Positions 1 through 64,000 of a DNA stretch of 64,000 bases are shown piece after piece; position 1 is the stretch's first letter, and each line of letters starts with the position of its first letter. The notes beneath the pieces were generated by a model. The model did not search any database, was not told the DNA's origin, and worked only from the letters and a program-made list of their open reading frames with translations. The position numbers were made by a program, and so were the translations under genes. The stretch covers positions 1,501,001 through 1,565,000 of the forward strand of contig NZ_JARBAX010000001.1 in assembly GCF_028807635.1 (NCBI RefSeq). The letters run 5' to 3'. The DNA comes from Streptomyces spiramyceticus. GTDB taxonomy: Bacteria > Actinomycetota > Actinomycetes > Streptomycetales > Streptomycetaceae.

Positions 1-2
1 AC

Positions 3-668
3 CGGAGCCTCGGCCATACCGTCGAGCTCCTCGACCCCAGGCCCGGACTGCCCGACATGGTGTACGCCGCCAATGGCGCCACCGTCGTCGACGGCCGGGT
101 GCTGGGCGCCCGGTTCGCCTACGCGGAGCGGACACTTGAGGCCGAGGTACATCTGGAGTGGTTCCGGGCGCACGGTTTCACCGAGATCCATGAGCCCGCG
201 CACGTCAACGAGGGCGAGGGCGACTTCGCGGTCACCTCGTCCTGGATCCTCGCCGGGCGCGGCTTCCGCTCCAGCCCGCTCTCGCACGACGAGGCGCAGG
301 AGTTCTTCGGCCGCCCGGTCATCGGCCTGGACCTCGTCGACCCGCGCTACTACCACCTGGACACCGCGCTGGCCGTCCTCGACGACCGTACGGACGAGGT
401 CATGTACTACCCGGGCGCCTTCTCCCCGGGCAGCCGCGCCGTCCTCGCCCGCCTTTTCCCCGACGCGATCGTCGCGGAAGAGGCGGACGCCGCCGCGCTC
501 GGGCTCAACGCCGTGAGCGACGGGCGGCATGTGCTGCTGCCGCAGGGTGCGGTCGGGCTCTTCGGGCCGTTGCGGGCGCGGGGGTTCGAGCCGGTCGGGA
601 TGGATCTCGGGGAGCTGCTCAAGGGAGGCGGCAGCGTGAAGTGCTGCACGCAGGAGCTGCGGGCCTAG
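3..668 (+). CDS. Dimethylarginine dimethylaminohydrolase-like amidinohydrolase (5' end outside window)
   Basis: The reading frame is open from the window edge, so the start codon lies upstream; 221 residues are visible. The C-terminal motif GGGSVKCCTQEL carries the nucleophilic cysteine typical of the DDAH/arginine-deiminase superfamily. YYHLDTALAVLD matches the segment holding the catalytic histidine. Known family members hydrolyse methylated arginine (or related guanidines) to citrulline and an amine, in the cytoplasm. The nucleophile lies close to the C-terminus, as in bacterial DDAH of about 255 residues, so only about 35 residues should be missing. The stop codon overlaps that of the convergent Rsm22-like gene. 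Substrate is inferred from family only; related enzymes include ornithine-forming deiminases. Confidence 0.85.
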   Translation, partial: RSLGHTVELLDPRPGLPDMVYAANGATVVDGRVLGARFAYAERTLEAEVHLEWFRAHGFTEIHEPAHVNEGEGDFAVTSSWILAGRGFRSSPLSHDEAQEFFGRPVIGLDLVDPRYYHLDTALAVLDDRTDEVMYYPGAFSPGSRAVLARLFPDAIVAEEADAAALGLNAVSDGRHVLLPQGAVGLFGPLRARGFEPVGMDLGELLKGGGSVKCCTQELRA

Positions 669-1720
669 CTCTCGTCCTGGTGCTGGTCGTCGTGCTGGTT
701 CTGGTGCTGGTCCTGGTTTGCCGGCGGGGGCGGCCATGCGTCGCCCCAGTCGGTGTCGCGCGCGGCCCTGTAGAGGTCGCCGTGGCGTTTCTTGCTGATC
801 GTTTCGCGGGTGAGGCCGTCCGTTCTGGTGCACAGCTCCAGGAGGACCATGCCCTTGCGGATCTGCGGTCGGCGGACCACCCGGGCGGCGACGGGGTCCA
901 CATCCGCGTCGAAGCGGACTGCCGCTACGTAACTGAATTTCTCGTCCTCGTACGGCAGCGAGCCGCCCTTGACCTGGCGGTGCAGGGACGAGCGGCTCAC
1001 CCTGGCCGAGAAGTGGCACCAGTCGGTGCCCTCCTCTATGGGGCAGGTGCCGCTGTGGGGGCAGGGGGCGGCCACGCGCATGCCCGCCTCGATGAGGAGG
1101 TCCCTGGCCTCGATGATGCGGAGGTAGCCGTCGGGGGTGCCGGGTTCGACGACCACTACGGCCTGGGCCGCGCGGGCGGCTTCGGTGACGACTGTGGTGC
1201 GGTCGGCGTCCGTCAATTCCTTGAGGACGTACGAGATGGTGACGAGATCGGTGCTCTCGATGCGGAGCGACGATCCGATGCGAGAGCGCTGCCAGGTGGC
1301 TGCGCGGAGGGCGGGTGAGCCGGAGGCTTCGGCCAGTTCGCGACCGAGGGCGAGGGCGGGTTCCGCCCAGTCCAGGACGGTGCTGGCGGCCGCCTCCTCC
1401 CAGGCCTCCGCCACGGCCCAGCTCGCCGCTCCCGTGCCGCCGCCGACGTCCGTGTGCGTCGCCGGGGTCCAGTCCGGGGCCGCGGCGCGGAGTGCGGCGA
1501 GCGCGGAACGTACCGCCTCGAACGTCGCGGGCATCCGGTACGCGGCGTACGCGGCCACGTCGGAGCGGTCGCGCAGTACGGGGGCGGCGGTGGGGGTGGT
1601 TCCCCGGTAGCTGGTGATCAGCCGCTCGACGGCCTGTGCGGCCTGCTTGGGCGGCAGCCCGTCGAGAAGCCCGGCGAGGGCGGCGCGCAGGGCTTCTGCG
1701 GTGGGGAGGGTGGAGTTCAC
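665..1720 (-). CDS. Rsm22-like small ribosomal subunit methyltransferase-family protein
   Basis: 351 residues from a GTG start. A Rossmann-type SAM motif DVGGGTGAASWA lies at about residues 91-102. A C-terminal cysteine set (Cys220, Cys226, Cys235, Cys297, within CPHSGTCP...WCHF...LELC) is the arrangement attributed to an Fe-S site in the Rsm22 family. Members associate with the small ribosomal subunit and are thought to act in its assembly; catalytic activity is not certain. The gene stands alone and converges on the DDAH-like gene with overlapping stop codons. No strong Shine-Dalgarno is visible before the GTG. Confidence 0.85.
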   Translation of the reverse strand: MNSTLPTAEALRAALAGLLDGLPPKQAAQAVERLITSYRGTTPTAAPVLRDRSDVAAYAAYRMPATFEAVRSALAALRAAAPDWTPATHTDVGGGTGAASWAVAEAWEEAAASTVLDWAEPALALGRELAEASGSPALRAATWQRSRIGSSLRIESTDLVTISYVLKELTDADRTTVVTEAARAAQAVVVVEPGTPDGYLRIIEARDLLIEAGMRVAAPCPHSGTCPIEEGTDWCHFSARVSRSSLHRQVKGGSLPYEDEKFSYVAAVRFDADVDPVAARVVRRPQIRKGMVLLELCTRTDGLTRETISKKRHGDLYRAARDTDWGDAWPPPPANQDQHQNQHDDQHQDES

Positions 1721-1855
1721 TGAAGGATTTTAGGCACCTTTGGGGTGAGGTGCGAGCGTGCTCCTGAACTGCTGTGCGGTAAGGGCGAGTTGCTGACAGG
1801 TTGCTACGCTGACGGCCGTTGACGTGACCGTCGGGGGTCGGGGGGACCAGGGACC

Positions 1856-3133
1856 ATGACACAGCGGGTCGTACGCGTGGCCCTGGTGGCAGGTGTGCTC
1901 GTCCTGGCCATGCTGCTCCTGCTGGCCACGTGCGGCGGCACCTCGGGCGAGAAGAAGAAGCCCGGGGCGACGAAGCCCCCGAAGAAGAGCGCGGCGACCT
2001 TGACGCGGGTGCCGGTGCCTTCGGCGTACGCCGGCGACCGGGGCTGGGAGGTCGTCGGCGCCTCGCCCGAGTACGCCGTCGCGCGGGTCGCGGACGCGGT
2101 CGGCTACCTGGAGCGGGCCTCCGCCACCCGCTTCCGGCTGCGGGCCGTCGACGCCGCGACCGGGCGGACGCGGTGGGTGGGCGACGCGTGGCGGCCGCTG
2201 TCCGACCCGACGTACTTTCCCCACGTGCTGGCCGTCACCAAGGACGGCCGGGAGTTCTTCGCCACCTGGTCGTACGGGAAGGTCGGCGAGGACGCGCTGA
2301 CCGCCGCCGACATGATCGTCGCCCTCGATGTGTACGACGTTGAGAACGGCACCCAGCAGCGGATCGAACTCCCCTGGGCCGACGACCCCACCGTCAACGG
2401 CACGGGCCCCGGCATCCTCATCAGCGACGGCGGCGCGGACAGCGCGGTCGTGGACCCCGTCACCGGCCGGGTCACGAAGGTCGCCCCGAAGGATCTGCGC
2501 CACCCCGCGGGCTGCGGTGCGTGCCGGGTGCAGACCGAGGTGCGGTCGGTGACCCGGAAGGGGCTGCTGGTGAGCGGGCGCCGGGAGTTCTGGGTGCGGG
2601 GCGGCTGGCACAGCCGGAAGACGGCGCCGGTGGGGGCGGACGCGGCGTCGGGCGTGCCGACGGCTGTGACGGGTGGGCACGTACTCGCCAAGTGGCAGAA
2701 GAAAAAGGACCGCGACCACGACATCTGGGCGGTGCACGACGCGGAGACGGGCAAGGTGCTGGCCACGGCGGAGTGCCGTAAGCCGGCGATAGAGCCGGGG
2801 AAATACCCGGCGGCGGCGATGTCCCCCGAGGGCCGGTACATGGTGGCGGGCAGCCTGGGCTTCGACCTGGAGTCGAAGGCGGGCCACTGCTTCGAGGACT
2901 CGGACGGTGCGAAGCCGATGTCGCTCTCGCTGGAGACGGTGACGGACGCGGGCGTGGCGTACGGAACGACGGCTACGCGCACCCCGGTGGAGGCGGACCT
3001 GGCGACACGGGAGCCGAAGGAACTGCCCGCGAACATCCAGCTGCCGGCGACGGAACTTTCGTCCACGGCACTGTTCCGCTGGACGGACCGCAAGGACCGG
3101 GACCACTTGATCGCTTACGCGCGGCGGAGGTAG
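1856..3133 (+). CDS. Membrane-anchored or exported beta-propeller-like hypothetical protein
   Basis: 425 residues. A hydrophobic segment at about residues 5-24 ends in LLLATCGG. This resembles a lipobox, but threonine at -1 is non-canonical, so anchoring could be by signal anchor instead. The next 20 residues are lysine/proline rich. The rest shows repeated short beta-strand patterns (for example AVDAATGRTRW, AVHDAETGKVLA) reminiscent of PQQ-like propeller blades. No catalytic motif is recognised. A G-rich ribosome-binding stretch precedes the ATG. The gene is followed by a hairpin-rich intergenic region shared with a convergent exporter gene. Function unknown. Confidence 0.7.
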   Translation: MTQRVVRVALVAGVLVLAMLLLLATCGGTSGEKKKPGATKPPKKSAATLTRVPVPSAYAGDRGWEVVGASPEYAVARVADAVGYLERASATRFRLRAVDAATGRTRWVGDAWRPLSDPTYFPHVLAVTKDGREFFATWSYGKVGEDALTAADMIVALDVYDVENGTQQRIELPWADDPTVNGTGPGILISDGGADSAVVDPVTGRVTKVAPKDLRHPAGCGACRVQTEVRSVTRKGLLVSGRREFWVRGGWHSRKTAPVGADAASGVPTAVTGGHVLAKWQKKKDRDHDIWAVHDAETGKVLATAECRKPAIEPGKYPAAAMSPEGRYMVAGSLGFDLESKAGHCFEDSDGAKPMSLSLETVTDAGVAYGTTATRTPVEADLATREPKELPANIQLPATELSSTALFRWTDRKDRDHLIAYARRR

Positions 3134-3429
3134 GGGTCCGGGCGATGCGGCACGGGGTCGGGTTGGCTGCCGGGGCGGGATTGCCAGGGGTGGGACTGCC
3201 GGGGGCCGGGGCCTCCGGGAGCGGCATTCGGGACTGCATGATTTAGCTGCGATCCCGGGTCACCGAAAGCCCTCCCGGCGTCCCGCGCACAAATCACGCT
3301 CTACGTCCCGAACACCACTCCCTACGACCCCGACCCCCTCCGCACCCCGGCCCCTGCGACGCGAAGCAGCCGCAGCCGGGACTCCGGGCCCGCCCCGCGG
3401 CCGCGACGCCGCCGCACTCGGGAGCCGGG

Positions 3430-3463
3430 CCACGCCTGCGGCGCGAAGCTGCCGCAGGCGTGG
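3430..3463. terminator. Strong stem-loop, probable bidirectional terminator
   Basis: CCACGCCTGCGGC (3430-3442) pairs perfectly with GCCGCAGGCGTGG (3451-3463) around an 8-base loop. It lies between two convergent genes. No U-tract follows, which is usual for Streptomyces terminators. Confidence 0.6.
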
Positions 3464-3500
3464 GGTGTGGGGCGTCAGCCCGCGCCCCCCGGCCGGGGGC

Positions 3501-3545
3501 CTGGGGGCTTGCCCCCAGTTCGGGGAGGGGCGGGTAGGGGAAAAG
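3501..3545. repeat. Dispersed GC-rich element, copy 1 (right half)
   Basis: Contains the inner hairpin GGGGGCTTGCCCCC and the terminal arm of the GGGGAGGGGCGGGTAGGGG type. It matches the right end of the copy at 47226-47410. No left arm is seen, so this is a partial copy at the 3' end of the exporter gene. Confidence 0.7.
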
Positions 3546-3554
3546 AAGCCCGCG

Positions 3555-4868
3555 TTAGTCCGACGCGCGCTGCCATGGGCGGCACAGGGTTGCGAAGCAC
3601 GTCATCGATGCCAGTGCGCACGTCAGTTGCACCACCGCCATCGGTACCGCCGTCGCCTCGCCCGCGATGCCCACCAGGGGGGAGGCGATCGCGCCGATCA
3701 GGAAGGACGACGTACCCAGCAGCGCGGACGCCGAGCCCGCCGCGTGCGGGGTGCGGGTGAGGGCCAGTGCGTTGGTGTTCGGGAGGGCCAGGCCCATTGC
3801 TGACATCAGGGTGAAGAGGCCTGCCGCTACGGGGATCAGGCCTACCTCTCCGAAGACGCCGGTGGTCATCAGGAGAAGGGCGAGCGAGGCCAGTGCGATG
3901 AGGGTGATGCCGAAGCCCAGGACCTTGTCCATGCTGACCCGGCCCACGAGCAGCTTGCCGTTGATCTGGCCGACACCGATCAGGCCGATCGAGTTGATCG
4001 CGAAGAGCAGGGAGAAGGTCTGCGGCGAGGCGCCGTAGATGGACTGGATCACGAAAGGCGACGCCGAGATGTACGCGAAGAGGGCGGCGAAGGCCAGGCC
4101 TCCCGCAAGCACGTAACCCGTGAAGACGCGGTCCGCCAGCAGGCCCCGCATCGTGCGGAGCGCTTGGCCGACGCCCCCTTCGTGCCGCCGGTCCGCCGGC
4201 AGCGTCTCGTGCAGCCACTTCCATACGACGAGTGTGAGGAGGACGCCGACGGCGGTGAGAACGACGAAAACGCCCCGCCAGTCCGTCAGCCGCAGCACCT
4301 GCCCGCCGATGACGGGCGCGATGACCGGCGCGACGCCCGAGATCAGCATCAGGGTCGAGAAGAAACGGGCCATCTCGACGCCGTCGTAGAGGTCACGGAC
4401 GACCGCCCGCGCGATGACGATGCCCGCCGCCCCGGCCAGCCCCTGGAGCAGGCGGAAGGCGATCAGGAGCTCCGCGGACGGCGCGAAGGCGCAGATCGCG
4501 GTGGCTACGACGTACACGATCATGCCGAGCAGCAGCGGCCTGCGGCGGCCGAACCTGTCGCTCATCGGGCCGACGACGAGCTGCCCGAGCGCCATGCCCG
4601 CCAGGCACGCGGTGAGCGTGAGCTGCACGGTCGCGGCGGGTGAGCGGAGCGATTCCGTGACCTCGGGGAGGGCCGGTAGGTACATGTCCATGGAGAGCGG
4701 CGGCAGAGCGGTGAGGCCGCCGAGTACCAGGGTGACCAGGAGACCTGCGGTGCGACTGGTGGCAGAAGCGGGAGTGGCAGAAGCGGCGGTGGCAGAACCT
4801 GTGGCGGCTGCGGTTTCGGCCTCCGCCCCGGGTATGTGGCCCTGTGCGGACTGGCCTGTCTCCGTCAT
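3555..4868 (-). CDS. Bcr/CflA-type MFS multidrug exporter
   Basis: 437 residues, about 12 hydrophobic segments. The N-terminal helix carries LPPLSMDMYLPALPE, a hallmark of the Bcr/CflA drug:H+ antiporter subfamily, and the loop 2-3 motif GPMSDRFGRRRPLL is standard MFS. It probably exports drugs or small metabolites across the membrane. I chose the ATG at 4868 because GGAG (4875-4878) sits six bases upstream; an ATG at 4880 in the same frame lacks such a site. The N-terminal 40 residues are Ala/Thr/Ser rich and cytosolic. Divergent from the Gfo/Idh gene. Substrate unknown. Confidence 0.88.
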   Translation of the reverse strand: MTETGQSAQGHIPGAEAETAAATGSATAASATPASATSRTAGLLVTLVLGGLTALPPLSMDMYLPALPEVTESLRSPAATVQLTLTACLAGMALGQLVVGPMSDRFGRRRPLLLGMIVYVVATAICAFAPSAELLIAFRLLQGLAGAAGIVIARAVVRDLYDGVEMARFFSTLMLISGVAPVIAPVIGGQVLRLTDWRGVFVVLTAVGVLLTLVVWKWLHETLPADRRHEGGVGQALRTMRGLLADRVFTGYVLAGGLAFAALFAYISASPFVIQSIYGASPQTFSLLFAINSIGLIGVGQINGKLLVGRVSMDKVLGFGITLIALASLALLLMTTGVFGEVGLIPVAAGLFTLMSAMGLALPNTNALALTRTPHAAGSASALLGTSSFLIGAIASPLVGIAGEATAVPMAVVQLTCALASMTCFATLCRPWQRASD

Positions 4869-4948
4869 TCGCATCTCCATGTCGTTGAAACTGCACCTAT
4901 GCTCTCAGCTCGTCCGGAGTGGTCGAGACCTTTTTCCTGGGGGCTGGG

Positions 4949-5947
4949 ATGGGCAAGGAAACCGTTCGATGGGGCGTCCTGGCCACCGGCGGCATCGCGT
5001 CGGTGTTCACCGCGGATCTGATGAGGATGCCGGACGCGGAGGTGGTTGCGGTGGCGTCCCGCAGTACCGCGACCGCCCGCGCCTTCGCCGACCGCTTCGG
5101 GATCCCGCGTGCGTACGGCAGCTGGGCGGAACTCGCCGCGGACCAGGACGTCGACGTCGTGTACGTCGCGGGCCCGCACTCCTCGCACCGGGCCGCCGCC
5201 GGCCTGTGCCTGGAGGCGGGCCGGGCCGTGCTGTGCGAGAAGGCGTTCACGCTCAACTCCCGCGAGGCGGAGGAACTCGTCGCCGTCGCCCGTCGCCAGG
5301 AGCGGTTCCTGATGGAGGCGATGTGGATGTACTGCAATCCCGCCATCCTGCGGCTCGTGGAGACCGTACGAAGCGGTGCGATAGGTGACGTACGTACCGT
5401 GCACGCCGACTTCGGGCTCGCCGGGCCCTTCGCCCCCGAACACCGCCTGCGCGACCCCGCGCTCGGCGGAGGCGCGCTGCTCGACCTCGGGGTGTACCCG
5501 GTGTCGTTCGCGCATCTGATCCTCGGCGAGCCCGACCGCGTACAGGCGGACGCCCTGCTGTCCCCCGAGGGCGTCGACCTGAACACCGGGATCCTGCTCG
5601 GCTGGGAGTCCGGTGCGACCGCCCTCTTGAGCTGTTCCATAACCGCCGACACCCCCATCACGGCGTCCGTCACCGGCACGGCGGGGCGGATCGAGCTGGG
5701 GCGCGGGTTCTTCTACCCGGACCGGTTTGTGCTGCACAGGGACGGGCGGGAGCCGGAGGAGGTCGTGGGCGGGAACGGGAATCGCCACAGCCTTCAGTAC
5801 GAGGCCGCCGAGGTGATGCGCTGCCTGCGCGCAGGCGAGAACGAGTCGCCGCTCGTCCCGCTGGACGGCACTCTGGCCGTGATGCGGACGCTCGACGCGG
5901 TACGGAGGCGCATCGGCGTCCGCTACCCGGTGGACGGCGAGAACTAG
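4949..5947 (+). CDS. Gfo/Idh/MocA-family NAD(P)-dependent oxidoreductase
   Basis: 332 residues. N-terminal Rossmann motif GVLATGGIASVF and the family segment LCEKAFTLN (variant of EKP) mark the dinucleotide domain, followed by a C-terminal alpha/beta domain with GGGALLDLGVYP. Members reduce or oxidise sugars, inositols or trans-dihydrodiols; the substrate here cannot be told. ATG at 4949 is preferred because of the GGGGG stretch just upstream; a GTG at 4919 would add ten residues that do not look like the family. Divergent from the Bcr/CflA exporter, with about 80 bases between the starts. Confidence 0.85.
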   Translation: MGKETVRWGVLATGGIASVFTADLMRMPDAEVVAVASRSTATARAFADRFGIPRAYGSWAELAADQDVDVVYVAGPHSSHRAAAGLCLEAGRAVLCEKAFTLNSREAEELVAVARRQERFLMEAMWMYCNPAILRLVETVRSGAIGDVRTVHADFGLAGPFAPEHRLRDPALGGGALLDLGVYPVSFAHLILGEPDRVQADALLSPEGVDLNTGILLGWESGATALLSCSITADTPITASVTGTAGRIELGRGFFYPDRFVLHRDGREPEEVVGGNGNRHSLQYEAAEVMRCLRAGENESPLVPLDGTLAVMRTLDAVRRRIGVRYPVDGEN

Positions 5948-6020
5948 GGCGGCTTCAGGCCCGGATTCCCCGCCTCCGTGACGAGCGAGGCGCGCGATGC
6001 GATTGTCATCTGCCCCTCCC

Positions 6021-6037
6021 CTGACGGCTGTTGTCAG
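6021..6037. promoter_or_regulatory. Palindrome CTGAC-N7-GTCAG before the SDR gene
   Basis: CTGAC and GTCAG arms as in the N5 palindromes listed elsewhere in this window, but spaced by seven bases. It lies about 65 bases before the SDR start. Treated as a weak, possibly unrelated operator. Confidence 0.3.
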
Positions 6038-6101
6038 AGGAATTGGAGTGGCACGGAACGTCGCACCGCTCTCATGTACGTGTCACGTACGCTGCTGGGC
6101 C

Positions 6102-6866
6102 ATGAACCCTCAGACGAAGATCGCCGTCGTGACCGGAGCGGGCTCGGGCATCGGCCGGGCCGTCGCACTCGCGCTGGCGGGTGCGGGCTGGTCGGTCGCG
6201 CTGGCCGGACGACGGATCGAACCGCTGGAAGAGACGGCCGCGACAGCCAGGTCGGCCGGAGCCGGCGACACCCTGCACGTACGGGCGGACGTGTCCAGGC
6301 CCGATGACGTGGACGCGCTGTTCTCCGCCGTGCGTGAGCGGTACGGGCGCCTCGATCTGCTCTTCAACAACGCGGGCACGTTCGGGCCGCGCGGTGTGCC
6401 GGTGGAGGACATCGCCTACGACGAATGGCGCTCGGTCGTCGATGTGAACGTCAACGGGGCGTTCCTGTGCGCGCAGGCGGCCTACCGGCAGATGAAGGGT
6501 CAGGACCCGCAGGGCGGCCGGATCATCAACAACGGCTCGATCTCGGCGCACGCCCCCCGGCCGCACTCGATCGCGTACACGACGACCAAGCACGCCATGA
6601 CGGGCCTGACCAAGTCCCTGTCGCTGGACGGGCGGCCGTACCGTATCGCGTGCGGCCAGATCGACATCGGCAACGCGGCGACGGACATGACGGAGCGGAT
6701 GCAGGCCGGCATCCTCCAGGCGAACGGCGAGCTGATGGCCGAGCCGGTGATGGACGTGCAGGACGTCGCGCGCACGGTGCTGCACATGGCGGAGCTGCCT
6801 CTTGAGGCAAATGTGCAATTCGCGACGGTCATCGCGACGACAATGCCGTACGTGGGGCGGGGCTGA
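6102..6866 (+). CDS. Classical SDR-family oxidoreductase
   Basis: 254 residues from ATG 6102. NAD(P)-binding TGAGSGIG at residues 11-18, NNAG at 89-92, and the catalytic Ser146/Tyr159/Lys163 triad in the usual spacing. The reaction is interconversion of an alcohol and a ketone on an unknown substrate. Frames continue upstream to 5997 but that extension (cysteine/arginine rich) is not SDR-like. It is followed 36 bases later by a PhzF-family gene in the same direction, so the two may be cotranscribed. Confidence 0.88.
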
Positions 6867-6902
6867 GGGAACACCGGGGCGCCGCCCGCCGTTGGCTGCG
6901 GT

Positions 6903-7778
6903 ATGAAGTCATTCACCGGTACTGAAGTCCTGCGCTACACCGCCTTCTCCAGCGACCCGGAGGGCGGCAATCCGGCCGGCGTCGTCCTGGACGCGTCCGG
7001 TCTCGACGACGCGGCCATGCTCGGCGTCGCCGCCGAGCTCGGCTACAGCGAGACCGCGTTCCTCACGGAGGAGCGCGAGCCCGGGCGGGCCTTCACCGTC
7101 AGGTACTTCAGCCCGAAGGCCGAGGTCCCCTTCTGCGGCCACGCCACCGTCGCGGCGGCCTTGGCGCTCGCCGAGCACCAAGGCCGCCCGGGTGACCTGG
7201 TCTTCGAAACCCAGGCGGGCACGGTGCCTGTGACGGTGACCGCGTCCCCCGACGGCACCTACCGCGCGACGCTCACCAGCGTCGAGCCGAAGGTCGAGGA
7301 GGCGGCGGAGGGGGATGTGGCCGAGGCACTGGCCGCGTTGGGGTGGCCGGCCGACGACCTGGACCCGGCGTTCCCGCCCCGCATCGCATACGCGGGCGCC
7401 CGCCACTTGGTGCTCGCGGCGGCGACCCGCGAGCGGCTGGCGGATCTTTCGTACGACTTCGAGCGGCTGGCCGTGCTGATGCGCCGCCTGGATCTGACGA
7501 CGGTTCAGCTGGTGTGGCGCCAGGACGCGACGACGTTCCACGTCCGCGACCCGTTCCCGGTGGGCGGCGTGATCGAGGACCCGGCAACGGGCGCGGCGGC
7601 GGCCGCCTTCGGGGCGTACGCACGCGAACTCGGCCTTGTCCCGGCCGATGCGACCCTCACCCTCCACCAGGGCGACGACATGGGCCGCCCGGGCGTACTG
7701 ACGGTCGAACTTCGAACGGGTGACGCACGGATCCGGGTGACCGGAGCGGGCGCCCGCATCCCGGACGCAACCGCTTGA
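6903..7778 (+). CDS. PhzF-family isomerase/epimerase-like protein
   Basis: 291 residues, the usual length for the PhzF/DAP-epimerase fold. N-terminal GGNPAGVV, the catalytic glutamate in GYSETAFL (Glu50), FCGHATVAAA (about 78-86), and the C-terminal phosphate-loop-like DPATGAAAAAFG are all present. PhzF itself isomerises DHHA in phenazine synthesis. There are no other phenazine genes here, so this is more likely one of the many housekeeping family members of unknown substrate. It follows the SDR gene closely. Confidence 0.88.
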   Translation: MKSFTGTEVLRYTAFSSDPEGGNPAGVVLDASGLDDAAMLGVAAELGYSETAFLTEEREPGRAFTVRYFSPKAEVPFCGHATVAAALALAEHQGRPGDLVFETQAGTVPVTVTASPDGTYRATLTSVEPKVEEAAEGDVAEALAALGWPADDLDPAFPPRIAYAGARHLVLAAATRERLADLSYDFERLAVLMRRLDLTTVQLVWRQDATTFHVRDPFPVGGVIEDPATGAAAAAFGAYARELGLVPADATLTLHQGDDMGRPGVLTVELRTGDARIRVTGAGARIPDATA

Positions 7779-7854
7779 GCGGAACCAATCCCTCCGCAGG
7801 GTGCACGAACCTATACTCCAGCGACCTTCACAGTTCTCACACATGGAGTGCACC

Positions 7855-8307
7855 TTGCGCATACATGCCGCTGCCCTCGCCGTCCTGGCAGGCTCCCTGC
7901 TCGCCGCCACCACCCCCGCCCAGGCGGCAGCGCACCAGGGCGGTCTGCACCTCGGCAAGATCCAGTACAACAGCCCGGGCAGTGACACCCGCACCAACAC
8001 CTCGCTGAACGCCGAGTGGGTCGAGATCCACAACAACACCCGCTCGGCGATCCAGCTCAGGGACTACAAGCTCAAGGACAACACGGGCTACACGTATACC
8101 TTCGGCACATACAGGATCGGCGCCGGCGCGACGGTGCGCGTCCACACGGGCAAGGGCACCAACACCGCGGCCCACCGGTACTGGGGCCGCACCTCGTACG
8201 TCTGGAACAACACCAGCGACAAGGCCCGCCTGATCAGGCCGAGCGGCACTCAGCTCGACTCGTGCGCCTGGACCACCAGCAACAACGGCACCAAGTACTG
8301 CCACTGA
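7855..8307 (+). CDS. Secreted lamin-tail-domain protein
   Basis: 150 residues with a TTG start. GGAG (7845-7848) lies six bases before TTG 7855, and the protein then begins MRIHAAALAVLAGSLLA, a good Sec signal with an A-Q-A cleavage site near residue 24. In-frame ATG 7843 or GTG 7801 would place charged residues before the signal. The mature part (KIQYNSPG, EWVEIHNNT, YRIGAGATVRVHTG, CAWTTSNNGTKYCH) is a lamin-tail beta-sandwich, a domain often found in secreted nucleases and surface proteins. No enzyme domain is attached. A strong hairpin terminator follows. Confidence 0.82.
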   Translation: MRIHAAALAVLAGSLLAATTPAQAAAHQGGLHLGKIQYNSPGSDTRTNTSLNAEWVEIHNNTRSAIQLRDYKLKDNTGYTYTFGTYRIGAGATVRVHTGKGTNTAAHRYWGRTSYVWNNTSDKARLIRPSGTQLDSCAWTTSNNGTKYCH

Positions 8308-8315
8308 CGGGCCGG

Positions 8316-8340
8316 CGGGGCAGGCCTCAGGCCTGCCCCG
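8316..8340. terminator. Bidirectional hairpin terminator
   Basis: Perfect 11-bp stem CGGGGCAGGCC / GGCCTGCCCCG with a 3-base loop. It sits between the lamin-tail gene and the convergent NTF2-like gene, whose last codons it overlaps. Confidence 0.75.
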
Positions 8341-8650
8341 TCTCGAAGCGGGCGATCTTCCCGCCGTCGACGATGAAATCCCAGGCGGTACGCATCTCTC
8401 CCCAGGTCTCGTTGCGGTACCTGACGACCAGGGACAGGCCGCCCGCCTTCTGCGCCTCGACGTCCATGTGGCCGCCCGAGGAGAAGATCTCCCGCTCCGT
8501 CCACTCGGCGAGGTCCCTCTCGGTCCCGTCGTCGGACATGGTCGCGGCGGGCGCGAGGGCGTCCTGGAAGGCGTCACGGTCGTTGGCGTTGACCGCGGCG
8601 ACGAACGCACGCACGGCCGGCTCCGAGAGCTGCTCGACAGGAATCGTCAC
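8327..8650 (-). CDS. SnoaL/NTF2-like domain protein
   Basis: 107 residues forming one NTF2-like cone: helices at the N-terminus (EPAVRAFVAAVNANDRDAF) and strands ending in WDFIVDGGKIARFETGQA. Such proteins are small cyclases, isomerases or ligand binders; the active site cannot be assigned. Single gene between a convergent secreted protein and the RNase P RNA gene. Confidence 0.78.
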   Translation of the reverse strand: MTIPVEQLSEPAVRAFVAAVNANDRDAFQDALAPAATMSDDGTERDLAEWTEREIFSSGGHMDVEAQKAGGLSLVVRYRNETWGEMRTAWDFIVDGGKIARFETGQA

Positions 8651-8751
8651 GGGATCTCCTCGCTACGCGGCATGAAAGCCATGACGCCGCACAGCCGGCG
8701 CCGTATCAAGGATGCGCACGATCACCCGTCGCTCGCACTCCTGGAAACGGC

Positions 8752-8793
8752 CCGGGGGCTGCACCCGGGGAAATCCCCAGGCCCAGCCCCCGG
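8752..8793 (-). terminator. rnpB: Terminator-like structure downstream of rnpB
   Basis: CCGGGGGCT (8752-8760) pairs with AGCCCCCGG (8785-8793). A nested GGGG-AAAT-CCCC hairpin (8767-8778) lies in between. Immediately 3' of the RNase P RNA on the minus strand. Confidence 0.55.
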
Positions 8794-8798
8794 CGAGA

Positions 8799-9201
8799 GA
8801 CGAGTCGACCTGTACGCCGGGTTCTGTCACCCGGTCGCCTCGCGGCGGCCGGGGAGGCGGCCATCCATCTAGGACCGGCGTTGCCGCCGGCCTCGTGCGG
8901 TCTACCCGCGAACTCGGGCGGGCAGCCCTCGATCGTTCGCGCAAGGCCGTCTTGCGACGGCCTCTCTTGACCTTGCTCCAGGTGGGGTTTACCTAGCCGC
9001 CTGAGTCACCTCAGGCGCTGGTGGTCTCTTACACCACCGTTTCACCCTTACCGAGGACCGAAGTCCCCGGCGGTCTGTTTTCTGTGGCACTGTCCCGCGG
9101 GTCACCCCGGGTGGCCGTTAGCCACCACCTTGCCCTGTGGAGCCCGGACGTTCCTCGGGGGGATCCGAAGATCCCCACGCGGCCGTCCAGTCAGCTCGTC
9201 T
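8799..9201 (-). ncRNA. rnpB: RNase P RNA (type A)
   Basis: On the minus strand the transcript contains the universal core GAGGAACGTCCGGGCTCC, then ACAGAAAACAGACCGCC, GGTAAGGGTGAAACGGTGG, a TAAGAGACCACC segment, and the 3' core TAGATGGATGGCC. The ends pair to give helix P1 (GACGAGCTGAC at about 9190-9200 with GTCGACTCGTC at about 8799-8809, one mismatch). The length of about 400 nt is normal for actinobacteria. It is the catalytic subunit that removes 5' leaders from pre-tRNAs. A TAGCAT -10-like box lies at 9214-9219. The exact ends are estimated from P1. Confidence 0.95.
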
Positions 9202-9326
9202 GCCGTGTCGACCATGCTACCCGGCAGGCGGGGACGGCTCGGACGAAGTCCGCGATCCCCACCTCGAAGGCGAGGCGCGGGCCGTGCGCTTTCACGCCGA
9301 CGATCCGCGTGCGCTCGTCGCCGCCC

Positions 9327-10769
9327 TCACGCAGGCGCGAACTGGACCTTCGCCGAGCCCGGGTCGGCCTGTGTGAGGCGGACCCTGATGCGCTCGCCCA
9401 GCGGGAGCTTCTCGTCGCCGCCCTCGACGCGGGCCACGACGGCGAGGTCCTGCAGATGGACGGTGCCGACGGCCGGTTCGTTCTCCTTCACGTCCACCAC
9501 GTGGGCGTCGAACACCTCGCCCACCCGGTCCTTGAGCAGCGCCGCCTCGACGATGTCGACGCACTCGCGCTCGACAGTGTTGGCACGCCGCGTGCCCTCG
9601 GCCATCGTCTGCGAGAGGCCGGGCAGCGCTTCCCGTACCCACTCCGGCGGCTCCTCGCCCGCGACGGCCGCGACGCACAGCTCGCCCGCGTAACGGTCGA
9701 CGAGGCGGCGCAGTGGGGCCGTGCAGTGGGTGTACGGGGCGGCCACCGCCGAGTGGACCGACGGCTCGGGGACTTCACCGTTCTGGAAGACGGTGTACCC
9801 GGCGCCGCGCAGCAGCGTCGTGCACTCCTCCAGGAACGCGGCGTGGGAAGGCCTCCTGGGGTCGAGGGAGCGGACGATCTCGGCGTACGAGACATGGTGC
9901 GGCCAGTCGATGCGCAGCGCCTTGGCGGAGCGGCGCAGGCGTCCGACCGCGCCGTCGGGGGCGGCGGGGAGGGTGCGCAGGATGCCGGTGCCCGCGGACA
10001 TCATCAGGTCGGCCGCCGCCATGCCGGTGAGCAGGGAGATCTGGGCGTTCCAGCCGTCGACGGGGCGCGGGGCGCGGTATTCGAGGGAGTACGCGTGGTC
10101 GTGCTCGACGATTTCCTGCTCGGGCACGTTGAGCGAGATGCCGCCGCGCTCGCGTTCCAGCGCCTCGCGCAGCAGCCCGATGTCACGGAGCAGTGCCAGT
10201 GGCTCCTCGGCCGTACCGGCGTCGATCTGCTGCTGTACACCCGCGTAGTCGAGCTTGGCCCGGCTTTGTACGAGCGCACGGCGCACGTCGGTCGCCTCGG
10301 TGCGGCCGTCCGCGTCGAGGTCGATGCGCCACAGGAGGGCGGGGGCCGTCTGACCGGGCAGCAGGCTCGCGGCGCCCTCGGAGAGCAGACGCGGGTGCAG
10401 CGGAACCCGCTCGTCCGGGAAGTAGAGGGTCGCAACCCTGCGGTGCACCTCGGCGTCGAGTACGCCGCCGGGCGTGACGAAGGCGGCGACGTCGGCGATC
10501 GCGTAATGCACCCGGAAACCGCCGCCTTCGCGCCTGGCCAGGTGCATCGCCTGGTCGAGGTCGGCGGAGGCGGGCGGGTCGACGGTGAAGAGGGGGATGC
10601 CGGTCTCGTCCAGGCCGGGCAGCCGCGGGGACTTGGCGGCGCGTTCGGCCTCCGCGATGACCTCGGCCGGGAAGGCCTCCGGCACATCGAGCGTGCTGCG
10701 CAGCGCGCGAAGGGCGGCCCTGAGGGGGGCCTCTGGGGCACCGATCACACGGATATGGCGGCGGGGCAT
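9327..10769 (-). CDS. RNB-domain (RNase II/R-like) ribonuclease
   Basis: 480 residues, shorter than canonical RNase II (about 640). It is nearly all RNB domain, without the two N-terminal cold-shock domains. The catalytic strand reads TVDPPASADLDQAMH (about 62-75): Asp64, Asp70 and Asp72 match the metal-binding aspartates, while the fourth Asp of the classical D-M-D-D is Gln. Further RNB signatures include AIADVAAFV, PYTHCTAPLRRLVDRY and a short C-terminal OB-like strand set. Predicted role is 3'-5' exoribonucleolysis of RNA. It lies 126 bases upstream of rnpB on the same strand. No clear ribosome-binding site. Confidence 0.88.
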   Translation of the reverse strand: MPRRHIRVIGAPEAPLRAALRALRSTLDVPEAFPAEVIAEAERAAKSPRLPGLDETGIPLFTVDPPASADLDQAMHLARREGGGFRVHYAIADVAAFVTPGGVLDAEVHRRVATLYFPDERVPLHPRLLSEGAASLLPGQTAPALLWRIDLDADGRTEATDVRRALVQSRAKLDYAGVQQQIDAGTAEEPLALLRDIGLLREALERERGGISLNVPEQEIVEHDHAYSLEYRAPRPVDGWNAQISLLTGMAAADLMMSAGTGILRTLPAAPDGAVGRLRRSAKALRIDWPHHVSYAEIVRSLDPRRPSHAAFLEECTTLLRGAGYTVFQNGEVPEPSVHSAVAAPYTHCTAPLRRLVDRYAGELCVAAVAGEEPPEWVREALPGLSQTMAEGTRRANTVERECVDIVEAALLKDRVGEVFDAHVVDVKENEPAVGTVHLQDLAVVARVEGGDEKLPLGERIRVRLTQADPGSAKVQFAPA

Positions 10770-10889
10770 GGTCCGAGCGTAGGTCTGGACAGGCCGGAGG
10801 GCGCGGCGGGATTCGGCTTACCCTGGCGTTTTGCGCGTACGCGACGGGTGCGTACGCGTGCGGTGTACGCCAGTTGTATGCCAGTTGTG

Positions 10890-10925
10890 CGCCGTACCCG
10901 CCGTACTCGCCGTATCCGCCGTATC
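10890..10925 (+). repeat. Four tandem 9-mers in the yaaA leader
   Basis: Four consecutive units CGCCGTAYY (10890-10898, 10899-10907, 10908-10916, 10917-10925), directly before the GAAGGAG ribosome-binding site of yaaA. Two copies of GCCAGTTGT lie just upstream (10869-10888). Confidence 0.8.
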
Positions 10926-10940
10926 CGAAGGAGTCCCGCT

Positions 10941-11744
10941 GTGCTCGTGCTCTTGCCGCCGTCCGAAGGAAAGGCCGCCAGCGGGTCCGGTGCGCCCCTG
11001 AAGCCGGAGTCCCTCTCGCTGCCGGGGCTGGCCGGGGCGCGGGCCGCGGTGCTGGACGAGCTGGTCGAGCTGTGCGCCGCCGACGAGGAGAAGGCTCGCG
11101 TCGTGCTGGGCCTGAGCGAGGGGCTGCGCGGCGAGGTCGCCAAGAACGTGGACCTGCGGACGGCTGGGGCTCGGCCGGCCGGGGAGATCTACACCGGTGT
11201 GCTGTACGACGCCCTTGGCCTGGCATCCCTCGACGCGGCCGCCCGCAAGCGCGCCCGGGAATCGCTGCTGGTCTTCTCCGGGCTGTGGGGCGCGGTGGGA
11301 ATCGCCGACCGGATCCCGTCGTACCGCTGCTCGATGGGCGTGAAGCTGCCGGGGCTCGGGGCGTTGGGGGCGTACTGGCGGGGGCCGATGGCCGACGCGA
11401 TGCCCGCTGCGGCGGGCGAGGGGCTGGTGCTGGATCTGCGGTCCTCCGCGTACGCCGCTGCGTGGAAGCCCAAGGGTGAGGTGGCGGGGCGGACGGCGAC
11501 GGTGCGGGTGCTGCATTCGCAGATCGACGAGGACGGGGTGGAGAAGCGGTCCGTCGTCAGCCACTTCAACAAGGCGACGAAGGGGCGGATCGTACGGGAC
11601 CTGCTGGCGGCGGGAGCTGCGCCGACCGGGCCCGCGGAGCTTGTCGGCGTACTGCGGGATCTCGGGTATGTGGTGGAGGCAGCGGCTCCGGCGAAGGCGG
11701 GGAAGGTGTGGGCGCTGGATGTGGTGGTGAGCCAGATTCACTGA
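10941..11744 (+). CDS. yaaA: YaaA-family peroxide-stress protein
   Basis: 267 residues from GTG 10941, chosen because GAAGGAG (10927-10933) is seven bases upstream and the protein then begins LVLLPPSEGK, the DUF328/UPF0246 signature. Further family segments: GEIYTGVLYDALG, FSGLWGAVGIADRIPSYR, and VVSHFNKATKGRIVRDL near the C-terminus. In E. coli YaaA lowers intracellular iron and limits oxidative DNA damage during peroxide stress; it binds DNA. The same frame continues upstream to about 9021 across the RNB gene, but that is a GC artefact. Divergent from the RNB gene. Confidence 0.9.
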   Translation: MLVLLPPSEGKAASGSGAPLKPESLSLPGLAGARAAVLDELVELCAADEEKARVVLGLSEGLRGEVAKNVDLRTAGARPAGEIYTGVLYDALGLASLDAAARKRARESLLVFSGLWGAVGIADRIPSYRCSMGVKLPGLGALGAYWRGPMADAMPAAAGEGLVLDLRSSAYAAAWKPKGEVAGRTATVRVLHSQIDEDGVEKRSVVSHFNKATKGRIVRDLLAAGAAPTGPAELVGVLRDLGYVVEAAAPAKAGKVWALDVVVSQIH

Positions 11745-11814
11745 GCACTGCCCGTCCGTTGCGCTGTGCGCAACGGTCGTTGCGTGTGACGTGTGCCGTC
11801 GGCAGGATGGCGGC

Positions 11815-12432
11815 ATGACTTCCGTGCTGGACCATGCTGCCGTCGTCCCCGTCGTAGTCCTGGAGGACGCCGCCGACGCGGTTCCGCTCGCCCGCGCACT
11901 GGTCGCGGGCGGGCTGCCGGCGATCGAGGTGACACTGCGGACGCCCGTCGCGCTGGACTGCATCCGCGCGATCGCGGCGGAGGTGCCGGATGCGGTGGTG
12001 GGGGCCGGCACGGTGATTTCGGCGGCGGGGGTGGCCGATTCGGTCGCGGCCGGGGCGCGGTTCCTGGTGAGCCCGGGGTGGACGGACGGGCTGCTGGACG
12101 CGATGAGGGGGGCCGGCGTTCCGTTCCTGCCGGGGGTGTCCACGGCCTCGGAGGTGGTGGCGCTGCTGGAGCGCGGCGTGACGGAGATGAAGTTTTTCCC
12201 GGCGGAGGCGGCGGGCGGCATCGCGTACCTGAAGTCCCTCGCCGCGCCGCTTCCCGGGGCGAGGTTCTGCCCGACGGGCGGCATTACGCGGGCTTCGGCG
12301 CCGGGGTATCTGGCGCTGGGGAATGTGGAGTGCGTCGGGGGGACGTGGATGCTGCCGGGGGACGCGGTTGCGTCGAAGGACTGGGGGCGGGTGGAGAGGC
12401 TGGCGCGGGAGGCGGCGGCGCTGCGGGGGTAG
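11815..12432 (+). CDS. eda: KDPG/KHG aldolase
   Basis: 205 residues. AIEVTLRT contains the proton-shuttle Glu38 and substrate Arg42. EMKFFPAE contains the Schiff-base Lys126, and the GAGT and TGGI phosphate-binding segments are present. Class I aldolase: cleaves 2-keto-3-deoxy-6-phosphogluconate (and 4-hydroxy-2-oxoglutarate) to pyruvate plus aldehyde in the cytoplasm. ATG 11815 gives a normal N-terminus; earlier frames do not. It stands alone with no kinase or dehydratase beside it, so it may serve sugar-acid catabolism encoded elsewhere. Its 3' side is occupied by the dispersed element. Confidence 0.9.
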   Translation: MTSVLDHAAVVPVVVLEDAADAVPLARALVAGGLPAIEVTLRTPVALDCIRAIAAEVPDAVVGAGTVISAAGVADSVAAGARFLVSPGWTDGLLDAMRGAGVPFLPGVSTASEVVALLERGVTEMKFFPAEAAGGIAYLKSLAAPLPGARFCPTGGITRASAPGYLALGNVECVGGTWMLPGDAVASKDWGRVERLAREAAALRG

Positions 12433-12467
12433 GCGCGGGGGTAGGGGCGCCTGCGGCGGGCTTCTTT

Positions 12468-12721
12468 CCCCACCCCGCCCCTTCCCGAACTGGGGGCGGG
12501 CCCCCAGACCCCGGACGCCCTTGGGGGTCCCCTCGGACGAAGTCTGGGGGAGTGTCCTCAAACGCCGGACGGGCTGGATTTTCCGGCCCGGCCGGAAAAT
12601 CTCAGCCCCTGGGGGTCTCCCCTGGACGAAGTCCTTGGGGGAGTTTGAGGAGCGGAGTCTGGGGCGAAGCCCCCGCGGCGGCAGCCGCAAAATGTCACAG
12701 CCGGGAAGGGGCGGGGTGGGG
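12468..12721. repeat. Dispersed GC-rich element, copy 2 (complete, 254 bp)
   Basis: Bounded by perfect 19-bp inverted termini CCCCACCCCGCCCCTTCCC (12468-12486) and its complement (12703-12721). Inside are GGGGGCGGGCCCCC-type hairpins, the CAAACGCCGGACGGGC core, a run of nested palindromes around TTTTCCGGCCCGGCCGGAAAA and the conserved AATGTCACAGCCGGG segment before the right arm. The 376-base space between eda and the convergent RNase H gene holds this element and no gene. Confidence 0.8.
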
Positions 12722-12808
12722 AACAGGCCCCCCGCAGCGGCCTCGCCCTCGGCCCCACGACCGGGGCGCCCCAGGCCGAGGCCCAGCCCACGCGCCCCGG
12801 ACCACCGC

Positions 12809-14137
12809 TCAGCGCAAGTGCGACGTGTCGTTCAGCAACCGCAGCGACGCGTTGCCGTCCGCGTAGTACGCCACCGCCGACAGCGACGCCGCCGAGAGTT
12901 CCATGCGGAACAGGGACTCGGGCGGTGCGCCCAGTGCGAGCCTGACCAGGGTCTTGACCGGCGTCACGTGGGTGACCAGCAGGACCGTCCGGCCCGCGTA
13001 CCGCGCGATCAGTTTGTCCCGGGTCGCCGAGACCCGGCGGGCCACCGTCGCGAAGCTCTCGCCGCCACCCGTAGGAGCCGCCTTCGCCGAGGCGAGCCAC
13101 GCGTTCAGGTCGTCCGGGTACTGCTCCTGGACCTCGCCGAAGGTCAGGCCCTCCCACGCACCGAAGTCGGTCTCGCGCAGGCCCTCCTCGATACGGACGG
13201 TCAGCCCCAGGCGTGCGGCCACCACCTCCGCCGTCTCGCGGCAGCGCCGCAGCGGGGAGCTGACGATCTCCTGGACCGTGCCGCGCGCGGCCAGCGCCAT
13301 GGCGACCGCTTCGGCCTGGCGCCGGCCGACCGCCGACAGTTCGGGGTCGGCGCCGCCGCTGCCGGAGAACCGCTTCTCGGGGGTGAGGGCCGTCTCGCCG
13401 TGTCGCAGCAGTACGAACGTGGCGGGCGTACCGAGATCGGCGGCGGCCCCCCAACCGACGGTCGGCGCAGCAGAGGCGGAAGTGACAGCAGGGGCGGCAG
13501 GGGATTCACGTACGCCGGACGCAGACGCGGACGCGGGCGCCGGGACCACCGACGCCGTGCGCGTCGTCGCCCCCGTCGCCGCCCCCGTCAGCGCCGCCCG
13601 TGCCTTGGCCGCACCCGCCGTCGCATCGCCGACGACTCGCGCCGCCTCCGCGTCGCGAGCCGCGTCGCGTGCGGCATCACGGGCGGCGAGTTCGGCGGTG
13701 GAAGCCGACGGCTCCCACTGCTTGCCCTTCTTTCCCGCGTCCATCGCCTCGTTGGCGAGCCGGTCCGCGTGCTTGTTCTTCTCCCGGGGGATCCACGCGT
13801 ACGTGACCTGGGAGCGCGGGAAGACCGTCGCGGCCTCCGCCGCGAGCGGCTTCATGTCCGGGTGCTTGATCTTCCAGCGGCCGGACATCTGCTCGACGAC
13901 GAGCTTCGAGTCCATACGGACATGGACCGTCGCGTCGGGATCGAGGGCATGCGCGGCGCGCAATCCCGCGATCAGGCCCTTGTATTCGGCGACGTTGTTC
14001 GTGGCGAAGCCGATGTACTCGGCGGCCTCGGCGAGCGTCTCCCCCGTGATGGGGTCCAGCACGACCGCGCCGTAGCCGGCCGGCCCCGGGTTGCCCCGGG
14101 AGCCGCCGTCGGCCTCGATGACGAGGCTGCGTCCCAT
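12809..14137 (-). CDS. Bifunctional RNase HI / acid phosphatase
   Basis: 442 residues. The N-terminal RNase HI domain (1-135) has DGGSRGNPG and the catalytic carboxylates Asp10, Glu51, Asp76, Asp125. A 100-residue Ala/Arg/Ser/Pro-rich linker follows. The C-terminal histidine phosphatase domain (from about 240) has LLRHGET with His246, and VTHVTPVK near the end. The same two-domain architecture is characterised in S. coelicolor (SCO2299) and in mycobacteria (Rv2228c). It removes RNA from RNA/DNA hybrids; the phosphatase part resembles CobC (alpha-ribazole phosphatase). Last gene of the Nif3-zinc ribbon-RNase H operon, three bases after the preceding gene. Confidence 0.93.
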   Translation of the reverse strand: MGRSLVIEADGGSRGNPGPAGYGAVVLDPITGETLAEAAEYIGFATNNVAEYKGLIAGLRAAHALDPDATVHVRMDSKLVVEQMSGRWKIKHPDMKPLAAEAATVFPRSQVTYAWIPREKNKHADRLANEAMDAGKKGKQWEPSASTAELAARDAARDAARDAEAARVVGDATAGAAKARAALTGAATGATTRTASVVPAPASASASGVRESPAAPAVTSASAAPTVGWGAAADLGTPATFVLLRHGETALTPEKRFSGSGGADPELSAVGRRQAEAVAMALAARGTVQEIVSSPLRRCRETAEVVAARLGLTVRIEEGLRETDFGAWEGLTFGEVQEQYPDDLNAWLASAKAAPTGGGESFATVARRVSATRDKLIARYAGRTVLLVTHVTPVKTLVRLALGAPPESLFRMELSAASLSAVAYYADGNASLRLLNDTSHLR

Positions 14138-14140
14138 CGC

Positions 14141-14884
14141 TTACAGGCCGGACTCGGACGTACGGACCAGAATGCGGCGGCAGTTCTCGCAGCGCAGCAC
14201 CGTGTCGGGAGCGGCGGCCCGCACCTCGTTGACCTCGGTGATGTTGAGCTCCAGCTGGCAGCCCTCGCAACGGCGCTGGTAGAGACGGGCCGCGCCGACA
14301 CCACCCGACTGGACGCGCAGCTTCTCGTACAGCTTCAGGAGGTCGGCGGGGATGGTGGCCGAGGCGACCTCGCGCTGCTTGGTGACCGTGGCGACCTCGC
14401 TGTCGATCTCCTCGAACGCGGCGTCGCGGCGCGCGGTCGTGTCGTCGACCTTGGCCTGGACGGACGAGACGCGCTCGGTCAGCTCGGCGACGCGCTCCTG
14501 GATGGTCTCGCGGCGCTCCATGACTTCGAGGACGACGTCCTCCAGGTCACCCTGGCGCTTGGCGAGCGAGACGAGCTCGCGCTGGAGGTTCTCCAGGTCC
14601 TTGGGGGACGTGACGGCACCGGAGTCGAGGCGCTGCTGGTCGCGGACGGCGCGCTGGCGCACTTGGTCGACGTCCTGCTCGGCCTTGGTCTGCTCGCGGG
14701 TGGTGTCGCTCTCCTCGGTCTGCGAGGCGACCAGCAGGTCTCGCAGCTGCGCGAGGTCCTTGGTGAGCGATTCGAGCTCGGCGTGCTCGGGGAGGGACTT
14801 ACGCCTGTGGGCGAGCTGTGACAGGCGGAGGTCGAGGGCCTGGACGTCGAGGAGACGGATCTGGTCGGCGGGCGCGGCGTTCAG
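14141..14884 (-). CDS. Coiled-coil zinc-ribbon protein (CT398/Rv2229c type), CTG start
   Basis: 247 residues. A long heptad coiled coil (about residues 15-190) is followed by a C-terminal zinc ribbon with CEGC and CENC pairs. Function is not established; relatives are always next to Nif3 and RNase H genes. I place the start at CTG 14884: the protein then opens LNAAPADQIRLLDVQ, GGAG lies seven bases upstream inside the Nif3 gene, and the codon overlaps the Nif3 stop as CTGA. No ATG/GTG/TTG fits nearby. Translation is probably coupled to Nif3. Confidence 0.85.
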   Translation of the reverse strand: MNAAPADQIRLLDVQALDLRLSQLAHRRKSLPEHAELESLTKDLAQLRDLLVASQTEESDTTREQTKAEQDVDQVRQRAVRDQQRLDSGAVTSPKDLENLQRELVSLAKRQGDLEDVVLEVMERRETIQERVAELTERVSSVQAKVDDTTARRDAAFEEIDSEVATVTKQREVASATIPADLLKLYEKLRVQSGGVGAARLYQRRCEGCQLELNITEVNEVRAAAPDTVLRCENCRRILVRTSESGL

Positions 14885-15717
14885 TTGGGGGCTCCAGAAG
14901 AGTGGTGGGTTGTCCAGGGGTCGGTGACGGTCTTCGAGACGTGGACGCGCAGGTCCCATCCGTGACGGTCGGAAATCTCGTCGAGCTGTGCGGCGGCCTG
15001 CTCGCACCAGGGCCATTCGGTGGCCCAGTGCGCGGCGTCGATCAGCGCGAGGGGTGTCTGTTCGCGGGCCTCGGAGGCCGGGTGGTGGCGCAGGTCGGCG
15101 GTGAGGAACGCGTCGACGCCGGCCGCCCGTACCTCGGCGAAGAGGCTGTCGCCGGATCCGCCGCTGACGGCGACGGTACGGATGAGGGCGTCCGGGTCGC
15201 CGGCGACGCGGACGCCCTGCGCGGTGGCAGGCAGCCGGGCGGCGACGCGGGCGGCGAAGTGGCGCAGGGTGGCCGGGGGGTCGACCTCGCAGATACAGCC
15301 GAGGCCGCGGTGGCCCTTGGGATCGGTGGGGTCGGGCACGAGGGGCCCGGTGACCCGCAGGTCGAGCGCACCGGCGAGGGCGTCGGAGACGCCGGGGTCG
15401 GCGCTGTCCGCGTTGGTGTGGGCAACGTGCAGCGCGATGTCGTTCTTGATCAGGGTGTGCACGGCGCGGCCCTTGAAGGTGGAGGCCGCGACCGTCGTCG
15501 TACCGCGCAGGTAGAGCGGGTGGTGGGTGACGAGGAGGTTCGCGCCGAGCTTCACGGCCTCGTCGACGGTCTCCTGGACGGGGTCGACGGCGAAGAGGAC
15601 CCGGGTCACTTCGGCGTCGGGATCGCCGCAGACCGTACCGACCGCGTCCCAGCTTTCGGCTCGCTCCGGTGGCCAGAGGGCGTCGAGCGCGGCGATGACT
15701 TCAGACAGACGGGGCAC
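14881..15717 (-). CDS. Nif3-like dinuclear metal-centre protein
   Basis: 278 residues from GTG 15717. Family marks: ESWDAVGTVCGDP near the N-terminus and LLVTHHPLYLRG with His65/His66 as metal ligands. The C-terminal part has the DAAHWATEWPW stretch. YbgI/Nif3 proteins form hexameric toroids with a two-metal site and have been linked to GTP cyclohydrolase I-like or hydrolase activity; the role is unsettled. First gene of a three-gene operon. Confidence 0.9.
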   Translation of the reverse strand: MPRLSEVIAALDALWPPERAESWDAVGTVCGDPDAEVTRVLFAVDPVQETVDEAVKLGANLLVTHHPLYLRGTTTVAASTFKGRAVHTLIKNDIALHVAHTNADSADPGVSDALAGALDLRVTGPLVPDPTDPKGHRGLGCICEVDPPATLRHFAARVAARLPATAQGVRVAGDPDALIRTVAVSGGSGDSLFAEVRAAGVDAFLTADLRHHPASEAREQTPLALIDAAHWATEWPWCEQAAAQLDEISDRHGWDLRVHVSKTVTDPWTTHHSSGAPN

Positions 15718-15767
15718 GGGAACAGGTTACCTGCGCTCCGTGCCCCGCCGCCCATGGCGTAGGCCGC

Positions 15768-15824
15768 CTTTGGCCAGGGCCCTGCTTGCTCGACTTGCTC
15801 GACCGGGGCCCCACTTGGCCAAAG
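15768..15824 (-). terminator. Stem-loop downstream of the siderophore-binding gene
   Basis: CTTTGGCCA (15768-15776) pairs with TGGCCAAAG (15816-15824). Inner GGGCCC/GGGGCCCC can extend the stem. The loop holds two CTTGCTCGA repeats. It lies just after the stop of the minus-strand gene ending at 15828. Confidence 0.6.
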
Positions 15825-15827
15825 CCC

Positions 15828-16580
15828 CTACTTGACCAAATGCGTGCGCAGGTCGTCGAGGACCTTGTCGGCCAAGGTAACGCCGAGCCCGAGGTACCAG
15901 GTCTCGTCCGGTACGTCCTTGGCCTGGCCCTTCTTGACGGCGCCGAGCTTCTTCCAGAGGGCGTTGTCCTCGGCCTTGTCCTGGCTGGTGGCCTTGGGGT
16001 CGCCGTAGACGCCGGTGAAGATCCAGTCGGCGTCGGCCTCGTCGATGCGCTCGGGGCTGATCTCGGCGGCGAGGTCGTTGATCTGCTGGTTCTTGGGCCG
16101 CGGCAGGCCGGCGTCCTCAAGGATGGTGCCGATGAAGGAGGCCTTGGCGTACAGGCGGATCTTGCCGGGGAGGTAGCGGACCATGGAAATGGTCGGCTTC
16201 TTCCCGTCCTTCCCGCTCTTCTCGCTCTTCTCGCCGATGTCGGCGCCGAGCTGCTTCGCCTTCTTCTCGTACGCGTCGAGCTTCGTCTTCGCTTCGGCGG
16301 TCTTGTCGAGGGCTGCGGCGTTGAGGAGGTAGTTCTCCTTCCACGTGAAGCCGGGGCGGATCGAGAAGACGGTCGACGCGATCGCCGACAGTTCCTTGTA
16401 CTTGTCGGCGGCGCGGAGCTGGCTGCCGAGGATCAGGTCGGGCTTGAGCGCCGCGATCGCCTCAAGGTTGAGGTTGTTGATGGTGCCGACGTTCTTGGGG
16501 TTGCCGGCGTCCTTCTTCAGGTAGCCGGGGACGCCCTCGTCGCCTTCGGCGGGCGCGGCGCCGACGGGCTTGACATTCAA
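15828..16580 (-). pseudogene. N-terminally truncated iron-siderophore ABC substrate-binding protein
   Basis: 250 residues matching the C-terminal two thirds of a FecB-type siderophore-binding protein: NLNLEAIAALKPDLILG, TVFSIRPGFTWKENYLLNAAALDK, and ADWIFTGVYGDP. Intact homologues are about 340 residues and begin with a signal peptide, a lipobox cysteine and a first beta-alpha lobe. Here the frame opens by a TTG exactly at the GVxPVGA-like strand (LNVKPVGA), and an in-frame TAA stop lies 14 codons upstream (16622-16620). The product would stay in the cytoplasm and lack the ligand-binding N-lobe. No permease or ATPase is adjacent. It could be a decayed gene or one whose 5' part was deleted. 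Confidence 0.75.
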
Positions 16581-16610
16581 GGGCTCCTGAAACTCAATGC
16601 TCGTTCGCGC

Positions 16611-16624
16611 TTAGGCGGCCCTAA
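16611..16624. promoter_or_regulatory. Iron-box-like palindrome
   Basis: TTAGGCGGCCCTAA: arms TTAGG and CCTAA as in DtxR/DmdR iron boxes, but separated by four bases rather than nine. It lies about 30 bases before the truncated siderophore-binding gene, which fits iron control of the ancestral gene. Spacing makes this uncertain. Confidence 0.3.
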
Positions 16625-16774
16625 CTTATCGCCCCCGATGCCACGAACAGCACACCCGCCCCGGCCGGCTCAGCCGAATCAGGTGATGGCCACCCTTATG
16701 TGTGAAGTGGGCGGTCTCGTGTTGTTCGGCAGGAAGTGCGAAAACTAGCTTCGGTCGCCGGAGGTGACTGACCG

Positions 16775-17920
16775 ATGACAGCCTGTGCCATCGAAAGCGC
16801 CGCTGACGGCGGCGCACTGCGGCGGGCGGTGTTCACGATCGCCGCTGACGGTTCGTACGCCGCGCGGCTGGCGGGCGTCGGGGACGCGCTGTTTCCCGAG
16901 CGGTGGACGCTCGACGGACCGGAGCCCTACGCCGTGCCTCTGCCGGCGGACCAGCCCGAGGAGGCGGACACCGGGCTGTTGCCGATGGAGGACGGGCGCG
17001 TCCTCATCCACCGGCGGGTGGGGGGGCGGCATGTGTTCTCCCTCCTCTACCCGACGGGGCCGCGGACCGGCGAGCTGCCCGTCGGAGCGGTGGAGTGCGA
17101 GCGGCTGGCGCTGCTGCCGCCGGCCCCGGGCGGCACACGTGCGTACGCCCTCGCTGCGGGCGAACTGTCCACCCACGTATGGCTGGTGGCGGGCGGCACC
17201 TTCGGACCCGAGCACGTCGCCGAGGTGAAAGGGCGCTGCTCGGGCGGCGTATGGCTGGACCGTACGGGGCGGATGCTCGCCCTGGACCGGGAGTCGGACG
17301 GGGTGAAGAAGGCGGTGGCGGTCGACCTGGAGCGGGGCGGGGAGGTGACGCCGCTGCTGCAGATCACGGAGGGCAGCAACGACCGGCTGCTGCTGGCGGA
17401 CGTGGACAGCGGGCTGCTGCTGATCCGGTCGGACGCGGCCGGTCACGACCGGCTGGGGTGGGGCGTGCTGGGGAGCATGCTGCCGGTGCGGTTCCCGGAG
17501 TGCCTGGCGCCGGCCGACTGCGCGGTGACGCCGTTCGCGGTGCAGCCGGGGCAGTTGCTGACGCCGGAGAACTGCGCGGTGGGCATGCAGATCGACGGGG
17601 CCGCGGGGAGTTGGGTGGGGGTATGGCGTCCCTCGGGGCGTCGGCTCCATCAAATCGCGGCGCCGGACGGGTGGTTGGCCGGGGCGGGGCTGTGGACGCG
17701 GGAGGGGGTGCTGCAACTGCCTTACGCGACGGCTTCCGTGCCGTGTGGGGTGGCGCGGGTGGAGGCGCCGGACGACCCCCTTCCGAAGGTCTTGATCACA
17801 GAACCGGCACAAGTGGAATGCGCAGGTGGGGAACCATCCGGGGCTCTGGACACTCCTGTGGTGTGCAGGCCCGTACCGCTCCAGCAGGCGCCGCTCACCG
17901 GGCGTGGGGTCCGTGGCTGA
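16775..17920 (+). CDS. Hypothetical protein, possibly beta-propeller
   Basis: 381 residues, well supported by codon bias and by a strong GGAGGTGA (16760-16767) seven bases before ATG 16775. There is no signal peptide or membrane segment. The sequence has repeated short strand-like units (FTIAADGSYAARLAG, VWLDRTGRMLALDRES, LLLADVDSGLLLIRSD) suggestive of a propeller. Several cysteines lie in the last third. No catalytic motif is recognised. The C-terminal 40 residues look disordered. Function unknown. Confidence 0.7.
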   Translation: MTACAIESAADGGALRRAVFTIAADGSYAARLAGVGDALFPERWTLDGPEPYAVPLPADQPEEADTGLLPMEDGRVLIHRRVGGRHVFSLLYPTGPRTGELPVGAVECERLALLPPAPGGTRAYALAAGELSTHVWLVAGGTFGPEHVAEVKGRCSGGVWLDRTGRMLALDRESDGVKKAVAVDLERGGEVTPLLQITEGSNDRLLLADVDSGLLLIRSDAAGHDRLGWGVLGSMLPVRFPECLAPADCAVTPFAVQPGQLLTPENCAVGMQIDGAAGSWVGVWRPSGRRLHQIAAPDGWLAGAGLWTREGVLQLPYATASVPCGVARVEAPDDPLPKVLITEPAQVECAGGEPSGALDTPVVCRPVPLQQAPLTGRGVRG

Positions 17921-18024
17921 ACGCGTGGTTGAATTTGAGCCGGGGGCGGGGCGATTGGCCGTATCGGCGGGGCGGGCCTTGCTCCACATGAAAGTGCACG
18001 CAGCGATTCCAGGGGATCTCCCAC

Positions 18025-18189
18025 ATGTCTGAAGCCCGAACCGACACGACCCAGACGCGCCCGCAGACTGCGGGCGGCGGGCGGGACGAAGCCGGCCACT
18101 CCGGGAGGCACCGAGGGGGTGCGGCGGCCTCGGAAGACTCGACCGCTCCGGCCCGGGGACGCCACCGGCGGGGGTCGACGGAGCGCTAG
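18025..18189 (+). CDS. Small hydrophilic protein (54 aa)
   Basis: ATG 18025 preceded by AGGGGA. The product starts MSEARTDTTQTRPQTAGG and is rich in Arg, Gly, Ser, Thr and His (GRHRRGSTER at the end), with no hydrophobic stretch. Codon third positions are mostly G/C. Likely intrinsically disordered. Function unknown; the call rests on ribosome-binding site and codon bias only. Confidence 0.5.
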   Translation: MSEARTDTTQTRPQTAGGGRDEAGHSGRHRGGAAASEDSTAPARGRHRRGSTER

Positions 18190-18469
18190 TTGGGTGGGGC
18201 GGGTGCGCGTGCGGTGCGCGTGAGTGCCGATGCGCGTGCGGTGCGGGCGCGGGTGCGGGTGCGCGTGCGGTGCAGTTCCCCTCCCCGCCCCTTCCCGAAA
18301 CTGGGGCTCCGCCCCAGACCCCGCTCCTCAAACGCCGGAGAGGCTGGATATTCCGCCGGAGGGGCTGGATATTTCAGCCCGTCCGGCGTTTGAGGCCCGC
18401 GGCGGAGCCGCTAATGTCACAGCGGGAAGGGGCGGGGTGGGGAACAAGCCCGCCGCAGGCGCCCCCGCC
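18190..18469. other. Intergenic region: GTGCGG tract plus dispersed element
   Basis: 280 bases without a gene. The first 85 bases are alternating GTGCG/GCGTGCGG purine-pyrimidine repeats; the rest is complete element copy 3. It ends at the stop of the convergent SDR gene. Confidence 0.7.
18276..18444. repeat. Dispersed GC-rich element, copy 3 (complete, 169 bp)
   Basis: The left arm TTCCCCTCCCCGCCCCTTCC (from 18276) and the right arm ending GGGGCGGGGTGGGGAA (to 18444) pair over 22 bases with one mismatch. Inside: GGGGCTCCGCCCC hairpin, CAAACGCCGGAGAGGCTGG, its inverse near 18385, and AATGTCACAGCGGG before the right arm. Confidence 0.8.
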
Positions 18470-19426
18470 TCAGCCGTGCTTGAGGGCAAGCACCTCCGCC
18501 GCCCCGAACGTCTCGTCCCCCGGACGCTCCTCGAAGTACGACGACAGCCGGTCGTCCAGTTCCGCGTACGAGAAGACGTCCTTCGACGTATCGAACTTCG
18601 CCGCCACCTTGGGGCGTTCCATGGCGGCGACCATGCCGCCGTGGACCACCAGCAGCTGGCCGTTGACCTTGGCGGCTGCCGGAGAGGCGAGGTAGCCGAC
18701 GAGCGGGGAAACGTGCTCGGGGGCCAGCGCGTCGAGTTCTCCCGCGGAGGGTTCCGCGAAGCCGGCGAAGACGTCCTCCGTCATACGCGTACGCGCACGC
18801 GGGCAGATCGCGTTGGCTGTCACCCCGTACTTGGCGAGGGCGAGCGCCGTCGACGTCGTCAGGCCGACGATGCCACCCTTGGCCGCCGCGTAATTGGGCT
18901 GGCCCGCCGAACCCGCCAGGTACGCCTCGGACGAGGTGTTGACGATCCGGCCGTACACCGGGCGGCCCCCGGCCGCCTTCGACCGCTCACGCCAGTGGCC
19001 GGCCGCGAAGTGCGTGGTGTTGAAGTGGCCCTTGAGGTGGACCCGTATCACCGAGTCCCACTCCTCCTCGGTCATCGAGAAGACCATCCGGTCACGCAGA
19101 ATGCCCGCATTGTTGACCAGGATGTCGAGCTTTCCGTACGTATCGACGGCCAGCTGGATCAGCTCGCCCGCCTGCTCGTAGTCGGATACGTCGCCGAGGT
19201 GCGCGACGGCCCGCCCGCCCGCCGCGCGGATCTCCGCGGCGACCTCCTCCGCCGGGGCGGCCGACGCCTCACCGGAGCCGTCGCGGCCCGGCTGCCCGTA
19301 GTCGTTGACGACGACGCTCGCCCCGAGCCCGGCCAGTTCCAGCGCCTCGGCGCGGCCGAGGCCGCGGCCCGCGCCCGTCACGATCGCGGACAGCCCGTCG
19401 AGTGGCTGCGGCAGTAGCTGTGGCAT
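18470..19426 (-). CDS. Hsd4A/MFE-2-type 3-hydroxyacyl-CoA (steroid) dehydrogenase, SDR family
   Basis: 318 residues. Cofactor motif TGAGRGLG (17-24), NNAG, VNTSSEAY and the active-site YAAAK. The length and long C-terminal extension (SAGELDALAPEHVSPLVGYL) match the dehydrogenase part of peroxisomal multifunctional enzyme 2 and mycobacterial Hsd4A (about 317 aa). In steroid side-chain beta-oxidation this enzyme oxidises the 3-hydroxyacyl-CoA to the ketone. It is the last gene of the MaoC-ADH-SDR operon, read from the KstR-box promoter at about 21.5 kb. Substrate is inferred from context. Confidence 0.82.
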   Translation of the reverse strand: MPQLLPQPLDGLSAIVTGAGRGLGRAEALELAGLGASVVVNDYGQPGRDGSGEASAAPAEEVAAEIRAAGGRAVAHLGDVSDYEQAGELIQLAVDTYGKLDILVNNAGILRDRMVFSMTEEEWDSVIRVHLKGHFNTTHFAAGHWRERSKAAGGRPVYGRIVNTSSEAYLAGSAGQPNYAAAKGGIVGLTTSTALALAKYGVTANAICPRARTRMTEDVFAGFAEPSAGELDALAPEHVSPLVGYLASPAAAKVNGQLLVVHGGMVAAMERPKVAAKFDTSKDVFSYAELDDRLSSYFEERPGDETFGAAEVLALKHG

Positions 19427-19439
19427 CCGGTTCCCCCCT

Positions 19440-19473
19440 CAGATTTTTATGCACGTCAGATTTCTATGCACGT
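19440..19473. repeat. 17-bp tandem duplication at the ADH stop codon
   Basis: Two adjacent copies of CAGATTTYTATGCACGT (19440-19456 and 19457-19473) with one mismatch. The ADH stop codon (19456-19458) lies at the copy junction. The second copy is outside the coding frame. Confidence 0.85.
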
Positions 19474-20532
19474 GCGCAACGCCTCGCCCGTGCGCATCTG
19501 GTCCAGAGCGTCGTTGATCCCGTCCAGCCGCACCCGGTGCGTGATCATGCCCTCCAGGTCGATCCGGCCCGCGCGCCACAGCGCGATGGCCCGCTCGTAC
19601 GAACGGAGCACGTCCCCGCCGCCGTACATCGAAGGCAGGATGCTCTTCTCGTCGAAGAACAGCTCGAACATGTTGACCTGGAACAAGTCGTCCATCGCGC
19701 CCGCGCCGACTACGCACAGCGTCCCGCCGCGCCGTGTCGTCTCGTACGCGGTCCGGGCGGTGGCGGACTTGCCCACGACCTCGAAGACGTAGTCGAAGCC
19801 CTCGCCCGCGGTGATGCGCTGCTTGGCGTCGGCGAGTTCGTCGGGCGACACGGCCTCCGTCGCGCCGAACTTCAGCGCCGCCTCGCGCCGCGAAGCGACC
19901 GGGTCGACGGCGACGATCTGCGCCGCGCCCTGCACCCTCGCGCCCTGGATCGCCGAGATGCCGACGCCGCCGCAGCCGATGACGGCGACCGACGAACCCG
20001 CTTCCACCTGCGCGGTGTTGATGGCCGCACCGAGTCCTGTCGTCACGCCGCAGCCGATGAGCGCCGCGATCTCGTACGGTACGTCGTCGGGTATCGGTAC
20101 GGCGCAGCCCGCCGCGACCACGGCCTCTTCGGTGAAGGTGCCCGTTCCGGCGAAGCCGAAGACGTCGCCACCGGGGCGCTTGAAGTTGGGTACGCCCGCG
20201 TTCATGAGGCCGGCGAGGCACATGTGCGTCTGGCCGCGCTTGCAGGACGCGCAGGTCCGGCACGCGGGCAGCCAGCAGACGATGACCCGGTCTCCCTGGC
20301 CGAGGCCGGTGACGCCGTCTCCGACGTCGATCACCTCGCCCGCGCCCTCGTGGCCGGGGATGAAGGGGGCGGGCTGGGGCAGTACGCCTTTCATCGCGGA
20401 GATGTCGGAGTGGCACAGTCCGGTGGCCCGGATGCGGAGTTTGACCTTGCCGGGGCCGAAGCCCACCGCCTCGACGTCGTCGAGTACTTCGAGCTTGTCC
20501 TGCCCTATCTCGTGCAGTACGGCTGCGCGCAC
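19456..20532 (-). CDS. Zinc-dependent alcohol dehydrogenase (MDR family)
   Basis: 358 residues. Catalytic zinc ligands in GLCHSD (Cys40) and GHEGAGEV (His61, Glu62). Structural zinc cysteines in CRTCASCKRGQTHMC (Cys91, 94, 97, 105). NAD-binding GCGGVG at about 185-190. Members oxidise alcohols or S-hydroxymethyl-thiols. In this operon, between a hydratase and a hydroxyacyl dehydrogenase under a KstR box, it probably handles a steroid side-chain alcohol such as the CYP125 product. The alternative is mycothiol-dependent formaldehyde dehydrogenase, which context does not favour. Confidence 0.85.
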   Translation of the reverse strand: MRAAVLHEIGQDKLEVLDDVEAVGFGPGKVKLRIRATGLCHSDISAMKGVLPQPAPFIPGHEGAGEVIDVGDGVTGLGQGDRVIVCWLPACRTCASCKRGQTHMCLAGLMNAGVPNFKRPGGDVFGFAGTGTFTEEAVVAAGCAVPIPDDVPYEIAALIGCGVTTGLGAAINTAQVEAGSSVAVIGCGGVGISAIQGARVQGAAQIVAVDPVASRREAALKFGATEAVSPDELADAKQRITAGEGFDYVFEVVGKSATARTAYETTRRGGTLCVVGAGAMDDLFQVNMFELFFDEKSILPSMYGGGDVLRSYERAIALWRAGRIDLEGMITHRVRLDGINDALDQMRTGEALRTCIEI

Positions 20533-20554
20533 GGTACGGCTCCCTTCACGGAGG

Positions 20555-21412
20555 TCAGGTATGTACGACGGTGGTGTCGGCCAGCACCGGCGCGTCGTCC
20601 CTCTCGACGGCGGTGACCGACACCTGGACGCGCCCGGGCGACTTCCACATCCGCAGGCGCAGCGTCTCGCCGGGGAAGACGACTCCGGCGAAGCGGGTGC
20701 TGTACGAACTCACGCGCGTGACGTCGCCGCCGAGCAGGGTGTCGACGACGGCCTTGAGTGTCATGCCGTACGAGCACAGGCCGTGCAGGATCGGCCGGTC
20801 GAAGCCGGCGAGCTTCGCGAACTCCGGGTCGGCGTGCAGCGGGTTCCAGTCGCCGGAGAGGCGGTAGAGGAGTGCCTGGTCCTCGCGGATCGGACGCTCC
20901 ACCTCCGCGTCCGGCGCGTGGGTGGGCTGCTCGACGCGGACGGAGGGTCCGCGCTCGCCGCCGAAGCCGCCTTCGCCGCGTACGAAGATCTGGGCGTCGC
21001 TGGTCCACAGCGGCCCGTCGGCGTCGGCCGCCTCGGAGCGCAGTACGATGACGGCCGCCTTGCCCTTGTCGTACACCGCCTGGACCTTTGAGGTCTGAAC
21101 GGCGTTGCCCTTGACGGGGATCGGCCGGTGCAGCTCGATGCTCTGGCCGCCGTGCAGGACGTGGGCGAGGTTGACGTCGATGCCGGGCGTGGACAGGCCG
21201 CTGACGGCGCCGGCACCGCCCGCGCCCGCGACGGTGGCGAAGCTGGGCAGGACGTGCAGCTTGGATTCGAGCGTGTAGCGCAGCTCGTCGGAGTCGGTGG
21301 CGGGTGTACCTGCACCGAGGCCGAGGTGGTAGAGCTGGATGTCCTTGTGGTCCCAGGTGATCTCGGCGCTGCGCGGTTCGGCGGCGACGGCCTTGGCGGC
21401 ATCGATGGGCAT
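20555..21412 (-). CDS. MaoC-type (R)-enoyl-CoA hydratase (double hotdog)
   Basis: 285 residues: an N-terminal hotdog lacking catalytic residues (1-150) and a C-terminal hotdog with the hydratase-2 motif DWNPLHADPEFA (Asp188, Asn190, His193) and FDRPILHGL. Size and layout match eukaryotic 2-enoyl-CoA hydratase 2 and mycobacterial ChsH3/HtdY. It would hydrate the enoyl-CoA produced by acyl-CoA dehydrogenase in steroid side-chain degradation. It is the first gene of the operon, with a perfect KstR box about 100 bases upstream. Confidence 0.87.
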   Translation of the reverse strand: MPIDAAKAVAAEPRSAEITWDHKDIQLYHLGLGAGTPATDSDELRYTLESKLHVLPSFATVAGAGGAGAVSGLSTPGIDVNLAHVLHGGQSIELHRPIPVKGNAVQTSKVQAVYDKGKAAVIVLRSEAADADGPLWTSDAQIFVRGEGGFGGERGPSVRVEQPTHAPDAEVERPIREDQALLYRLSGDWNPLHADPEFAKLAGFDRPILHGLCSYGMTLKAVVDTLLGGDVTRVSSYSTRFAGVVFPGETLRLRMWKSPGRVQVSVTAVERDDAPVLADTTVVHT

Positions 21413-21511
21413 GAGGATGCTGCTCCTTGATGGGTGGAAGACCTCGGTGCGATCGTCCGCACCGTCGACCGCACCGAGGTCGTACGGGACCGGCCGCGAA
21501 AACTGCCGGTT

Positions 21512-21527
21512 CTAGAACGCGTTCTAG
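21512..21527. promoter_or_regulatory. KstR operator, MaoC operon promoter
   Basis: CTAGAACGCGTTCTAG is a perfect 16-bp palindrome that contains the KstR consensus TnnAACnnGTTnnA exactly. It lies about 100 bases before the MaoC start; the divergent response-regulator gene starts 139 bases away on the other side. Confidence 0.88.
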
Positions 21528-21574
21528 GCCGATGGCCCTATATATAACGCACCCTCCAGTACTTGTGAAGATGC

Positions 21575-21589
21575 CTGACGCCGTGTCAG
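21575..21589. promoter_or_regulatory. CTGAC-N5-GTCAG palindrome, MaoC/response-regulator promoter region
   Basis: CTGAC-GCCGT-GTCAG with perfect arms, 48 bases from the KstR box. The same palindrome recurs near other steroid promoters in this window. Binding protein unknown. Confidence 0.6.
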
Positions 21590-21665
21590 AAGCGGTGGAC
21601 GGAGGGAGGCCGCGCGTAAGCTCCGACCAGCCCGTCGCCGCCGACCCGGAACTGGAGCCCGCCCC

Positions 21666-22274
21666 ATGATCAGAGTCCTCCTCGCCGAGGACCAGGGCAT
21701 GAAGCGCGGCGCCCTCGCCCTGCTCCTCGGCCTTGAGAAGGACATCCAGGTCGTCGCCCAAGTGGCCGCCGGCGACGAGATCGTGGACGCCGCTCTCCTC
21801 TCCCGTCCTGACGTGGCGCTCCTGGACATCGAACTCCCCGGCCTCAGCGGACTCGACGCCGCCGCACTGCTGCGCGAGGAGGCGCCCGACTGCCGGGTGC
21901 TGATCCTCACCACCTCCGGTCGGCCCGGTTATCTGCGGCGCGCGATGGAGGCCGGGGCGGCGGGGTTCCTGGTCAAGGACGGCCCGGTGGAGGAGCTGGC
22001 CGCGACCATCCGCCGGGTGCTGACCGGCGAGACTGTCATCGACCCGGCACTCGCCGCTGCCGCCCTGAGCTCCGACGTGCCCAGCCCTCTGACCGCGCGC
22101 GAGTGCGAGGTACTGAACGCGGCGGCGGACGGGGCTACCGTCGCCGACCTTGCCGAGAAGCTGGACCTGTCCGAGTCGACGGTACGGAACTGCCTCTCGT
22201 CGGCGATCGGCAAGACCGGCACCGGCGACAGCACGGAGGCGGTACGGGCGGCGCGGCAGCAGGGCTGGCTCTGA
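21666..22274 (+). CDS. Orphan NarL/LuxR-type response regulator
   Basis: 202 residues. The receiver domain has the acidic pair Glu8/Asp9, phospho-acceptor Asp54 (ALLDIELPG), TTSG and Lys in FLVKDG. The C-terminal LuxR helix-turn-helix begins SPLTARECEVL and continues TVADLAEKLDLSESTVRNCLSSAIGKTG. A two-component transcription factor would normally have a kinase beside it; none is present, so the partner is elsewhere or absent. It resembles DesR-like regulators in length. Shares its upstream region with the KstR-controlled MaoC operon. Confidence 0.87.
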   Translation: MIRVLLAEDQGMKRGALALLLGLEKDIQVVAQVAAGDEIVDAALLSRPDVALLDIELPGLSGLDAAALLREEAPDCRVLILTTSGRPGYLRRAMEAGAAGFLVKDGPVEELAATIRRVLTGETVIDPALAAAALSSDVPSPLTARECEVLNAAADGATVADLAEKLDLSESTVRNCLSSAIGKTGTGDSTEAVRAARQQGWL

Positions 22275-22297
22275 CGGGCCGCGCGCGGCCCGGTCAG
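22271..22297. terminator. Bidirectional terminator hairpin
   Basis: CTGACGGGCCGCG and CGCGGCCCGGTCAG form a long GC stem spanning the stop codons of the response regulator and the convergent membrane-protein gene. Confidence 0.65.
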
Positions 22298-23082
22298 CCG
22301 ACCTGCACCGTCCTCGAATCGCCCTGTGCGTCGTAGACACGGACACTCAGCGCACGTTTCTCGGGCCCCCGATCATCGCCCCGTTCGTCGTCCTCCGTTA
22401 CGAACCACCGGTACTTGAACCCGGCCGCCCTTGTCAGCTCGGGCTCGGTGGACCCGTACTCCACGCGCTCCACCTTCGGTCCGACGTATCCGACAGTCAT
22501 CTTCTTCCCCTTCGCCGTGAACGTGTACGACTGGAAGCCCATGCCGTCGACGTCGTCCGACCTGCTCTGAAGGCCATGGACCGGCAGGGTCCGCTTGCCC
22601 CAGTGGGCGTCGGCGACGATGACGGAGAACCAGCTCGAACCGATCGAGGGCACGGGGTCGGCCTCCCGCTCGTCCCACACCCCGTACTCGATCATCCGCT
22701 CCTTCTGCTTGCGCGCCTCGGCCTCGCTTCGCGGAGCGCCCCAGACCTCCAGAGACACGTATGCCTCCTCGGACTCGGCCTCGCCGAAGATCTCCGTGAG
22801 ATGGGTCCGCTGCGGCGTGTAGACATGACGCTCCTCGGCCGACAGCCGCTGCGACGCCACGTTGGACTGCTCTCGCCCGTCCACCACCGCCAGTGCCAGC
22901 GACCCCGTGGAGCCCGCCATCACCAGTGCCACAGCCGCTCCGAGCACCCAGCGGCGTGCCTTGCGGCGCTTGCCGCCGCGCATCACTGCCTCGTACGGGG
23001 CTATACCGACCTCGACCTCGTCCGTCGCGTCCGCGAGCCGCAGGGAGATGTCGTGGTGCGCCATGTCCTGTTCCCTGTTCAT
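22294..23082 (-). CDS. Single-pass membrane protein coupled to a sigma factor (putative anti-sigma or effector)
   Basis: 262 residues from ATG 23082 (a GTG one codon earlier is also possible). An N-terminal cytosolic stretch of about 40 residues and a basic patch (RGGKRRKARR) precede one transmembrane helix at about 45-68. A 195-residue extracellular domain of unknown fold follows. The start overlaps the sigma gene stop as TGATG, so translation is coupled. Topology and position are those expected of an anti-sigma factor, but no zinc HxxxCxxC motif is present, so that role is inferred. Confidence 0.7.
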   Translation of the reverse strand: MNREQDMAHHDISLRLADATDEVEVGIAPYEAVMRGGKRRKARRWVLGAAVALVMAGSTGSLALAVVDGREQSNVASQRLSAEERHVYTPQRTHLTEIFGEAESEEAYVSLEVWGAPRSEAEARKQKERMIEYGVWDEREADPVPSIGSSWFSVIVADAHWGKRTLPVHGLQSRSDDVDGMGFQSYTFTAKGKKMTVGYVGPKVERVEYGSTEPELTRAAGFKYRWFVTEDDERGDDRGPEKRALSVRVYDAQGDSRTVQVG

Positions 23083-23618
23083 CACTTCGCCCCTCGGCTT
23101 CCGACCTTCTCGGTCAATGCGGGAATGGCACGCAGCTTGGCGATCCCCTTGGCGGCATTGCTCTTCACGGCTCCCACCGAGCAGCCCATGGCTTCTGCGG
23201 CCTGGGTCTCGCTCAGGTCCTCCCAGTACCGCAGCACCACCGCTTCCCGCTGACGCACGGGGAGCTGGGCGAGGGCGCGCAGCAGAGCGGACCGGTCGTC
23301 GGCCTGCGCCATCCGGTCACCGCGCTCGGGCGCATCGAGTATCGGAGCCGAATCCTGCAGCGAGAGGAACTCCTTGAGCTTCCTGCGGTGTTTTCGCGCA
23401 TGGGCGTTGACCATGATGCGCCGCACATACGCGTCCGGATCACCGGCGGCGCTCACCCTGCCCCAGGACACGTACGCCCGCTCCAGGGACGACTGCACCA
23501 GGTCCTCCGCTGCGTGCTGCTCCCCCGTGAGAAGAAACGCCGTACGCATCAGCTGCGGCCAGCGGTTGACGACGAATCCCCGGAACTCTTCGTCCCGGAC
23601 CTGCTTTCGCTCCCCCAT
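23082..23618 (-). CDS. ECF sigma factor (SigE-family, group IV)
   Basis: 178 residues. Region 2 (EFRGFVVNRWPQLMRTAFLLTG...AEDLVQSSLERAYVSW) and region 4 (LPVRQREAVVLRYWEDLSETQAAEAMGCSVGAVKSNAAKGIAKLR) are clear. This is the actinobacterial 'SigE family' type that directs RNA polymerase to a small regulon. First gene of a two-gene unit with a membrane protein. Confidence 0.88.
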   Translation of the reverse strand: MGERKQVRDEEFRGFVVNRWPQLMRTAFLLTGEQHAAEDLVQSSLERAYVSWGRVSAAGDPDAYVRRIMVNAHARKHRRKLKEFLSLQDSAPILDAPERGDRMAQADDRSALLRALAQLPVRQREAVVLRYWEDLSETQAAEAMGCSVGAVKSNAAKGIAKLRAIPALTEKVGSRGAK

Positions 23619-23666
23619 GAATGCCTCCTTGCATATTGGAGTCCATGAGGGCCCGAAACCGTTGCC

Positions 23667-25136
23667 TCAGCCCGCCGATCCCGTCGTTCCGGTCGTTCCG
23701 GTCGTTCCCGTCCGCCTCGGGAGGAGGAAGAACATCAGCGCTACGCCTCCCACCAGCGCAAACGTCCCCGTTCGAAAAGCCAGCGCGTATCCCGCCGTCA
23801 GCGCCTCCGCGGTTGTTCCACCCGCGGTCCTGGACGCCGCGACCGTCGAAAGCACCGCCAGTCCCAGCGCGCCGCCCATCGTGCGCGAGGTGTTGATGAG
23901 GCCGGAGAGGAGACCGGCGTCTCCCGGGGCGCCGGCCGAGGTCGCGAGTGAGGCGAGCGGCGTCGATGCCAGGCCCGCGCCGACCATCATGAGGATGCCG
24001 GGGCCGAGTACGGCCGTGAGGTACGAGCCCTCTGCGGTCATCGTGGACTGCCAGCCCATGCCTGCCGCCGCGACCAGGGCGCCACTGATCGCGACCCTGC
24101 GCGCGCCGATCCTGGCCATCAGGCGCGGGGCGAGCTTCGAGCCGATGACGATGCTCAGCGAGCTGGGGATGAGGGCGAGCCCGGCACCGAGGGGGCTGTA
24201 GCCCAGTACGTTCTGGGCGTACAGCGTCATGAAGAACCACATGCAGAACATCGCGGAGCCGTTTACGAACATCGCCGCGTTCGCGGCGGAGACTGCTCGC
24301 ACGCGGAAGAACTTCAGTGGCATGAGGGGTGACTTGGTGCGTGCCTCCACCGCAACGAAGGCGGTGAGGAGCGCGAGGCCTGCGAGGAGGGGGGCGAGTG
24401 TCGATACCGAGGCCCAGCCCTCCTCTTCGGTCTGCACGATCCCGTACGCGAGGGTGGCCAGGCCCGCCGTGACCAGCAGTGCGCCCGGCAGGTCCAGGCG
24501 GCGGCCGTCCCTGGCGTGGCTCTCGGCGAGCCATGCGGCTGCGCCGACCAGTACCAGGGCGCCGACTGGCACGTTGATCAACAGCGTCCAGCGCCAGGAG
24601 AGGACGTCCGTCAGTACGCCGCCGACGAGCCCGCCCGCTGCGCCGCCGCCTGCGCCTACCGCCGACCAGGTTCCTATGGCCCGGGCTCTGGCCGCGCCCT
24701 CCGGGACGGCGGAGGTGAGGATGGTGAGCGTTGCGGGGGCCAGTACGGCTGCGCCCAGGCCCTGTACTGCGCGGGCGGTCACCAGGTGCCAGCCCTCCTG
24801 GGCGAGGCCGCCCGCGAGGGAGGCGGCGGTGAACAGGCCCAGGCCCAGGAGGAAGGTCCGCTTCCGGCCGAAGATGTCTGCGGCGCGACCGCCGAGGAGC
24901 ATGAATCCGGCGAAGGCGATCGAGTAGGCGTTGAGCACCCATTGCAGGCCGACTGCGGTCAGTCCCAGGTCTGCGCGCATGGAGGGCAGCGCGACGTTTA
25001 CTACGGATACGTCGAGGACCACCAAGAACTGCCCTGCGCAGGCGGCCAGTACGACTGCCCAGGTGCGGGATGCCTTGCGGTCGGCGGGGGTTCGGGTTTC
25101 GTCGGGGGAAGGGGCTGCTTGGGGCATGGGTGTCAT
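23667..25136 (-). CDS. DHA2-family MFS exporter (14 TM, EmrB/QacA type)
   Basis: 489 residues, about 14 membrane segments. Motif LDVSVVNVALPSMRADLG in helix 1, GGRAADIFGRKRTF in loop 2-3, and the helix-5 antiporter motif GTWSAVGAGGGAAGGLVGG. It probably exports drugs or metabolites by proton antiport. The C-terminus is a low-complexity TGTTGTTGTTG tail encoded by tandem GTCGTTCCG repeats (+ strand, about 23680-23710). Start at ATG 25136; a second ATG at 25127 is possible. Its promoter side abuts element copy 4. Confidence 0.88.
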   Translation of the reverse strand: MTPMPQAAPSPDETRTPADRKASRTWAVVLAACAGQFLVVLDVSVVNVALPSMRADLGLTAVGLQWVLNAYSIAFAGFMLLGGRAADIFGRKRTFLLGLGLFTAASLAGGLAQEGWHLVTARAVQGLGAAVLAPATLTILTSAVPEGAARARAIGTWSAVGAGGGAAGGLVGGVLTDVLSWRWTLLINVPVGALVLVGAAAWLAESHARDGRRLDLPGALLVTAGLATLAYGIVQTEEEGWASVSTLAPLLAGLALLTAFVAVEARTKSPLMPLKFFRVRAVSAANAAMFVNGSAMFCMWFFMTLYAQNVLGYSPLGAGLALIPSSLSIVIGSKLAPRLMARIGARRVAISGALVAAAGMGWQSTMTAEGSYLTAVLGPGILMMVGAGLASTPLASLATSAGAPGDAGLLSGLINTSRTMGGALGLAVLSTVAASRTAGGTTAEALTAGYALAFRTGTFALVGGVALMFFLLPRRTGTTGTTGTTGSAG

Positions 25137-25502
25137 GCTCGCAGCATTGGTGTGACCCGTACATGTGGGTTTTGGGGCGTGGCGTGGGGGTGTCGGTGCG
25201 GGTGCGTGTGCGGTGCGGGTGTGTCGTGCGGGTTGCCTGCGGCGCAGTTCCCCTACCCGCCCCTTTCCCGAAACTGGGGGCAAGCCCCCATACCCCCGGA
25301 CGCCCTTCGGGCGTGGTCCTCAAACGCCGGAGGGGCTGGAAAATCCAGCCCCTCCGGCGTTTGAGGAGCGGGGTCTGGGGCGGAGCCCCCCGCGGCGGCA
25401 GCCGCAAATGTCACAGCCGGGAAGGGGCGGGGTGGGGAAAGCCCGCCGCAGGCGCTGCGCCCCGGAGGCCAAGGCTGCCGCAGGCGCCTGCGCCCTGCGG
25501 GG
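25137..25502. other. Intergenic region: GTGCGG tract plus dispersed element copy 4
   Basis: 366 bases without a supported gene between the exporter start and the thiolase stop. It holds a GTGCGGGTG-type simple repeat (about 25165-25240), complete element copy 4, and a GCCGCAGGCGCTGCGCC inverted tail before the thiolase gene. Confidence 0.7.
25248..25439. repeat. Dispersed GC-rich element, copy 4 (complete, 192 bp)
   Basis: The left arm begins TTCCCCTACCCGCCCCTTTC and the right arm ends GGGGCGGGGTGGGGAA. At its centre is a perfect 24-bp palindrome (25317-25340 with 25344-25367, loop AAA) built on CAAACGCCGGAGGGGCTGGA. AATGTCACAGCCGGG precedes the right arm as in copies 2, 3 and 7. Confidence 0.85.
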
Positions 25503-26696
25503 TTACTGGCGTCGCAGTAGCGTTACCACCGCCGCGCCGCCCAGGCCTATGTTGTGGGCCAGGCCCACCCTCGCACCCGGTACCTGGCGCTCGCCCGCCT
25601 CTCCTCGCAGCTGCCACGTCAGTTCCGCCGCCTGTGCCAGGCCCGTTGCGCCCAGGGGGTGGCCCTTGGAGATCAGGCCGCCCGACGGGTTTACGACCCA
25701 CCGTCCCCCGTACGTCGTCGCGCCGCTCTCCACGAGCTTGCCGGACTCGCCGTCCGCGCACATGCCCAGCGCCTCGTACGTCAGAAGTTCGTTGACGGAG
25801 AAGCAGTCGTGCAGCTCCACCACGTCTACGTCCTCGATGCCTAGACCCGAGTGCTCGTACGCCTGACGGGCCGCCGCCCGCGACATGGGCTTGCCGACCG
25901 CGTCGATGCACGAGCCCGATGCGAAGCTCTCCTCCGTGTCCGTCGTCATCGTCTGTGCGGCGATCTCGACCGCCTTGTCGTGCAGGCCGTGCTGGACCAC
26001 GAAGCGCTCCGAGACGACCACCGCCGCCGCTGCTCCGTCGGACGTGGGCGAGCACTGGAGCTTGGTCAGCGGGCGGTGGATCGTCTTGGACATCAGGATC
26101 TCGTCGATCGTCCAGACGTCACGGAACTGGGCGTTCGGGTTCGCCGCCGAGTGCTTGTGGTTCTTGGCGGCTACAGCGGCCAGCTTCGCCTCCGTCGTGC
26201 CGTACCGCTCCATGTGCTCGCGCGCCGCGTTCCCGAAGATCTGCGCGGTGGGCGGGGAGGTCATTTCGAAGCCGTGTGCCGCCGCCATTACGCCGTAGTG
26301 GCGGGCGACTGGGGACGTGCTGAAATCGCCGCTGTCCGCTCCGCCGCCCAGTGCGCCTCGCTTCATCTTCTCGAAGCCCAACGCCAGGACGCAGTCACTC
26401 ATGCCGCCCTCAACGAACTGCCGCGCCATCATCAACGCCGTCGATCCCGTCGCGCAGTTGTTGTTGACGTTGTAGACGGGCACGCCTGTGAGGCCGAGTT
26501 CGTACGCGGCGCGCTGTCCGGCCGTCGACGGCTGGAAGCAGTAGCCGACAGGGACCTGCTGGACCTGTCCGTACGGGACCCCGGCATCCTCCAGGGCGTT
26601 CGTGCCCGCTTCCTTCGCCATGTCCCAGTACTGCCAGTCCCGTGACTCGGGCTTCTCGAACTTCGTCATCCCCACGCCGACGATGTACGCCTTCAT
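25503..26696 (-). CDS. Lipid-transfer protein / SCP-x-type thiolase
   Basis: 397 residues, start ATG 26696 with AAGGAG eight bases upstream. Thiolase-fold marks: nucleophile cysteine in [28 protein letters not shown], and the C-terminal [14 protein letters not shown]. Members in actinobacterial steroid pathways (Ltp proteins) act as thiolases or, with a DUF35 partner, as retro-aldolases that shorten the side chain. No DUF35 gene is next to it. It follows the two-domain acyl-CoA dehydrogenase by 13 bases and shares its KstR-box promoter. Confidence 0.85.
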
Positions 26697-26709
26697 CCGT
26701 GTCGCTCCT

Positions 26710-28851
26710 TCAGTCTCGCGGCAGGCCGAGAATGCGCTCGGCCACGACATTGAGCTGAACCTGGGTGGTACCGCCCGCGATGGTCAGACAGCGGGACATC
26801 AACAGGCCGTGCACCGCCCGCTCCCCCGCCCCCTCGCTCACCGCGCCCGCCGGTCCGAGCAGTTCGAGGGCGAGTTCGGCGACCTTCTGCTGGTGGCCGG
26901 TCTGGACGAGCTTGCGTACGCTCGCGCCGGCGCCCGGCTCCGCGCCGTCGACCTGCCTAAGCGTCGTACGCAGGCCGATGCAGGCAAGAGCGTGTGCCTC
27001 GGCGGTCAGCGCGCCGATACGGGCCCGGTAGGTGTCGTCGTCGAGACCGGGTGCCCGTGCGAGCAGTTCCTCCAGCCCCGTGTCGAACGTCAACTGATCG
27101 GCCATATGGACGCGTTCGTTGCCGAGAGTGTTGCGGGCGACCCGCCAGCCGTCGTTGACCTCCCCTACGACAGCGTCGGCGGGCAGCAGGACGTCGTCGA
27201 AGTACACCTCGTTGAAGAGCGAGTCACCGGTGATCTCCTTGAGCGGGCGGATGTCGATGCCGGGTGTGTTCTTCATGTCGACGACGAAGTACGTGAGTCC
27301 TTTGTGCTTCGGCGCGTCCGGATCCGTGCGGGCCAGCAGGATGCCGTAGTCGGCCCACTGTGCCGCGCTCGTCCACACCTTCTGTCCGGTGACCCGCCAC
27401 CCTTCCGGTACGCGCCGTGCCTTCGTAAGGAGCGAGGCGAGGTCCGAGCCTGCGCCCGGTTCGCTGAACAGCTGGCACCACAGCACATCGCCCCGCAGTG
27501 TCGGCAGCAGGTGGCGCTGTTTCTGCCCCTCTGTGCCGTACGCGATAAGGGACGGCACCACCCAGGTCGCGATACCGAGGTCGCTGACCTCCACTCCGGC
27601 GGCCCTCAGCTCCTCCTGGACGGCGAGCTGCTGTACCGGTCCGGCGCCGAGACCGTACGGAGGGGGCAGGTGCGGGGCGACGTAGCCGGTGGGTGCGAGG
27701 GCACGGCGGGCGGCGCCCGGGTCGAGTCCGCGAGCCCCTGCTGTCGCCTCGCGCGCCTGCTGCCTGTACGGGCCCGCTTCCGGCGGCAGTTCCAGCCGCA
27801 GCTCACGGCGCGCGCCGTCTGTCGCAAGCCGCACGGCCCGTAACCGGTGGCCGTCCCCCGCGCCCATGAGCTGCCGGGCGACGACCGCGCGGCGCAGGTA
27901 GAGGTGGGCGTCGTGTTCCCATGTGAAGCCGATCCCGCCGAGGATCTGGATGCAGTCCTTGGCGCAGCTGTACGCGGCGTCCAGGGCCGTGGCGGCGGCA
28001 AGGGCGGCCACGAGTCCCCCGGCGTCCGTCCCGACCGCACGGGCCGCGTCCCAGGCCAGTGCCCGCGCCTGTTCCAGGCGTACGAGCATGTCGGCACAGA
28101 GGTGCTTGACCGCCTGGAACTGTCCGACAGGCCGCCCGAACTGCTCGCGCACCTTCGCGTATTCGGTGGCCGTGTCCAGCGCCCAGGCGGCGGTGCCGCA
28201 CGCGTCGGCGGCGTACACGACGGCGGCGAGGTCCCGTACGAGAGCCGTGTCCACGTCCAGTACGCGGCTCTGGGGGACGATGGCGGCGTGAGCGGTGACC
28301 TCCGCCGTGGGCCGGGTCGGATCGGCGCTCTCGTGCGTACGGACGGCCAAGTCCTCGGCGTCCACGGCGAACCAGGAGTTCCCTGCGGCGAGGACGAGGA
28401 GGTCCGCCTGCCCGCCGCCGAGTACGGGCGGGGCTGTCCCGTCGAGCCGGTAACCGCCTTCGACGGGTGCGGCGGTGAGCGTTCCCGGCCCGAGCGCGAC
28501 TGCCCCGATACGCGCGCCTCCCGCCAGCTCGGCGACAAGCCCACCCTGCCCCGCGCGGCACAGCACCTCGGAAGCAAGCACGCTCGGCAGATACGGGCCC
28601 GGAAGTGCGGCCCCGCCCATCGCCTCCAGTACGACGGCCAGATCGAGCAGCGTGCCTCCCCCGCCGCCGTACTCCTCGGGCAGATGCAGGCCGTGCAGGC
28701 CCTGTTCCGCTGCCCCGTCCCAGTACCCGGGCCGTCGCCCCCCTGCCCCGTCGAGCAGCTTCCGCACGGCCTCGGGCGGTACGGCCCGCGCGAGCCAGCG
28801 GCGTACGGAGTCCGCCAGTTCGCGATGCTCTTGCGTGATTCCGATAGCCAT
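26710..28851 (-). CDS. Two-domain fused acyl-CoA dehydrogenase (FadE34/ChsE3-like)
   Basis: 713 residues: two tandem ACAD domains. The first (about 1-345) has [16 protein letters not shown] and AWDAARAVG. The second (about 375-713) has [42 protein letters not shown] and [17 protein letters not shown]. Mycobacterial steroid ACADs are usually two-gene alpha2-beta2 enzymes; FadE34/ChsE3 (about 711 aa) is a single-chain equivalent acting on bile-acid-type CoA esters, and this protein has the same build. A KstR box ends 11 bases before the ATG and no ribosome-binding site is visible, so the message may be leaderless. Confidence 0.88.
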
Positions 28852-28861
28852 ACAGGCAGAC

Positions 28862-28875
28862 TAGAACACGTTCCA
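28862..28875. promoter_or_regulatory. KstR operator, acyl-CoA dehydrogenase promoter
   Basis: TAGAACACGTTCCA matches TnnAACnnGTTnnA exactly. It sits 10-24 bases before the ACAD start codon, overlapping where the -10 region of a near-leaderless promoter would lie. Confidence 0.85.
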
Positions 28876-28877
28876 AT

Positions 28878-28892
28878 CTGACGGTAGGTCAG
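28878..28892. promoter_or_regulatory. CTGAC-N5-GTCAG palindrome, acyl-CoA dehydrogenase promoter
   Basis: CTGAC-GGTAG-GTCAG, perfect arms, two bases upstream of the KstR box with respect to the ACAD gene. Regulator unknown. Confidence 0.65.
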
Positions 28893-29003
28893 ATGGCGGG
28901 CGAAGATACGATACGACTCAACCGTTCGAGTGGTGCGGACATAATGGGACATATCCGCGGTTAATGGACAGTCGGCATCGCAGCCCTCAAAGGACGGAAT
29001 CCC

Positions 29004-29345
29004 ATGCGACTTCGCAACACCCTGGCCGCCGCCCTCGGCGCCTTCCCGCTCGTCCCGACCCTGCCGACCTCGGCGAGTGCAGCCTCGGGAGACTCCAGCT
29101 ACGCCTACTTGGACGAGCAGGAGAACGATCAGACCGGCCGGCTGACCGACCCCGAGAGCGAGACGTGCATCAACCTGCCGGAGGCGGAGAGCGACGGCGC
29201 CCCGGCCGCCGGCGCCCCCAGGAACAGCACGGATGAGTTCGCCACTGCCTCCGTCGAGGCGAACTGCGAAGGCCCCAGCTTTGCCCTTCGGCCCGGCGGC
29301 GGCGTCTCCAGCCGCCTCAAGGTGCGCTCGGTGATCTTCCGCTGA
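29004..29345 (+). CDS. Small secreted hypothetical protein
   Basis: 113 residues, ATG 29004 after AAGGACGGA. A Sec signal (MRLRNTLAAALGAFPLVP, cleavage after ASA near residue 27) leads to an acidic, Asp/Glu/Ser-rich mature protein with two cysteines (in SETCINLPE and EANCEGPS) that may form a disulphide. No known domain. A strong hairpin follows, so it is monocistronic. Confidence 0.65.
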   Translation: MRLRNTLAAALGAFPLVPTLPTSASAASGDSSYAYLDEQENDQTGRLTDPESETCINLPEAESDGAPAAGAPRNSTDEFATASVEANCEGPSFALRPGGGVSSRLKVRSVIFR

Positions 29346-29352
29346 GCACGCG

Positions 29353-29391
29353 CACTTCCGCCCCGGTACATGTACGTACCGGGGCGGAGTG
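29353..29391. terminator. Bidirectional hairpin terminator
   Basis: CACTTCCGCCCCGGTAC and GTACCGGGGCGGAGTG pair almost perfectly around ATGTAC. It separates the secreted protein gene from the convergent DUF397 gene. Confidence 0.75.
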
Positions 29392-29406
29392 CTGTGGCGT
29401 TACCTC

Positions 29407-29682
29407 TCAGAGGCCGCCCTCGGCGGCGGCCGTGACGAACGCGGCGAACGCGGAGGGGGTGACGGCGAATGCGGGGCCGTCGGGGTTCTTGGAGTCGCGG
29501 ACGGCGATACGGCACGGCTGAGCGGCGACCTCGACGCAGTCGCCGCCGGAGCTTCCGCTGTACGACGACTTACGCCAGGCGAGTGCGCCGAGTGTGGCGC
29601 ACTCGATGCAGTCACCTCCGGTGTCGCCGCTGTACGACGACTTACGCCACCGTGCGCCCGTCAGGTTCTGGCTGGTCCCCAT
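29407..29682 (-). CDS. Tandem DUF397 protein
   Basis: 91 residues with two DUF397 units, each opening WRKSSYSG (about 12-30 and 36-91). DUF397 proteins are small partners of WhiJ/Scr1-type regulators in Streptomyces and influence development; the mechanism is unknown. The start overlaps the end of the regulator gene by 41 bases, with a GGAG ribosome-binding site inside that gene. Most DUF397 proteins have a single unit, so the duplication is notable. Confidence 0.85.
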   Translation of the reverse strand: MGTSQNLTGARWRKSSYSGDTGGDCIECATLGALAWRKSSYSGSSGGDCVEVAAQPCRIAVRDSKNPDGPAFAVTPSAFAAFVTAAAEGGL

Positions 29683-30490
29683 AGCGCTCCTCCATTACGC
29701 GGGCGATCAGTGCCGCCGAATCCTCCACGGAGAGCGCGGCGGCCTGCAAGTGATCGTAACGGAGTGAACCTTCCCTGATAGCGCTCGGATTGGCCGTCAT
29801 GTGGCCCTGGACGAAGTCCTCTGTGTAGACCAAGTCCGGGTCGTCCTCGAAGCGCAGAATGTTGAACGAGCCCATCAGCCCCGCATGGGCGCCTACCTCG
29901 AAAGGCAGAATCTGCACCTTCACCCACTCCCGCCCCTGCAGGCTCAACAAGTGAATGAGTTGACTCCGCATGACCTCCCGGCCGCCGATCTCCTGATGCA
30001 GGACGGCCTCGCTCAGCACCACCCACATCAATGGCGGGTAGTCGCGGTCCAGGATGCGCTGCCGCTCCATTCGGGCGGCCGTCCGGGCATCGAGGTTGTC
30101 CCCGGTCCGGGCCCCCAGCACCGCTCGCGCGTACGCCTCCGTCTGGAGCAAGCCGTACACCAACTGCGCCTGGTACGTGGAGATGTACGTCGCCTTCGCT
30201 TCCATCTCCGCATACGGCTGAAACCAGTGCGGCAACTGACTCCGCAGCACCAGCCCCACCAGCCGCGAGAACGTCCCTCCCGTCCCCAGCGCCGCGTCCA
30301 GCCGTTCCGAGAAGTCCCGGGTCGGCACCTTCTTCGCCGTTTCGACCTGGCCGATCAGCGAGCCCGTACAGAAGATGATGCTGCCGAGCTGCCCCTGCAA
30401 CAGCCCCGCTTCGTCTCTCAGGCGGCGCAGTTCGGAGCCGTAGTAGTCCAGCGGCGATGCGCTGGGATCGAGATCGCGGATGTTGACCAT
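29642..30490 (-). CDS. WhiJ/Scr1-type XRE-family regulator with DUF5753 domain
   Basis: 282 residues from ATG 30490 (GTG 30514 in the same frame is possible). The N-terminal helix-turn-helix is around YGSELRRLRDEAGLLQGQLGSIIFCTGSLIGQVE. The C-terminal DUF5753 domain includes YQAQLVYGLLQTEAYARAVL and LPFEVGAHAGLMGSFNILRF. Such regulators pair with DUF397 proteins and anti-sigma-like ATPases and affect differentiation or antibiotic production. Here the DUF397 gene overlaps its 3' end, and an ATPase gene is divergent 85 bases away. Confidence 0.88.
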   Translation of the reverse strand: MVNIRDLDPSASPLDYYGSELRRLRDEAGLLQGQLGSIIFCTGSLIGQVETAKKVPTRDFSERLDAALGTGGTFSRLVGLVLRSQLPHWFQPYAEMEAKATYISTYQAQLVYGLLQTEAYARAVLGARTGDNLDARTAARMERQRILDRDYPPLMWVVLSEAVLHQEIGGREVMRSQLIHLLSLQGREWVKVQILPFEVGAHAGLMGSFNILRFEDDPDLVYTEDFVQGHMTANPSAIREGSLRYDHLQAAALSVEDSAALIARVMEERYGDQPEPDGRTVA

Positions 30491-30575
30491 GTCGGCGGCC
30501 ACCCCCAAGTTCACGCCTCGCGGCGTTCGTTTCGGTCAGTAGCCGAGCGTAATCGCGCCACTGCATCCTGGTGAC

Positions 30576-30992
30576 ATGAATCACGCAACTGACCAGTCAC
30601 CAGCGGATATTGACGCCAGCTACCGGATGGGCTTCACGGTCGGTGAGCATTCCGCGCGGCACATGCGGCGCATCGTGCGGATGTTTCTGGCCCACTGGGA
30701 CATGGCCGAGCTGACCGACGCCGCCGAACTCGCGCTCACCGAGCTCGTCGCCAATGTCGTACGGCACGTGCCCGGCCGGCACTGCACGCTCCTCATCCTC
30801 CGCCGACCCGGCGGCCTGCGCGTGGAGGTCACGGACGGCTATCCCCGCCCGGCGCGCACCGTAGAAGCCCTCGACGGGCTCGCCGAGGGCGGACGCGGGC
30901 TGCGGCTCGTCGAGGCCGTGACGGATCGCTGGGGCACGGTGCGGCTGCCGGGCGGCAAGACGGTCTGGTTCGAGTGCGACGCGAAGCCGTGA
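30576..30992 (+). CDS. RsbW/SpoIIAB-like ATP-binding regulatory protein
   Basis: 138 residues of a GHKL-type ATPase: N-box ALTELVANVVRH, G1 box VTDGYPRP and G2-like GGRGLRLVEAVTD. No dimerisation or sensor domain. Members act as anti-sigma factors or serine kinases, or as AbaA-like accessory proteins in WhiJ clusters. It is divergent from the XRE regulator gene and completes the triad. Confidence 0.85.
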   Translation: MNHATDQSPADIDASYRMGFTVGEHSARHMRRIVRMFLAHWDMAELTDAAELALTELVANVVRHVPGRHCTLLILRRPGGLRVEVTDGYPRPARTVEALDGLAEGGRGLRLVEAVTDRWGTVRLPGGKTVWFECDAKP

Positions 30993-31049
30993 ACGGGCCC
31001 GCCCTACGATGTGACCGCCCAGTACACGCGCACGACCAGGAGGAACCCC

Positions 31050-31697
31050 ATGGCCGCCGCCGCGCCCAAGCCGGAGACGCTCGCCGCTTTCGAGGCCGCC
31101 AAGGGCTTCATGCCGGTAGGTGAAGGGCTGGCCCTGTACGCCGCCGCCGCCGAAGCGGGCGCGCTCGGGCTGCCCCTCCTGGAGGTCGGCTCGTACTGCG
31201 GGCGCTCCACGATCCTGCTCGCCGATGCCGCCCGCGAGGCCGGTACGGTCGCGATCACCGTCGACCACCACCGTGGCAGCGAGGAGCAGCAGCCGGGCTG
31301 GGAGTACCACGACCCGAGCGTCGTGGACCCGGAGGTGGGCCGGATGGACACCCTCCCGACCTTCCGCCGCACGCTCCACAAGGCGGGTCTTGAGGACCAC
31401 GTCGTGGCGATCGTGGGGCGTTCGCCGCAGGTCGCGGCCGTGTGGGGCGGCAAGGTGGGCCTCGTCTTCATCGACGGCGGGCACACCGACGAGCACGCGA
31501 ACGGCGACTACGAGGGCTGGGCGCCGCACGTCGCCGACGGGGGGCTGCTCGTCATCCACGACGTGTTCCCCGACCCGGCGGACGGCGGCCAGGCGCCGTA
31601 CCGCGTGTACCTGCGTGCCCTCGCGTCCGGCGCCTTCACCGAAACCTCGGTGAACGACTCGCTGCGCGTCCTGCGGCGTACATCCTCGGGGATCTGA
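31050..31697 (+). CDS. Class I SAM-dependent methyltransferase
   Basis: 215 residues. ATG 31050 is chosen because GGAGG precedes it by six bases. SAM motif LEVGSYCGRSTILLA at about 42-56, then VDHHRGSEEQQPG and VGLVFIDGGHTDEH as in the methyltransferase_24 family. The substrate is unknown. The gene precedes an amidase gene by 22 bases and may be cotranscribed. Confidence 0.82.
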   Translation: MAAAAPKPETLAAFEAAKGFMPVGEGLALYAAAAEAGALGLPLLEVGSYCGRSTILLADAAREAGTVAITVDHHRGSEEQQPGWEYHDPSVVDPEVGRMDTLPTFRRTLHKAGLEDHVVAIVGRSPQVAAVWGGKVGLVFIDGGHTDEHANGDYEGWAPHVADGGLLVIHDVFPDPADGGQAPYRVYLRALASGAFTETSVNDSLRVLRRTSSGI

Positions 31698-31719
31698 GCC
31701 GGCCGGATAGCATCACTGC

Positions 31720-32685
31720 GTGTCGTATGACAGCCCTCCCCCCACGTCCCGGCCGTCTCGCCGCTTCTCCGGCCGCGGCAACCTCACCGTCGCGGTCGCC
31801 GCGCTGGTGCCGACCGCGCTGGCCGGGTGGCTGGTGTGGCAGGGCATGAGTGACGCGGAGGGCAGTGGTCCGCCGCCGAAGGTGCTGCCGAGCCAGAGCC
31901 GGTCCGCAACTGGACCGGCGTCGCCGCAGCCGAAGCCCGCGCCGCCGGCGCCGACGACTTCCGGAGCCTCCTCGCCTTCGCCGTCTTCGCCGTCCTCGCC
32001 TGCGGCGAAGGGCCCCCTCACGGGCAAGGTCGTAGTGGTAGATCCCGGGCACAACCCGGGTAATTTCCGCCACACGCGCGAAATCAACAAACTGGTAGAC
32101 ATCGGCACGAACCGCAAGGAATGCGACACCACCGGCACGTCCACCGACGCCGGTTACACCGAGGCCGCGTTCACCCTCGACGTCTCGCGCCGTCTGCGCA
32201 CGCTTCTCGAAGAGCAGGGCGCCACGGTGAAGTTGGTACAGAACAACGACCGCCCGTACGGCCCGTGCATCGACGAGCGGGCCCGTATCGGCAACGACGC
32301 GAAGGCCGATGCCGTCATCTCGGTCCACGCAGACGGTTCCGCGGTGGGCCACCGCGGCTTCCATATGATCCTGCCCGCCCTGGTGAAGGGCGGTGTGGCG
32401 GACACCACGAAGATCGTCGGCCCGTCGCGCGAACTCGGGACGCGGATCGCGGGGAAGTTCGTACGGGCGACGGGCAGCGCACCCTCCAACTACGTGGGCG
32501 GCGGCACCGGGTTGGTCGTGCGCAAGGATCTCGGCGGTCTCAATCTGAGCAAGGTGCCGAAAGTATTCATCGAGTGCGGCAATATGCGTGACCCGAAGGA
32601 CGAGGCTCTGCTGACAAGCGGTGCCTGGCGCCAGAAGGCCGCGCAGGGCATCGCGGACGGCATCGGCAGCTACCTCAAGGGGTAG
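31720..32685 (+). CDS. Membrane-anchored N-acetylmuramoyl-L-alanine amidase (Amidase_3)
   Basis: 321 residues from GTG 31720. One N-terminal transmembrane helix (about 25-45), a Pro/Ser-rich spacer (50-95), then the Amidase_3 domain: VVVDPGHNPGN (zinc His), a glutamate in TEAAFTLD, DAVISVHADG (zinc His) and PKVFIECGNM (catalytic Glu). It cleaves the bond between MurNAc and L-Ala in peptidoglycan outside the membrane. A short hairpin (about 32710-32723) follows. Confidence 0.88.
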   Translation: MSYDSPPPTSRPSRRFSGRGNLTVAVAALVPTALAGWLVWQGMSDAEGSGPPPKVLPSQSRSATGPASPQPKPAPPAPTTSGASSPSPSSPSSPAAKGPLTGKVVVVDPGHNPGNFRHTREINKLVDIGTNRKECDTTGTSTDAGYTEAAFTLDVSRRLRTLLEEQGATVKLVQNNDRPYGPCIDERARIGNDAKADAVISVHADGSAVGHRGFHMILPALVKGGVADTTKIVGPSRELGTRIAGKFVRATGSAPSNYVGGGTGLVVRKDLGGLNLSKVPKVFIECGNMRDPKDEALLTSGAWRQKAAQGIADGIGSYLKG

Positions 32686-32870
32686 GTCTGATACCGGGCG
32701 GACGCCCCCGCACGGGGGACGATAGATTCATCCGTACGATGGGGAGCCACCCCCGAGCTTCGTACTGTGCTTTAGCGTTACCGCCTGCCCGTGCCCGGCG
32801 TGCCCGCGCACACCGGCGTCAGCGATGACCGCCCCACCGCCCCGACGAATCGACCTACAAAGGACCTTAC

Positions 32871-33746
32871 GTGAACATCCGCTCCCTCACTCGAGGCGAC
32901 GGCGTGGTGATCGGAGCAGCGGTGGTGCTGTTCATCGCCTCGTTCCTCAGCCTCATCTCCATTCCTGAATGCCGTGGCGAGTTCTGCGGCTCCGCCTCGT
33001 CCTCGTCGACGAACGCGTGGGAATCGCTCGGCCTGTTGATGAGCATCTACCTCGCCGGTGTCATCGGCGCGGCACTGATCGTCCTCGGCCGCGGCATGCC
33101 GGGCCGCAAGGTCGCCGGTCTCGACCTCGGCCAGTTCGGTATCGCCCTCACGGTGTTCGCACTGTGGACGGCCTTCTGGACCATCATCGACATGACCGCC
33201 GACGCGGGCGCCGGCATGATCCTGGGCCTGCTCGCGACCATCGTGCTCGCGGCCGGCGCCATTGCCTCCCCGCTCGTCCCGGCTCTCAAGGCCCCGCTGA
33301 TGGGCGCCCCGAGGCCCGCCGTGCAGCCGTACGGCGTCCAGCCGGGCCAGCCCGGCGCCGGCGGCTACGGCTACCCGGGCGCCCCGCAGCCGGCGTACGG
33401 CGGCCAGCCCGGCCCGGGTCAGGCGCAGCCGTACGGTGCGCAGCCGCAGCAGGGTCAGCCGCAGGCCGGCCAGCCGCAGGCGCAGCAGGCCGCGGCTCCG
33501 GCCGCGCAGGCACAGCAGGCGCAGCCGCAGGCCGGTGCGCCTGCCGGGGACTTCGCGCCGTTCTGGTTCGCGGTTCCGGTGGCCCGTCCGCTGTACGCGG
33601 AGGACGGTTCGCCGACGCCGATCGCGGAGCTGGCGCCCGGCACGTGGTACCTCGCGGTGGAGCAGCGCGGTACCGGTCTGGTCGCCCAGACGCAGGACGG
33701 CCGTCGTGGCGTCCTTCAGGACACGACGGGCATTCAGCGCGGCTGA
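32871..33746 (+). CDS. DUF5336-like membrane protein with Pro/Gln-rich linker
   Basis: 291 residues. Four hydrophobic segments in the first 140 residues (near 13-32, 53-73, 85-105, 115-138) are followed by a low-complexity linker of PYGAQPQQGQPQAGQ type repeats (150-225). A C-terminal domain of about 65 residues resembles a small beta domain (FWFAVPVARPLYAEDG...LAPGTWYLAVEQRG). Function unknown; similar proteins are common in actinobacteria. A strong terminator follows. Confidence 0.75.
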   Translation: MNIRSLTRGDGVVIGAAVVLFIASFLSLISIPECRGEFCGSASSSSTNAWESLGLLMSIYLAGVIGAALIVLGRGMPGRKVAGLDLGQFGIALTVFALWTAFWTIIDMTADAGAGMILGLLATIVLAAGAIASPLVPALKAPLMGAPRPAVQPYGVQPGQPGAGGYGYPGAPQPAYGGQPGPGQAQPYGAQPQQGQPQAGQPQAQQAAAPAAQAQQAQPQAGAPAGDFAPFWFAVPVARPLYAEDGSPTPIAELAPGTWYLAVEQRGTGLVAQTQDGRRGVLQDTTGIQRG

Positions 33747-33770
33747 CGCCCCCGCCCGTAGCGCAAGAGC

Positions 33771-33804
33771 AACGGCCCCCCGCCCTTTCGGGCGGGGGGC
33801 CGTT
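33771..33804 (+). terminator. Strong hairpin terminator
   Basis: AACGGCCCCCCGCCC and GGGCGGGGGGCCGTT pair perfectly (15 bp) around TTTC, 24 bases after the membrane-protein stop. Confidence 0.85.
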
Positions 33805-33834
33805 GTCGTACAGTCAGCGACTGCGACCGTAAAA

Positions 33835-33849
33835 CTGACGTGCCGTCAG
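33835..33849. promoter_or_regulatory. CTGAC-N5-GTCAG palindrome before the LLM oxidoreductase
   Basis: CTGAC-GTGCC-GTCAG with perfect arms, 36 bases before the ATG. No KstR box lies beside it, which makes this the one clear site where the palindrome occurs alone upstream of a gene. Confidence 0.6.
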
Positions 33850-33885
33850 AAAATGCTCTTGTCCCGTCCGGAGGGATCATCACGC

Positions 33886-34896
33886 ATGCGCCTCGGACTC
33901 GCTCTCGGCTACTGGGGCCGCGGCCCCGATCCCGGCCATCTCGACCTCGCGCGCGAGGCGGAGCGCCTCGGCTACGACTCCGTGTGGACCGCCGAGGCCT
34001 GGGGCTCCGACGCGTTCACCCCGCTCACCTGGATCGCGGCGCACACCTCCCGCATCAGGCTCGGCACCGGTATCGCGCAGATGGCCGCCCGCACGCCGAC
34101 GGCCACTGCGATGCACGCCCTCACACTGGACCACCTCTCCGGGGGCCGGATGATGCTGGGGCTGGGGCTGTCCGGACCGCAGGTGGTGGAGGGCTGGTAC
34201 GGCCGCCCGTTCCCTTCGAGCCCGCTCACCGCGACGCGTGAGTACGTCGACGTAATCCGGCAAGTGCTGCGGCGGGAAGCCCCGGTGGAGGTGGACGGGC
34301 GGTTCCACCCTCTGCCGTACAAAGGCGCGGACGGTACAGGGACCGGAAAAGCCCTCAAGCCGATCACGCACCCACTGCGCGCCCGACTTCCCGTACTTCT
34401 GGGCGCAGAGGGCCCCAAAAACATCGCGCAGACGACCCGCATCGCGGACGGCTGGCTCCCCCTCTACTGGTCGCCGACGCGCACCGGCGTGTACGAGGCG
34501 TCGCTGACCGGCCTCCCCGAGAACTTCATGATCGCGCCGATGGCGCGGGCGAAGGTCTGCGACGACGTCGCGGAGGGGCTGCTGCCGGTCAAGGCGATGC
34601 TGGGGTTCTACATCGGCGGCATGGGCCATGCGGCCCGTAACTTCCATGCGGACCTCATGGCCCGTATGGGCTTCGAGGCCGAGGCCCGCCGCGTCCAGGA
34701 GCTGTTCCTGGCGGGCCGCAGGGAGGAGGCGGTGCTGGCGGTGCCGGACGCCTTCGCCGACGAGATCTCCCTGGTCGGCCCGCGCGAACGCATCGCGGAG
34801 CGCCTGGAACTGTGGCGCAAGGGTCCGGTCACCGACCTGCTGGTGACGGCGCCGGACCTGCACACCTTGCGCGTACTGGCGGAGCTGAACGGCTGA
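33886..34896 (+). CDS. LLM-class (F420-dependent type) oxidoreductase
   Basis: 336 residues, ATG 33886 after GGAGGG. Luciferase-like TIM barrel: YDSVWTAEAWGSDAFTPLTW, SRIRLGTGIAQMAARTPTATAMHALTLDHLSGGRMMLGLG, and VLLGAEGPKN. Actinobacterial members use F420 rather than FMN to oxidise or reduce lipids and other substrates. A shared operator type with steroid genes suggests a lipid or sterol role, but this is inference. Confidence 0.88.
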   Translation: MRLGLALGYWGRGPDPGHLDLAREAERLGYDSVWTAEAWGSDAFTPLTWIAAHTSRIRLGTGIAQMAARTPTATAMHALTLDHLSGGRMMLGLGLSGPQVVEGWYGRPFPSSPLTATREYVDVIRQVLRREAPVEVDGRFHPLPYKGADGTGTGKALKPITHPLRARLPVLLGAEGPKNIAQTTRIADGWLPLYWSPTRTGVYEASLTGLPENFMIAPMARAKVCDDVAEGLLPVKAMLGFYIGGMGHAARNFHADLMARMGFEAEARRVQELFLAGRREEAVLAVPDAFADEISLVGPRERIAERLELWRKGPVTDLLVTAPDLHTLRVLAELNG

Positions 34897-34918
34897 GCGG
34901 GAGCTTGTGCGCTCCGTC

Positions 34919-34949
34919 CGGGTTTCAGCCGTCGTGAAACGGCAACCCG
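34919..34949 (+). terminator. Terminator-like hairpin after the LLM gene
   Basis: CGGGTT pairs with AACCCG, with inner GCCGT/ACGGC. It ends just before the next gene. Confidence 0.45.
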
Positions 34950-34955
34950 TTTGAC

Positions 34956-35249
34956 ATGTCACCTCGTCATGGCAATGGCCGCAACCAGGCGGCGACGATC
35001 ATCGCCATCGTCGCCGACGTCCTGGCCGGCGTCATCGTCCTGTGGATCCTGATGTACCTGCTGGACGCGAACCGGGAGAACGGGCTGGTGAGCTTCGTCC
35101 AGGACGCCGCGCGGTGGCTGGCCGCGTGGTCGTACGACCTGTTCACCTTCGACGATGCGTGGGCGCGGGTCGTGGCCGGTTATGGGCTTGCGGCGGTGGT
35201 GTACCTGTTCGTCGGGCATGCGGTTGCGGGGCGGTTGCGGCGGCATTGA
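34956..35249 (+). CDS. Small two-helix membrane protein
   Basis: 97 residues. Hydrophobic segments at about 12-36 (AATIIAIVADVLAGVIVLWILMYLL in two parts) and 70-92 flank an amphipathic middle (SFVQDAARWLAAWSYDLF). The C-terminus is basic (GRLRRH). No family is recognised. Lies 60 bases after the LLM gene and is followed by element copy 5. Confidence 0.65.
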   Translation: MSPRHGNGRNQAATIIAIVADVLAGVIVLWILMYLLDANRENGLVSFVQDAARWLAAWSYDLFTFDDAWARVVAGYGLAAVVYLFVGHAVAGRLRRH

Positions 35250-35271
35250 GTCGGCGCCTGCGGCGGGCTTT

Positions 35272-35346
35272 CCCCCACCCCGCCCCTTCCCGAAACTGGG
35301 GGCTTCGCCCCCAGACCCCCTTTGTCCTCAAACGCCGGACGGGCTT
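35272..35346. repeat. Dispersed GC-rich element, copy 5 (left half)
   Basis: CCCCACCCCGCCCCTTCCCG arm, GGGGGCTTCGCCCCC hairpin and CAAACGCCGGACGGGC core; no right half. It stops within seven bases of the stop codon of the convergent toroid-enzyme gene. Confidence 0.75.
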
Positions 35347-35352
35347 ACTTTC

Positions 35353-36423
35353 CTAGCAGCAGTCGGGTTCCAGGCCTCGCGGCAGCCTCTCGCCGCCGAA
35401 GACTGCCGTGGTTGCCTCGTCTCCTCCAAGGGCCGCCACCGCCAGCAGCAGCGAACCCGCCGTCCACGTGGTGAGCTCCTCGGGCCATACCGCCCGGTTG
35501 CCCTCGAAGACGTAACCCGTCCAGTACATGCCGCCCTCGGCGCGCAGGTGCTGGATCGACTGGAGGATCTCCAGGGCACGGTCGGACTCGCCCATCACCC
35601 AGAGCGCCAGGGCCAGTTCGCAGCTTTCGCCGCCCGTCACCCACGGGTTGGGCAGCACGCACCGCACCCCGAGGCCGGGGACCACGAACGCGTCCCAGTG
35701 GTCCTCGATGCGCTCCTTGGCCTCGGCGTCCGTCAGCGCGCCGCCGAGGACCGGGTAGTACCAGTCCATCGAGTAGCGGCTCTTGTCCAGGAACCGCTCC
35801 GGGTGGCGTCGGATGGCGTGCCGGAGCGCGCCGACCGCCAACTCCCAGTCGGGCTGCGGCTCTTCGCGCTGCTCGGCGATGGCGAGCGCGCAGCGCAGCG
35901 CCTGGTGGATCGAGGAACTGCCCGTCAGCAGCGCATCGTTGACGGGCGTTCCGTCGTCCTCGCGCTTCCAGCCGATCTCGCCGCCGGGCTGCTGGAGGGC
36001 GAGTACGAACTCGGTCGCCGCGTAGACCGCCGGCCACATCCGGTCGATGAAGGCGTCGTCGCCGGTGGCGAGGTAGTGGTGCCAGACGCCGACGGCGATG
36101 TACGCGCAGAAGTTGCTCTCGCGGCCGCGGTCGGTGACCTGCTCCGCGTCGCCGTCGTCGTACGCCGCGTACCAGGATCCGTCCGTGTTCTGGTGCCTGG
36201 CCAGCCACTCGTAGGCGCGTGCTGCGGCCTCGTGCTCGCCCGCCGCGTCGAGCGCCATGGCGGCCTCGGTGTGGTCCCACACGTCGAGGTGGTGGCCACG
36301 GAACCACGGAATGGCGCCGTCCTCGCGCTGTGCGGCAAGGATGCCCGCCACCGTCTCGGCGGCCTCGTCGGCCGTGAGGACACCGGGCAGGACGAGGTGT
36401 TCCGTACGTCCGGGACTTGTCAC
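35353..36423 (-). CDS. Alpha/alpha-toroid (prenyltransferase/squalene-cyclase repeat-like) protein
   Basis: 356 residues from a GTG that overlaps the methyltransferase stop (GTGA). The sequence is a series of helical hairpins with aromatic/Gly turns (ILAAQREDGAIPWF, WLARHQNTDGSWYAAY, RYSMDWYYPVLGG, GMYWTGYVFEGN), a toroid fold shared by terpene cyclases, protein prenyltransferases and some glycoside hydrolases. The DXDD or QW motifs of true squalene-hopene cyclases are not evident. Third gene of the GT4-methyltransferase-toroid unit, so it may act on the same glycoconjugate. Substrate unknown. Confidence 0.7.
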   Translation of the reverse strand: MTSPGRTEHLVLPGVLTADEAAETVAGILAAQREDGAIPWFRGHHLDVWDHTEAAMALDAAGEHEAAARAYEWLARHQNTDGSWYAAYDDGDAEQVTDRGRESNFCAYIAVGVWHHYLATGDDAFIDRMWPAVYAATEFVLALQQPGGEIGWKREDDGTPVNDALLTGSSSIHQALRCALAIAEQREEPQPDWELAVGALRHAIRRHPERFLDKSRYSMDWYYPVLGGALTDAEAKERIEDHWDAFVVPGLGVRCVLPNPWVTGGESCELALALWVMGESDRALEILQSIQHLRAEGGMYWTGYVFEGNRAVWPEELTTWTAGSLLLAVAALGGDEATTAVFGGERLPRGLEPDCC

Positions 36424-37157
36424 TTGGCGGCCGCCGCGACCGGCAGATGCGGCTTGGTCGCGTACGCCACGAAGCTCTTGCCGACGACAGGGTTGAGGGC
36501 CTGTTCGGCAAGCCGCGTGACCAGGGGCTTCTTCATGATGTCCCAGACCAGGAGCTTGTGGTAGGCGCGGACCGGCAGGGCCTTGTCGTTGTCGACGCCG
36601 AAGGCGCACTTGAGCCACCAGTAGGGGCTGTGGAGTGCGTGCGCGTGGTGGGTGCCGTACGGCTTGAGGCCCGCCTCCCGCATCTTGCCGAGCAGCTCGT
36701 CGGCCTTGTAGATGCGGATGTGGCCGCCCTCGACCTCGTGGTACGCGTCGCTCAGCGCCCAGCAGATCTTCTCGGGGCCGTAACGGGGCACGGTGACGGC
36801 GATACGGCCGCCGGGCTTCAGGACGCGGACCATCTCCGCGAGGACGCCCTTGTCGTCGGGGATGTGCTCCATGACCTCGGAGATGATCACGACGTCGAAC
36901 GACTCGTCGGGGAAGGGGAGGTTCAGGGCGTCGCCCTCCATGGCGGTGGCGGTCGCCCCCTCGGGCGCCTCCCCGGCCTCCTTCATCGCGGCGAACCATT
37001 TGGCCACCTCGCGGATCTCCTCGCCGTTCTGGTCGAGGGCCACCACCTGGGCGCCGCGCCGGTAGCACTCGAAGGCGTGCCGGCCTGCGCCGCAGCCCAG
37101 GTCGAGCACGCGGTCGCCCGCGGCGAGCGGGAAGCGGGAGAAGTCCACGGTCAGCAC
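36420..37157 (-). CDS. Class I SAM-dependent methyltransferase
   Basis: 245 residues. Motif I VLDLGCGAGRHAFECYRRG (17-35), motif II VVALDQN, and post-I VVIISEVMEHIPDDKGVLAEMVRVLKPGG are typical of UbiE/Methyltransferase_11 enzymes. The middle gene of a three-gene unit with a GT4 glycosyltransferase upstream and a toroid protein downstream, overlapping the latter by GTGA. Substrate probably a sugar or lipid intermediate, by context only. Confidence 0.83.
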   Translation of the reverse strand: MLTVDFSRFPLAAGDRVLDLGCGAGRHAFECYRRGAQVVALDQNGEEIREVAKWFAAMKEAGEAPEGATATAMEGDALNLPFPDESFDVVIISEVMEHIPDDKGVLAEMVRVLKPGGRIAVTVPRYGPEKICWALSDAYHEVEGGHIRIYKADELLGKMREAGLKPYGTHHAHALHSPYWWLKCAFGVDNDKALPVRAYHKLLVWDIMKKPLVTRLAEQALNPVVGKSFVAYATKPHLPVAAAAK

Positions 37158-37204
37158 GAGGTCTGCCCTTCCGGATGGTGGGGGTGGGTTACGGGGTTAC
37201 GGTC

Positions 37205-37264
37205 GGCTTCGCATCTGCGTCCGGGTCCGGGTCCGGCTTCGCGTCTGCGTCCGGGTCCGGGTCC
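37205..37264. repeat. Two tandem 30-bp repeats between GT4 and methyltransferase genes
   Basis: Two copies (37205-37234, 37235-37264) with one mismatch, each starting GGCTTCGC and ending in GTCCGGGTCCGGGTCC. A partial third copy follows. Lies in the 143-base gap between two cotranscribed genes. Confidence 0.85.
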
Positions 37265-37300
37265 GGCTCCGGGTCGGACGGCTTTGCGGCTGGCAGTGCC

Positions 37301-38629
37301 TCACCTGGCTGCCCCGCGTACCGCCGCCTGGGCCGCGATCCGTTCGCGGTAGAGCTCTGCGGTGCCCTGGGCGGCCTTGGCCCAGGTGAACCTGGCCAGC
37401 ACCCGGTCCCGCCCGGCCGCTCCCAGCCTCCGGCGCAGGTCGGCGTCTTCCAGCAGCCGGCCGAGACCGGCGGCCAGCGCGCCCGCGTCGCCGGGCGGTA
37501 CGGCGAGGCAGGTCTCGCCGTCCGTTCCCGTGACCTCGGGGATCGCGCCGCCGGTCGTGGCGACGAGCGGAGTGCCGGTGGCCATCGCCTCGGCCGCGGG
37601 GAGCGAGAAGCCTTCGTACAGGGAGGGGACGCAGGCGATCTGGGCGCCGCGTACCAGGTCCACGAGTTCGGCGTCGGTGATGCCCTTGACGAACTCGACG
37701 GCGTCCTGGAGCCCGTACCGCGCTATGGCCTGCGCGACCGGGCCGTCCTCCGCGCGCCTGCCAACGACGACGAGGTGGGCGGCCGGGTGCTCGGTGCGGA
37801 GCTTGGCGAGCGCCTCGACGAGGTGGACGAGCCCCTTGAGCGGTACGTCCGCGCTGGACGTCGTGACGATCCGCCCCGGGACCTCGGCGACGGACGGGTC
37901 GGGCGACCAGAGGTCGGTGTCCGCGCCGATGTGCACGACGTGGATACGGTCCGGCCGCACCCCGAGATGGTCGACGATCTCCTGCTGCGAGGAGCCGGAG
38001 ACGGTGAGCACGGAGGGCAGTCGGCGCGCGACGCGCTTCTGCATGCGGGTGAAGCCGTACCAGCGGCGTACGGAGGCGCGCTTGCGGCGGCTCTCGGCGG
38101 CGTCGAGTTCGAGCTGACGGTCCACCGTGATGGGGTGGTGGATGGTGGTGACCAGGGGGGCACCGAGGTCGCCGAGGAGGCCGTAGCCGAGCGTCTGGTT
38201 GTCGTGGATGACGTCGAAGTCGCCGCGGCGGGCGGCGAGATGGCGCTTGGCGCGGAGCGAGAAGGTGAGCGGCTCGGGGAAGCCGCCGGTCCACATGGTC
38301 GCGACTTCGAGGGCGTCGATCCAGTCGCGGTACTCGTCGCGCTTGGGCGTGCGGAAGGGGTCGGGGCTGCGGTACAGGTCGAGGCTGGCCAGCTCGGTGA
38401 GCGGCACGCCCTCGTCGAGTACGGGGTAGGGCTGGGAGCCGAGGACCTCGACGCTGTGGCCGAGGCGGGCGAGCTCGCGGGAGAGGTGGCGTACGTAGAC
38501 GCCCTGGCCTCCGCAGAAGGGGTTGCCCTTGTAGGTGAGGAGTGCGATGCGCAGTGGGCGGTCGCCGTTGCGGTCGCCGTTGCTGGGGGCCCCCGCGTGG
38601 GGGCCCGCTTCTATGGCCTCAGCGGTCAC
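37301..38629 (-). CDS. GT4-family glycosyltransferase (GT-B)
   Basis: 442 residues. I prefer GTG 38629, with AAGGGGG upstream, over a GTG at 38659. N-terminal domain: IALLTYKGNPFCGGQGVYVRHLSRELARLGHSV. C-terminal nucleotide-sugar domain: IVTTSSADVPLKGL, and the EX7E segment PSLYEGFSLPAAEAMATG. Retaining glycosyltransferases of this type make glycolipids or mannosides such as phosphatidylinositol mannosides. First gene of the unit; its promoter faces kstR and may be affected by the KstR box at 38685. Confidence 0.87.
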   Translation of the reverse strand: MTAEAIEAGPHAGAPSNGDRNGDRPLRIALLTYKGNPFCGGQGVYVRHLSRELARLGHSVEVLGSQPYPVLDEGVPLTELASLDLYRSPDPFRTPKRDEYRDWIDALEVATMWTGGFPEPLTFSLRAKRHLAARRGDFDVIHDNQTLGYGLLGDLGAPLVTTIHHPITVDRQLELDAAESRRKRASVRRWYGFTRMQKRVARRLPSVLTVSGSSQQEIVDHLGVRPDRIHVVHIGADTDLWSPDPSVAEVPGRIVTTSSADVPLKGLVHLVEALAKLRTEHPAAHLVVVGRRAEDGPVAQAIARYGLQDAVEFVKGITDAELVDLVRGAQIACVPSLYEGFSLPAAEAMATGTPLVATTGGAIPEVTGTDGETCLAVPPGDAGALAAGLGRLLEDADLRRRLGAAGRDRVLARFTWAKAAQGTAELYRERIAAQAAVRGAAR

Positions 38630-38684
38630 ACTCGGCCCCCTTCTCAACTGCTCTTTCACCGGAGCGTAGCCGCAAGCGCTAACC

Positions 38685-38698
38685 TAGAACAAGTTTCA
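38685..38698. promoter_or_regulatory. kstR: KstR operator at the kstR promoter
   Basis: TAGAACAAGTTTCA matches TnnAACnnGTTnnA. It lies 160 bases before kstR and 56 bases before the divergent GT4 gene. Autoregulation by KstR is known in mycobacteria. Confidence 0.8.
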
Positions 38699-38860
38699 GT
38701 ATGGATCGTTGGACGAGCTCTGAATCTACCGGCAGGTAGCGCAACCGTAAGCGCCGCATCAGGTGATTCGCGCCACGACGGGTGCCCTGCCATGCTGTGC
38801 CACCCGGGGGTCCCACTCCCCCACGCCCGGCGTACGGACAAATGCCATGGAATGGGACGC

Positions 38861-39469
38861 ATGACAGCGGAAGTCAAGCCCTCGTCGCCTCCTCTGACGG
38901 AACGTCAGGAGGCTCGCCGCCGCCGGATCCTGCACGCCAGCGCGCAACTGGCCAGCCGGGGCGGCTTCGACGCGGTTCAGATGCGGGAGGTCGCCGAGTC
39001 GTCGAGCGTCGCGCTGGGCACGCTCTACCGCTACTTCCCGTCCAAGGTCCATCTGCTGGTCGCCACCATGCAGGACCAGCTGCAGCACATGCACACCACG
39101 CTGCGGAAGCGGCCGCCAGGTGGGGAGAGCGCGTCGGAGCGGGTCGCCGAGACGCTGATGCGCGCCTTCCGGGCGCTTCAGCGGGAGCCGCAGCTGGCGG
39201 ACGCGATGGTGCGGGCGCTTACGTTTGCTGACCGCAGCGTCAGTCCCGAGGTGGACACGGTGTCGCGGCAGACGACGGCGATCATTTTGGATGCGATGGA
39301 TCTGAAGGGTCAGCCGACTCCGGAGCAGCTCTCGGCGGTCAGGGTCATCGAGCACACCTGGCACTCGGCGCTGATCACGTGGCTTTCCGGCCGGGCGTCG
39401 ATCGCCCAGGTGAAGATCGACATCGAGACGGTGTGCCGCCTGATCGACCTGACGTCAACCGACGATTGA
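38861..39469 (+). CDS. kstR: KstR-type TetR regulator of steroid catabolism
   Basis: 202 residues. TetR helix-turn-helix: RILHASAQLASRGGFDAVQMREVAESSSVALGTLYRYFPSKVHLL; the C-terminal ligand domain ends TVCRLIDL. The length and the GTLYRYF-SK recognition helix match mycobacterial KstR, which represses sterol genes and is released by a CoA thioester of a cholesterol metabolite. Supporting context: KstR boxes at its own promoter and at five other promoters of steroid-type genes in this window. ATG 38852 in the same frame is an alternative start. A CTGAC-N5-GTCAG palindrome lies inside codons 12-16. Confidence 0.85.
   Translation: MTAEVKPSSPPLTERQEARRRRILHASAQLASRGGFDAVQMREVAESSSVALGTLYRYFPSKVHLLVATMQDQLQHMHTTLRKRPPGGESASERVAETLMRAFRALQREPQLADAMVRALTFADRSVSPEVDTVSRQTTAIILDAMDLKGQPTPEQLSAVRVIEHTWHSALITWLSGRASIAQVKIDIETVCRLIDLTSTDD
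38894..38908. promoter_or_regulatory. CTGAC-N5-GTCAG palindrome inside kstR coding sequence
   Basis: CTGAC-GGAAC-GTCAG with perfect arms at codons 12-16 of kstR (encoding LTERQ). It could be an intragenic operator, or chance within coding sequence. Confidence 0.4.
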
Positions 39470-39512
39470 CGTGTGGTATCGCCACTTATTTCATCGCTGA
39501 TAGCATCGTTGC

Positions 39513-39716
39513 ATGCCGATGATCACAGTGGAATTCACCGAGGAAGAGCTTGCCGAGGCCAAGGCGCACGCCGCCTCGCTCGGCAAGTCCATGCGCGCAC
39601 ACGCTCACGACATAATCGTCTCCGATGCCCAGCGGGCGGCGTTCCTGAACGGCGCCGACGACACTGTCGCCTACTACATGGACGTCTTCAAGGACGCACC
39701 TGAGGGGCAGCGTTGA
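39513..39716 (+). CDS. Putative antitoxin of a Fic-like pair
   Basis: 67 residues, starts MPMITVEFTEEELAEAKAHA, with a short strand, then an amphipathic helix (AEAKAHAASLGKSMRAHAHDIIVSDAQRAAFL) as in small ribbon-helix-helix-like antitoxins. The C-terminus (DDTVAYYMDVFKDAP) could bind the toxin. It overlaps the next gene by TTGA. The promoter region has TGGTATCGCCACTTATTTCATCGCTGATA sequence that is more AT-rich than its neighbours. Confidence 0.65.
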   Translation: MPMITVEFTEEELAEAKAHAASLGKSMRAHAHDIIVSDAQRAAFLNGADDTVAYYMDVFKDAPEGQR

Positions 39717-40093
39717 GCCCTGCCATCCGCGTCGACGCGGGCTGGATCCTCGAAATCCAGACGCGCGTATCGCCCGTCAATACCCCCATCGCCGACTGGG
39801 GCGCGCTCGACGCCATGGCCAAGCGCCATATGTTCGAGCAGCCTCACGGGCAGCTGTACTACGAAGCACCTGCCGCCCGAGCGGCCACTTTTCTCCACAG
39901 CGCGGTTCTCCTGCGACCGTTCGCGGACTACAACTCGGTGATCGGCTGGGCATGCGCCGAGCGGTACATGATCGCGTCGGGCGAGCCCATCAGACCGCCG
40001 AAGCCGGACGAGGTTCACCTCCTCACGGGTGCGATCCGGGCGCAGGAGGCCACTCTCCGCGATATCGCCCGAGCCATCACCGGCTGGCAGTGA
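39713..40093 (+). CDS. Fic/Doc-like toxin-family protein with degenerate active site
   Basis: 126 residues from TTG 39713, which overlaps the antitoxin stop. The helical core around residues 56-90 (ARAATFLHSAVLLRPFADYN, SVIGWACAERYMIASG) fits the Fic/Doc fold. The catalytic H-P-F-x-D-x-N-x-R motif reads R-P-F-A-D-Y-N-S-V: His is replaced by Arg68, and the terminal Arg is missing. Fic toxins AMPylate, and Doc phosphorylates EF-Tu; this version may be inactive or use other chemistry. Neighbour gene order and overlap are those of a toxin-antitoxin operon. Confidence 0.65.
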   Translation: MSPAIRVDAGWILEIQTRVSPVNTPIADWGALDAMAKRHMFEQPHGQLYYEAPAARAATFLHSAVLLRPFADYNSVIGWACAERYMIASGEPIRPPKPDEVHLLTGAIRAQEATLRDIARAITGWQ

Positions 40094-40109
40094 ACACCAG
40101 GGGACCGGT

Positions 40110-40343
40110 CTACTCCTCAGGTGGAAAGACCGGCTCCCCGCCCTCCAGCAGTGTGATCGCGATCGCCTCGACCGGGCAGCCCTCGGCCGCCGCCAGCACC
40201 TTTTCGTTCGCGTCCATGTCCGGTTCGGACGGGTGCGACTGGCGGGCCGTGTCCAGGGCGAATCCGCCCGGGGCCAGGTTCACGCACATACCGGAGCCGA
40301 TGCACACGCCCCGGTCGACCTCGACGTGCCAGCGGTCTCCCAT
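40110..40343 (-). CDS. [3Fe-4S] ferredoxin
   Basis: 77 residues. Three cluster cysteines Cys14, Cys20 (CIGSGMC) and Cys56 (EGCPVEAI), the pattern of P450-type 3Fe-4S ferredoxins. The ATG overlaps the aldehyde dehydrogenase stop by one base (TGATG), so they are cotranscribed under the KstR-box promoter. It probably passes electrons to a P450; CYP125 is encoded 11 kb away in the same putative regulon. Confidence 0.88.
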   Translation of the reverse strand: MGDRWHVEVDRGVCIGSGMCVNLAPGGFALDTARQSHPSEPDMDANEKVLAAAEGCPVEAIAITLLEGGEPVFPPEE

Positions 40344-41803
40344 CACGCCTCCCCGTGGCCCGCCGGCAGGTGGATCATTTTGTGCTCCAGGTACTCGCTG
40401 TACCCCTCTGGCCCGAACTCCCGCCCCACGCCGGAGTTCTTGTAGCCGCCGAAGGGGCCGAGCATGTCGATGCTGAAGGTGTTCACGGAGTACGTGCCGG
40501 TCCTGACCCGGCGTGCGATGTCGATGCCGTGCTCGACGTCGGCGGTCCATACGCTGCCGCTGAGCCCGTACTCGGAGTCGTTGGCGATCCGTACCGCCTC
40601 GCGCTCGTCGTCGTACGGGAGAAGACAGATGACCGGGCCGAAGATCTCCTCGCGGGCGATGCGCATCGAGTTGTCGACCCCGCCGAAGAGCGTCGGTTCG
40701 ACGTACCAGCCCTGCTGCATGCCCGCCGGACGGCCGCCGCCCGTAAGGATCTTCGCGCCTTCCTCCTGGCCGATCCTGATGTAGTCGAGGGACCGTTGCT
40801 GCTGGCGCCGGGCGACGAGCGGACCCACTTCGGTCGCCGGGTCGAGCGGGTCGCCGACCTTCAGCGCGCCGGCCGCCGAGGCGAACGCGTCGGCGAACTC
40901 GTCGTAGCGGGAGCGCGGGACAAGGATGCGGGTCTGGGCCACGCAGGCCTGGCCATTGATCATCCAGGCGAACGGGGCGATGCCCGCGACGGCCGTCGCC
41001 AGATCCGCGTCCGGCAGGATCACGGCGGCGGATTTGCCGCCCAGTTCCAGCGTCACGCGGGTGAGATTGCGCGAGGCCACCTCCATGACGCGCTTGCCCG
41101 CCCCCACCGAGCCGGTGAACGACACCTTGTCGACCCCCGGATGCCCGACCAGGTATTCGCTGACCTCGCGGTCGGCCGGAATGATGGAGAGGACCCCTTC
41201 GGGGAGACCCGCCTCGGTGGCAATCTCGGCCAGGATGTAGGCGTCGAGCGGCGTCTCCGGCGACACCTTCAGCACGGCCGTGCAGCCCGCGAGCAGCGCG
41301 GGCGCGAGCTTGGCCGCCGCCGTGAACTGCGGGACGTTCCACGGCACGACGGCCGCGACCACGCCGACCGGCTCGCGCCGTACGAGAATCGAGCCGAGTA
41401 CGCCGTTCCGCCGGGCCTCGTACGGGAAGTCGCGCGCGACGGTGATCGTCGCGTCCCAGACCATCATCGCGGCGAGCGCCTGCATCATCACGCTCGCGGT
41501 GTACGGCGTACCGTTCTCGGAGCTGATCGACCTGGCGATCTCCTCGTGCCGTACCGCGATGGCGTCCTTGATGCGCGTGACGACCGCGATCCGCTCGTCC
41601 AGCGACATCCTCGGCCAGGGGCCGTCGTCGAACGCGGTGCGCGCGGCGGCGACCGCACGGTCGACGTCGGCCCGGGACGCGTGCGGTACGCGGCCGATGA
41701 CCTGCTCGGTGTGGGGCGAGATCACCTCGATGACATCCGTGCCCAGCGGATCCACCAACTGCCCGCCGATGTACAGCTTTCCGTGCTCCACAAGCTCGGT
41801 CAT
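40343..41803 (-). CDS. NAD-dependent aldehyde dehydrogenase
   Basis: 486 residues. PWNVPQFTAAAKLAPALLAGCTAVLK and SFTGSVGAGKRV bind cofactor; the catalytic Glu is in TLELGGKSAA and the Cys in NGQACVAQTR; EEIFGPV and FGGYKNSGVGREFG complete the family pattern. Converts an aldehyde to the acid. Within the KstR-controlled unit with ferredoxin, it may oxidise the steroid side-chain aldehyde formed by CYP125 or ADH. Two KstR boxes lie upstream. Confidence 0.9.
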   Translation of the reverse strand: MTELVEHGKLYIGGQLVDPLGTDVIEVISPHTEQVIGRVPHASRADVDRAVAAARTAFDDGPWPRMSLDERIAVVTRIKDAIAVRHEEIARSISSENGTPYTASVMMQALAAMMVWDATITVARDFPYEARRNGVLGSILVRREPVGVVAAVVPWNVPQFTAAAKLAPALLAGCTAVLKVSPETPLDAYILAEIATEAGLPEGVLSIIPADREVSEYLVGHPGVDKVSFTGSVGAGKRVMEVASRNLTRVTLELGGKSAAVILPDADLATAVAGIAPFAWMINGQACVAQTRILVPRSRYDEFADAFASAAGALKVGDPLDPATEVGPLVARRQQQRSLDYIRIGQEEGAKILTGGGRPAGMQQGWYVEPTLFGGVDNSMRIAREEIFGPVICLLPYDDEREAVRIANDSEYGLSGSVWTADVEHGIDIARRVRTGTYSVNTFSIDMLGPFGGYKNSGVGREFGPEGYSEYLEHKMIHLPAGHGEA

Positions 41804-41829
41804 AACTGACGCCTCGCCTTCACCCGCAG

Positions 41830-41844
41830 CTGACGGTCTTTCAG
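41830..41844. promoter_or_regulatory. CTGAC-N5-(G)TCAG palindrome, aldehyde dehydrogenase promoter
   Basis: CTGAC-GGTCT-TTCAG, one mismatch in the right arm. It lies between the ALDH start (41803) and the first KstR-like box. Confidence 0.45.
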
Positions 41845-41847
41845 AAC

Positions 41848-41861
41848 TGATACCAGTTCTA
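41848..41861. promoter_or_regulatory. KstR-like operator 1, ALDH/MBL divergent promoter
   Basis: TGATACCAGTTCTA: one mismatch to TnnAACnnGTTnnA (TAC for AAC). Proximal to the aldehyde dehydrogenase gene. Confidence 0.65.
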
Positions 41862-41916
41862 GTGGCGGGAGTCCATGGACCGGCCCCTTTGCAAAGAAGT
41901 CGACCTGGGCGACTAT

Positions 41917-41930
41917 TGGAACGAGTTCTA
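41917..41930. promoter_or_regulatory. KstR operator 2, ALDH/MBL divergent promoter
   Basis: TGGAACGAGTTCTA matches the consensus exactly. It lies 21 bases before the MBL-fold gene start. Confidence 0.8.
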
Positions 41931-41951
41931 GTGCTGAGGGATTGGGGACAC

Positions 41952-42989
41952 ATGTCGCAGGTGACCGAGCACGGCGGTGGCGTGTGGTCCATCAAGGTCC
42001 CCATCCCGGACAACCCCCTCGGCCACACCCTGGTGCACCTGCTCGACACCGACCGGGGCCCGGTCCTGATCGACACCGGCTGGGACGACCCGGCCTCCTG
42101 GGACACCCTGGCCGCAGGTCTCGCCTCCCTCGACGTGGCCGTCACCGACATCCACGGCGTCGTCATCACGCACCACCACCCCGACCACCACGGCCTCTCC
42201 GGGCAGGTACGGGACGTATCCGGCGCCTGGATCGCGATGCACGCCGCCGACACCGAAGTCGTACGCCGCACCCGCAGCGCGGAACCGGGCACCTGGCTCG
42301 ACTACATCACCGCGAAACTCACCGCGGCCGGGGCGCCCTACGACCACCTCGCTCCCCTCCGTGCCGCCCGCGAATCCGGCCGCATGCGTACCCTCCCCGG
42401 CCTCAGGGCGGCCCTCCCCGACCGCGAGATCGTCCCCGGCGACCTGCTGCCCCTGGCCGGCCGGCGCCTGCGCGCCGTCTGGACGCCGGGCCACACGCCC
42501 GGCCATGTGTGCCTCCACCTGGAAGAGACCCACCCGGCGGGCCTGCCCGGCAACGGCCGCCTCTTCTCCGGCGACCACCTCCTGCCCGGCATCACCCCGC
42601 ACATCGGCCTGTACGAGGACCCCGACGACGACGCCGTCACCGACCCCCTGGGCGACTACCTCGACTCCCTGGAGCGCATCGCCCGCCTCACCCCGGCCGA
42701 AGTACTCCCCGCCCACCAGCATGCCTTCACCGACGCCCCCGGCCGCGTCGAAGCCCTCCTCGCCCACCATGACGAGCGCCTCACCGGTCTCCGTGCACTC
42801 CTCGCCAACCCGCTCACGCCGTGGCAGCTCGCCGAGCGCATGGAGTGGAACCGGCCCTGGGACCAAATCCCGTACGGGTCGCGGAACATCGCCGTCTCTG
42901 AGGCCGAGGCCCATCTGCGGCACCTGGTGAAGCTGGGCCACGCGGAGGCGGTGCCGGGCAGCGACCCGGTGACGTACATCGCCGTATGA
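41952..42989 (+). CDS. MBL-fold metallo-hydrolase
   Basis: 345 residues from ATG 41952 (GTG 41931 is possible but directly abuts the operator). Zinc motif THHHPDHHGLSG, with further ligands in TPGHTPGH, FSGDHLLPG and PAHQHAF. A C-terminal winged-helix-like tail (PWDQIPYGSRNIAVSEAEAHLRHLVKLGHAE) as in LACTB2-type hydrolases. Hydrolyses a thioester, phosphoester or lactone; the KstR box suggests a steroid- or CoA-related substrate, by inference only. Confidence 0.86.
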   Translation: MSQVTEHGGGVWSIKVPIPDNPLGHTLVHLLDTDRGPVLIDTGWDDPASWDTLAAGLASLDVAVTDIHGVVITHHHPDHHGLSGQVRDVSGAWIAMHAADTEVVRRTRSAEPGTWLDYITAKLTAAGAPYDHLAPLRAARESGRMRTLPGLRAALPDREIVPGDLLPLAGRRLRAVWTPGHTPGHVCLHLEETHPAGLPGNGRLFSGDHLLPGITPHIGLYEDPDDDAVTDPLGDYLDSLERIARLTPAEVLPAHQHAFTDAPGRVEALLAHHDERLTGLRALLANPLTPWQLAERMEWNRPWDQIPYGSRNIAVSEAEAHLRHLVKLGHAEAVPGSDPVTYIAV

Positions 42990-43044
42990 GCAGCGGAGCC
43001 CCACGCCCGCCCCGGGCCTGCTTGCTACGGGTCGGTAGAGTGGG

Positions 43045-43165
43045 CACGTCGTCATCATGCCCGTCCTGGGGGAAGCCGGTGCAAATCCGGCACTGACCCG
43101 CAACCGTAAGCCGCTCCTGGTGGGGCGGTGAGTCGGAACACCCGGTCCGGCATGACTGGCTCGGC
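43045..43165 (+). ncRNA. Cobalamin riboswitch
   Basis: Contains the B12-box core: GGGGGAAGCCGGTGCAAATC (from 43068) followed by CGGCACTGACCCGCAACCGT. Flanking arms GTCATCATGCC (43051-43061) and GGCATGAC (43149-43156) can pair to close the aptamer. It lies 85-200 bases upstream of the toroid/ECF operon and would shut it off when adenosyl- or methylcobalamin is plentiful. Boundaries are approximate; the expression platform (about 43165-43250) is GC-rich and could sequester AGGAGAGG at 43231. Confidence 0.92.
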
Positions 43166-43250
43166 ACCGTCGAGGTATACGGGGCCGGAGCCTGGTGCGT
43201 GGTCTGCGTGCTTGTGCCCGGCTCCTCAGCAGGAGAGGCCCCCGCCCGTC

Positions 43251-44492
43251 ATGACCCTTCGCCGCAGCGCAGCCACAGTGCTCGCCGCTTCCGCCGTACT
43301 GTGCGCTGCCGCCGCCCCGGTCGCGGTCGCTGCCCCCACCCCCAAGCCTCCCGTGGTGCCGTCCGGTCTGTACGGCGCGAAGGACCCGACGTACGACGGT
43401 GTCTGGCGGCAGTCGCTGGCCCTGCTCGCCCAGGACACGGTGGGCGTCAAGCCCGCCGCGAAGGCCGTGAACTGGCTGGCCGGGCAGCAGTGCGACAGCG
43501 GTGGCTTCGCGTCCTTCCGCGCCGACGCCGCCGAGCCGTGCACCGCGAAGACCATGATGGACAGCAATGCCACCGCGGCCGCCGTGCAGGCGCTGAGCGC
43601 GCTCGGCGGGCAGGACGCCGTCGTGAAGAAGGGCGTCGGCTGGCTGACGTCCGCACAGAACCAGGACGGCGGCTGGGGCTACAACCCGGGCGGCCCGAGC
43701 GACTCCAACTCCACGTCGGTCGTGATCGGCGCGCTGGCCGCTGCGGGCGAGAAGCCCGGCGAGGTGAAGTCGCAGAAGGGCAAGTCGCCGTACGACGCGC
43801 TCGTGACGTTCGCGATCCCGTGCGACGCGAAGAAGGGCGGCGGCGCGTTCGCGTACCAGCCGGACAAGGCCGGGAAGCTCGCCCCCAACGACGACGCGAC
43901 AGCGGCGGGCGTACTGGGCGCGCTCGGCCAGGGGGCGGCCGCCAAGGGCAAGAAGGACGGCGCGAAGGCGGAGTGCGCCGAGGCGGCCGGGAAGCCGACT
44001 CCCGCGCAGGCTGCGGCCAACGGCGCGGCGTACCTGACCGGCGTACTCGCCAAGACCGGGCACCTCGACACTCCGCCCATGCCCGGCGCCGAGAACCCCA
44101 AGGCGCAGCCCGACTTCGGCAACACGGCGGACGCCGTCGTCGCACTGGCCGCGCAGGGCGGGGCCGACCAGGCGAAGAAGCCGCTGGAGTGGCTGAAGAA
44201 GAACTCCGCGGCGTGGGCGAAGGAGAACGGCCCGGCCGCGTACGCCCAGCTGGTCTTCGCCGCGAACGCGACCGGCACCGACCCCCGCAACTTCGGCGGC
44301 ACCGACCTGGTCAAGGAGCTCAACGCGAACGGGCCCGCGCCGCAGGAGACCAAGGCCGGTGAGGAGAAGAAGGACAGTGCGGACGGCGACGGCGGCTTCG
44401 CCGGGTGGTGGATCGTCGCGGTCTTCTTCATCGCCAGCGTCGGCGTCGGCATCCTGTTCAGCGGCCGCAAGAAGAAGAACGCGCAGCTGTGA
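43251..44492 (+). CDS. Surface-anchored alpha/alpha-toroid protein, predicted cobalamin-binding (intrinsic-factor-like)
   Basis: 413 residues. Sec signal (MTLRRSAATVLAASAVLC to AVAA, about 1-29). Toroid repeats with QW-like turns follow (AVNWLAGQQCDSGGFASF, GWLTSAQNQDGGWGYNPGG, NGAAYLTGVLAKTGHLDTP). Near the C-terminus are a Lys/Glu-rich stretch, a transmembrane helix (WWIVAVFFIASVGVGILF, about 386-403) and a basic tail (SGRKKKNAQL). The same toroid fold forms the N-domain of human intrinsic factor and transcobalamin. First gene behind a cobalamin riboswitch and ahead of a complete ECF transporter, hence the predicted B12-capture role. Known enzymes with this fold are prenyltransferases, but their active-site motifs are not seen. 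Confidence 0.82.
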   Translation: MTLRRSAATVLAASAVLCAAAAPVAVAAPTPKPPVVPSGLYGAKDPTYDGVWRQSLALLAQDTVGVKPAAKAVNWLAGQQCDSGGFASFRADAAEPCTAKTMMDSNATAAAVQALSALGGQDAVVKKGVGWLTSAQNQDGGWGYNPGGPSDSNSTSVVIGALAAAGEKPGEVKSQKGKSPYDALVTFAIPCDAKKGGGAFAYQPDKAGKLAPNDDATAAGVLGALGQGAAAKGKKDGAKAECAEAAGKPTPAQAAANGAAYLTGVLAKTGHLDTPPMPGAENPKAQPDFGNTADAVVALAAQGGADQAKKPLEWLKKNSAAWAKENGPAAYAQLVFAANATGTDPRNFGGTDLVKELNANGPAPQETKAGEEKKDSADGDGGFAGWWIVAVFFIASVGVGILFSGRKKKNAQL

Positions 44493-45187
44493 CCCGTACC
44501 CGGCTTGCCGCCTCCGTCCTCCCGCTCGTCCTCGCGCTCGGCGTCGCTCTTGCAGTGCTGGGCGGCGGGGCGGGCTCCGCGCAGGCGGCAACCGGCTACC
44601 GCTACTGGTCGTTCTGGGTCGGCGACGGCGGGAAGTGGACGTACGCGACGCAAGGGCCTGCCGCCCTGCGGCCCGCCGACGGTGATGTGATCGGCTTCCG
44701 GTTCTCGGTGAGCGAGGACTCGCAGGACTCCGCGAAGCCGCGCCGCGCGGCCGACTTCGACGCGATCTGCGGCAAGTCGCCCGAGTCCGCCAAGGCCGGT
44801 TCCGACGGCGGCTCCAAGCGGATCGCGCTCGTCATCGACCCCGGTACGGCGGCCGACGCCCCGGCCGGCGAGCGGCCGCCCGCGCTGCGTACCGCATGCG
44901 TACGGGTCGGCGCGGACGCGACGAGCGCCGACGCGCTCGCCTCGGTGGCGAAGCCGCTGCGCTACAACAGCATGGCGCTGCTCTGCGCGATGTCGGGGTA
45001 CCCGAAGACGGGCTGCGGGGAGCAGGTGTCCGACGGGGGCGCGGACATGTCCGCCCGGCCCGCCATCTCCGTCAAGACTGTCGACGGCAACGGAAGCGGA
45101 CCCTCCGCAGGGCTGCTCGTCGGCCTCGCCGCCGTGCTCGGGCTGGGCGCGGCGGGGGTGTGGCGGGCGCGGCGCCGGCGCGGATGA
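44489..45187 (+). CDS. SCO2322-family exported membrane protein
   Basis: 232 residues; GTG start overlaps the previous stop (GTGA). Signal peptide (VLPLVLALGVALAVLGGGAGSAQAA). The mature domain starts YRYWSFWVGDGGKWTYATQGP and has four cysteines. A C-terminal transmembrane helix (AGLLVGLAAVLGLGAAGVW) and RARRRRG tail anchor it outside. The domain is typical of the family that always accompanies the toroid protein and ECF genes. It resembles in size and position the C-terminal (DUF4430-like) half of intrinsic factor, which suggests a two-part receptor; this is inference. Confidence 0.8.
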   Translation: MTRTRLAASVLPLVLALGVALAVLGGGAGSAQAATGYRYWSFWVGDGGKWTYATQGPAALRPADGDVIGFRFSVSEDSQDSAKPRRAADFDAICGKSPESAKAGSDGGSKRIALVIDPGTAADAPAGERPPALRTACVRVGADATSADALASVAKPLRYNSMALLCAMSGYPKTGCGEQVSDGGADMSARPAISVKTVDGNGSGPSAGLLVGLAAVLGLGAAGVWRARRRRG

Positions 45188-45260
45188 CGCGGATGACGCG
45201 GAATCGGCTGAGCTCGATGACGTCCATGGCCTCGCTGCCCTCTCTGACCTCTCTGACTTC

Positions 45261-46397
45261 GTGACCTCCAAGGCCCTCCGCGCGCCCGAAGCGAACCGCA
45301 GCAACGCCCTGCACGCCGGGGCCTGGTGGCTGTGGGCGCTCGGGCTCGCCGCAGCCGCTTCCCGGACCACCAACCCGCTGTTGCTCGGGATGCTGGTGGG
45401 GGTGGCGGGGTACGTGGTGGCGGCGCGCAGGACGGATGCGCCGTGGGCGCGTTCGTACGGGGCGTTCGTCAAGCTCGGGCTGGTCGTCATCGGGATCCGG
45501 CTGGTCTTCTCGGCCTTCCTCGGCTCACCGATCCCGGGCATCCACACCGTCTTCTCGCTGCCCGAAGTGCCGCTGCCCGGCTGGGCGCAGGGCGTACGGA
45601 TCGGCGGGCGGGTGACGGCCGAACAACTGGTCTTCGCCCTGTACGACGGGGCGAAGCTGGCCACGCTGCTGATCTGCCTGGGCGCCGCGAACGCGCTCGC
45701 CAATCCGGCGCGGCTGCTCAAGTCCCTGCCCGCCGCACTGTACGAGGCCGGGGTCGCGGTCGTCGTCGCGATGACCTTCGCGCCGAACATGGTCGCCGAC
45801 GTCGTACGACTGCGTACCGCGCGCCGCCTGCGCGGCCGTCCGATCGGTGGCGTCAAGGCCGTCCTCCAGATCGGGCTGCCCGTACTTGAGGGCGCCCTGG
45901 AACGGTCGGTCGCGGTGGCCGCGTCGATGGACGCGCGCGGTTACGGGCGCACCGCCCAGGTCCCGCCCGCAGTGCGCCGTACGACGACCGCGCTGACGCT
46001 GGGCGGGCTGCTCGGTGTCTGCGCCGGGTCGTACGGGCTGCTGGCCGCCGAGGGGGCGGCGTACGGTCTGCCGGTCCTGGTGGCCGGGCTCGTGGCCGCG
46101 ATGGCGGGCCTGCGGCTTGGCGGCCGGCGCAGCGTCCGTACCCGCTACCGGCCCGACGAGTGGGGTGTGCGGGCGTGGCTCGTGGCCGGGTCGGGTGCGG
46201 CGGTCGCGGCGCTGATGATCCGGGCGGGTTCGTGCGATCCGGAGGGGCTGCATCCGGGGGTTGTGCCGCTGGTGGCGCCGGAGTTCCCGCTCTGGCCGGC
46301 GGCGTCCGTCCTGATCGGCTTGCTGCCGGCTTTTGTGGCTCCCCTGGCCCCTGTGGTTCCCGTGGCCCCCGTACAGAAAGCGAATAAAGGCCTGTGA
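45261..46397 (+). CDS. ecfT: ECF transporter T component (EcfT/CbiQ-like)
   Basis: 378 residues from GTG 45261, 73 bases after the preceding stop. About six to eight membrane helices. Coupling motifs: RTARRLRGRPIGG and the second Ala-Arg-Gly motif in SMDARGYGR. This scaffold transmits ATPase movement to the S component in the membrane. The C-terminus has Val/Pro repeats (APVVPVAPV). The stop overlaps the ATPase start as GTGA. Confidence 0.88.
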   Translation: MTSKALRAPEANRSNALHAGAWWLWALGLAAAASRTTNPLLLGMLVGVAGYVVAARRTDAPWARSYGAFVKLGLVVIGIRLVFSAFLGSPIPGIHTVFSLPEVPLPGWAQGVRIGGRVTAEQLVFALYDGAKLATLLICLGAANALANPARLLKSLPAALYEAGVAVVVAMTFAPNMVADVVRLRTARRLRGRPIGGVKAVLQIGLPVLEGALERSVAVAASMDARGYGRTAQVPPAVRRTTTALTLGGLLGVCAGSYGLLAAEGAAYGLPVLVAGLVAAMAGLRLGGRRSVRTRYRPDEWGVRAWLVAGSGAAVAALMIRAGSCDPEGLHPGVVPLVAPEFPLWPAASVLIGLLPAFVAPLAPVVPVAPVQKANKGL

Positions 46398-48187
46398 TCC
46401 GGTTCGAGAATGTGTCGGTCCGCTACGGCGATGCTGCCGCGCCCGCGATCCAGGGCGTCGATCTCACGGTGCCCGAGGGTGAACTCGTACTGCTCGTCGG
46501 CCCGTCGGGGGTCGGCAAGTCGACTCTGCTGGGCGCGGTTTGCGGGCTCGTACCCCACTTCACGGGTGGCACCCTGCGCGGCCGCGTCACGGTCGACGGC
46601 CGTGACACCCGTACGCACAAGCCGCGCGAACTCGCGGATCTCGTCGGCACAGTGGGCCAGGACCCGCTCGCGCACTTCGTCACCGACACCGTCGAGGACG
46701 AGCTGGCGTACGGCATGGAATCGCTGGGCCTCGCGCCGGGCGTCATGCGACGCCGGGTCGAGGAGACGCTGGATCTGCTGGGCCTGGCGGAGCTGAGGGA
46801 CCGCCCGATCGCCACCCTGTCCGGCGGCCAGCAGCAGCGCGTGGCGATCGGCTCGGTCCTGACGCCGCACCCGAAGGTGCTGGTCCTGGACGAGCCGACG
46901 TCGGCGCTGGATCCGGCGGCGGCCGAGGAGGTCCTCGCGGTGCTGCAGCGTCTGGTGCACGACCTCGGTACGACGGTGCTGATGGCGGAGCATCGGCTTG
47001 AGCGGGTTGTGCAGTACGCGGACCAGGTCATTCTGCTGGCGGGGCCGGGTGAGGCGCCGGTCATCGGTGACCCCCGCTCTGTCATGGCGATGTCGCCCGT
47101 GCATCCGCCAGTGGTGGGGCTTGGGCGCCTCGCGGGCTGGGACCCGCTGCCCCTTTCTGTACGGGATGCGCGGCGGGGGGCGGCGGACCTGCGGGCACGG
47201 CTGGCCGGCGCGGAGCCGGACTTTGTTCCCCACCCCGCCCCTTCCCGAACTGGGGCTCCGCCCCAGACCCCGCTCCTCAAACGCCGGAAAGGCTGGTTTT
47301 CCTGGCCCGGACTGGGTATTTCAGCCCGTCCGGCGTTTGAGGACACGCCCGGAGGGCGTACAGGGGGTCTGGGGGCTTGCCCCCAGTTCGGGAAGGGGCG
47401 GGTAGGGGAGAGCCCGCCGCAGGCGCACCCCATCGCAGCCATCGCAGGGCTCGGCGTCCGACGCGACCGCGTCGAGGCCCTCCGACGGATCGACCTGGCC
47501 GTCTCCCCGGGCGAAACCATCGCCCTCATGGGCCGCAACGGCGCCGGCAAGTCCACCCTCCTCTCCACCCTCGTCGGCATGATCGAGCCCACATCCGGCT
47601 CCGTGAGCGTCGGCGGCCGCACCCCCCACCGCACCCACCCCCGCGAGATGGTCCGCCGGGTCGGGCTCGTCCCGCAGGAGCCGCGCGATCTGCTGTACGC
47701 CGACACCGTCGCCGCCGAGTGCGCGGCGGCCGACAGCGACGCGAGCGCCGAGCCCGGGAGCTGCCGCGCACTGGTGACCGCGCTCCTCCCGGACGTACAG
47801 GACGCCACGCATCCGCGCGATCTGTCCGAGGGCCAGCGCCTCGCCCTGGCCCTCGCCATCGTGCTCACCGCGCGCCCCCCGCTCCTCCTCCTCGACGAGC
47901 CGACCCGCGGCCTGGACTACGCGGCGAAGGCCCGCCTGGTCGGGCTCCTGCGCGCCCTGGCCGCCGACGGGCACGCGATCGTACTGGCGACGCACGACGT
48001 CGAGCTCGCCGCAGAGCTCGCCCACCGCGTCGTGATCCTCGCCGACGGCGAGGTCGTCGCGGACGGTCCCACGGCCGAGGTCGTCGTCTCCTCCCCCGCC
48101 TTCGCCCCGCAGGTCGCGAAGATCCTCGCGCCGCAGAAGTGGCTGACCGTCGCGCAGGTACGCGACGCACTGGGAGGAGCCGTATGA
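46394..48187 (+). CDS. Fused double ATPase of ECF transporter, with element-derived linker
   Basis: 597 residues containing two ABC ATPases (EcfA and EcfA' in one chain). Domain 1 (about 1-270): Walker A GPSGVGKST (36-44), signature LSGGQQQR, Walker B VLVLDEPTS. Domain 2 (about 350-597): Walker A GRNGAGKST (380-388), variant signature LSEGQRLAL, Walker B LLLLDEPTR. Residues about 278-339 are encoded by a complete copy of the dispersed repeat (47226-47410) and read PHPAPSRTGAPPQ, RTGGLGACPQFGKG: proline/glycine-rich, with no ATPase homology. Other fused EcfA proteins have shorter linkers by my recollection. Overlaps the S-component start (ATGA). Confidence 0.9.
   Translation: MIRFENVSVRYGDAAAPAIQGVDLTVPEGELVLLVGPSGVGKSTLLGAVCGLVPHFTGGTLRGRVTVDGRDTRTHKPRELADLVGTVGQDPLAHFVTDTVEDELAYGMESLGLAPGVMRRRVEETLDLLGLAELRDRPIATLSGGQQQRVAIGSVLTPHPKVLVLDEPTSALDPAAAEEVLAVLQRLVHDLGTTVLMAEHRLERVVQYADQVILLAGPGEAPVIGDPRSVMAMSPVHPPVVGLGRLAGWDPLPLSVRDARRGAADLRARLAGAEPDFVPHPAPSRTGAPPQTPLLKRRKGWFSWPGLGISARPAFEDTPGGRTGGLGACPQFGKGRVGESPPQAHPIAAIAGLGVRRDRVEALRRIDLAVSPGETIALMGRNGAGKSTLLSTLVGMIEPTSGSVSVGGRTPHRTHPREMVRRVGLVPQEPRDLLYADTVAAECAAADSDASAEPGSCRALVTALLPDVQDATHPRDLSEGQRLALALAIVLTARPPLLLLDEPTRGLDYAAKARLVGLLRALAADGHAIVLATHDVELAAELAHRVVILADGEVVADGPTAEVVVSSPAFAPQVAKILAPQKWLTVAQVRDALGGAV
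47226..47410. repeat. Dispersed GC-rich element, copy 6 (complete, inside a CDS)
   Basis: The left arm starts TTCCCCACCCCGCCCCTTCC and runs to CGAACTGGGG (47255). The right arm is CCCCAGTTCGGGAAGGGGCG onward to 47410; arms pair over 30 bases with about three mismatches. Central CAAACGCCGGAAAGGC and its inverse CCGGCGTTTGAGG are present. The reading frame of the ATPase gene passes through it without a stop. Confidence 0.85.
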
Positions 48188-48996
48188 CCACCGCGCGCCC
48201 CGTGCGGCTCGGCCCCCGGTCGGTCGCCGCACTCCTGCTCGTCAGCGCGATCGGCGTCATCGCCTTCGGCTGGCCGCTGCTGGCCGACTCCGCCTCCGGG
48301 CTCGCCCACTCGCAGGACGCCCCCTGGCTGTTCGCCGCCCTGCTGCCGCTCCTGGTCGCGGTCGTGGTGGCGACGATCTCCGACTCCGGACTCGATGCGA
48401 AGGCCGTGGCGATGCTGGGGGTGCTGGCCGCCGTGGGGGCGGCGCTGCGCCCGCTCGGGGCGGGGACGGGGGGTCTGGAGCCGATGTTCTTCCTGATGGT
48501 GCTGAGCGGCCGCGTCCTCGGCCCGGGCTTCGGCTTCGTACTCGGCTCGGTGACGATGTTCGCGTCCGCGCTGCTCACGGGGGGTGTAGGGCCGTGGATG
48601 CCGTTCCAGATGCTGGCCATGGGCTGGTTCACCATGGGCGCGGGCCTGCTGCCCGGAGCGGAGAGGCTGCGCGGCCGCGCGGAGCTGGCGATGCTGGCGG
48701 CGTACGGATGCGTCGCCGCCTTCCTCTACGGCGCCGTCACGAACCTCCAGGGCTGGCCGTACATGGACAGCGACTCCAGTGGCATCTCCTTCGACCCCGA
48801 CGATCCGCTGCACGAGAACCTGGCCCGCTTCCTCGCGTACTGCATGGCCACTTCGCTGGGCTGGGACCTGGGCCGGGCCACGCTCACCGTCGTACTGACG
48901 CTCACGCTCGGCACGACGCTCCTCAAGGCACTGCGCCGGGCAACGCGCCGTGCGGCCTTCGAGGCGCAGGTCACATTTGACGGTCCCGGGCGGTGA
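48184..48996 (+). CDS. ECF transporter S component (predicted cobalamin specificity)
   Basis: 270 residues; ATG overlaps the ATPase stop. About six membrane helices including LEPMFFLMVLSGRVLGPGFGFVLGSVTMFASALLTGG, the usual S-component helix-loop with GPWMPFQM following. The S component binds the vitamin in the membrane. Cobalamin is inferred from the riboswitch and operon; the family alone would allow other substrates. Closes the five-gene operon. A small AGGACC-TT-GGTCCT hairpin (49007-49020) follows. Confidence 0.87.
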   Translation: MTTARPVRLGPRSVAALLLVSAIGVIAFGWPLLADSASGLAHSQDAPWLFAALLPLLVAVVVATISDSGLDAKAVAMLGVLAAVGAALRPLGAGTGGLEPMFFLMVLSGRVLGPGFGFVLGSVTMFASALLTGGVGPWMPFQMLAMGWFTMGAGLLPGAERLRGRAELAMLAAYGCVAAFLYGAVTNLQGWPYMDSDSSGISFDPDDPLHENLARFLAYCMATSLGWDLGRATLTVVLTLTLGTTLLKALRRATRRAAFEAQVTFDGPGR

Positions 48997-49262
48997 GAGG
49001 GCCCACAGGACCTTGGTCCTCAACTAGCCCGGGTAGTAGGCGCACGGACCCCTCAAGGGACCCCGTCGCACCCATCTGACCTGCACAGACAGGCGCTAGC
49101 GCACCCATAGGCCGTTATGCCCAATTTGCCGGTTCTGCTAGTAAGCAGGGTGATTGCAGCGGGCTCTCAGGCCTGCTTCATTGGAGCAGTCGCCGAGCGC
49201 AGCGCCACCGGCCGCAACGGCCCGCGCCGCGACATCCCTTGTTCCCGACGTTAGGCATCCAC
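48997..49262. other. Intergenic leader of the transglycosylase gene
   Basis: 266 bases with no supported gene. The first part has a 6-bp hairpin (49007-49020), a weak terminator. The rest has several short inverted repeats (GCGGCCGGT-type near 49205-49225). I looked for a c-di-AMP (ydaO) riboswitch, common before Streptomyces cell-wall hydrolase genes, and could not recognise its core. Confidence 0.5.
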
Positions 49263-49673
49263 GTGTCCTTCTCCTTCGCCAGCCGCCTCTCCGCCCGCCA
49301 GAAGTCCGTTGCCGTCGGCGCCGCCGCGCTCCTCGGTTCCGTGGGCGTGGTGATGGGTGGAGCCGGCTCCTCCGAGGCCGCAGCCGCGACCCCGCAGTCG
49401 ATCGCGAAGAAGATGATCCCGGACAACGCGCAGTACCAGTGCTTCGACAAGATCGTTTCGCACGAGAGCGGCTGGAACCCGCAGGCCAGCAACGCCTCGT
49501 CCGGCGCCTACGGCCTGGTCCAGGCGCTGCCCGCCTCCAAGATGTCGTCCGCGGGCGCCGACTGGAAGACCAACCCGGCCACCCAGATCAAGTGGGGCCT
49601 GGACTACATGAACGAGCGCTACGGCAGCCCGTGCGAGGCCTGGGGCTTCTGGCAGTCCAACGGCTGGTACTGA
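49263..49673 (+). CDS. Secreted SLT-type lytic transglycosylase-like protein
   Basis: 136 residues from GTG 49263 (TTG 49239 is an alternative). The signal peptide runs to SSEAAAA at about 45. The mature part (IVSHESGWNPQASNASSGAYGLVQALP and AWGFWQSNGWY) is the compact lysozyme-like domain with catalytic Glu in HESGW. It cleaves peptidoglycan and may help in resuscitation or remodelling. Single domain without LysM. No clear ribosome-binding site. Confidence 0.8.
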   Translation: MSFSFASRLSARQKSVAVGAAALLGSVGVVMGGAGSSEAAAATPQSIAKKMIPDNAQYQCFDKIVSHESGWNPQASNASSGAYGLVQALPASKMSSAGADWKTNPATQIKWGLDYMNERYGSPCEAWGFWQSNGWY

Positions 49674-49724
49674 GCCAATCGGCCAGCCCCCCCCCGGCTA
49701 GCCACCCCCGGCCGGCCACCCCCG

Positions 49725-51114
<1,390 letters not shown>

Positions 51115-51132
51115 ACAGACATGGAGCTGCCG

Positions 51133-52377
51133 ATGCACTGCCCTGCGCTGCCCGAAGGGTTCGACTTCACCGACCCAGACCTGCTCCAAGACCGCGTACC
51201 GCATCCGGAGTTCGCGCGGATGCGGCAGACCGCCCCGGTGTGGTGGTGCGCGCAGCCGCCCGGCATCTCCGGCTTCGACGACGAGGGCTACTGGGCGGTG
51301 ACGCGGCACGCGGACGTCAAGTACGTATCCACGCACCCGGAACTCTTCTCCTCGAACACCAACACCGCGGTCATCCGATTCAACGAGACGATCAGCCGCG
51401 ACCAGATCGAGGTCCAGAAGCTCATCATGCTCAACATGGACCCGCCGGAGCACACGAGGGTCCGTCAGATCGTCCAACGCGGCTTCACGCCGCGCGCCAT
51501 ACGTTCCCTCGAAGACGCCCTGCGCAACCGCGCGCGCTCAATAGTCGACACGGCGATCTCGAACGCCTCGTCCGACGGCTCCTTCGACTTCGTCACCAAC
51601 ATCGCGGTCGAACTCCCCCTCCAGGCCATCGCCGAACTCATCGGCGTACCGCAGGAGGACCGGATCAAGATCTTCGACTGGTCCAACAAGATGGCGGCGT
51701 ACGACGATCCGGAGTACGCCATCACCGAAGAGGTCGGCACCGAGGCGGCCATGGAGATCGTCTCGTACTCGATGAACCTCGCGGCCGCCCGCAAGGAGTG
51801 CCCGGCCAAGGACATCGTGTCCGCGCTGGTCGCGGCGGAGGGTGAAGGGAACCTGGCCTCCGACGAGTTCGGCTTCTTCGTCATCCTGCTGGCGGTGGCC
51901 GGCAACGAGACGACGCGCAATGCGATCAGCCACGGCATGCACGCCTTCCTGACGCATCCCGAGCAGTGGGAGCTCTACAAGCGGGAGCGTCCCGAGACGG
52001 CGGCCGAGGAGATCGTGCGCTGGGCGACGCCGGTGGTCTCCTTCCAGCGGACGGCCACCCAGGACCTGGAACTCGGCGGTCAGGACATCAAGAAGGGCGA
52101 CCGCGTCGGCCTCTTCTACTCCTCGGCGAACAACGACCCCGAGGTGTTCACCGATCCCGAGGCCTTCGACATCACCCGCGACCCCAACCCGCATCTCGGC
52201 TTCGGCGGCGGCGGACCGCACTTCTGCCTCGGAAAGTCGCTGGCCGTACTGGAGATCAACCTCATCTTCAACGCGATCGCGGACGCCCTGCCGGACCTGC
52301 GACTCGCGGGCGACCCGCGCAGGCTGCGCTCGGCCTGGCTCAACGGCATCAAGGAACTCCAGGTCAGCCACCCCTGA
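51133..52377 (+). CDS. Cytochrome P450, CYP125-like steroid C26-monooxygenase
   Basis: 414 residues. ATG 51133 is preferred because GGAG (51123-51126) is six bases upstream; ATGs at 51103 and 51121 are possible. Signatures: PALPEGFDFTDPDLL, VQKLIMLNMDPPEHTRVRQIV, I-helix LLAVAGNETTRNAISHG, EIVRWATPVVSFQRTA, and heme-ligand Cys365 in FGGGGPHFCLGKS. These match mycobacterial CYP125 closely. The enzyme hydroxylates and further oxidises the sterol side-chain terminus, the first step of side-chain degradation. Redox partner may be the ferredoxin at 40.1-40.3 kb. Confidence 0.9.
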   Translation: MHCPALPEGFDFTDPDLLQDRVPHPEFARMRQTAPVWWCAQPPGISGFDDEGYWAVTRHADVKYVSTHPELFSSNTNTAVIRFNETISRDQIEVQKLIMLNMDPPEHTRVRQIVQRGFTPRAIRSLEDALRNRARSIVDTAISNASSDGSFDFVTNIAVELPLQAIAELIGVPQEDRIKIFDWSNKMAAYDDPEYAITEEVGTEAAMEIVSYSMNLAAARKECPAKDIVSALVAAEGEGNLASDEFGFFVILLAVAGNETTRNAISHGMHAFLTHPEQWELYKRERPETAAEEIVRWATPVVSFQRTATQDLELGGQDIKKGDRVGLFYSSANNDPEVFTDPEAFDITRDPNPHLGFGGGGPHFCLGKSLAVLEINLIFNAIADALPDLRLAGDPRRLRSAWLNGIKELQVSHP

Positions 52378-52381
52378 ACGG

Positions 52382-52399
52382 GGCCGGACCCTTCCGGCC
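52382..52399 (+). terminator. Hairpin after CYP125
   Basis: GGCCGGA and TCCGGCC pair around a short loop, four bases after the CYP stop, with outer GGGG/CCCC pairs. Confidence 0.6.
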
Positions 52400-52522
52400 G
52401 ACCCCGGACATGGGAGGTGGGGGCTCATCCCCCTACGCTCCGCCCCCACCTCTCGCCGGGACCCCTCAAGTGGTGATCTACGACGCTCCGGTGGATCCTG
52501 GCTGAACGCGACGATCCGCCTC

Positions 52523-52552
52523 GGGGGCGAGGCCGCAACATGCCTCGCCCCC
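52523..52552. terminator. Strong hairpin downstream of the CYP125 region
   Basis: GGGGGCGAGG and CCTCGCCCCC form a perfect 10-bp stem with a 10-base loop. Confidence 0.7.
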
Positions 52553-52624
52553 ATCTCTTGAGTCATCCGCCGTTCAACTGAAAGAGTCGAGTTGCCAGGT
52601 CAGCTCGACTGAATCGGTGGAGAA

Positions 52625-52852
52625 ATGACTTCACTGCTTGCGCTGCCGCTCGACGAGGCGTCCGTCAAGATCGTGGCGGGCCCGCCGGAGGACGGGGACG
52701 GGCCCGACGGCGAGTTGGGGCTGTGGGCCGGGGTGGTCCCCGTGTGCAGCTACTTCGACGTACCGCAGCCCGATCCCGCGCTCCCGGCCGGGACTTCCGT
52801 GCCGCCGCACATTTCCGCGATGGGGACCGGGGCTTCCGCAGAACCGGGCTGA
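52625..52852 (+). pseudogene. C-terminal fragment of a pyridoxamine-phosphate-oxidase-family protein
   Basis: A 75-residue frame opening SLLALPLDEASVKIVAG and containing LGLWAGVVPVCSYFDVPQPD followed by LPAGTSVPPHI. These resemble the last 60 residues of flavin-binding split-barrel (PNPOx-like) proteins, which normally exceed 200 residues. An in-frame stop lies just upstream, so the N-terminal barrel is missing. GGAGA precedes the ATG. The 3' half overlaps the end of the convergent PAP2 gene. Probably a gene remnant; it could be spurious. Confidence 0.45.
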
Positions 52853-54828
52853 CCTCCCTGACAAGACAGAACCAGGCCGCGCGGGCCCGCCAGCGCGTAC
52901 GTCAGCCAGAAGCCCGCGGCCACCACCGCCGCCCCGCCCACCGCATCCAGCACCCAGTGGTTGGCGGTGGCGACGATCGCGCAGAGCGTGAGCAGCGGGT
53001 GGAGCATCACCAGCAGCTTCATCCACAGCTTCGGTGCGAGCAGCACCACGATCACCCCGCACCACAGCGACCAGCCGAAGTGCAGTGAGGGCATCGCCGC
53101 GTACTGGTTGGTCACCGCCGTCATCGCGCCGTACTCCGGATTGGCGAAGTCCTGCGGCCCGTGCACCGTGTCGACGTAACCGAGGCCCGGCATCAGGCGG
53201 GGCGGCGCGAGCGGGTAGAGCCAGAAGCCGATCAGCGCGATCACCGTCGCGAGGGCGAGCGAGGTGCGGGCCCAGCGGTAGTCGGCGGGGCTGCGGACGT
53301 ACAGCAGGCCGAGGATCACCAGCGGCACCAGGAAGTGGAACGACGTGTAGTGGAAGCTGAGGAGGACTTCGAGCCAGCGGACCTCGACGACCACCTGGTT
53401 GGCCCAGTGCTCGATGTCGATGTGCAGGAACTGCTCCATCGAGAGGATCTGCCGTGCGTGCTCCTCGGCGTCGGCGCGGCCGCCGTTCGCGGCGACGCGC
53501 ACATGTGAGTAGACGGAGTAGCCGACGCGGATCAGCAGCAGTTCGAGGAGGAGGCTGGGGCGGCTGAGGACCCGGCGCCAGAACGGGACCAGCGGCACCC
53601 AGCTCCAGCGGCCCGGTACGGGTTTCGCGTAGTCGGTGGGGACAGGGGTCTGCCAGTACGGCGACGTCCTGGACGTGAAGGGGACCGCGCAGGCCGCCGC
53701 GAGGGCCGCCACCAGCAGCGCATTGTCGCGGAGCGGGTGGAGCACCGTCATGTTGGGCAGCAACATCTCGCCCGGCAGGGACATCACCAGGACGACGGCC
53801 GCGGGCCACACCATCCGGTCCGATGCCCGCTTGCCGACCCGGCCGGCCACCGCGAGCAGCACCCACAGCAGCTGGTGCTGCCAGGCCGTCGGCGACACGG
53901 CGACGGCGACACAGCCGGTCAGCGCGACGGCGAGCAGCAACTGCCCGTCCTTGGCGTACCGCACCGCACGCCGCAGTCCGACTACGACGACGGCCGTGGC
54001 CAGCAGCAGGAACAGCGCGATCTCCAGCGGGCCCGACAGGCCGAGCCGGAGCAGGGCGCCGTGCACCGACTGGTTGGCGAGGGTGCCGGGGTTCCCGCCG
54101 AGCCCGGCGCCCACGACATGGTGCACCCAGTACGTCCACGAGTCCTGCGGCATCGCCGCCCACGCCAGCGCCGTACAGGCGGCGAACGTGGTCGCCGTGT
54201 TGAGCGCGGTGCGTCTTCGCCCTGTCAGCCACAGCAGCGGCGCGAACAGGAGCACGGCGGGCTGCAGGGCCGCTGCAATGCCGATGAGCATGCCTGAATT
54301 GCGTTCCCCGCGCGCCTGGAAGCAGCCGAGGAGGACCAGGAGCACCGGGATGATGCTGGTCTGGCCGAGGTGGAGCGTATTGCGGACGGGCAGCGACAGC
54401 ATCAGCAGGCTGATGGCGACGGGCGCGGCCAGCAGCGCCGTGCGCCGCGAGACGGGGCCGGGCAGCGCACGGGCGGCTGCCACACCCAGGGCGGCGACGA
54501 GGAGCAGCGTTCCGAAAGTCCAGGCGACGCCCAGGCTCTGCTCGGCCGAACGGGCAAGCGGCTTGAGGACGAGCCCGGCGAAGGGTGTGCCGGTGAACCG
54601 GTCGGTTTCGTAGAGCGAGCCCGTCACGCGCAGAACGCCGCGCTCGCCGATCCAGGTCTCCAGATCGGTGAGGCGCTCCCCGGGCGGCGTCCGCAGCACC
54701 GTCGCGATCTGCCGGACTCCCAGGACGGCTACGACGGCCCAGAGGGCGATCCGCGCCGCTCCGACTCTGGCGCCCACCCCGATGGCGCCGACCGCACCGC
54801 CCGGCCGCCCCTGCTCCGCCTTCGCCAC
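52750..54828 (-). CDS. GT87-like / PAP2 two-domain integral membrane enzyme
   Basis: 692 residues from GTG 54828, with GGAGGG nine bases upstream. The N-terminal half (about 1-420) is a multi-helix domain like GT87/DUF2029 polyprenol-sugar mannosyltransferases (LYETDRFTGTPFAGLVLKPLA; SPTAWQHQLLWVLLAVAG). The C-terminal half is a PAP2 domain with NQYAAMPSLHFGWS (PSxH) and ATANHWVLDAVGG (HxxxD), plus SMEQFLHIDIEHWAN. It would transfer and/or dephosphorylate lipid-linked substrates on the outer membrane face. The region further upstream in frame (to 55482) is non-coding. Confidence 0.82.
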   Translation of the reverse strand: MAKAEQGRPGGAVGAIGVGARVGAARIALWAVVAVLGVRQIATVLRTPPGERLTDLETWIGERGVLRVTGSLYETDRFTGTPFAGLVLKPLARSAEQSLGVAWTFGTLLLVAALGVAAARALPGPVSRRTALLAAPVAISLLMLSLPVRNTLHLGQTSIIPVLLVLLGCFQARGERNSGMLIGIAAALQPAVLLFAPLLWLTGRRRTALNTATTFAACTALAWAAMPQDSWTYWVHHVVGAGLGGNPGTLANQSVHGALLRLGLSGPLEIALFLLLATAVVVVGLRRAVRYAKDGQLLLAVALTGCVAVAVSPTAWQHQLLWVLLAVAGRVGKRASDRMVWPAAVVLVMSLPGEMLLPNMTVLHPLRDNALLVAALAAACAVPFTSRTSPYWQTPVPTDYAKPVPGRWSWVPLVPFWRRVLSRPSLLLELLLIRVGYSVYSHVRVAANGGRADAEEHARQILSMEQFLHIDIEHWANQVVVEVRWLEVLLSFHYTSFHFLVPLVILGLLYVRSPADYRWARTSLALATVIALIGFWLYPLAPPRLMPGLGYVDTVHGPQDFANPEYGAMTAVTNQYAAMPSLHFGWSLWCGVIVVLLAPKLWMKLLVMLHPLLTLCAIVATANHWVLDAVGGAAVVAAGFWLTYALAGPRGLVLSCQGGQPGSAEAPVPIAEMCGGTEVPAGSAGSGCGTSK

Positions 54829-55056
54829 TCGCGCCGACCCTCCAAGCCGTCCCCGGCACCCTTCCCGTGGGTGCGTAGAGCTCGCACTGCCCTGAGCAGA
54901 AGACGCAGGCAACCCGGTCTTCGCCTGACCGTCATCCAGTTTTTTTCCGAAGAGCGCTGGTGCACACCTTGCCCGGTTCCGTATGGGGAGCGCGACATGG
55001 ATCACAGGGGGAGGAGTTGGAGCACCCGTTCGCGCATGTACGGCAGGATGAGAGGC

Positions 55057-55410
55057 ATGAGCGTTGTGAAGATCAATGTGCTGACCGTGCCGGCCGAACA
55101 GCGAGAGGTTCTGGAGAAGCGCTTCGCTTCCCGGGCCGGGTCGGTGGAGAACTCCGACGGCTTCGAGTGGTTCGAACTGCTGCGGCCCGTCGAGGGCACC
55201 GAGCAGTACCTCGTCTACACCAGGTGGGCGGACGAGGCTTCGTTCCAGGCGTGGATGGAGGGGCCGATGAAGGCCGCCCACCAGGGGGGCGGCCAGGGCG
55301 GTGGGCAGGGCGGCAGCGGTGAAGGCGGCGAGCGTCCCAAGCCCGCCGCCTCCGGTTCCACGCTGTGGTCGTTCGAGGTGGTCCAGCAGGCCGCCCCGAA
55401 GAAGGCCTGA
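55057..55410 (+). CDS. Antibiotic-biosynthesis-monooxygenase (ABM) domain protein
   Basis: 117 residues, ATG 55057. ABM-fold marks: VVKINVLTVPAEQREVLEKRFASRAG, GFEWFELLRP, EQYLVYTRWADEASFQAWM. A Gly/Gln-rich loop (HQGGGQGGGQGG) follows before a last strand STLWSFEVVQ. The family includes cofactor-free monooxygenases and heme-degrading IsdG/MhuD enzymes; which applies here is not clear. Confidence 0.83.
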   Translation: MSVVKINVLTVPAEQREVLEKRFASRAGSVENSDGFEWFELLRPVEGTEQYLVYTRWADEASFQAWMEGPMKAAHQGGGQGGGQGGSGEGGERPKPAASGSTLWSFEVVQQAAPKKA

Positions 55411-55521
55411 GAGCCTTTCCGAGGACCTACCTGAGGACCTTCCTGAGACCTTCCTGAGGACCTGCAGGGGCCTCCTTGCCACTCCTTACGTCCTTACGTC
55501 TTACGTCCCAGTCTTGCCTCG
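55411..55521. repeat. Short direct repeats between convergent genes
   Basis: CCTGAGGACCT-type units recur three to four times (about 55428-55470), then TTACGTCC/TTACGTC three times (about 55486-55509). No gene; possible slipped-strand expansion. Confidence 0.7.
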
Positions 55522-55884
55522 TCAGATCCGCAGCAGGCGTTCCGTCACCTCGCGGTAGGTGCGCAGGGCGATCCGCAGATCCTCCGTCTCGGCCTGGCGG
55601 TCTTCGCCCGCCCAGGTCGTACGGAGGGAGCGGCGCCGTTCGTCGACGCTCTCGGTGAGCCTGCGGGTGGTCTCCTCCAGGATGCTGTCGGCCTCTTCGA
55701 CCGCGCGCCTCGGGCCGTCCACGAAGGTGTTGACGGCCTGCTGGAGACGCAGGGTCAGTTTGTCGCGCTCACCCTGGGCGAGCAGCCGGTTCGGGGCGGG
55801 CTCCGTGCCGGTCTTCGGTCCGGTCACGGTCTCCGGCGCGATCACGGCCTCGCGTCCGGTTTCGTGTTCGGCTTCGTATGTCAT
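55522..55884 (-). CDS. Small helical hypothetical protein
   Basis: 120 residues, start overlapping the previous gene's stop (TGATG). The N-terminal 30 residues are acidic and disordered. The rest is a charged helical bundle (GERDKLTLRLQQAVNTFVDGPRRAVEEADSILEETTRRLTES). It shares the 'FVD.P..AV.EAD..L' motif with the upstream gene product, suggesting an internal family relation. Function unknown. Confidence 0.7.
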   Translation of the reverse strand: MTYEAEHETGREAVIAPETVTGPKTGTEPAPNRLLAQGERDKLTLRLQQAVNTFVDGPRRAVEEADSILEETTRRLTESVDERRRSLRTTWAGEDRQAETEDLRIALRTYREVTERLLRI

Positions 55885-56552
55885 CAGGCCCCGCTCCCCT
55901 TCGCATGGTGGTGGTGCCGGCCGCCCGAGCCCGCGAACCACGGGGCGGCGCGGGTGCGGCCCACGCGGGTCCTGTCGTGCGAGGCGTGCTGCGGGCGGTG
56001 CTTGCCGCTGTCGGCAGGCTTGGCGGTGACCAGGTCCTCGAAGAGCTCCCGCGCTTCGATCATGGCCGCACGCATCTGTTCCGTACTGCCCTCGCCGTGC
56101 GCCGCGAGGTGCACCTCGCGGTAGCCGCCCACGTGCTCCGGGTGGTGCACGGAGAGTGCGGCGACCTGTTCGTCGTACTGGCTGCCGTCCGGGAACCCCC
56201 GGTCGGCCGCGAGCCGCGCCAGCAGCCGGTCGGCCTCGGCGACTGCGCGCTGCGGAGAGTCGACGAACTCCTCCTGGATTCCGGCCCAGTGGGCCACGTA
56301 CTGCTCACGCGTCTCGGGTGTGAGCGGCCGCGGTTCGAGCGACCCGTGCCGCTCGACGCGCTCGCTCAGCTCCCGCTCCGCCGCCTTCGTGTCGCCGTCA
56401 TGGCGGGCCACGACCCTGTCGTACTCGGGACCGAACCGCCGCTTCAGCCCGTGCCCGCCGCCGCCCCTGCGCTGTCGGAAGACGATGACTGCGGCGGCGG
56501 CAACGACGAGGACGACCACCGCGATCAGGGCGATGATCCAGACTGTTGACAT
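55884..56552 (-). CDS. Single-pass membrane protein with helical cytosolic domain
   Basis: 222 residues. An N-terminal transmembrane helix (VWIIALIAVVVLVVAAAAVIVF, 4-25) and basic RQRRGG, then a helical domain (RRFGPEYDRVVARHDGDTKAAERELSER; EFVDSPQRAVAEADRLLARLA) and a His-rich C-terminus (GGRHHHHAKGSGA). The EFVDSPQRAVAEAD segment parallels the downstream gene. Function unknown. Coupled to that gene by TGATG. Confidence 0.75.
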   Translation of the reverse strand: MSTVWIIALIAVVVLVVAAAAVIVFRQRRGGGGHGLKRRFGPEYDRVVARHDGDTKAAERELSERVERHGSLEPRPLTPETREQYVAHWAGIQEEFVDSPQRAVAEADRLLARLAADRGFPDGSQYDEQVAALSVHHPEHVGGYREVHLAAHGEGSTEQMRAAMIEARELFEDLVTAKPADSGKHRPQHASHDRTRVGRTRAAPWFAGSGGRHHHHAKGSGA

Positions 56553-56656
56553 GGCTGGCTGCCTTCCCGGTTGTCGGTTTTCGAATGGCTTGTCACACCT
56601 CGTGTAGCCGCAAAATCGGTCGCCAAACAGCGCACTCCTCGGGTACAGAGGTGATC

Positions 56657-57133
56657 ATGAACTGGAGCATCGCCGCCGAGCGTTACGACACCCCTGACGC
56701 GACCGCGCTGCGCCGCGACTACTACGACGAGGTGGCCAGCCGTTACTGGGGGCGCCCGGCGACCGCCCAGGAGATCGACGAAGGGCTCACCGACGACGGC
56801 GTCGAGCGGCTCCTGCACCCCACGGGCGCGTTCGTCGTCGGCCGGTACGAGGGCACGGCCGCCGCCTGTGCCGGTCTGCGCGTGGTCGACGCGGACACCG
56901 CCGAGCTGACGCGTGTGTACGTACGCCCCGCCTTCCGCGGCAGCGGCGGCGGTGGGCTCCTGCTGGCCGCTATCGAGGCGGCTGCCCGCGACTTGGGCGT
57001 CAAGGAGATCCGGCTGGACACCAGGAACGACCTGGTCGAGGCGCGTGCGTTGTACGCCGGGCACGGATACGAGGAAGTCCCGGCCTTCAACGACGGGCAG
57101 TACGCCGAGCACTGGTTCGCCAAGACCCTGTAA
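56657..57133 (+). CDS. GNAT-family N-acetyltransferase
   Basis: 158 residues, ATG 56657 after GAGGTGA. Acetyl-CoA motif A: LTRVYVRPAFRGSGGGGLLLAAIEAAAR (Q/RxxGxG/A variant RGSGGG), then LDTRNDLVEARALYAGHGYEEV (motif B). Acetylates an unknown amine. Divergent from the small membrane-protein pair. Confidence 0.86.
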   Translation: MNWSIAAERYDTPDATALRRDYYDEVASRYWGRPATAQEIDEGLTDDGVERLLHPTGAFVVGRYEGTAAACAGLRVVDADTAELTRVYVRPAFRGSGGGGLLLAAIEAAARDLGVKEIRLDTRNDLVEARALYAGHGYEEVPAFNDGQYAEHWFAKTL

Positions 57134-57184
57134 GCGGACCCTGTAAGTGGGCCCTGTCAGTGGGCCGGACCGCCTCGTAGTCCG

Positions 57185-59260
57185 TCAGATCGAGTGGTCC
57201 CTCTTGGGGCCCGGGCTGTACGGCCGGTCCGCGTCGGTGCCGCTCACCTCGGCGTTCAGCTCCTCGACCAGCTTGACCAGATCGGTCGGCCGGTCGGGCC
57301 CCCACCAGTCGCCGAGCATCTGCGACAGCGACTCCTCGCGGGCCTGGGCGAGCTTCCCCGCGACCTCCATCCCCTCGTCGGTCAGCAGCAGTTGCAGACC
57401 CTCGCGGCGGGCGAGGCCACGCTCCTCGACCTGGCGGGACGCGTCGGTGATGACCCGCAGAGGGACCGGGGTGACGTCCGCGAGGAAGGCGGGTTCGACC
57501 GCGCCCTCGCGTTTGATGCGCAGCAGCAGCCAGCTGGCCGCGGGCAGCAGGTCGTAGCCCGCCTCAGCGGTGATTTTCTCGTAGACCCTGCGGCGCCCCT
57601 CCCTGGTGGCCAGCACCGAGAGGGCGCGTGCGCATTCGTCGTACGAGGAACGCTCGACCGGGTTGGATGCCAGTGTCTGTCCGGCGTCCGGCGCGGTCAC
57701 CGAGCCGCGCAGCTTGTCCTCCCTGAGGAACCAGGCGACGACGAAGGCGACCAGGACGACAGGGGCGGCGTACAGGAAGACGTCCGTGATGGATGTGGAG
57801 TACGCGTCCAGGACCGGCGGCTGGAGGTCGGGCGGGAGCTGGGCGATGTCGCGCGGGTCGGCCGCGACCTGGTCGGGGCCGATGCCGGGCGGCAGTTGCT
57901 GTCCCTCCAGGGCATGATCGAGTTTGTCGACCAGCCTGTTGGTGAAGACGGTGCCGAAAATGGCCACGCCGAAGGACGCGCCGATGGAGCGGAAGAACGT
58001 CGCGCCGGAGGTGGCGACGCCCAAGTCGGCGTAACTGACGGCATTCTGGGCGACCAGCACCAGTACCTGCATGACCAGGCCGAGCCCGGCGCCGAAGACG
58101 AAGAAGTAGGCGCTCATCGCCCAGTCGCCGCTGGTCGCGGACAGCTGGTGGAGGAGGAGCAGGCCGAGGGCGGTGACGGCCGTACCGGTGATCGGGAAGA
58201 CCTTCCAGCGGCCCGTACGGCTGACGATCTGGCCGGACGCGGTCGAGGTGATCAGCATGCCGAGCACCATCGGCAGCATGTGCACGCCGGACATGGTGGG
58301 CGTGACGCCCTGCACGACCTGCAGGAACGTCGGAAGGTAGGTCATCGCGCCGAACATCGCGAAGCCGACGACGAAGCTGATGACCGCGACGAGCGTGAAC
58401 GTCCTGATGCGGAAGAGCTTCAGCGGCAGGACGGGCTCGGCGGCCTTGCGCTCCACGGAGACGAACCAGGCGAGCAGTACGGCGCCGAGGGCCGCGAGCC
58501 CGGCGATCTGCGCCGAGCCCCAGGCCCAGGTGGTGCCGCCGAGGGACGCGACCAGGACGAGGCAGACGGCGACGGACGCGATGAGGGTGGTGCCGAGGTA
58601 GTCGATGGTGTGCCGGGTCGTGCGGACCGGGATGTGCAGTACGGCGGCGATCACGAGCAGCGCGACGATGCCGACGGGGATGTTGATGTAGAAGACCCAG
58701 CGCCAGCTGAGGTGCTCGGTGAAGAGGCCGCCGAGCAGCGGCCCGAGGACGCTGGTCGCGCCGAAGACCGCGCCGAACAGGCCCTGGTACCTGCCGCGTT
58801 CGCGGGGCGGCACCAGGTCGCCGACGATCGCCATCGACAGCACCATCAGGCCGCCGCCGCCCAGTCCCTGGAGCGCGCGGAAGGCGATGAGCTGCGGCAT
58901 GTTCTGCGCGACACCGCACAGCACGGAGCCGATCAGGAAGATGACGATCGCGCCCTGGAAGAGCTTCTTGCGGCCGTACTGGTCACCGAGTTTGCCCCAC
59001 AGTGGGGTTCCGGCGGTCGCGGCGAGCATGTACGCCGTGACGACCCAGGACAGGTGCTCCATGCCGCCGAGTTCGCTGACGATCGTCGGCAGAGCGGTCG
59101 AGACGATGGTCTGGTCGAGGGCGGCGAGCAACATACCGAGCAGCAGCGCGCCGATGGCGACGAGGACGGTCCGTCGGCTGTCGCCCGGGCCCGCTTCGGG
59201 ACCGGGCCCCGGACCGGCGCCCGGGGCCACCGCCGGGGGTCCGCTCGCTTGGTGAGCCAT
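57185..59260 (-). CDS. DHA2-type MFS exporter fused to a MarR-like domain
   Basis: 691 residues. Residues about 30-520 form a 14-helix drug exporter (ALDQTIVSTALPTIVSELGG, GKLGDQYGRKKLF, FGAVFGATSVLGPLLGGLFTEHLSWRW). Residues about 530-690 are soluble: ARALSVLATREGRRRVYEKITAEAG, then a winged-helix-like block (SWLLLRIKREGAVEPAFLADVTPVPLRVITDASRQVEERGLA, LLLTDEGMEVAGKLAQAREE) that resembles MarR. Exporters of this class are normally 480-540 residues. The C-domain could sense substrate in the cytoplasm or act on DNA at the membrane; both are inference. Confidence 0.88.
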   Translation of the reverse strand: MAHQASGPPAVAPGAGPGPGPEAGPGDSRRTVLVAIGALLLGMLLAALDQTIVSTALPTIVSELGGMEHLSWVVTAYMLAATAGTPLWGKLGDQYGRKKLFQGAIVIFLIGSVLCGVAQNMPQLIAFRALQGLGGGGLMVLSMAIVGDLVPPRERGRYQGLFGAVFGATSVLGPLLGGLFTEHLSWRWVFYINIPVGIVALLVIAAVLHIPVRTTRHTIDYLGTTLIASVAVCLVLVASLGGTTWAWGSAQIAGLAALGAVLLAWFVSVERKAAEPVLPLKLFRIRTFTLVAVISFVVGFAMFGAMTYLPTFLQVVQGVTPTMSGVHMLPMVLGMLITSTASGQIVSRTGRWKVFPITGTAVTALGLLLLHQLSATSGDWAMSAYFFVFGAGLGLVMQVLVLVAQNAVSYADLGVATSGATFFRSIGASFGVAIFGTVFTNRLVDKLDHALEGQQLPPGIGPDQVAADPRDIAQLPPDLQPPVLDAYSTSITDVFLYAAPVVLVAFVVAWFLREDKLRGSVTAPDAGQTLASNPVERSSYDECARALSVLATREGRRRVYEKITAEAGYDLLPAASWLLLRIKREGAVEPAFLADVTPVPLRVITDASRQVEERGLARREGLQLLLTDEGMEVAGKLAQAREESLSQMLGDWWGPDRPTDLVKLVEELNAEVSGTDADRPYSPGPKRDHSI

Positions 59261-59420
59261 GGACTTCTCCTCGGTCCCTGGGGACGTCCCTGCACCTACG
59301 TTCCATGGTGATTGTTATGGGCCGATATGGCCTGCCGAGTCTGCGGCGACGGGTGGGGCCGGTGGGAATCCCGTCGGCGGGTCTGCATAATCGCTGGCAG
59401 TTCGAGGGAGGGGACCCACG

Positions 59421-60404
59421 GTGAACGGACACATATGTCCTGAGTGCGGTACGGACAGGGGGTCGACGTCGGACGACGGCAGACCCGGCTGCGAGTGCGC
59501 CGAGCGGACGGCGGAGGCGGTGAGGGCGGAGCGGACGGCCCAAGTGGCCGCGGCGGAGGACTTCAATCCGCTCCGGATACGCCCGTACGTCACGCTGGAG
59601 GAGCCCGCGCCGGGCGAGGCGCCGCCGAGGCCGGTGGTGGCGTACCTCGACGGGGATGCGGCTGTGACGATGCCGCTGGGCGTGGTGAGCGGTTCGGGGG
59701 CTGAGCCCGACGGCACGGCGGCGATGGACGCCGTGAACGACCCCGCGAACGACCCCTTCGCCTTTCCCTCCCCCTTCGAGGAGCCGTCCGGACATCCACG
59801 GCAGCGGAGGCGTCCCGCCGCGCTGTGGCTCGCGGTGGGCACGGCGGCGGTGGCCGTGGTGGGCACGGCGGCCTTTGCGGGCGGGGTGTTCACCGGGGTC
59901 GAGGAGGAGGAGCGGGCGTTGCCGGACACGGTGACGAGCGCGCCGAGCGCGAGCGACGGCCCGGAGCGGTCCGCCTCGGAGTCCGCGGCGGAATCGAAGT
60001 CCCCGTCGGCCTCGGCCTCGACTTCGACGTCCCCTTCGGCAACCCCCTCCCCCTCCGCCTCTCTCACCGCGAGCGCCGGCCCCAGCCCCAGCTCATCGCG
60101 GCCGGTCACTGCGACCCCGTCGGCGACGCCTTCCACTGCGCGGGCCACTGGCGCGGTGGAGGAAGAGCCGGAAACGAGCGGCGTCACGCTGAGCAGGGGC
60201 GACAGAGGGCCGGAAGTCGTGGAACTGCAGGACAGGCTGAGCCAGATCCGGCTGTACAGCGGCCCGGAAAACGGTCACTTCAGCGAACGCGTGGAGGACT
60301 CCGTACGGACGTTCCAGTCGTACATGTCCGTCGAGGGCGACCCCGAGGGCACGTACGGGCCGAACACGCGCCGCGCCCTTGAGGCACAGACCGAAGAGCC
60401 CTGA
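59421..60404 (+). CDS. Transmembrane protein with zinc-ribbon-like N-terminus and peptidoglycan-binding C-terminus
   Basis: 327 residues from GTG 59421 after GAGGGAGGGGA. Cytosolic N-terminus with CPECG and GCECAE (a possible four-Cys zinc site at 6, 9, 24, 26). One transmembrane helix (LWLAVGTAAVAVVGTAAFAGGVF, about 135-157). A Ser/Pro/Thr stalk (170-245), and a C-terminal peptidoglycan-binding_1 domain (GDRGPEVVELQDRLSQIRLYSGPENGHFSERVEDSVRTFQ). A wall-binding sensor or anchor is plausible. No enzyme domain. Confidence 0.82.
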   Translation: MNGHICPECGTDRGSTSDDGRPGCECAERTAEAVRAERTAQVAAAEDFNPLRIRPYVTLEEPAPGEAPPRPVVAYLDGDAAVTMPLGVVSGSGAEPDGTAAMDAVNDPANDPFAFPSPFEEPSGHPRQRRRPAALWLAVGTAAVAVVGTAAFAGGVFTGVEEEERALPDTVTSAPSASDGPERSASESAAESKSPSASASTSTSPSATPSPSASLTASAGPSPSSSRPVTATPSATPSTARATGAVEEEPETSGVTLSRGDRGPEVVELQDRLSQIRLYSGPENGHFSERVEDSVRTFQSYMSVEGDPEGTYGPNTRRALEAQTEEP

Positions 60405-60542
60405 CCGCCGACTGTGAGGGGGGCGGGGTGGCGCCGGCTCCCTCGTTTTGTATAGTGATGGAACAAAGTGGCCTCCGCCCGTATTCCCTGACCGGCGGGC
60501 GGGGCCGCTTGTTCTCTTTCTCCTGCGCTCTGGAGTACGCCG

Positions 60543-61214
60543 ATGCCGGCCACCACCGTTCTGAACGCCCACGCGCTCCTCCTGGACATGGACGGCACGC
60601 TCGTCAACTCCGACGCGGTGGTCGAGCGCGTGTGGCGGCGATGGGCCGAGGCGCACGGTCTGGACCCTGAGGAGGCCCTCAAGGTCGTACACGGCCGCCA
60701 GGGGTACGCGACCATGGCCGTCCTGCTGCCGGAGCGCCCCGTCGAGCAGAACTACGCCGACAACCGCGAGCTCCTGGCCCAGGAGACCTCCGACGTCGAC
60801 GGCGTCGTACCGATCGCCGGCGCCCCGGCGTTCATGACCTCCCTGACCGGCCTCTCTTACGCCCTGGTGACGTCGGCGGACGAGGCGCTGGCCCAGGCAC
60901 GCATGACGGCTGCGGGCCTGCCGATACCGCGGGAGCGGGTCACGGCGGAGATGGTGGGCGCGAGCAAGCCGGATCCGGAGGGCTTCCTGAAGGGCGCGGC
61001 GGAACTGGGCCACGACCCGGCGGACTGCGTCGTCTTCGAGGACTCGGAGGCGGGCATCGCGGCCGGCAAGGCGGCCGGTATGCGCGTGGTGGGCGTGGGC
61101 CCGCGCGCGGGCGCGCACAACCCGACTGTGCACGTCGACGACCTGACGCAGGTACGGGTGGAGGCGCTGCCGGACGGGACAGTGCGGCTGCATGTGGCGC
61201 GCGGGGCGGAGTGA
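60543..61214 (+). CDS. HAD-family sugar-phosphatase-like hydrolase
   Basis: 223 residues, ATG 60543 with GGAG eight bases upstream. HAD motif I LLLDMDGTLVNSD (nucleophile Asp15, acid/base Asp17), motif II YALVTSAD, motif III GASKPDPEGFLKGA, motif IV CVVFEDSEAGIAAGKAAGM. It matches beta-phosphoglucomutase/2-deoxyglucose-6-phosphatase-type enzymes that hydrolyse small sugar phosphates. Followed by element copy 7. Confidence 0.88.
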   Translation: MPATTVLNAHALLLDMDGTLVNSDAVVERVWRRWAEAHGLDPEEALKVVHGRQGYATMAVLLPERPVEQNYADNRELLAQETSDVDGVVPIAGAPAFMTSLTGLSYALVTSADEALAQARMTAAGLPIPRERVTAEMVGASKPDPEGFLKGAAELGHDPADCVVFEDSEAGIAAGKAAGMRVVGVGPRAGAHNPTVHVDDLTQVRVEALPDGTVRLHVARGAE

Positions 61215-61239
61215 CGGGCCGGGGGGCGGAGCAGATTCC

Positions 61240-61322
61240 GGGGGCCCGGGGCCTGCCCCCACGCGGCGGCAGCCGCACATGTCACAGCCGGGAAGGGCCG
61301 GGTAGGGGAACTGCGCCGCAGG
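61240..61322. repeat. Dispersed GC-rich element, copy 7 (right half)
   Basis: GGGGCCTGCCCC hairpin, GCGGCGGCAGCCGC, ATGTCACAGCCGGGAAGGGC, and GCGCCGCAGGC, followed by a GCACCCGCACCCC simple repeat to about 61370. No left arm. Lies between convergent HAD and GDT1 genes. Confidence 0.7.
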
Positions 61323-61370
61323 CAACCCGCACCACTCAACGCACCCGCACCCCGCACCGCACCGCACCCG

Positions 61371-61952
61371 TCAGCCCGCAGCCGCCTCGTACAGACTGAG
61401 CCCCGCCAGCGCCAGCATCAGCCCCGCCGCCACCTTTGTGATCAGCCGCAGCGGCACGTACTTCATCAGCGTGCGTCCGCCCACGATCCCGATTCCCGCC
61501 ACCGCCCAAAGCGCGAGCACCGCGCCGAAGCCCACCGAAAGCGGGTTGTCGTAACGCGCGGCCAGGGTCGCCGTCATGATCTGGGTGAGGTCGCCGAACT
61601 CCGCGACCAGGATCAGCATGAAGCCCGCGCCCGACACCTTCCAGAAGGACTGGTCGGCGGGGGCCTTGACCTCCTCCTCGCCGTCGTCCTTCTTGAAGAG
61701 CAGTACCAGCGCGCCCGCGAGGAACAGGACGCCGACGACCGCCTGCACAAGCCGGTGCGGCAGCAGCGTCAGTACGCTGCCCGCCGCAATGGCCAGCGCC
61801 ACATGCAGTGCGAAGGCAGCGGCGACGCCCGCGAAGACGTACGAGGCGCGGTAACGGGTGCCGAGCACGAGACCGGCCAGAGCGGTCTTGTCAGGGAGTT
61901 CGGCGAGGAAGACGGTGCCGAAGGTGATCGCCATGACGGTAAAACTGATCAT
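61371..61952 (-). CDS. TMEM165/GDT1-family (Mn2+/Ca2+) transporter
   Basis: 193 residues, six membrane helices in two repeats. The signature E-x-G/P-D-K/R-T occurs as ELPDKT (18-23) and EFGDLT (about 116-121). Homologues (yeast Gdt1, MntX/MneA) move Mn2+ or Ca2+ out of the cytoplasm. No yybP-ykoY riboswitch is visible in the 220 bases upstream. Confidence 0.9.
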   Translation of the reverse strand: MISFTVMAITFGTVFLAELPDKTALAGLVLGTRYRASYVFAGVAAAFALHVALAIAAGSVLTLLPHRLVQAVVGVLFLAGALVLLFKKDDGEEEVKAPADQSFWKVSGAGFMLILVAEFGDLTQIMTATLAARYDNPLSVGFGAVLALWAVAGIGIVGGRTLMKYVPLRLITKVAAGLMLALAGLSLYEAAAG

Positions 61953-62173
61953 GGGGCTGGGGTCCTCAATCGGTCGGGCTGCCCGTACCGAGTGACGAGA
62001 CCTGCATGATCGTGATCAGGGGTCGCTTCGGCACGGCAGCGTCGTAAAAGACAACAACACTGCGGCCGAAGGTCTCGCTGGCGGACTGAAAGGACCGTAG
62101 GGCCCGAAATCATGTCCGCCTCCGGGCGCCGGCTGAGGCGTGCTCAGCAGTATGTCGACGGTCCGGCGAAGAG

Positions 62174-62995
62174 CTACTCCCCTTCTGCTCCGTACAGGGT
62201 ACGCGACCGGTACAGCCGCCCCCGCGCCACCAGCTCCAGCACCACAGCGACCGCCACCGCCTGAACCGCGAGCAGCGCGACCAGCACGAACAGCTGCACA
62301 ATCCCGGCGAGCATCGGCGACGCCCCGCCCAGCAGCATGCCGACGAACGCGCCCGGCAGGGTGACCAGGCCCACCGTCCTGGTCTGGTCGAGGCCCGGCA
62401 GCAGCGCGTCCGACGCGGCGGGGCGGGCGATCTCCAGCCGGGCCTCGCGGTCCAGCAGGCCGATCGCCATCCCCGCCTCCACCTCCCCGTGGCGCGTCGC
62501 CAGCTCGTCGAGTGCCCGGCGTCCGCCCAGCACCGTCGCGGTGAGCGCGCCGCCGATGAGGATGCCGGTCACGGGGACGAGCGCGATGCCGTCGGGCGGT
62601 ACGAGCCCGGTCAGCAGGAGCGCCGCGACAACGGGGGCGACGCCCGCGCCGATCGGCAGGGCGGCCCACCACCAGGTCGCGTTGTCGGTGATACGGCGCC
62701 CTGCGGTGCGTACGGCGACGGCGTACATCAGCGTCAGGAACGCGAGCAGCAGCCACCCGGACCGTACGACCCACCCGATCAGGAGGGCCACGGCGACGAG
62801 CTGGACGGCGGCGCGCAGGCCCGCGACTGCAACGGCGCGGGACCGGCTGCCGCGGCTTCCGTCCTCGGAGAGGCGGGCGAACGCGACCACTGTCACGGCG
62901 ACGGCGAGCAGCACGGCAAGGACGGCGCCCAGGGTGAAGTTGACGGGCAGTAGAACCTGGTCGGCGGCGAGAGGGCGTACAGGCAGGGCGGGCAC
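62174..62995 (-). CDS. FetB-family ABC permease
   Basis: 273 residues from GTG. Six to seven membrane helices with the UPF0014 conserved segments LRAAVQLVAVALLIGWVV, GGRRALDELATRHGEVEAGMAIG and RTVGLVTLPGAFVGMLLGGASP. E. coli FetAB exports iron; the partner ATPase FetA is not adjacent. It is followed by the GDT1 gene on the same strand, so both may concern metal efflux, but 221 bases separate them. Confidence 0.85.
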   Translation of the reverse strand: MPALPVRPLAADQVLLPVNFTLGAVLAVLLAVAVTVVAFARLSEDGSRGSRSRAVAVAGLRAAVQLVAVALLIGWVVRSGWLLLAFLTLMYAVAVRTAGRRITDNATWWWAALPIGAGVAPVVAALLLTGLVPPDGIALVPVTGILIGGALTATVLGGRRALDELATRHGEVEAGMAIGLLDREARLEIARPAASDALLPGLDQTRTVGLVTLPGAFVGMLLGGASPMLAGIVQLFVLVALLAVQAVAVAVVLELVARGRLYRSRTLYGAEGE

Positions 62996-63171
62996 GGCCC
63001 AACTCTAGGGCGGTGGGGGAACCGTGTCGGGACGTCAGAACACTTGATGTGACGTGCTCATGTCGCCACCCTGTTACCTGGCGCCCATCCCCAGGAAACC
63101 TGGCGCCGCCACGATGGCCGGGCCCCAACAGGGGCAGTCCGGCCAAGGCCCCCCACATCAAGGGAGTTCGC

Positions 63172-63816
63172 ATGTCAGGTGTCTACGCGCGTCGAATAGC
63201 CGTGCTCTTCGCGTCCGTCGCCATGACCTTCACCGGCCTTCTGGCCACCGCCCCGGCCGCCCAGGCGGCCCCGCCGACCCCCATCAGCGCCTCCGCCGCC
63301 CGCTCGTACCTGGCCACGGTGACCCCCAAGGCGGAAGGTTCCTCCAGCGGCTACAGCCGTGACCTCTTCCCGCACTGGAGCACGGTGTCCGGCACGTGCA
63401 ACACCCGCGAGACCGTCCTCAAGCGCGACGGCGTGAACGTCGTCCAGGACTCCTCCTGCGCGGCCGTCAGCGGCAGCTGGTACTCCGAGTACGACGGCGC
63501 CACCTGGACCGCCGCCTCCGACCTCGACATCGACCACGTCGTCGCACTCGCCGAGGCCTGGCGCTCCGGCGCCAACTCCTGGACCACCTCCAAGCGCCAG
63601 CAATTCGCCAACGACCTCACCCGCCCGCAGCTCATCGCCGTCACCGACAACGTCAACCAGGCCAAGAGCGACCTCGACCCGGCCGAGTGGCTGCCGCCGC
63701 TGACGTCCTACCGCTGCTACTACGCCCGGATGTGGGTCCACGTGAAGCAGTACTGGGGCCTCAGCATGGACTCCGCCGAGAAGTCCGCCCTGCAGTCCGT
63801 CCTCAACGGCTGCTGA
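63172..63816 (+). CDS. Secreted HNH-type nuclease (DUF1524/GmrSD C-terminal-like)
   Basis: 214 residues, ATG 63172 after AGGGAG. Sec signal (IAVLFASVAMTFTGLLATAPAAQA, cleaved near residue 32). Active-site strand DLDIDHVVALAEAWRSGAN gives the HNH Asp-His pair; LTRPQLIAVTDNVNQAKSDLDPAEWLPP supplies the Asn and metal His region. Four cysteines in the mature chain fit an extracellular enzyme. Predicted to degrade DNA outside the cell. Confidence 0.87.
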   Translation: MSGVYARRIAVLFASVAMTFTGLLATAPAAQAAPPTPISASAARSYLATVTPKAEGSSSGYSRDLFPHWSTVSGTCNTRETVLKRDGVNVVQDSSCAAVSGSWYSEYDGATWTAASDLDIDHVVALAEAWRSGANSWTTSKRQQFANDLTRPQLIAVTDNVNQAKSDLDPAEWLPPLTSYRCYYARMWVHVKQYWGLSMDSAEKSALQSVLNGC

Positions 63817-63846
63817 CACCTGGGTGTAGCGGAACCTAGCCGATCT

Positions 63847-63885
63847 CCTCCGTCGTTCCGTACCGTACGTGCGGGACGACGGAGG
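63847..63885. terminator. Stem-loop after the nuclease gene, overlapping the next ribosome-binding site
   Basis: CCTCCGTCGTTCCG pairs with CGGGACGACGGAGG (14 bp, one G-T). It may end the nuclease transcript. Its right arm includes part of GGAGGGGA used by the following gene. Confidence 0.6.
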
Positions 63886-63895
63886 GGACATTGCA

Positions 63896-64000
63896 ATGGC
63901 AGCAGGGCTGCGCCTGGGACCACTGCTGCGGCACGTCGACCGCGAGGCCGGTGACGCCGCGACCGTATGGGTCGAGGCGGACCGGCCCTGTACGGCGGAG
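63896..64000 (+). CDS. PhoD-like alkaline phosphatase (3' end outside window)
   Basis: ATG 63896 after GGAGGGGA; 35 residues visible: AAGLRLGPLLRHVDREAG, then ATVWVEADRPCTAE. This matches the N-terminal beta domain (LGPLLRYV...ATVWVE) of actinobacterial PhoD-like phosphatases, which are metal-dependent phosphodiesterases. The catalytic part lies beyond the window, so the assignment rests on the N-terminus only. Confidence 0.6.
   Translation, partial: MAAGLRLGPLLRHVDREAGDAATVWVEADRPCTAE

Follow-up and report, generated by a model that had tools for sequence, protein, structure and literature searches.

How can a repeat that normally lies between genes come to be read as part of a protein? This question is raised by a fused ECF-type ATPase gene at 46394..48187 (+) of the window, the whole 64,000-nucleotide stretch of Streptomyces DNA analysed here. 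According to the open reading frame (ORF) list, the gene has a GTG start and encodes two ABC domains in 597 amino acids. The linker between the domains carries a copy of a dispersed palindromic repeat. In the following, G000 is the genome of the window, G085, G119 and G114 are sister species, and L numbers denote individual loci.

The host ATPase and the element in its linker

Pfam ABC_tran was matched in two stretches of the ATPase, and its top NCBIfam matches are ECF ATPase models, all under the equivalog cut-offs. The N-terminal ABC domain with a short helical tail (approximately residues 1-266; 46394..47191, +) was delimited using AlphaFold2 and an orthologue alignment. It belongs to a block modelled with pLDDT values of 79-95 up to residue 270, and orthologues conserve the N-terminal part as far as RDARR. 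The C-terminal ABC domain (47432..48184, +) was placed using a start-codon scan, Pfam and the AlphaFold2 model. In this model, based on a 37-row alignment, both ABC domains are confident and residues 283-342 have pLDDT values below 50. No in-frame ATG, GTG or TTG was found between residues 242 and 378, so the second domain with its first strands cannot start alone from a usual start codon. Separate translation of the second domain was considered on this basis and looks unlikely.

The ATPase gene overlaps by a few bases with both an upstream T-component and a downstream S-component candidate. The probable EcfT (45261..46397, +), which overlaps the ATPase start, matches CbiQ with an E-value of 0.00093 and 19.3 bits, compared with a cut-off of 25. 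The probable S component (48184..48996, +), which overlaps the ATPase stop, matches ECF_trnsprt with 29.1 bits, compared with a cut-off of 30.7. A FolT-type model is also among the matches of the two neighbours, again under its cut-off. With regard to Group II ECF systems, the two ABC domains are present and the T and S neighbours match only under cut-offs. The label of vitamin importer that the original prediction gave to this system is thus not established.

The element, a captured palindromic repeat recognised by its genomic copies, its hairpin and the pLDDT values, spans 47222..47431 (+) and residues 277-346 (FVPHPAPSR...GKGRVGESPPQAHP), and its in-frame peptide is FVPHPAPSRTGAPPQTPLLKRRKGWFSWPGLGISARPAFEDTPGGRTGGLGACPQFGKGRVGESPPQAHP. 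The ORF list and the translation agree that the gene reads open across the whole of it. The element is a near-complete copy, with 81-83% identity to the best genomic copies over approximately 200 nt. Its left arm (47226..47296, +) is 98.6% identical over 70 nt to the G000 copy L040 and 100% identical over 63 nt to L033. The right arm (47325..47409, +) is 100% identical over 28 nt and 98% identical over 48 nt to G000 copies; its core, CCGGCGTTTGAG, is translated as P-A-F-E and its end as G-K-G-R-V-G. An outer module (47405..47431, +), which begins with GCCGCAGGC and encodes S-P-P-Q-A-H-P, recurs next to other copies of the repeat, and matches extend to query base 209-210, which moves the right edge of the element to approximately 47431. 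The original prediction of an element that supplies linker residues in frame is therefore borne out, except that the right border (placed at 47410) and the length of about 62 residues have to be corrected to approximately 47431 and 70 residues.

As RNA, the linker copy forms a single long hairpin of -152.9 kcal/mol, compared with a mean of -106.6 kcal/mol for shuffled sequences (z -8.8). Like a MITE, it is short, has inverted arms over approximately 200 nt and lacks a transposase gene of its own. The per-codon log-odds is -0.16 for the element and +0.30 and +0.43 for the flanking ABC domains, as expected for captured non-coding DNA. An Rfam scan of 47100-47550 returned no credible match; the best candidate for a known RNA family, a miRNA with an E-value of 0.4, was rejected because it is far under the gathering score.

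A repeat family of gaps behind gene ends

We surveyed 1.264 Mb of contig 1 of G000 (1101001-1965000, which includes the window, and 4400001-4800000), with genes called by a codon-usage caller trained on 31 ORFs of the window. At 50 bits or more there are 44 copies of the repeat in this DNA, and none when the queries are reversed. Together with the ORF that is open through the element, these numbers confirm that a repeat lies in frame between the two ABC domains. By position, 22 copies are in convergent gaps, 19 in tandem gaps, none in divergent gaps and 3 inside genes. The window and the second stretch were chosen because each held a known intragenic copy; without those two, 1 of 42 copies is intragenic. 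Given that divergent gaps make up 51.6 kb of the 174.8 kb of intergenic DNA surveyed, their lack of any of the 41 intergenic copies indicates that they are avoided. Avoidance of divergent gaps (also in G085, with 1 of 16 classed copies) and preference for convergent ones (22 of 41) are as expected for terminators or structures at mRNA 3' ends. Of the best 30 G000 copies, 2 are within genes and the other 28 occupy intergenic gaps (15 convergent and 13 tandem). The 18 copies from G085 comprise 9 in convergent, 6 in tandem and 1 in divergent gaps; the other 2 are at contig ends and are unclassed, one of them overlapping a called ORF.

Searching G000 with the element gave at least 102 matching pieces, with 40 of 181 candidates scored. 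Across the genus, the family was matched with an E-value of 1e-10 in at least 114 of 199 genomes, a lower bound given that 4 candidates were scored per genome. The 15 genomes with the repeat in the ECF linker are all among these 114 (compared by eye), and in them the linker itself may be the match. No RAYT (PF01797, Y1_Tnp) was matched in G000; the control search was positive in 5 of 14 genomes. Depending on the frame, 7 to 14 of the 27 near-full copies of G000 and G085 are open. As many copies can be read through in more than one frame, a single in-frame insertion is unsurprising. Judged by its sequences, the repeat is a mosaic of approximately 185-210 nt, like a REP or MITE cluster, that is widespread in the genus and normally located in gaps behind gene ends.

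The window contains six other copies, all of them intergenic as originally predicted. They lie between called genes with overlaps of 6 bases or less, 5 of the 6 between convergent genes. For the copies at 12432..12755 and 18240..18475, both in convergent gaps, the same gap of G085 also bears a repeat. There is no 45-bit match in the G085 gaps that correspond to the tandem-gap copy at 25225..25464 and the short convergent-gap copy at 61235..61336. The syntenic G085 gap also lacks a match at a third site, the short convergent-gap copy at 35246..35357, where the G085 anchors are approximately 35 nt apart. The partial convergent-gap copy at 3485..3555 has no left anchor in G085. Comparison of 35228-35353 with the near-empty G085 site, the one site compared, involves species too distant for a target site duplication to be read. 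Elsewhere in the window, at 29524-29649, there are two direct copies of 54 nt, spaced 72 nt and 83% identical.

The three intragenic copies among the 44 are in the ECF ATPase, a kinase with a PQQ propeller and a SARP/BTAD regulator, and all three lie in what are apparently interdomain linkers. The kinase copy (L057, 1390-1651; G000 contig 1, 4594673-4594976) is in frame between the kinase domain, whose match ends at 277, and the propeller, and follows a Gly/Ser/Asp-rich stretch. In the kinase linker of G085 the repeat is matched with 127 bits in the same frame, where the peptide ARPAIEDT corresponds to ARPAFEDT. The G114 kinase has no DNA match and only a faint peptide resemblance, on a contig that ends within or near the linker, and neither G119 nor G023 has a kinase match at an E-value of 1e-100. 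Tandem units of the GAGADS/DAGGDS type directly precede the repeat in L057; none were seen in the G085 orthologue. The copy in the SARP-type regulator (L268; G000 contig 1, 1484412-1484515) is partial and in frame. It covers approximately residues 253-288, between the BTAD domain, which ends at 237, and an AAA match (324-455) under its cut-off. The G085 and G023 orthologues have no repeat match in this linker. The G114 piece, on a contig ending near residue 275, also has none, and the G119 piece leaves the linker uncovered.

Occupied and empty linkers among orthologues

We parsed 168 orthologous loci, which gave 159 distinct linkers: 88 from the genus genome set and 71 from named Streptomyces records. 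The sampling is uneven, as the genome set contributed the best 30 from 199 genomes, 18 good loci and 40 hand-picked ones, mostly from the top of the remainder. The named part derives from the best 80 of at least 583 matches, all 80 of them from Streptomyces; one of the six patterns behind it lies in the element, which introduces a small bias. Using 29 other G000 copies as queries, repeat DNA was detected at 35 bits or more in 24 of the 159 linkers, including that of the window. Reversed queries and equally long DNA from the C-terminal domain each gave 0 of 159. This threshold was chosen because at 30 bits the 39 matching linkers out of 159 are accompanied by matches in 7 reversed and 4 C-domain controls. 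Two of the 24, L098 and L145, score weakly (40-44 bits) and represent another type. The alignment of orthologues thus provides empty sites, in that 135 of the distinct linkers have no match, and linker lengths vary. A linker sequence common to the orthologues and unrelated to the repeat, which the original prediction named as evidence against itself, was not observed.

The two domains are joined in one open frame by 131 of the 135 element-free linkers and by 22 of the 24 occupied ones, where the exceptions are L169, with a frame difference, and L094, with a stop at residue 579. The fusion of the ATPase is therefore independent of the element. Native linkers are Pro/Ala-rich and of variable length, often with a basic motif near L-x-R-L-L-x-R-R, and by eye the repeat precedes this motif wherever both are seen. 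The motif is shared by many native linkers (L001-L198) in an otherwise hypervariable segment, and it is absent from the window gene and also from some element-free linkers.

In a domain tree made by a quick method, with SH-aLRT support only and a midpoint root, 21 of the 24 occupied linkers are on one side of a branch with support 97 that holds 74 of the 159 rows. The minimum number of occupancy changes on this tree is 12. Hairpins with z of -3 or below were found in 5 of the 24 occupied linkers (L001, L159, L187, L151 and L164), compared with 1 of 123 element-free linkers tested. The occupied linkers form a gradient of decay in which the frame is mostly kept.

With up to 2 mismatches allowed, the right-arm core is in phase 0, reading P-A-F-E, in 19 of 20 occurrences among the 24 linkers, and the right end of the repeat is in phase 2 in 16 of 17. 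Both right-arm exceptions are L166, from the draft genome G119. In this locus, a one-base shift affects the element jointly with the Walker A motif, relative to the first domain and to the rest of the second, so the element is in its usual frame relative to Walker A. L166 has two compensating shifts, and in L169 (G082) the domains are in different frames; some of L169, L094 and L166 may be broken genes or sequence errors. For the left end of the repeat, 7 of 9 occurrences share one phase, and the left core is in phases 0, 1 and 2 in 1, 4 and 2 cases, respectively. As a control, we used the other 144 loci. Loose right-core matches there are in phase 0 in 7 of 7 cases (including copies of two positives and two duplicated pairs), which weakens the frame argument. 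Loose right-end matches are spread over all phases (4, 3 and 6), which makes the right end the better witness of frame. Of 40 genomic right arms, 39 are closed in phase 1, 13 in phase 0 and 19 in phase 2; phases 0 and 2 are thus often open, and a choice between them was often possible. We also considered a coding-like preferred frame and rejected it, as the mean codon log-odds of the right arm are nearly equal (-0.20, -0.21 and -0.23). Codon bias therefore fails to explain the shared frame, and stops explain the loss of phase 1 only. The shared right-arm frame makes one site inherited within the main clade more plausible than numerous independent insertions.

In the domain tree, the window gene forms a group with G085, G119 and G114 (support 100), and the domain DNA of these species is 87.1%, 88.2% and 86.6% identical to that of the window gene, respectively. 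The repeat is present in the linkers of G085 and G119; in G114, where the gene is also fused, the linker gave no match at 35 bits. A misassembly of the linker element is unlikely, given that the repeat occupies the same position in sister species. The capture is not one fresh event, as the linker is occupied in G085 and G119 too, and the window copy would have been installed or homogenised later. The window linker is 67% identical to the G085 linker (L159) over 221 nt, or 73% over 131 nt with other cut points, compared with 82-83% over approximately 200 nt for genomic copies of G000 and G085. Against the G085 linker, the left arm is 91.5% identical over 59 nt (100% over a 36-nt piece) and the right arm 91.8% over 49 nt. 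Against other G000 copies, the left arm reaches 98.6-100% and the right arm 98%, which is above the 87.1% identity of the domain DNA. Since the window linker is closer to genomic copies than to the G085 linker, its present sequence was most likely acquired from the repeat pool once the lineage had split from G085. At the intergenic 12.4 kb site, the G000 copy scores 98.7 bits with the G085 copy and 240 with other G000 copies; at the 18.2 kb site, the values are 59.9 and 151. Lasting sites with exchanged sequence suggest gene conversion, to which re-insertion at favoured sites is the rival. The linker was most likely re-inserted or rewritten after the split, possibly through gene conversion.

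Capture, probable renewal and known systems

We consider it probable that the repeat was captured in the disordered linker of an already fused gene, survived by virtue of its open frame and was later replaced by the current repeat type. A copy of a repeat that dwells in gaps would have entered the long, disordered and fast-evolving linker of the fused EcfA ATPase. It could survive there by being open in the frame of the gene, in a linker that would tolerate almost any hydrophilic sequence. For this capture step, the position, the frame, the predicted disorder and the fusion of genes without the element are established. The common ancestor of G000, G085 and G119 probably had an occupied linker already, and occupancy may date back further within the larger clade. 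The window copy would then have been replaced by the current repeat type of the genome, either through conversion from intergenic copies or through re-insertion at the same spot; arms that are 98-100% identical to genomic copies point to the replacement, and either process may have produced it. The element would now be a passive flexible spacer between the halves of the ATPase, and ribosomes would translate it across a strong hairpin in the mRNA. Approximately 70 residues of predicted flexible linker have thus arisen from a palindromic repeat that is normally non-coding, and the original idea of a non-coding repeat turned into protein finds support, as far as sequences can tell, in the form of an in-frame event in an older linker.

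Renewal of the linker might also be continuous, with ectopic gene conversion from intergenic repeats rewriting it again and again while frame and position stay fixed. We regard such concerted evolution as conceivable without counting on it; if it occurs, the repeat pool of the genome would supply new linker sequences, and other interdomain linkers may draw on that pool too. We are similarly hesitant about recurrent independent insertion, in which a repeat that is still mobile hits the permissive linker, open frames are selected and the G000 copy is recent and unrelated to those of the sister species. Such a history would fit the changes on the tree, at least 12 in number, the resemblance of the G000 linker copy to current genomic copies and the SARP-gene copy that has no match in G085 and G023. 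It would also fit the right border in G000, which enters the outer module and lacks the basic motif that follows the repeat in many occupied linkers, and the near-universal closure of phase 1 in genomic right arms, which narrows the usable frames. It is harder to reconcile with one right-arm frame throughout, though phase 2 is open in 21 of the 40 genomic arms, and with the position of the repeat, which precedes the native basic motif in every linker where both are visible. Nor is a transposase known for the repeat, and G000 has no RAYT.

A single old insertion with vertical descent and plain decay, where chance retention explains the likeness of the G000 copy to genomic copies, would account for the clustering of 21 of the 24 occupied linkers to one side of a supported branch and for the gradient of hairpin decay (5 of 24 compared with 1 of 123). 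We judge it improbable because a left arm 98.6-100% identical to G000 copies, in a gene 87% identical to its sister, is unexpected without exchange. This largely contradicts the history for the window copy, and it may hold in other clades. The original prediction had offered both an insertion into an older linker that preserved the frame and a fusion of two genes across an element. The element-free orthologues, already fused and open in 131 of 135 cases, support the insertion and contradict the fusion. Fusion across the element could appeal to the 19 of 41 intergenic copies that lie between tandem genes; against it are also the sister G114, fused with a linker that has no repeat match, and G231, which belongs to another family and was compared for fusion, where a single open frame matches residues 2-593. 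We consider such a fusion extremely improbable. There is also little likelihood of a selected function, whether an mRNA hairpin that slows translation or transcription between the domains or a peptide with a specific role. The strength of the hairpin (-152.9 kcal/mol) and its place between two domains would suit such a function, but strong hairpins (z of -3 or below) occur in only 5 of 24 occupied linkers, linker sequence and length vary widely, and 135 of 159 linkers have no repeat match, so the element is not needed. The reading we favour remains capture in an older linker followed by replacement.

By mode of working, and as far as the available descriptions go, the closest precedent of the Streptomyces element is the Rickettsia palindromic elements (RPEs). 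These are described as palindromic repeats of approximately 150 bp that unrelated genes carry in frame and that encode a conserved peptide, and nearly half of them are located in ORFs (PMC10969869). The Streptomyces repeat resembles them in being a dispersed palindrome, with 44 copies, that appears in frame in three unrelated genes. It differs from the described RPEs in that genic location is not frequent, with 3 of 44 copies in called genes, all in apparent interdomain linkers. The host is moreover a GC-rich, free-living genus, and the copies appear homogenised. Small intergenic elements with inverted repeats and open frames that also occur inside genes have been described as the enterobacterial repeat units RU-1/2/3 (PMC2759123) and the Coxiella QMITEs (PMC5896051), and intragenic ERIC is named as well (PMC10969869). 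As described there, these are scattered single cases, whereas here one conserved gene is involved in many species. REP/BIME are described as dispersed palindromic modules near gene ends, some of them inside ORFs, and REPs are at about the same site in recB of X. campestris and X. oryzae (PMC3733652). Unlike REPs with a RAYT, the repeat has no such partner (PF01797) in G000, and its units exceed the 20-40 bp stated for REPs (PMC3733652). In Borg proteins, tandem repeats are described as creating disordered regions (PMC9879509); those repeats are tandem, direct and located on archaeal extrachromosomal elements, whereas the present one is a dispersed palindrome in a bacterial transporter. Among the literature matches listed, mostly titles and starts of abstracts from outside subscription journals, there is no report of this repeat or its capture in Streptomyces.

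The locus raises the testable claim that non-coding repeats renew protein linkers, and it carries a warning that hypervariable linkers of annotated GC-rich proteins may derive from repeats. Rickettsia is the best-known case of palindromic repeats captured in frame, and this locus adds a Streptomyces system with many sequenced species, in which one old fused gene shows the same linker in an empty, a decayed and a fresh state.
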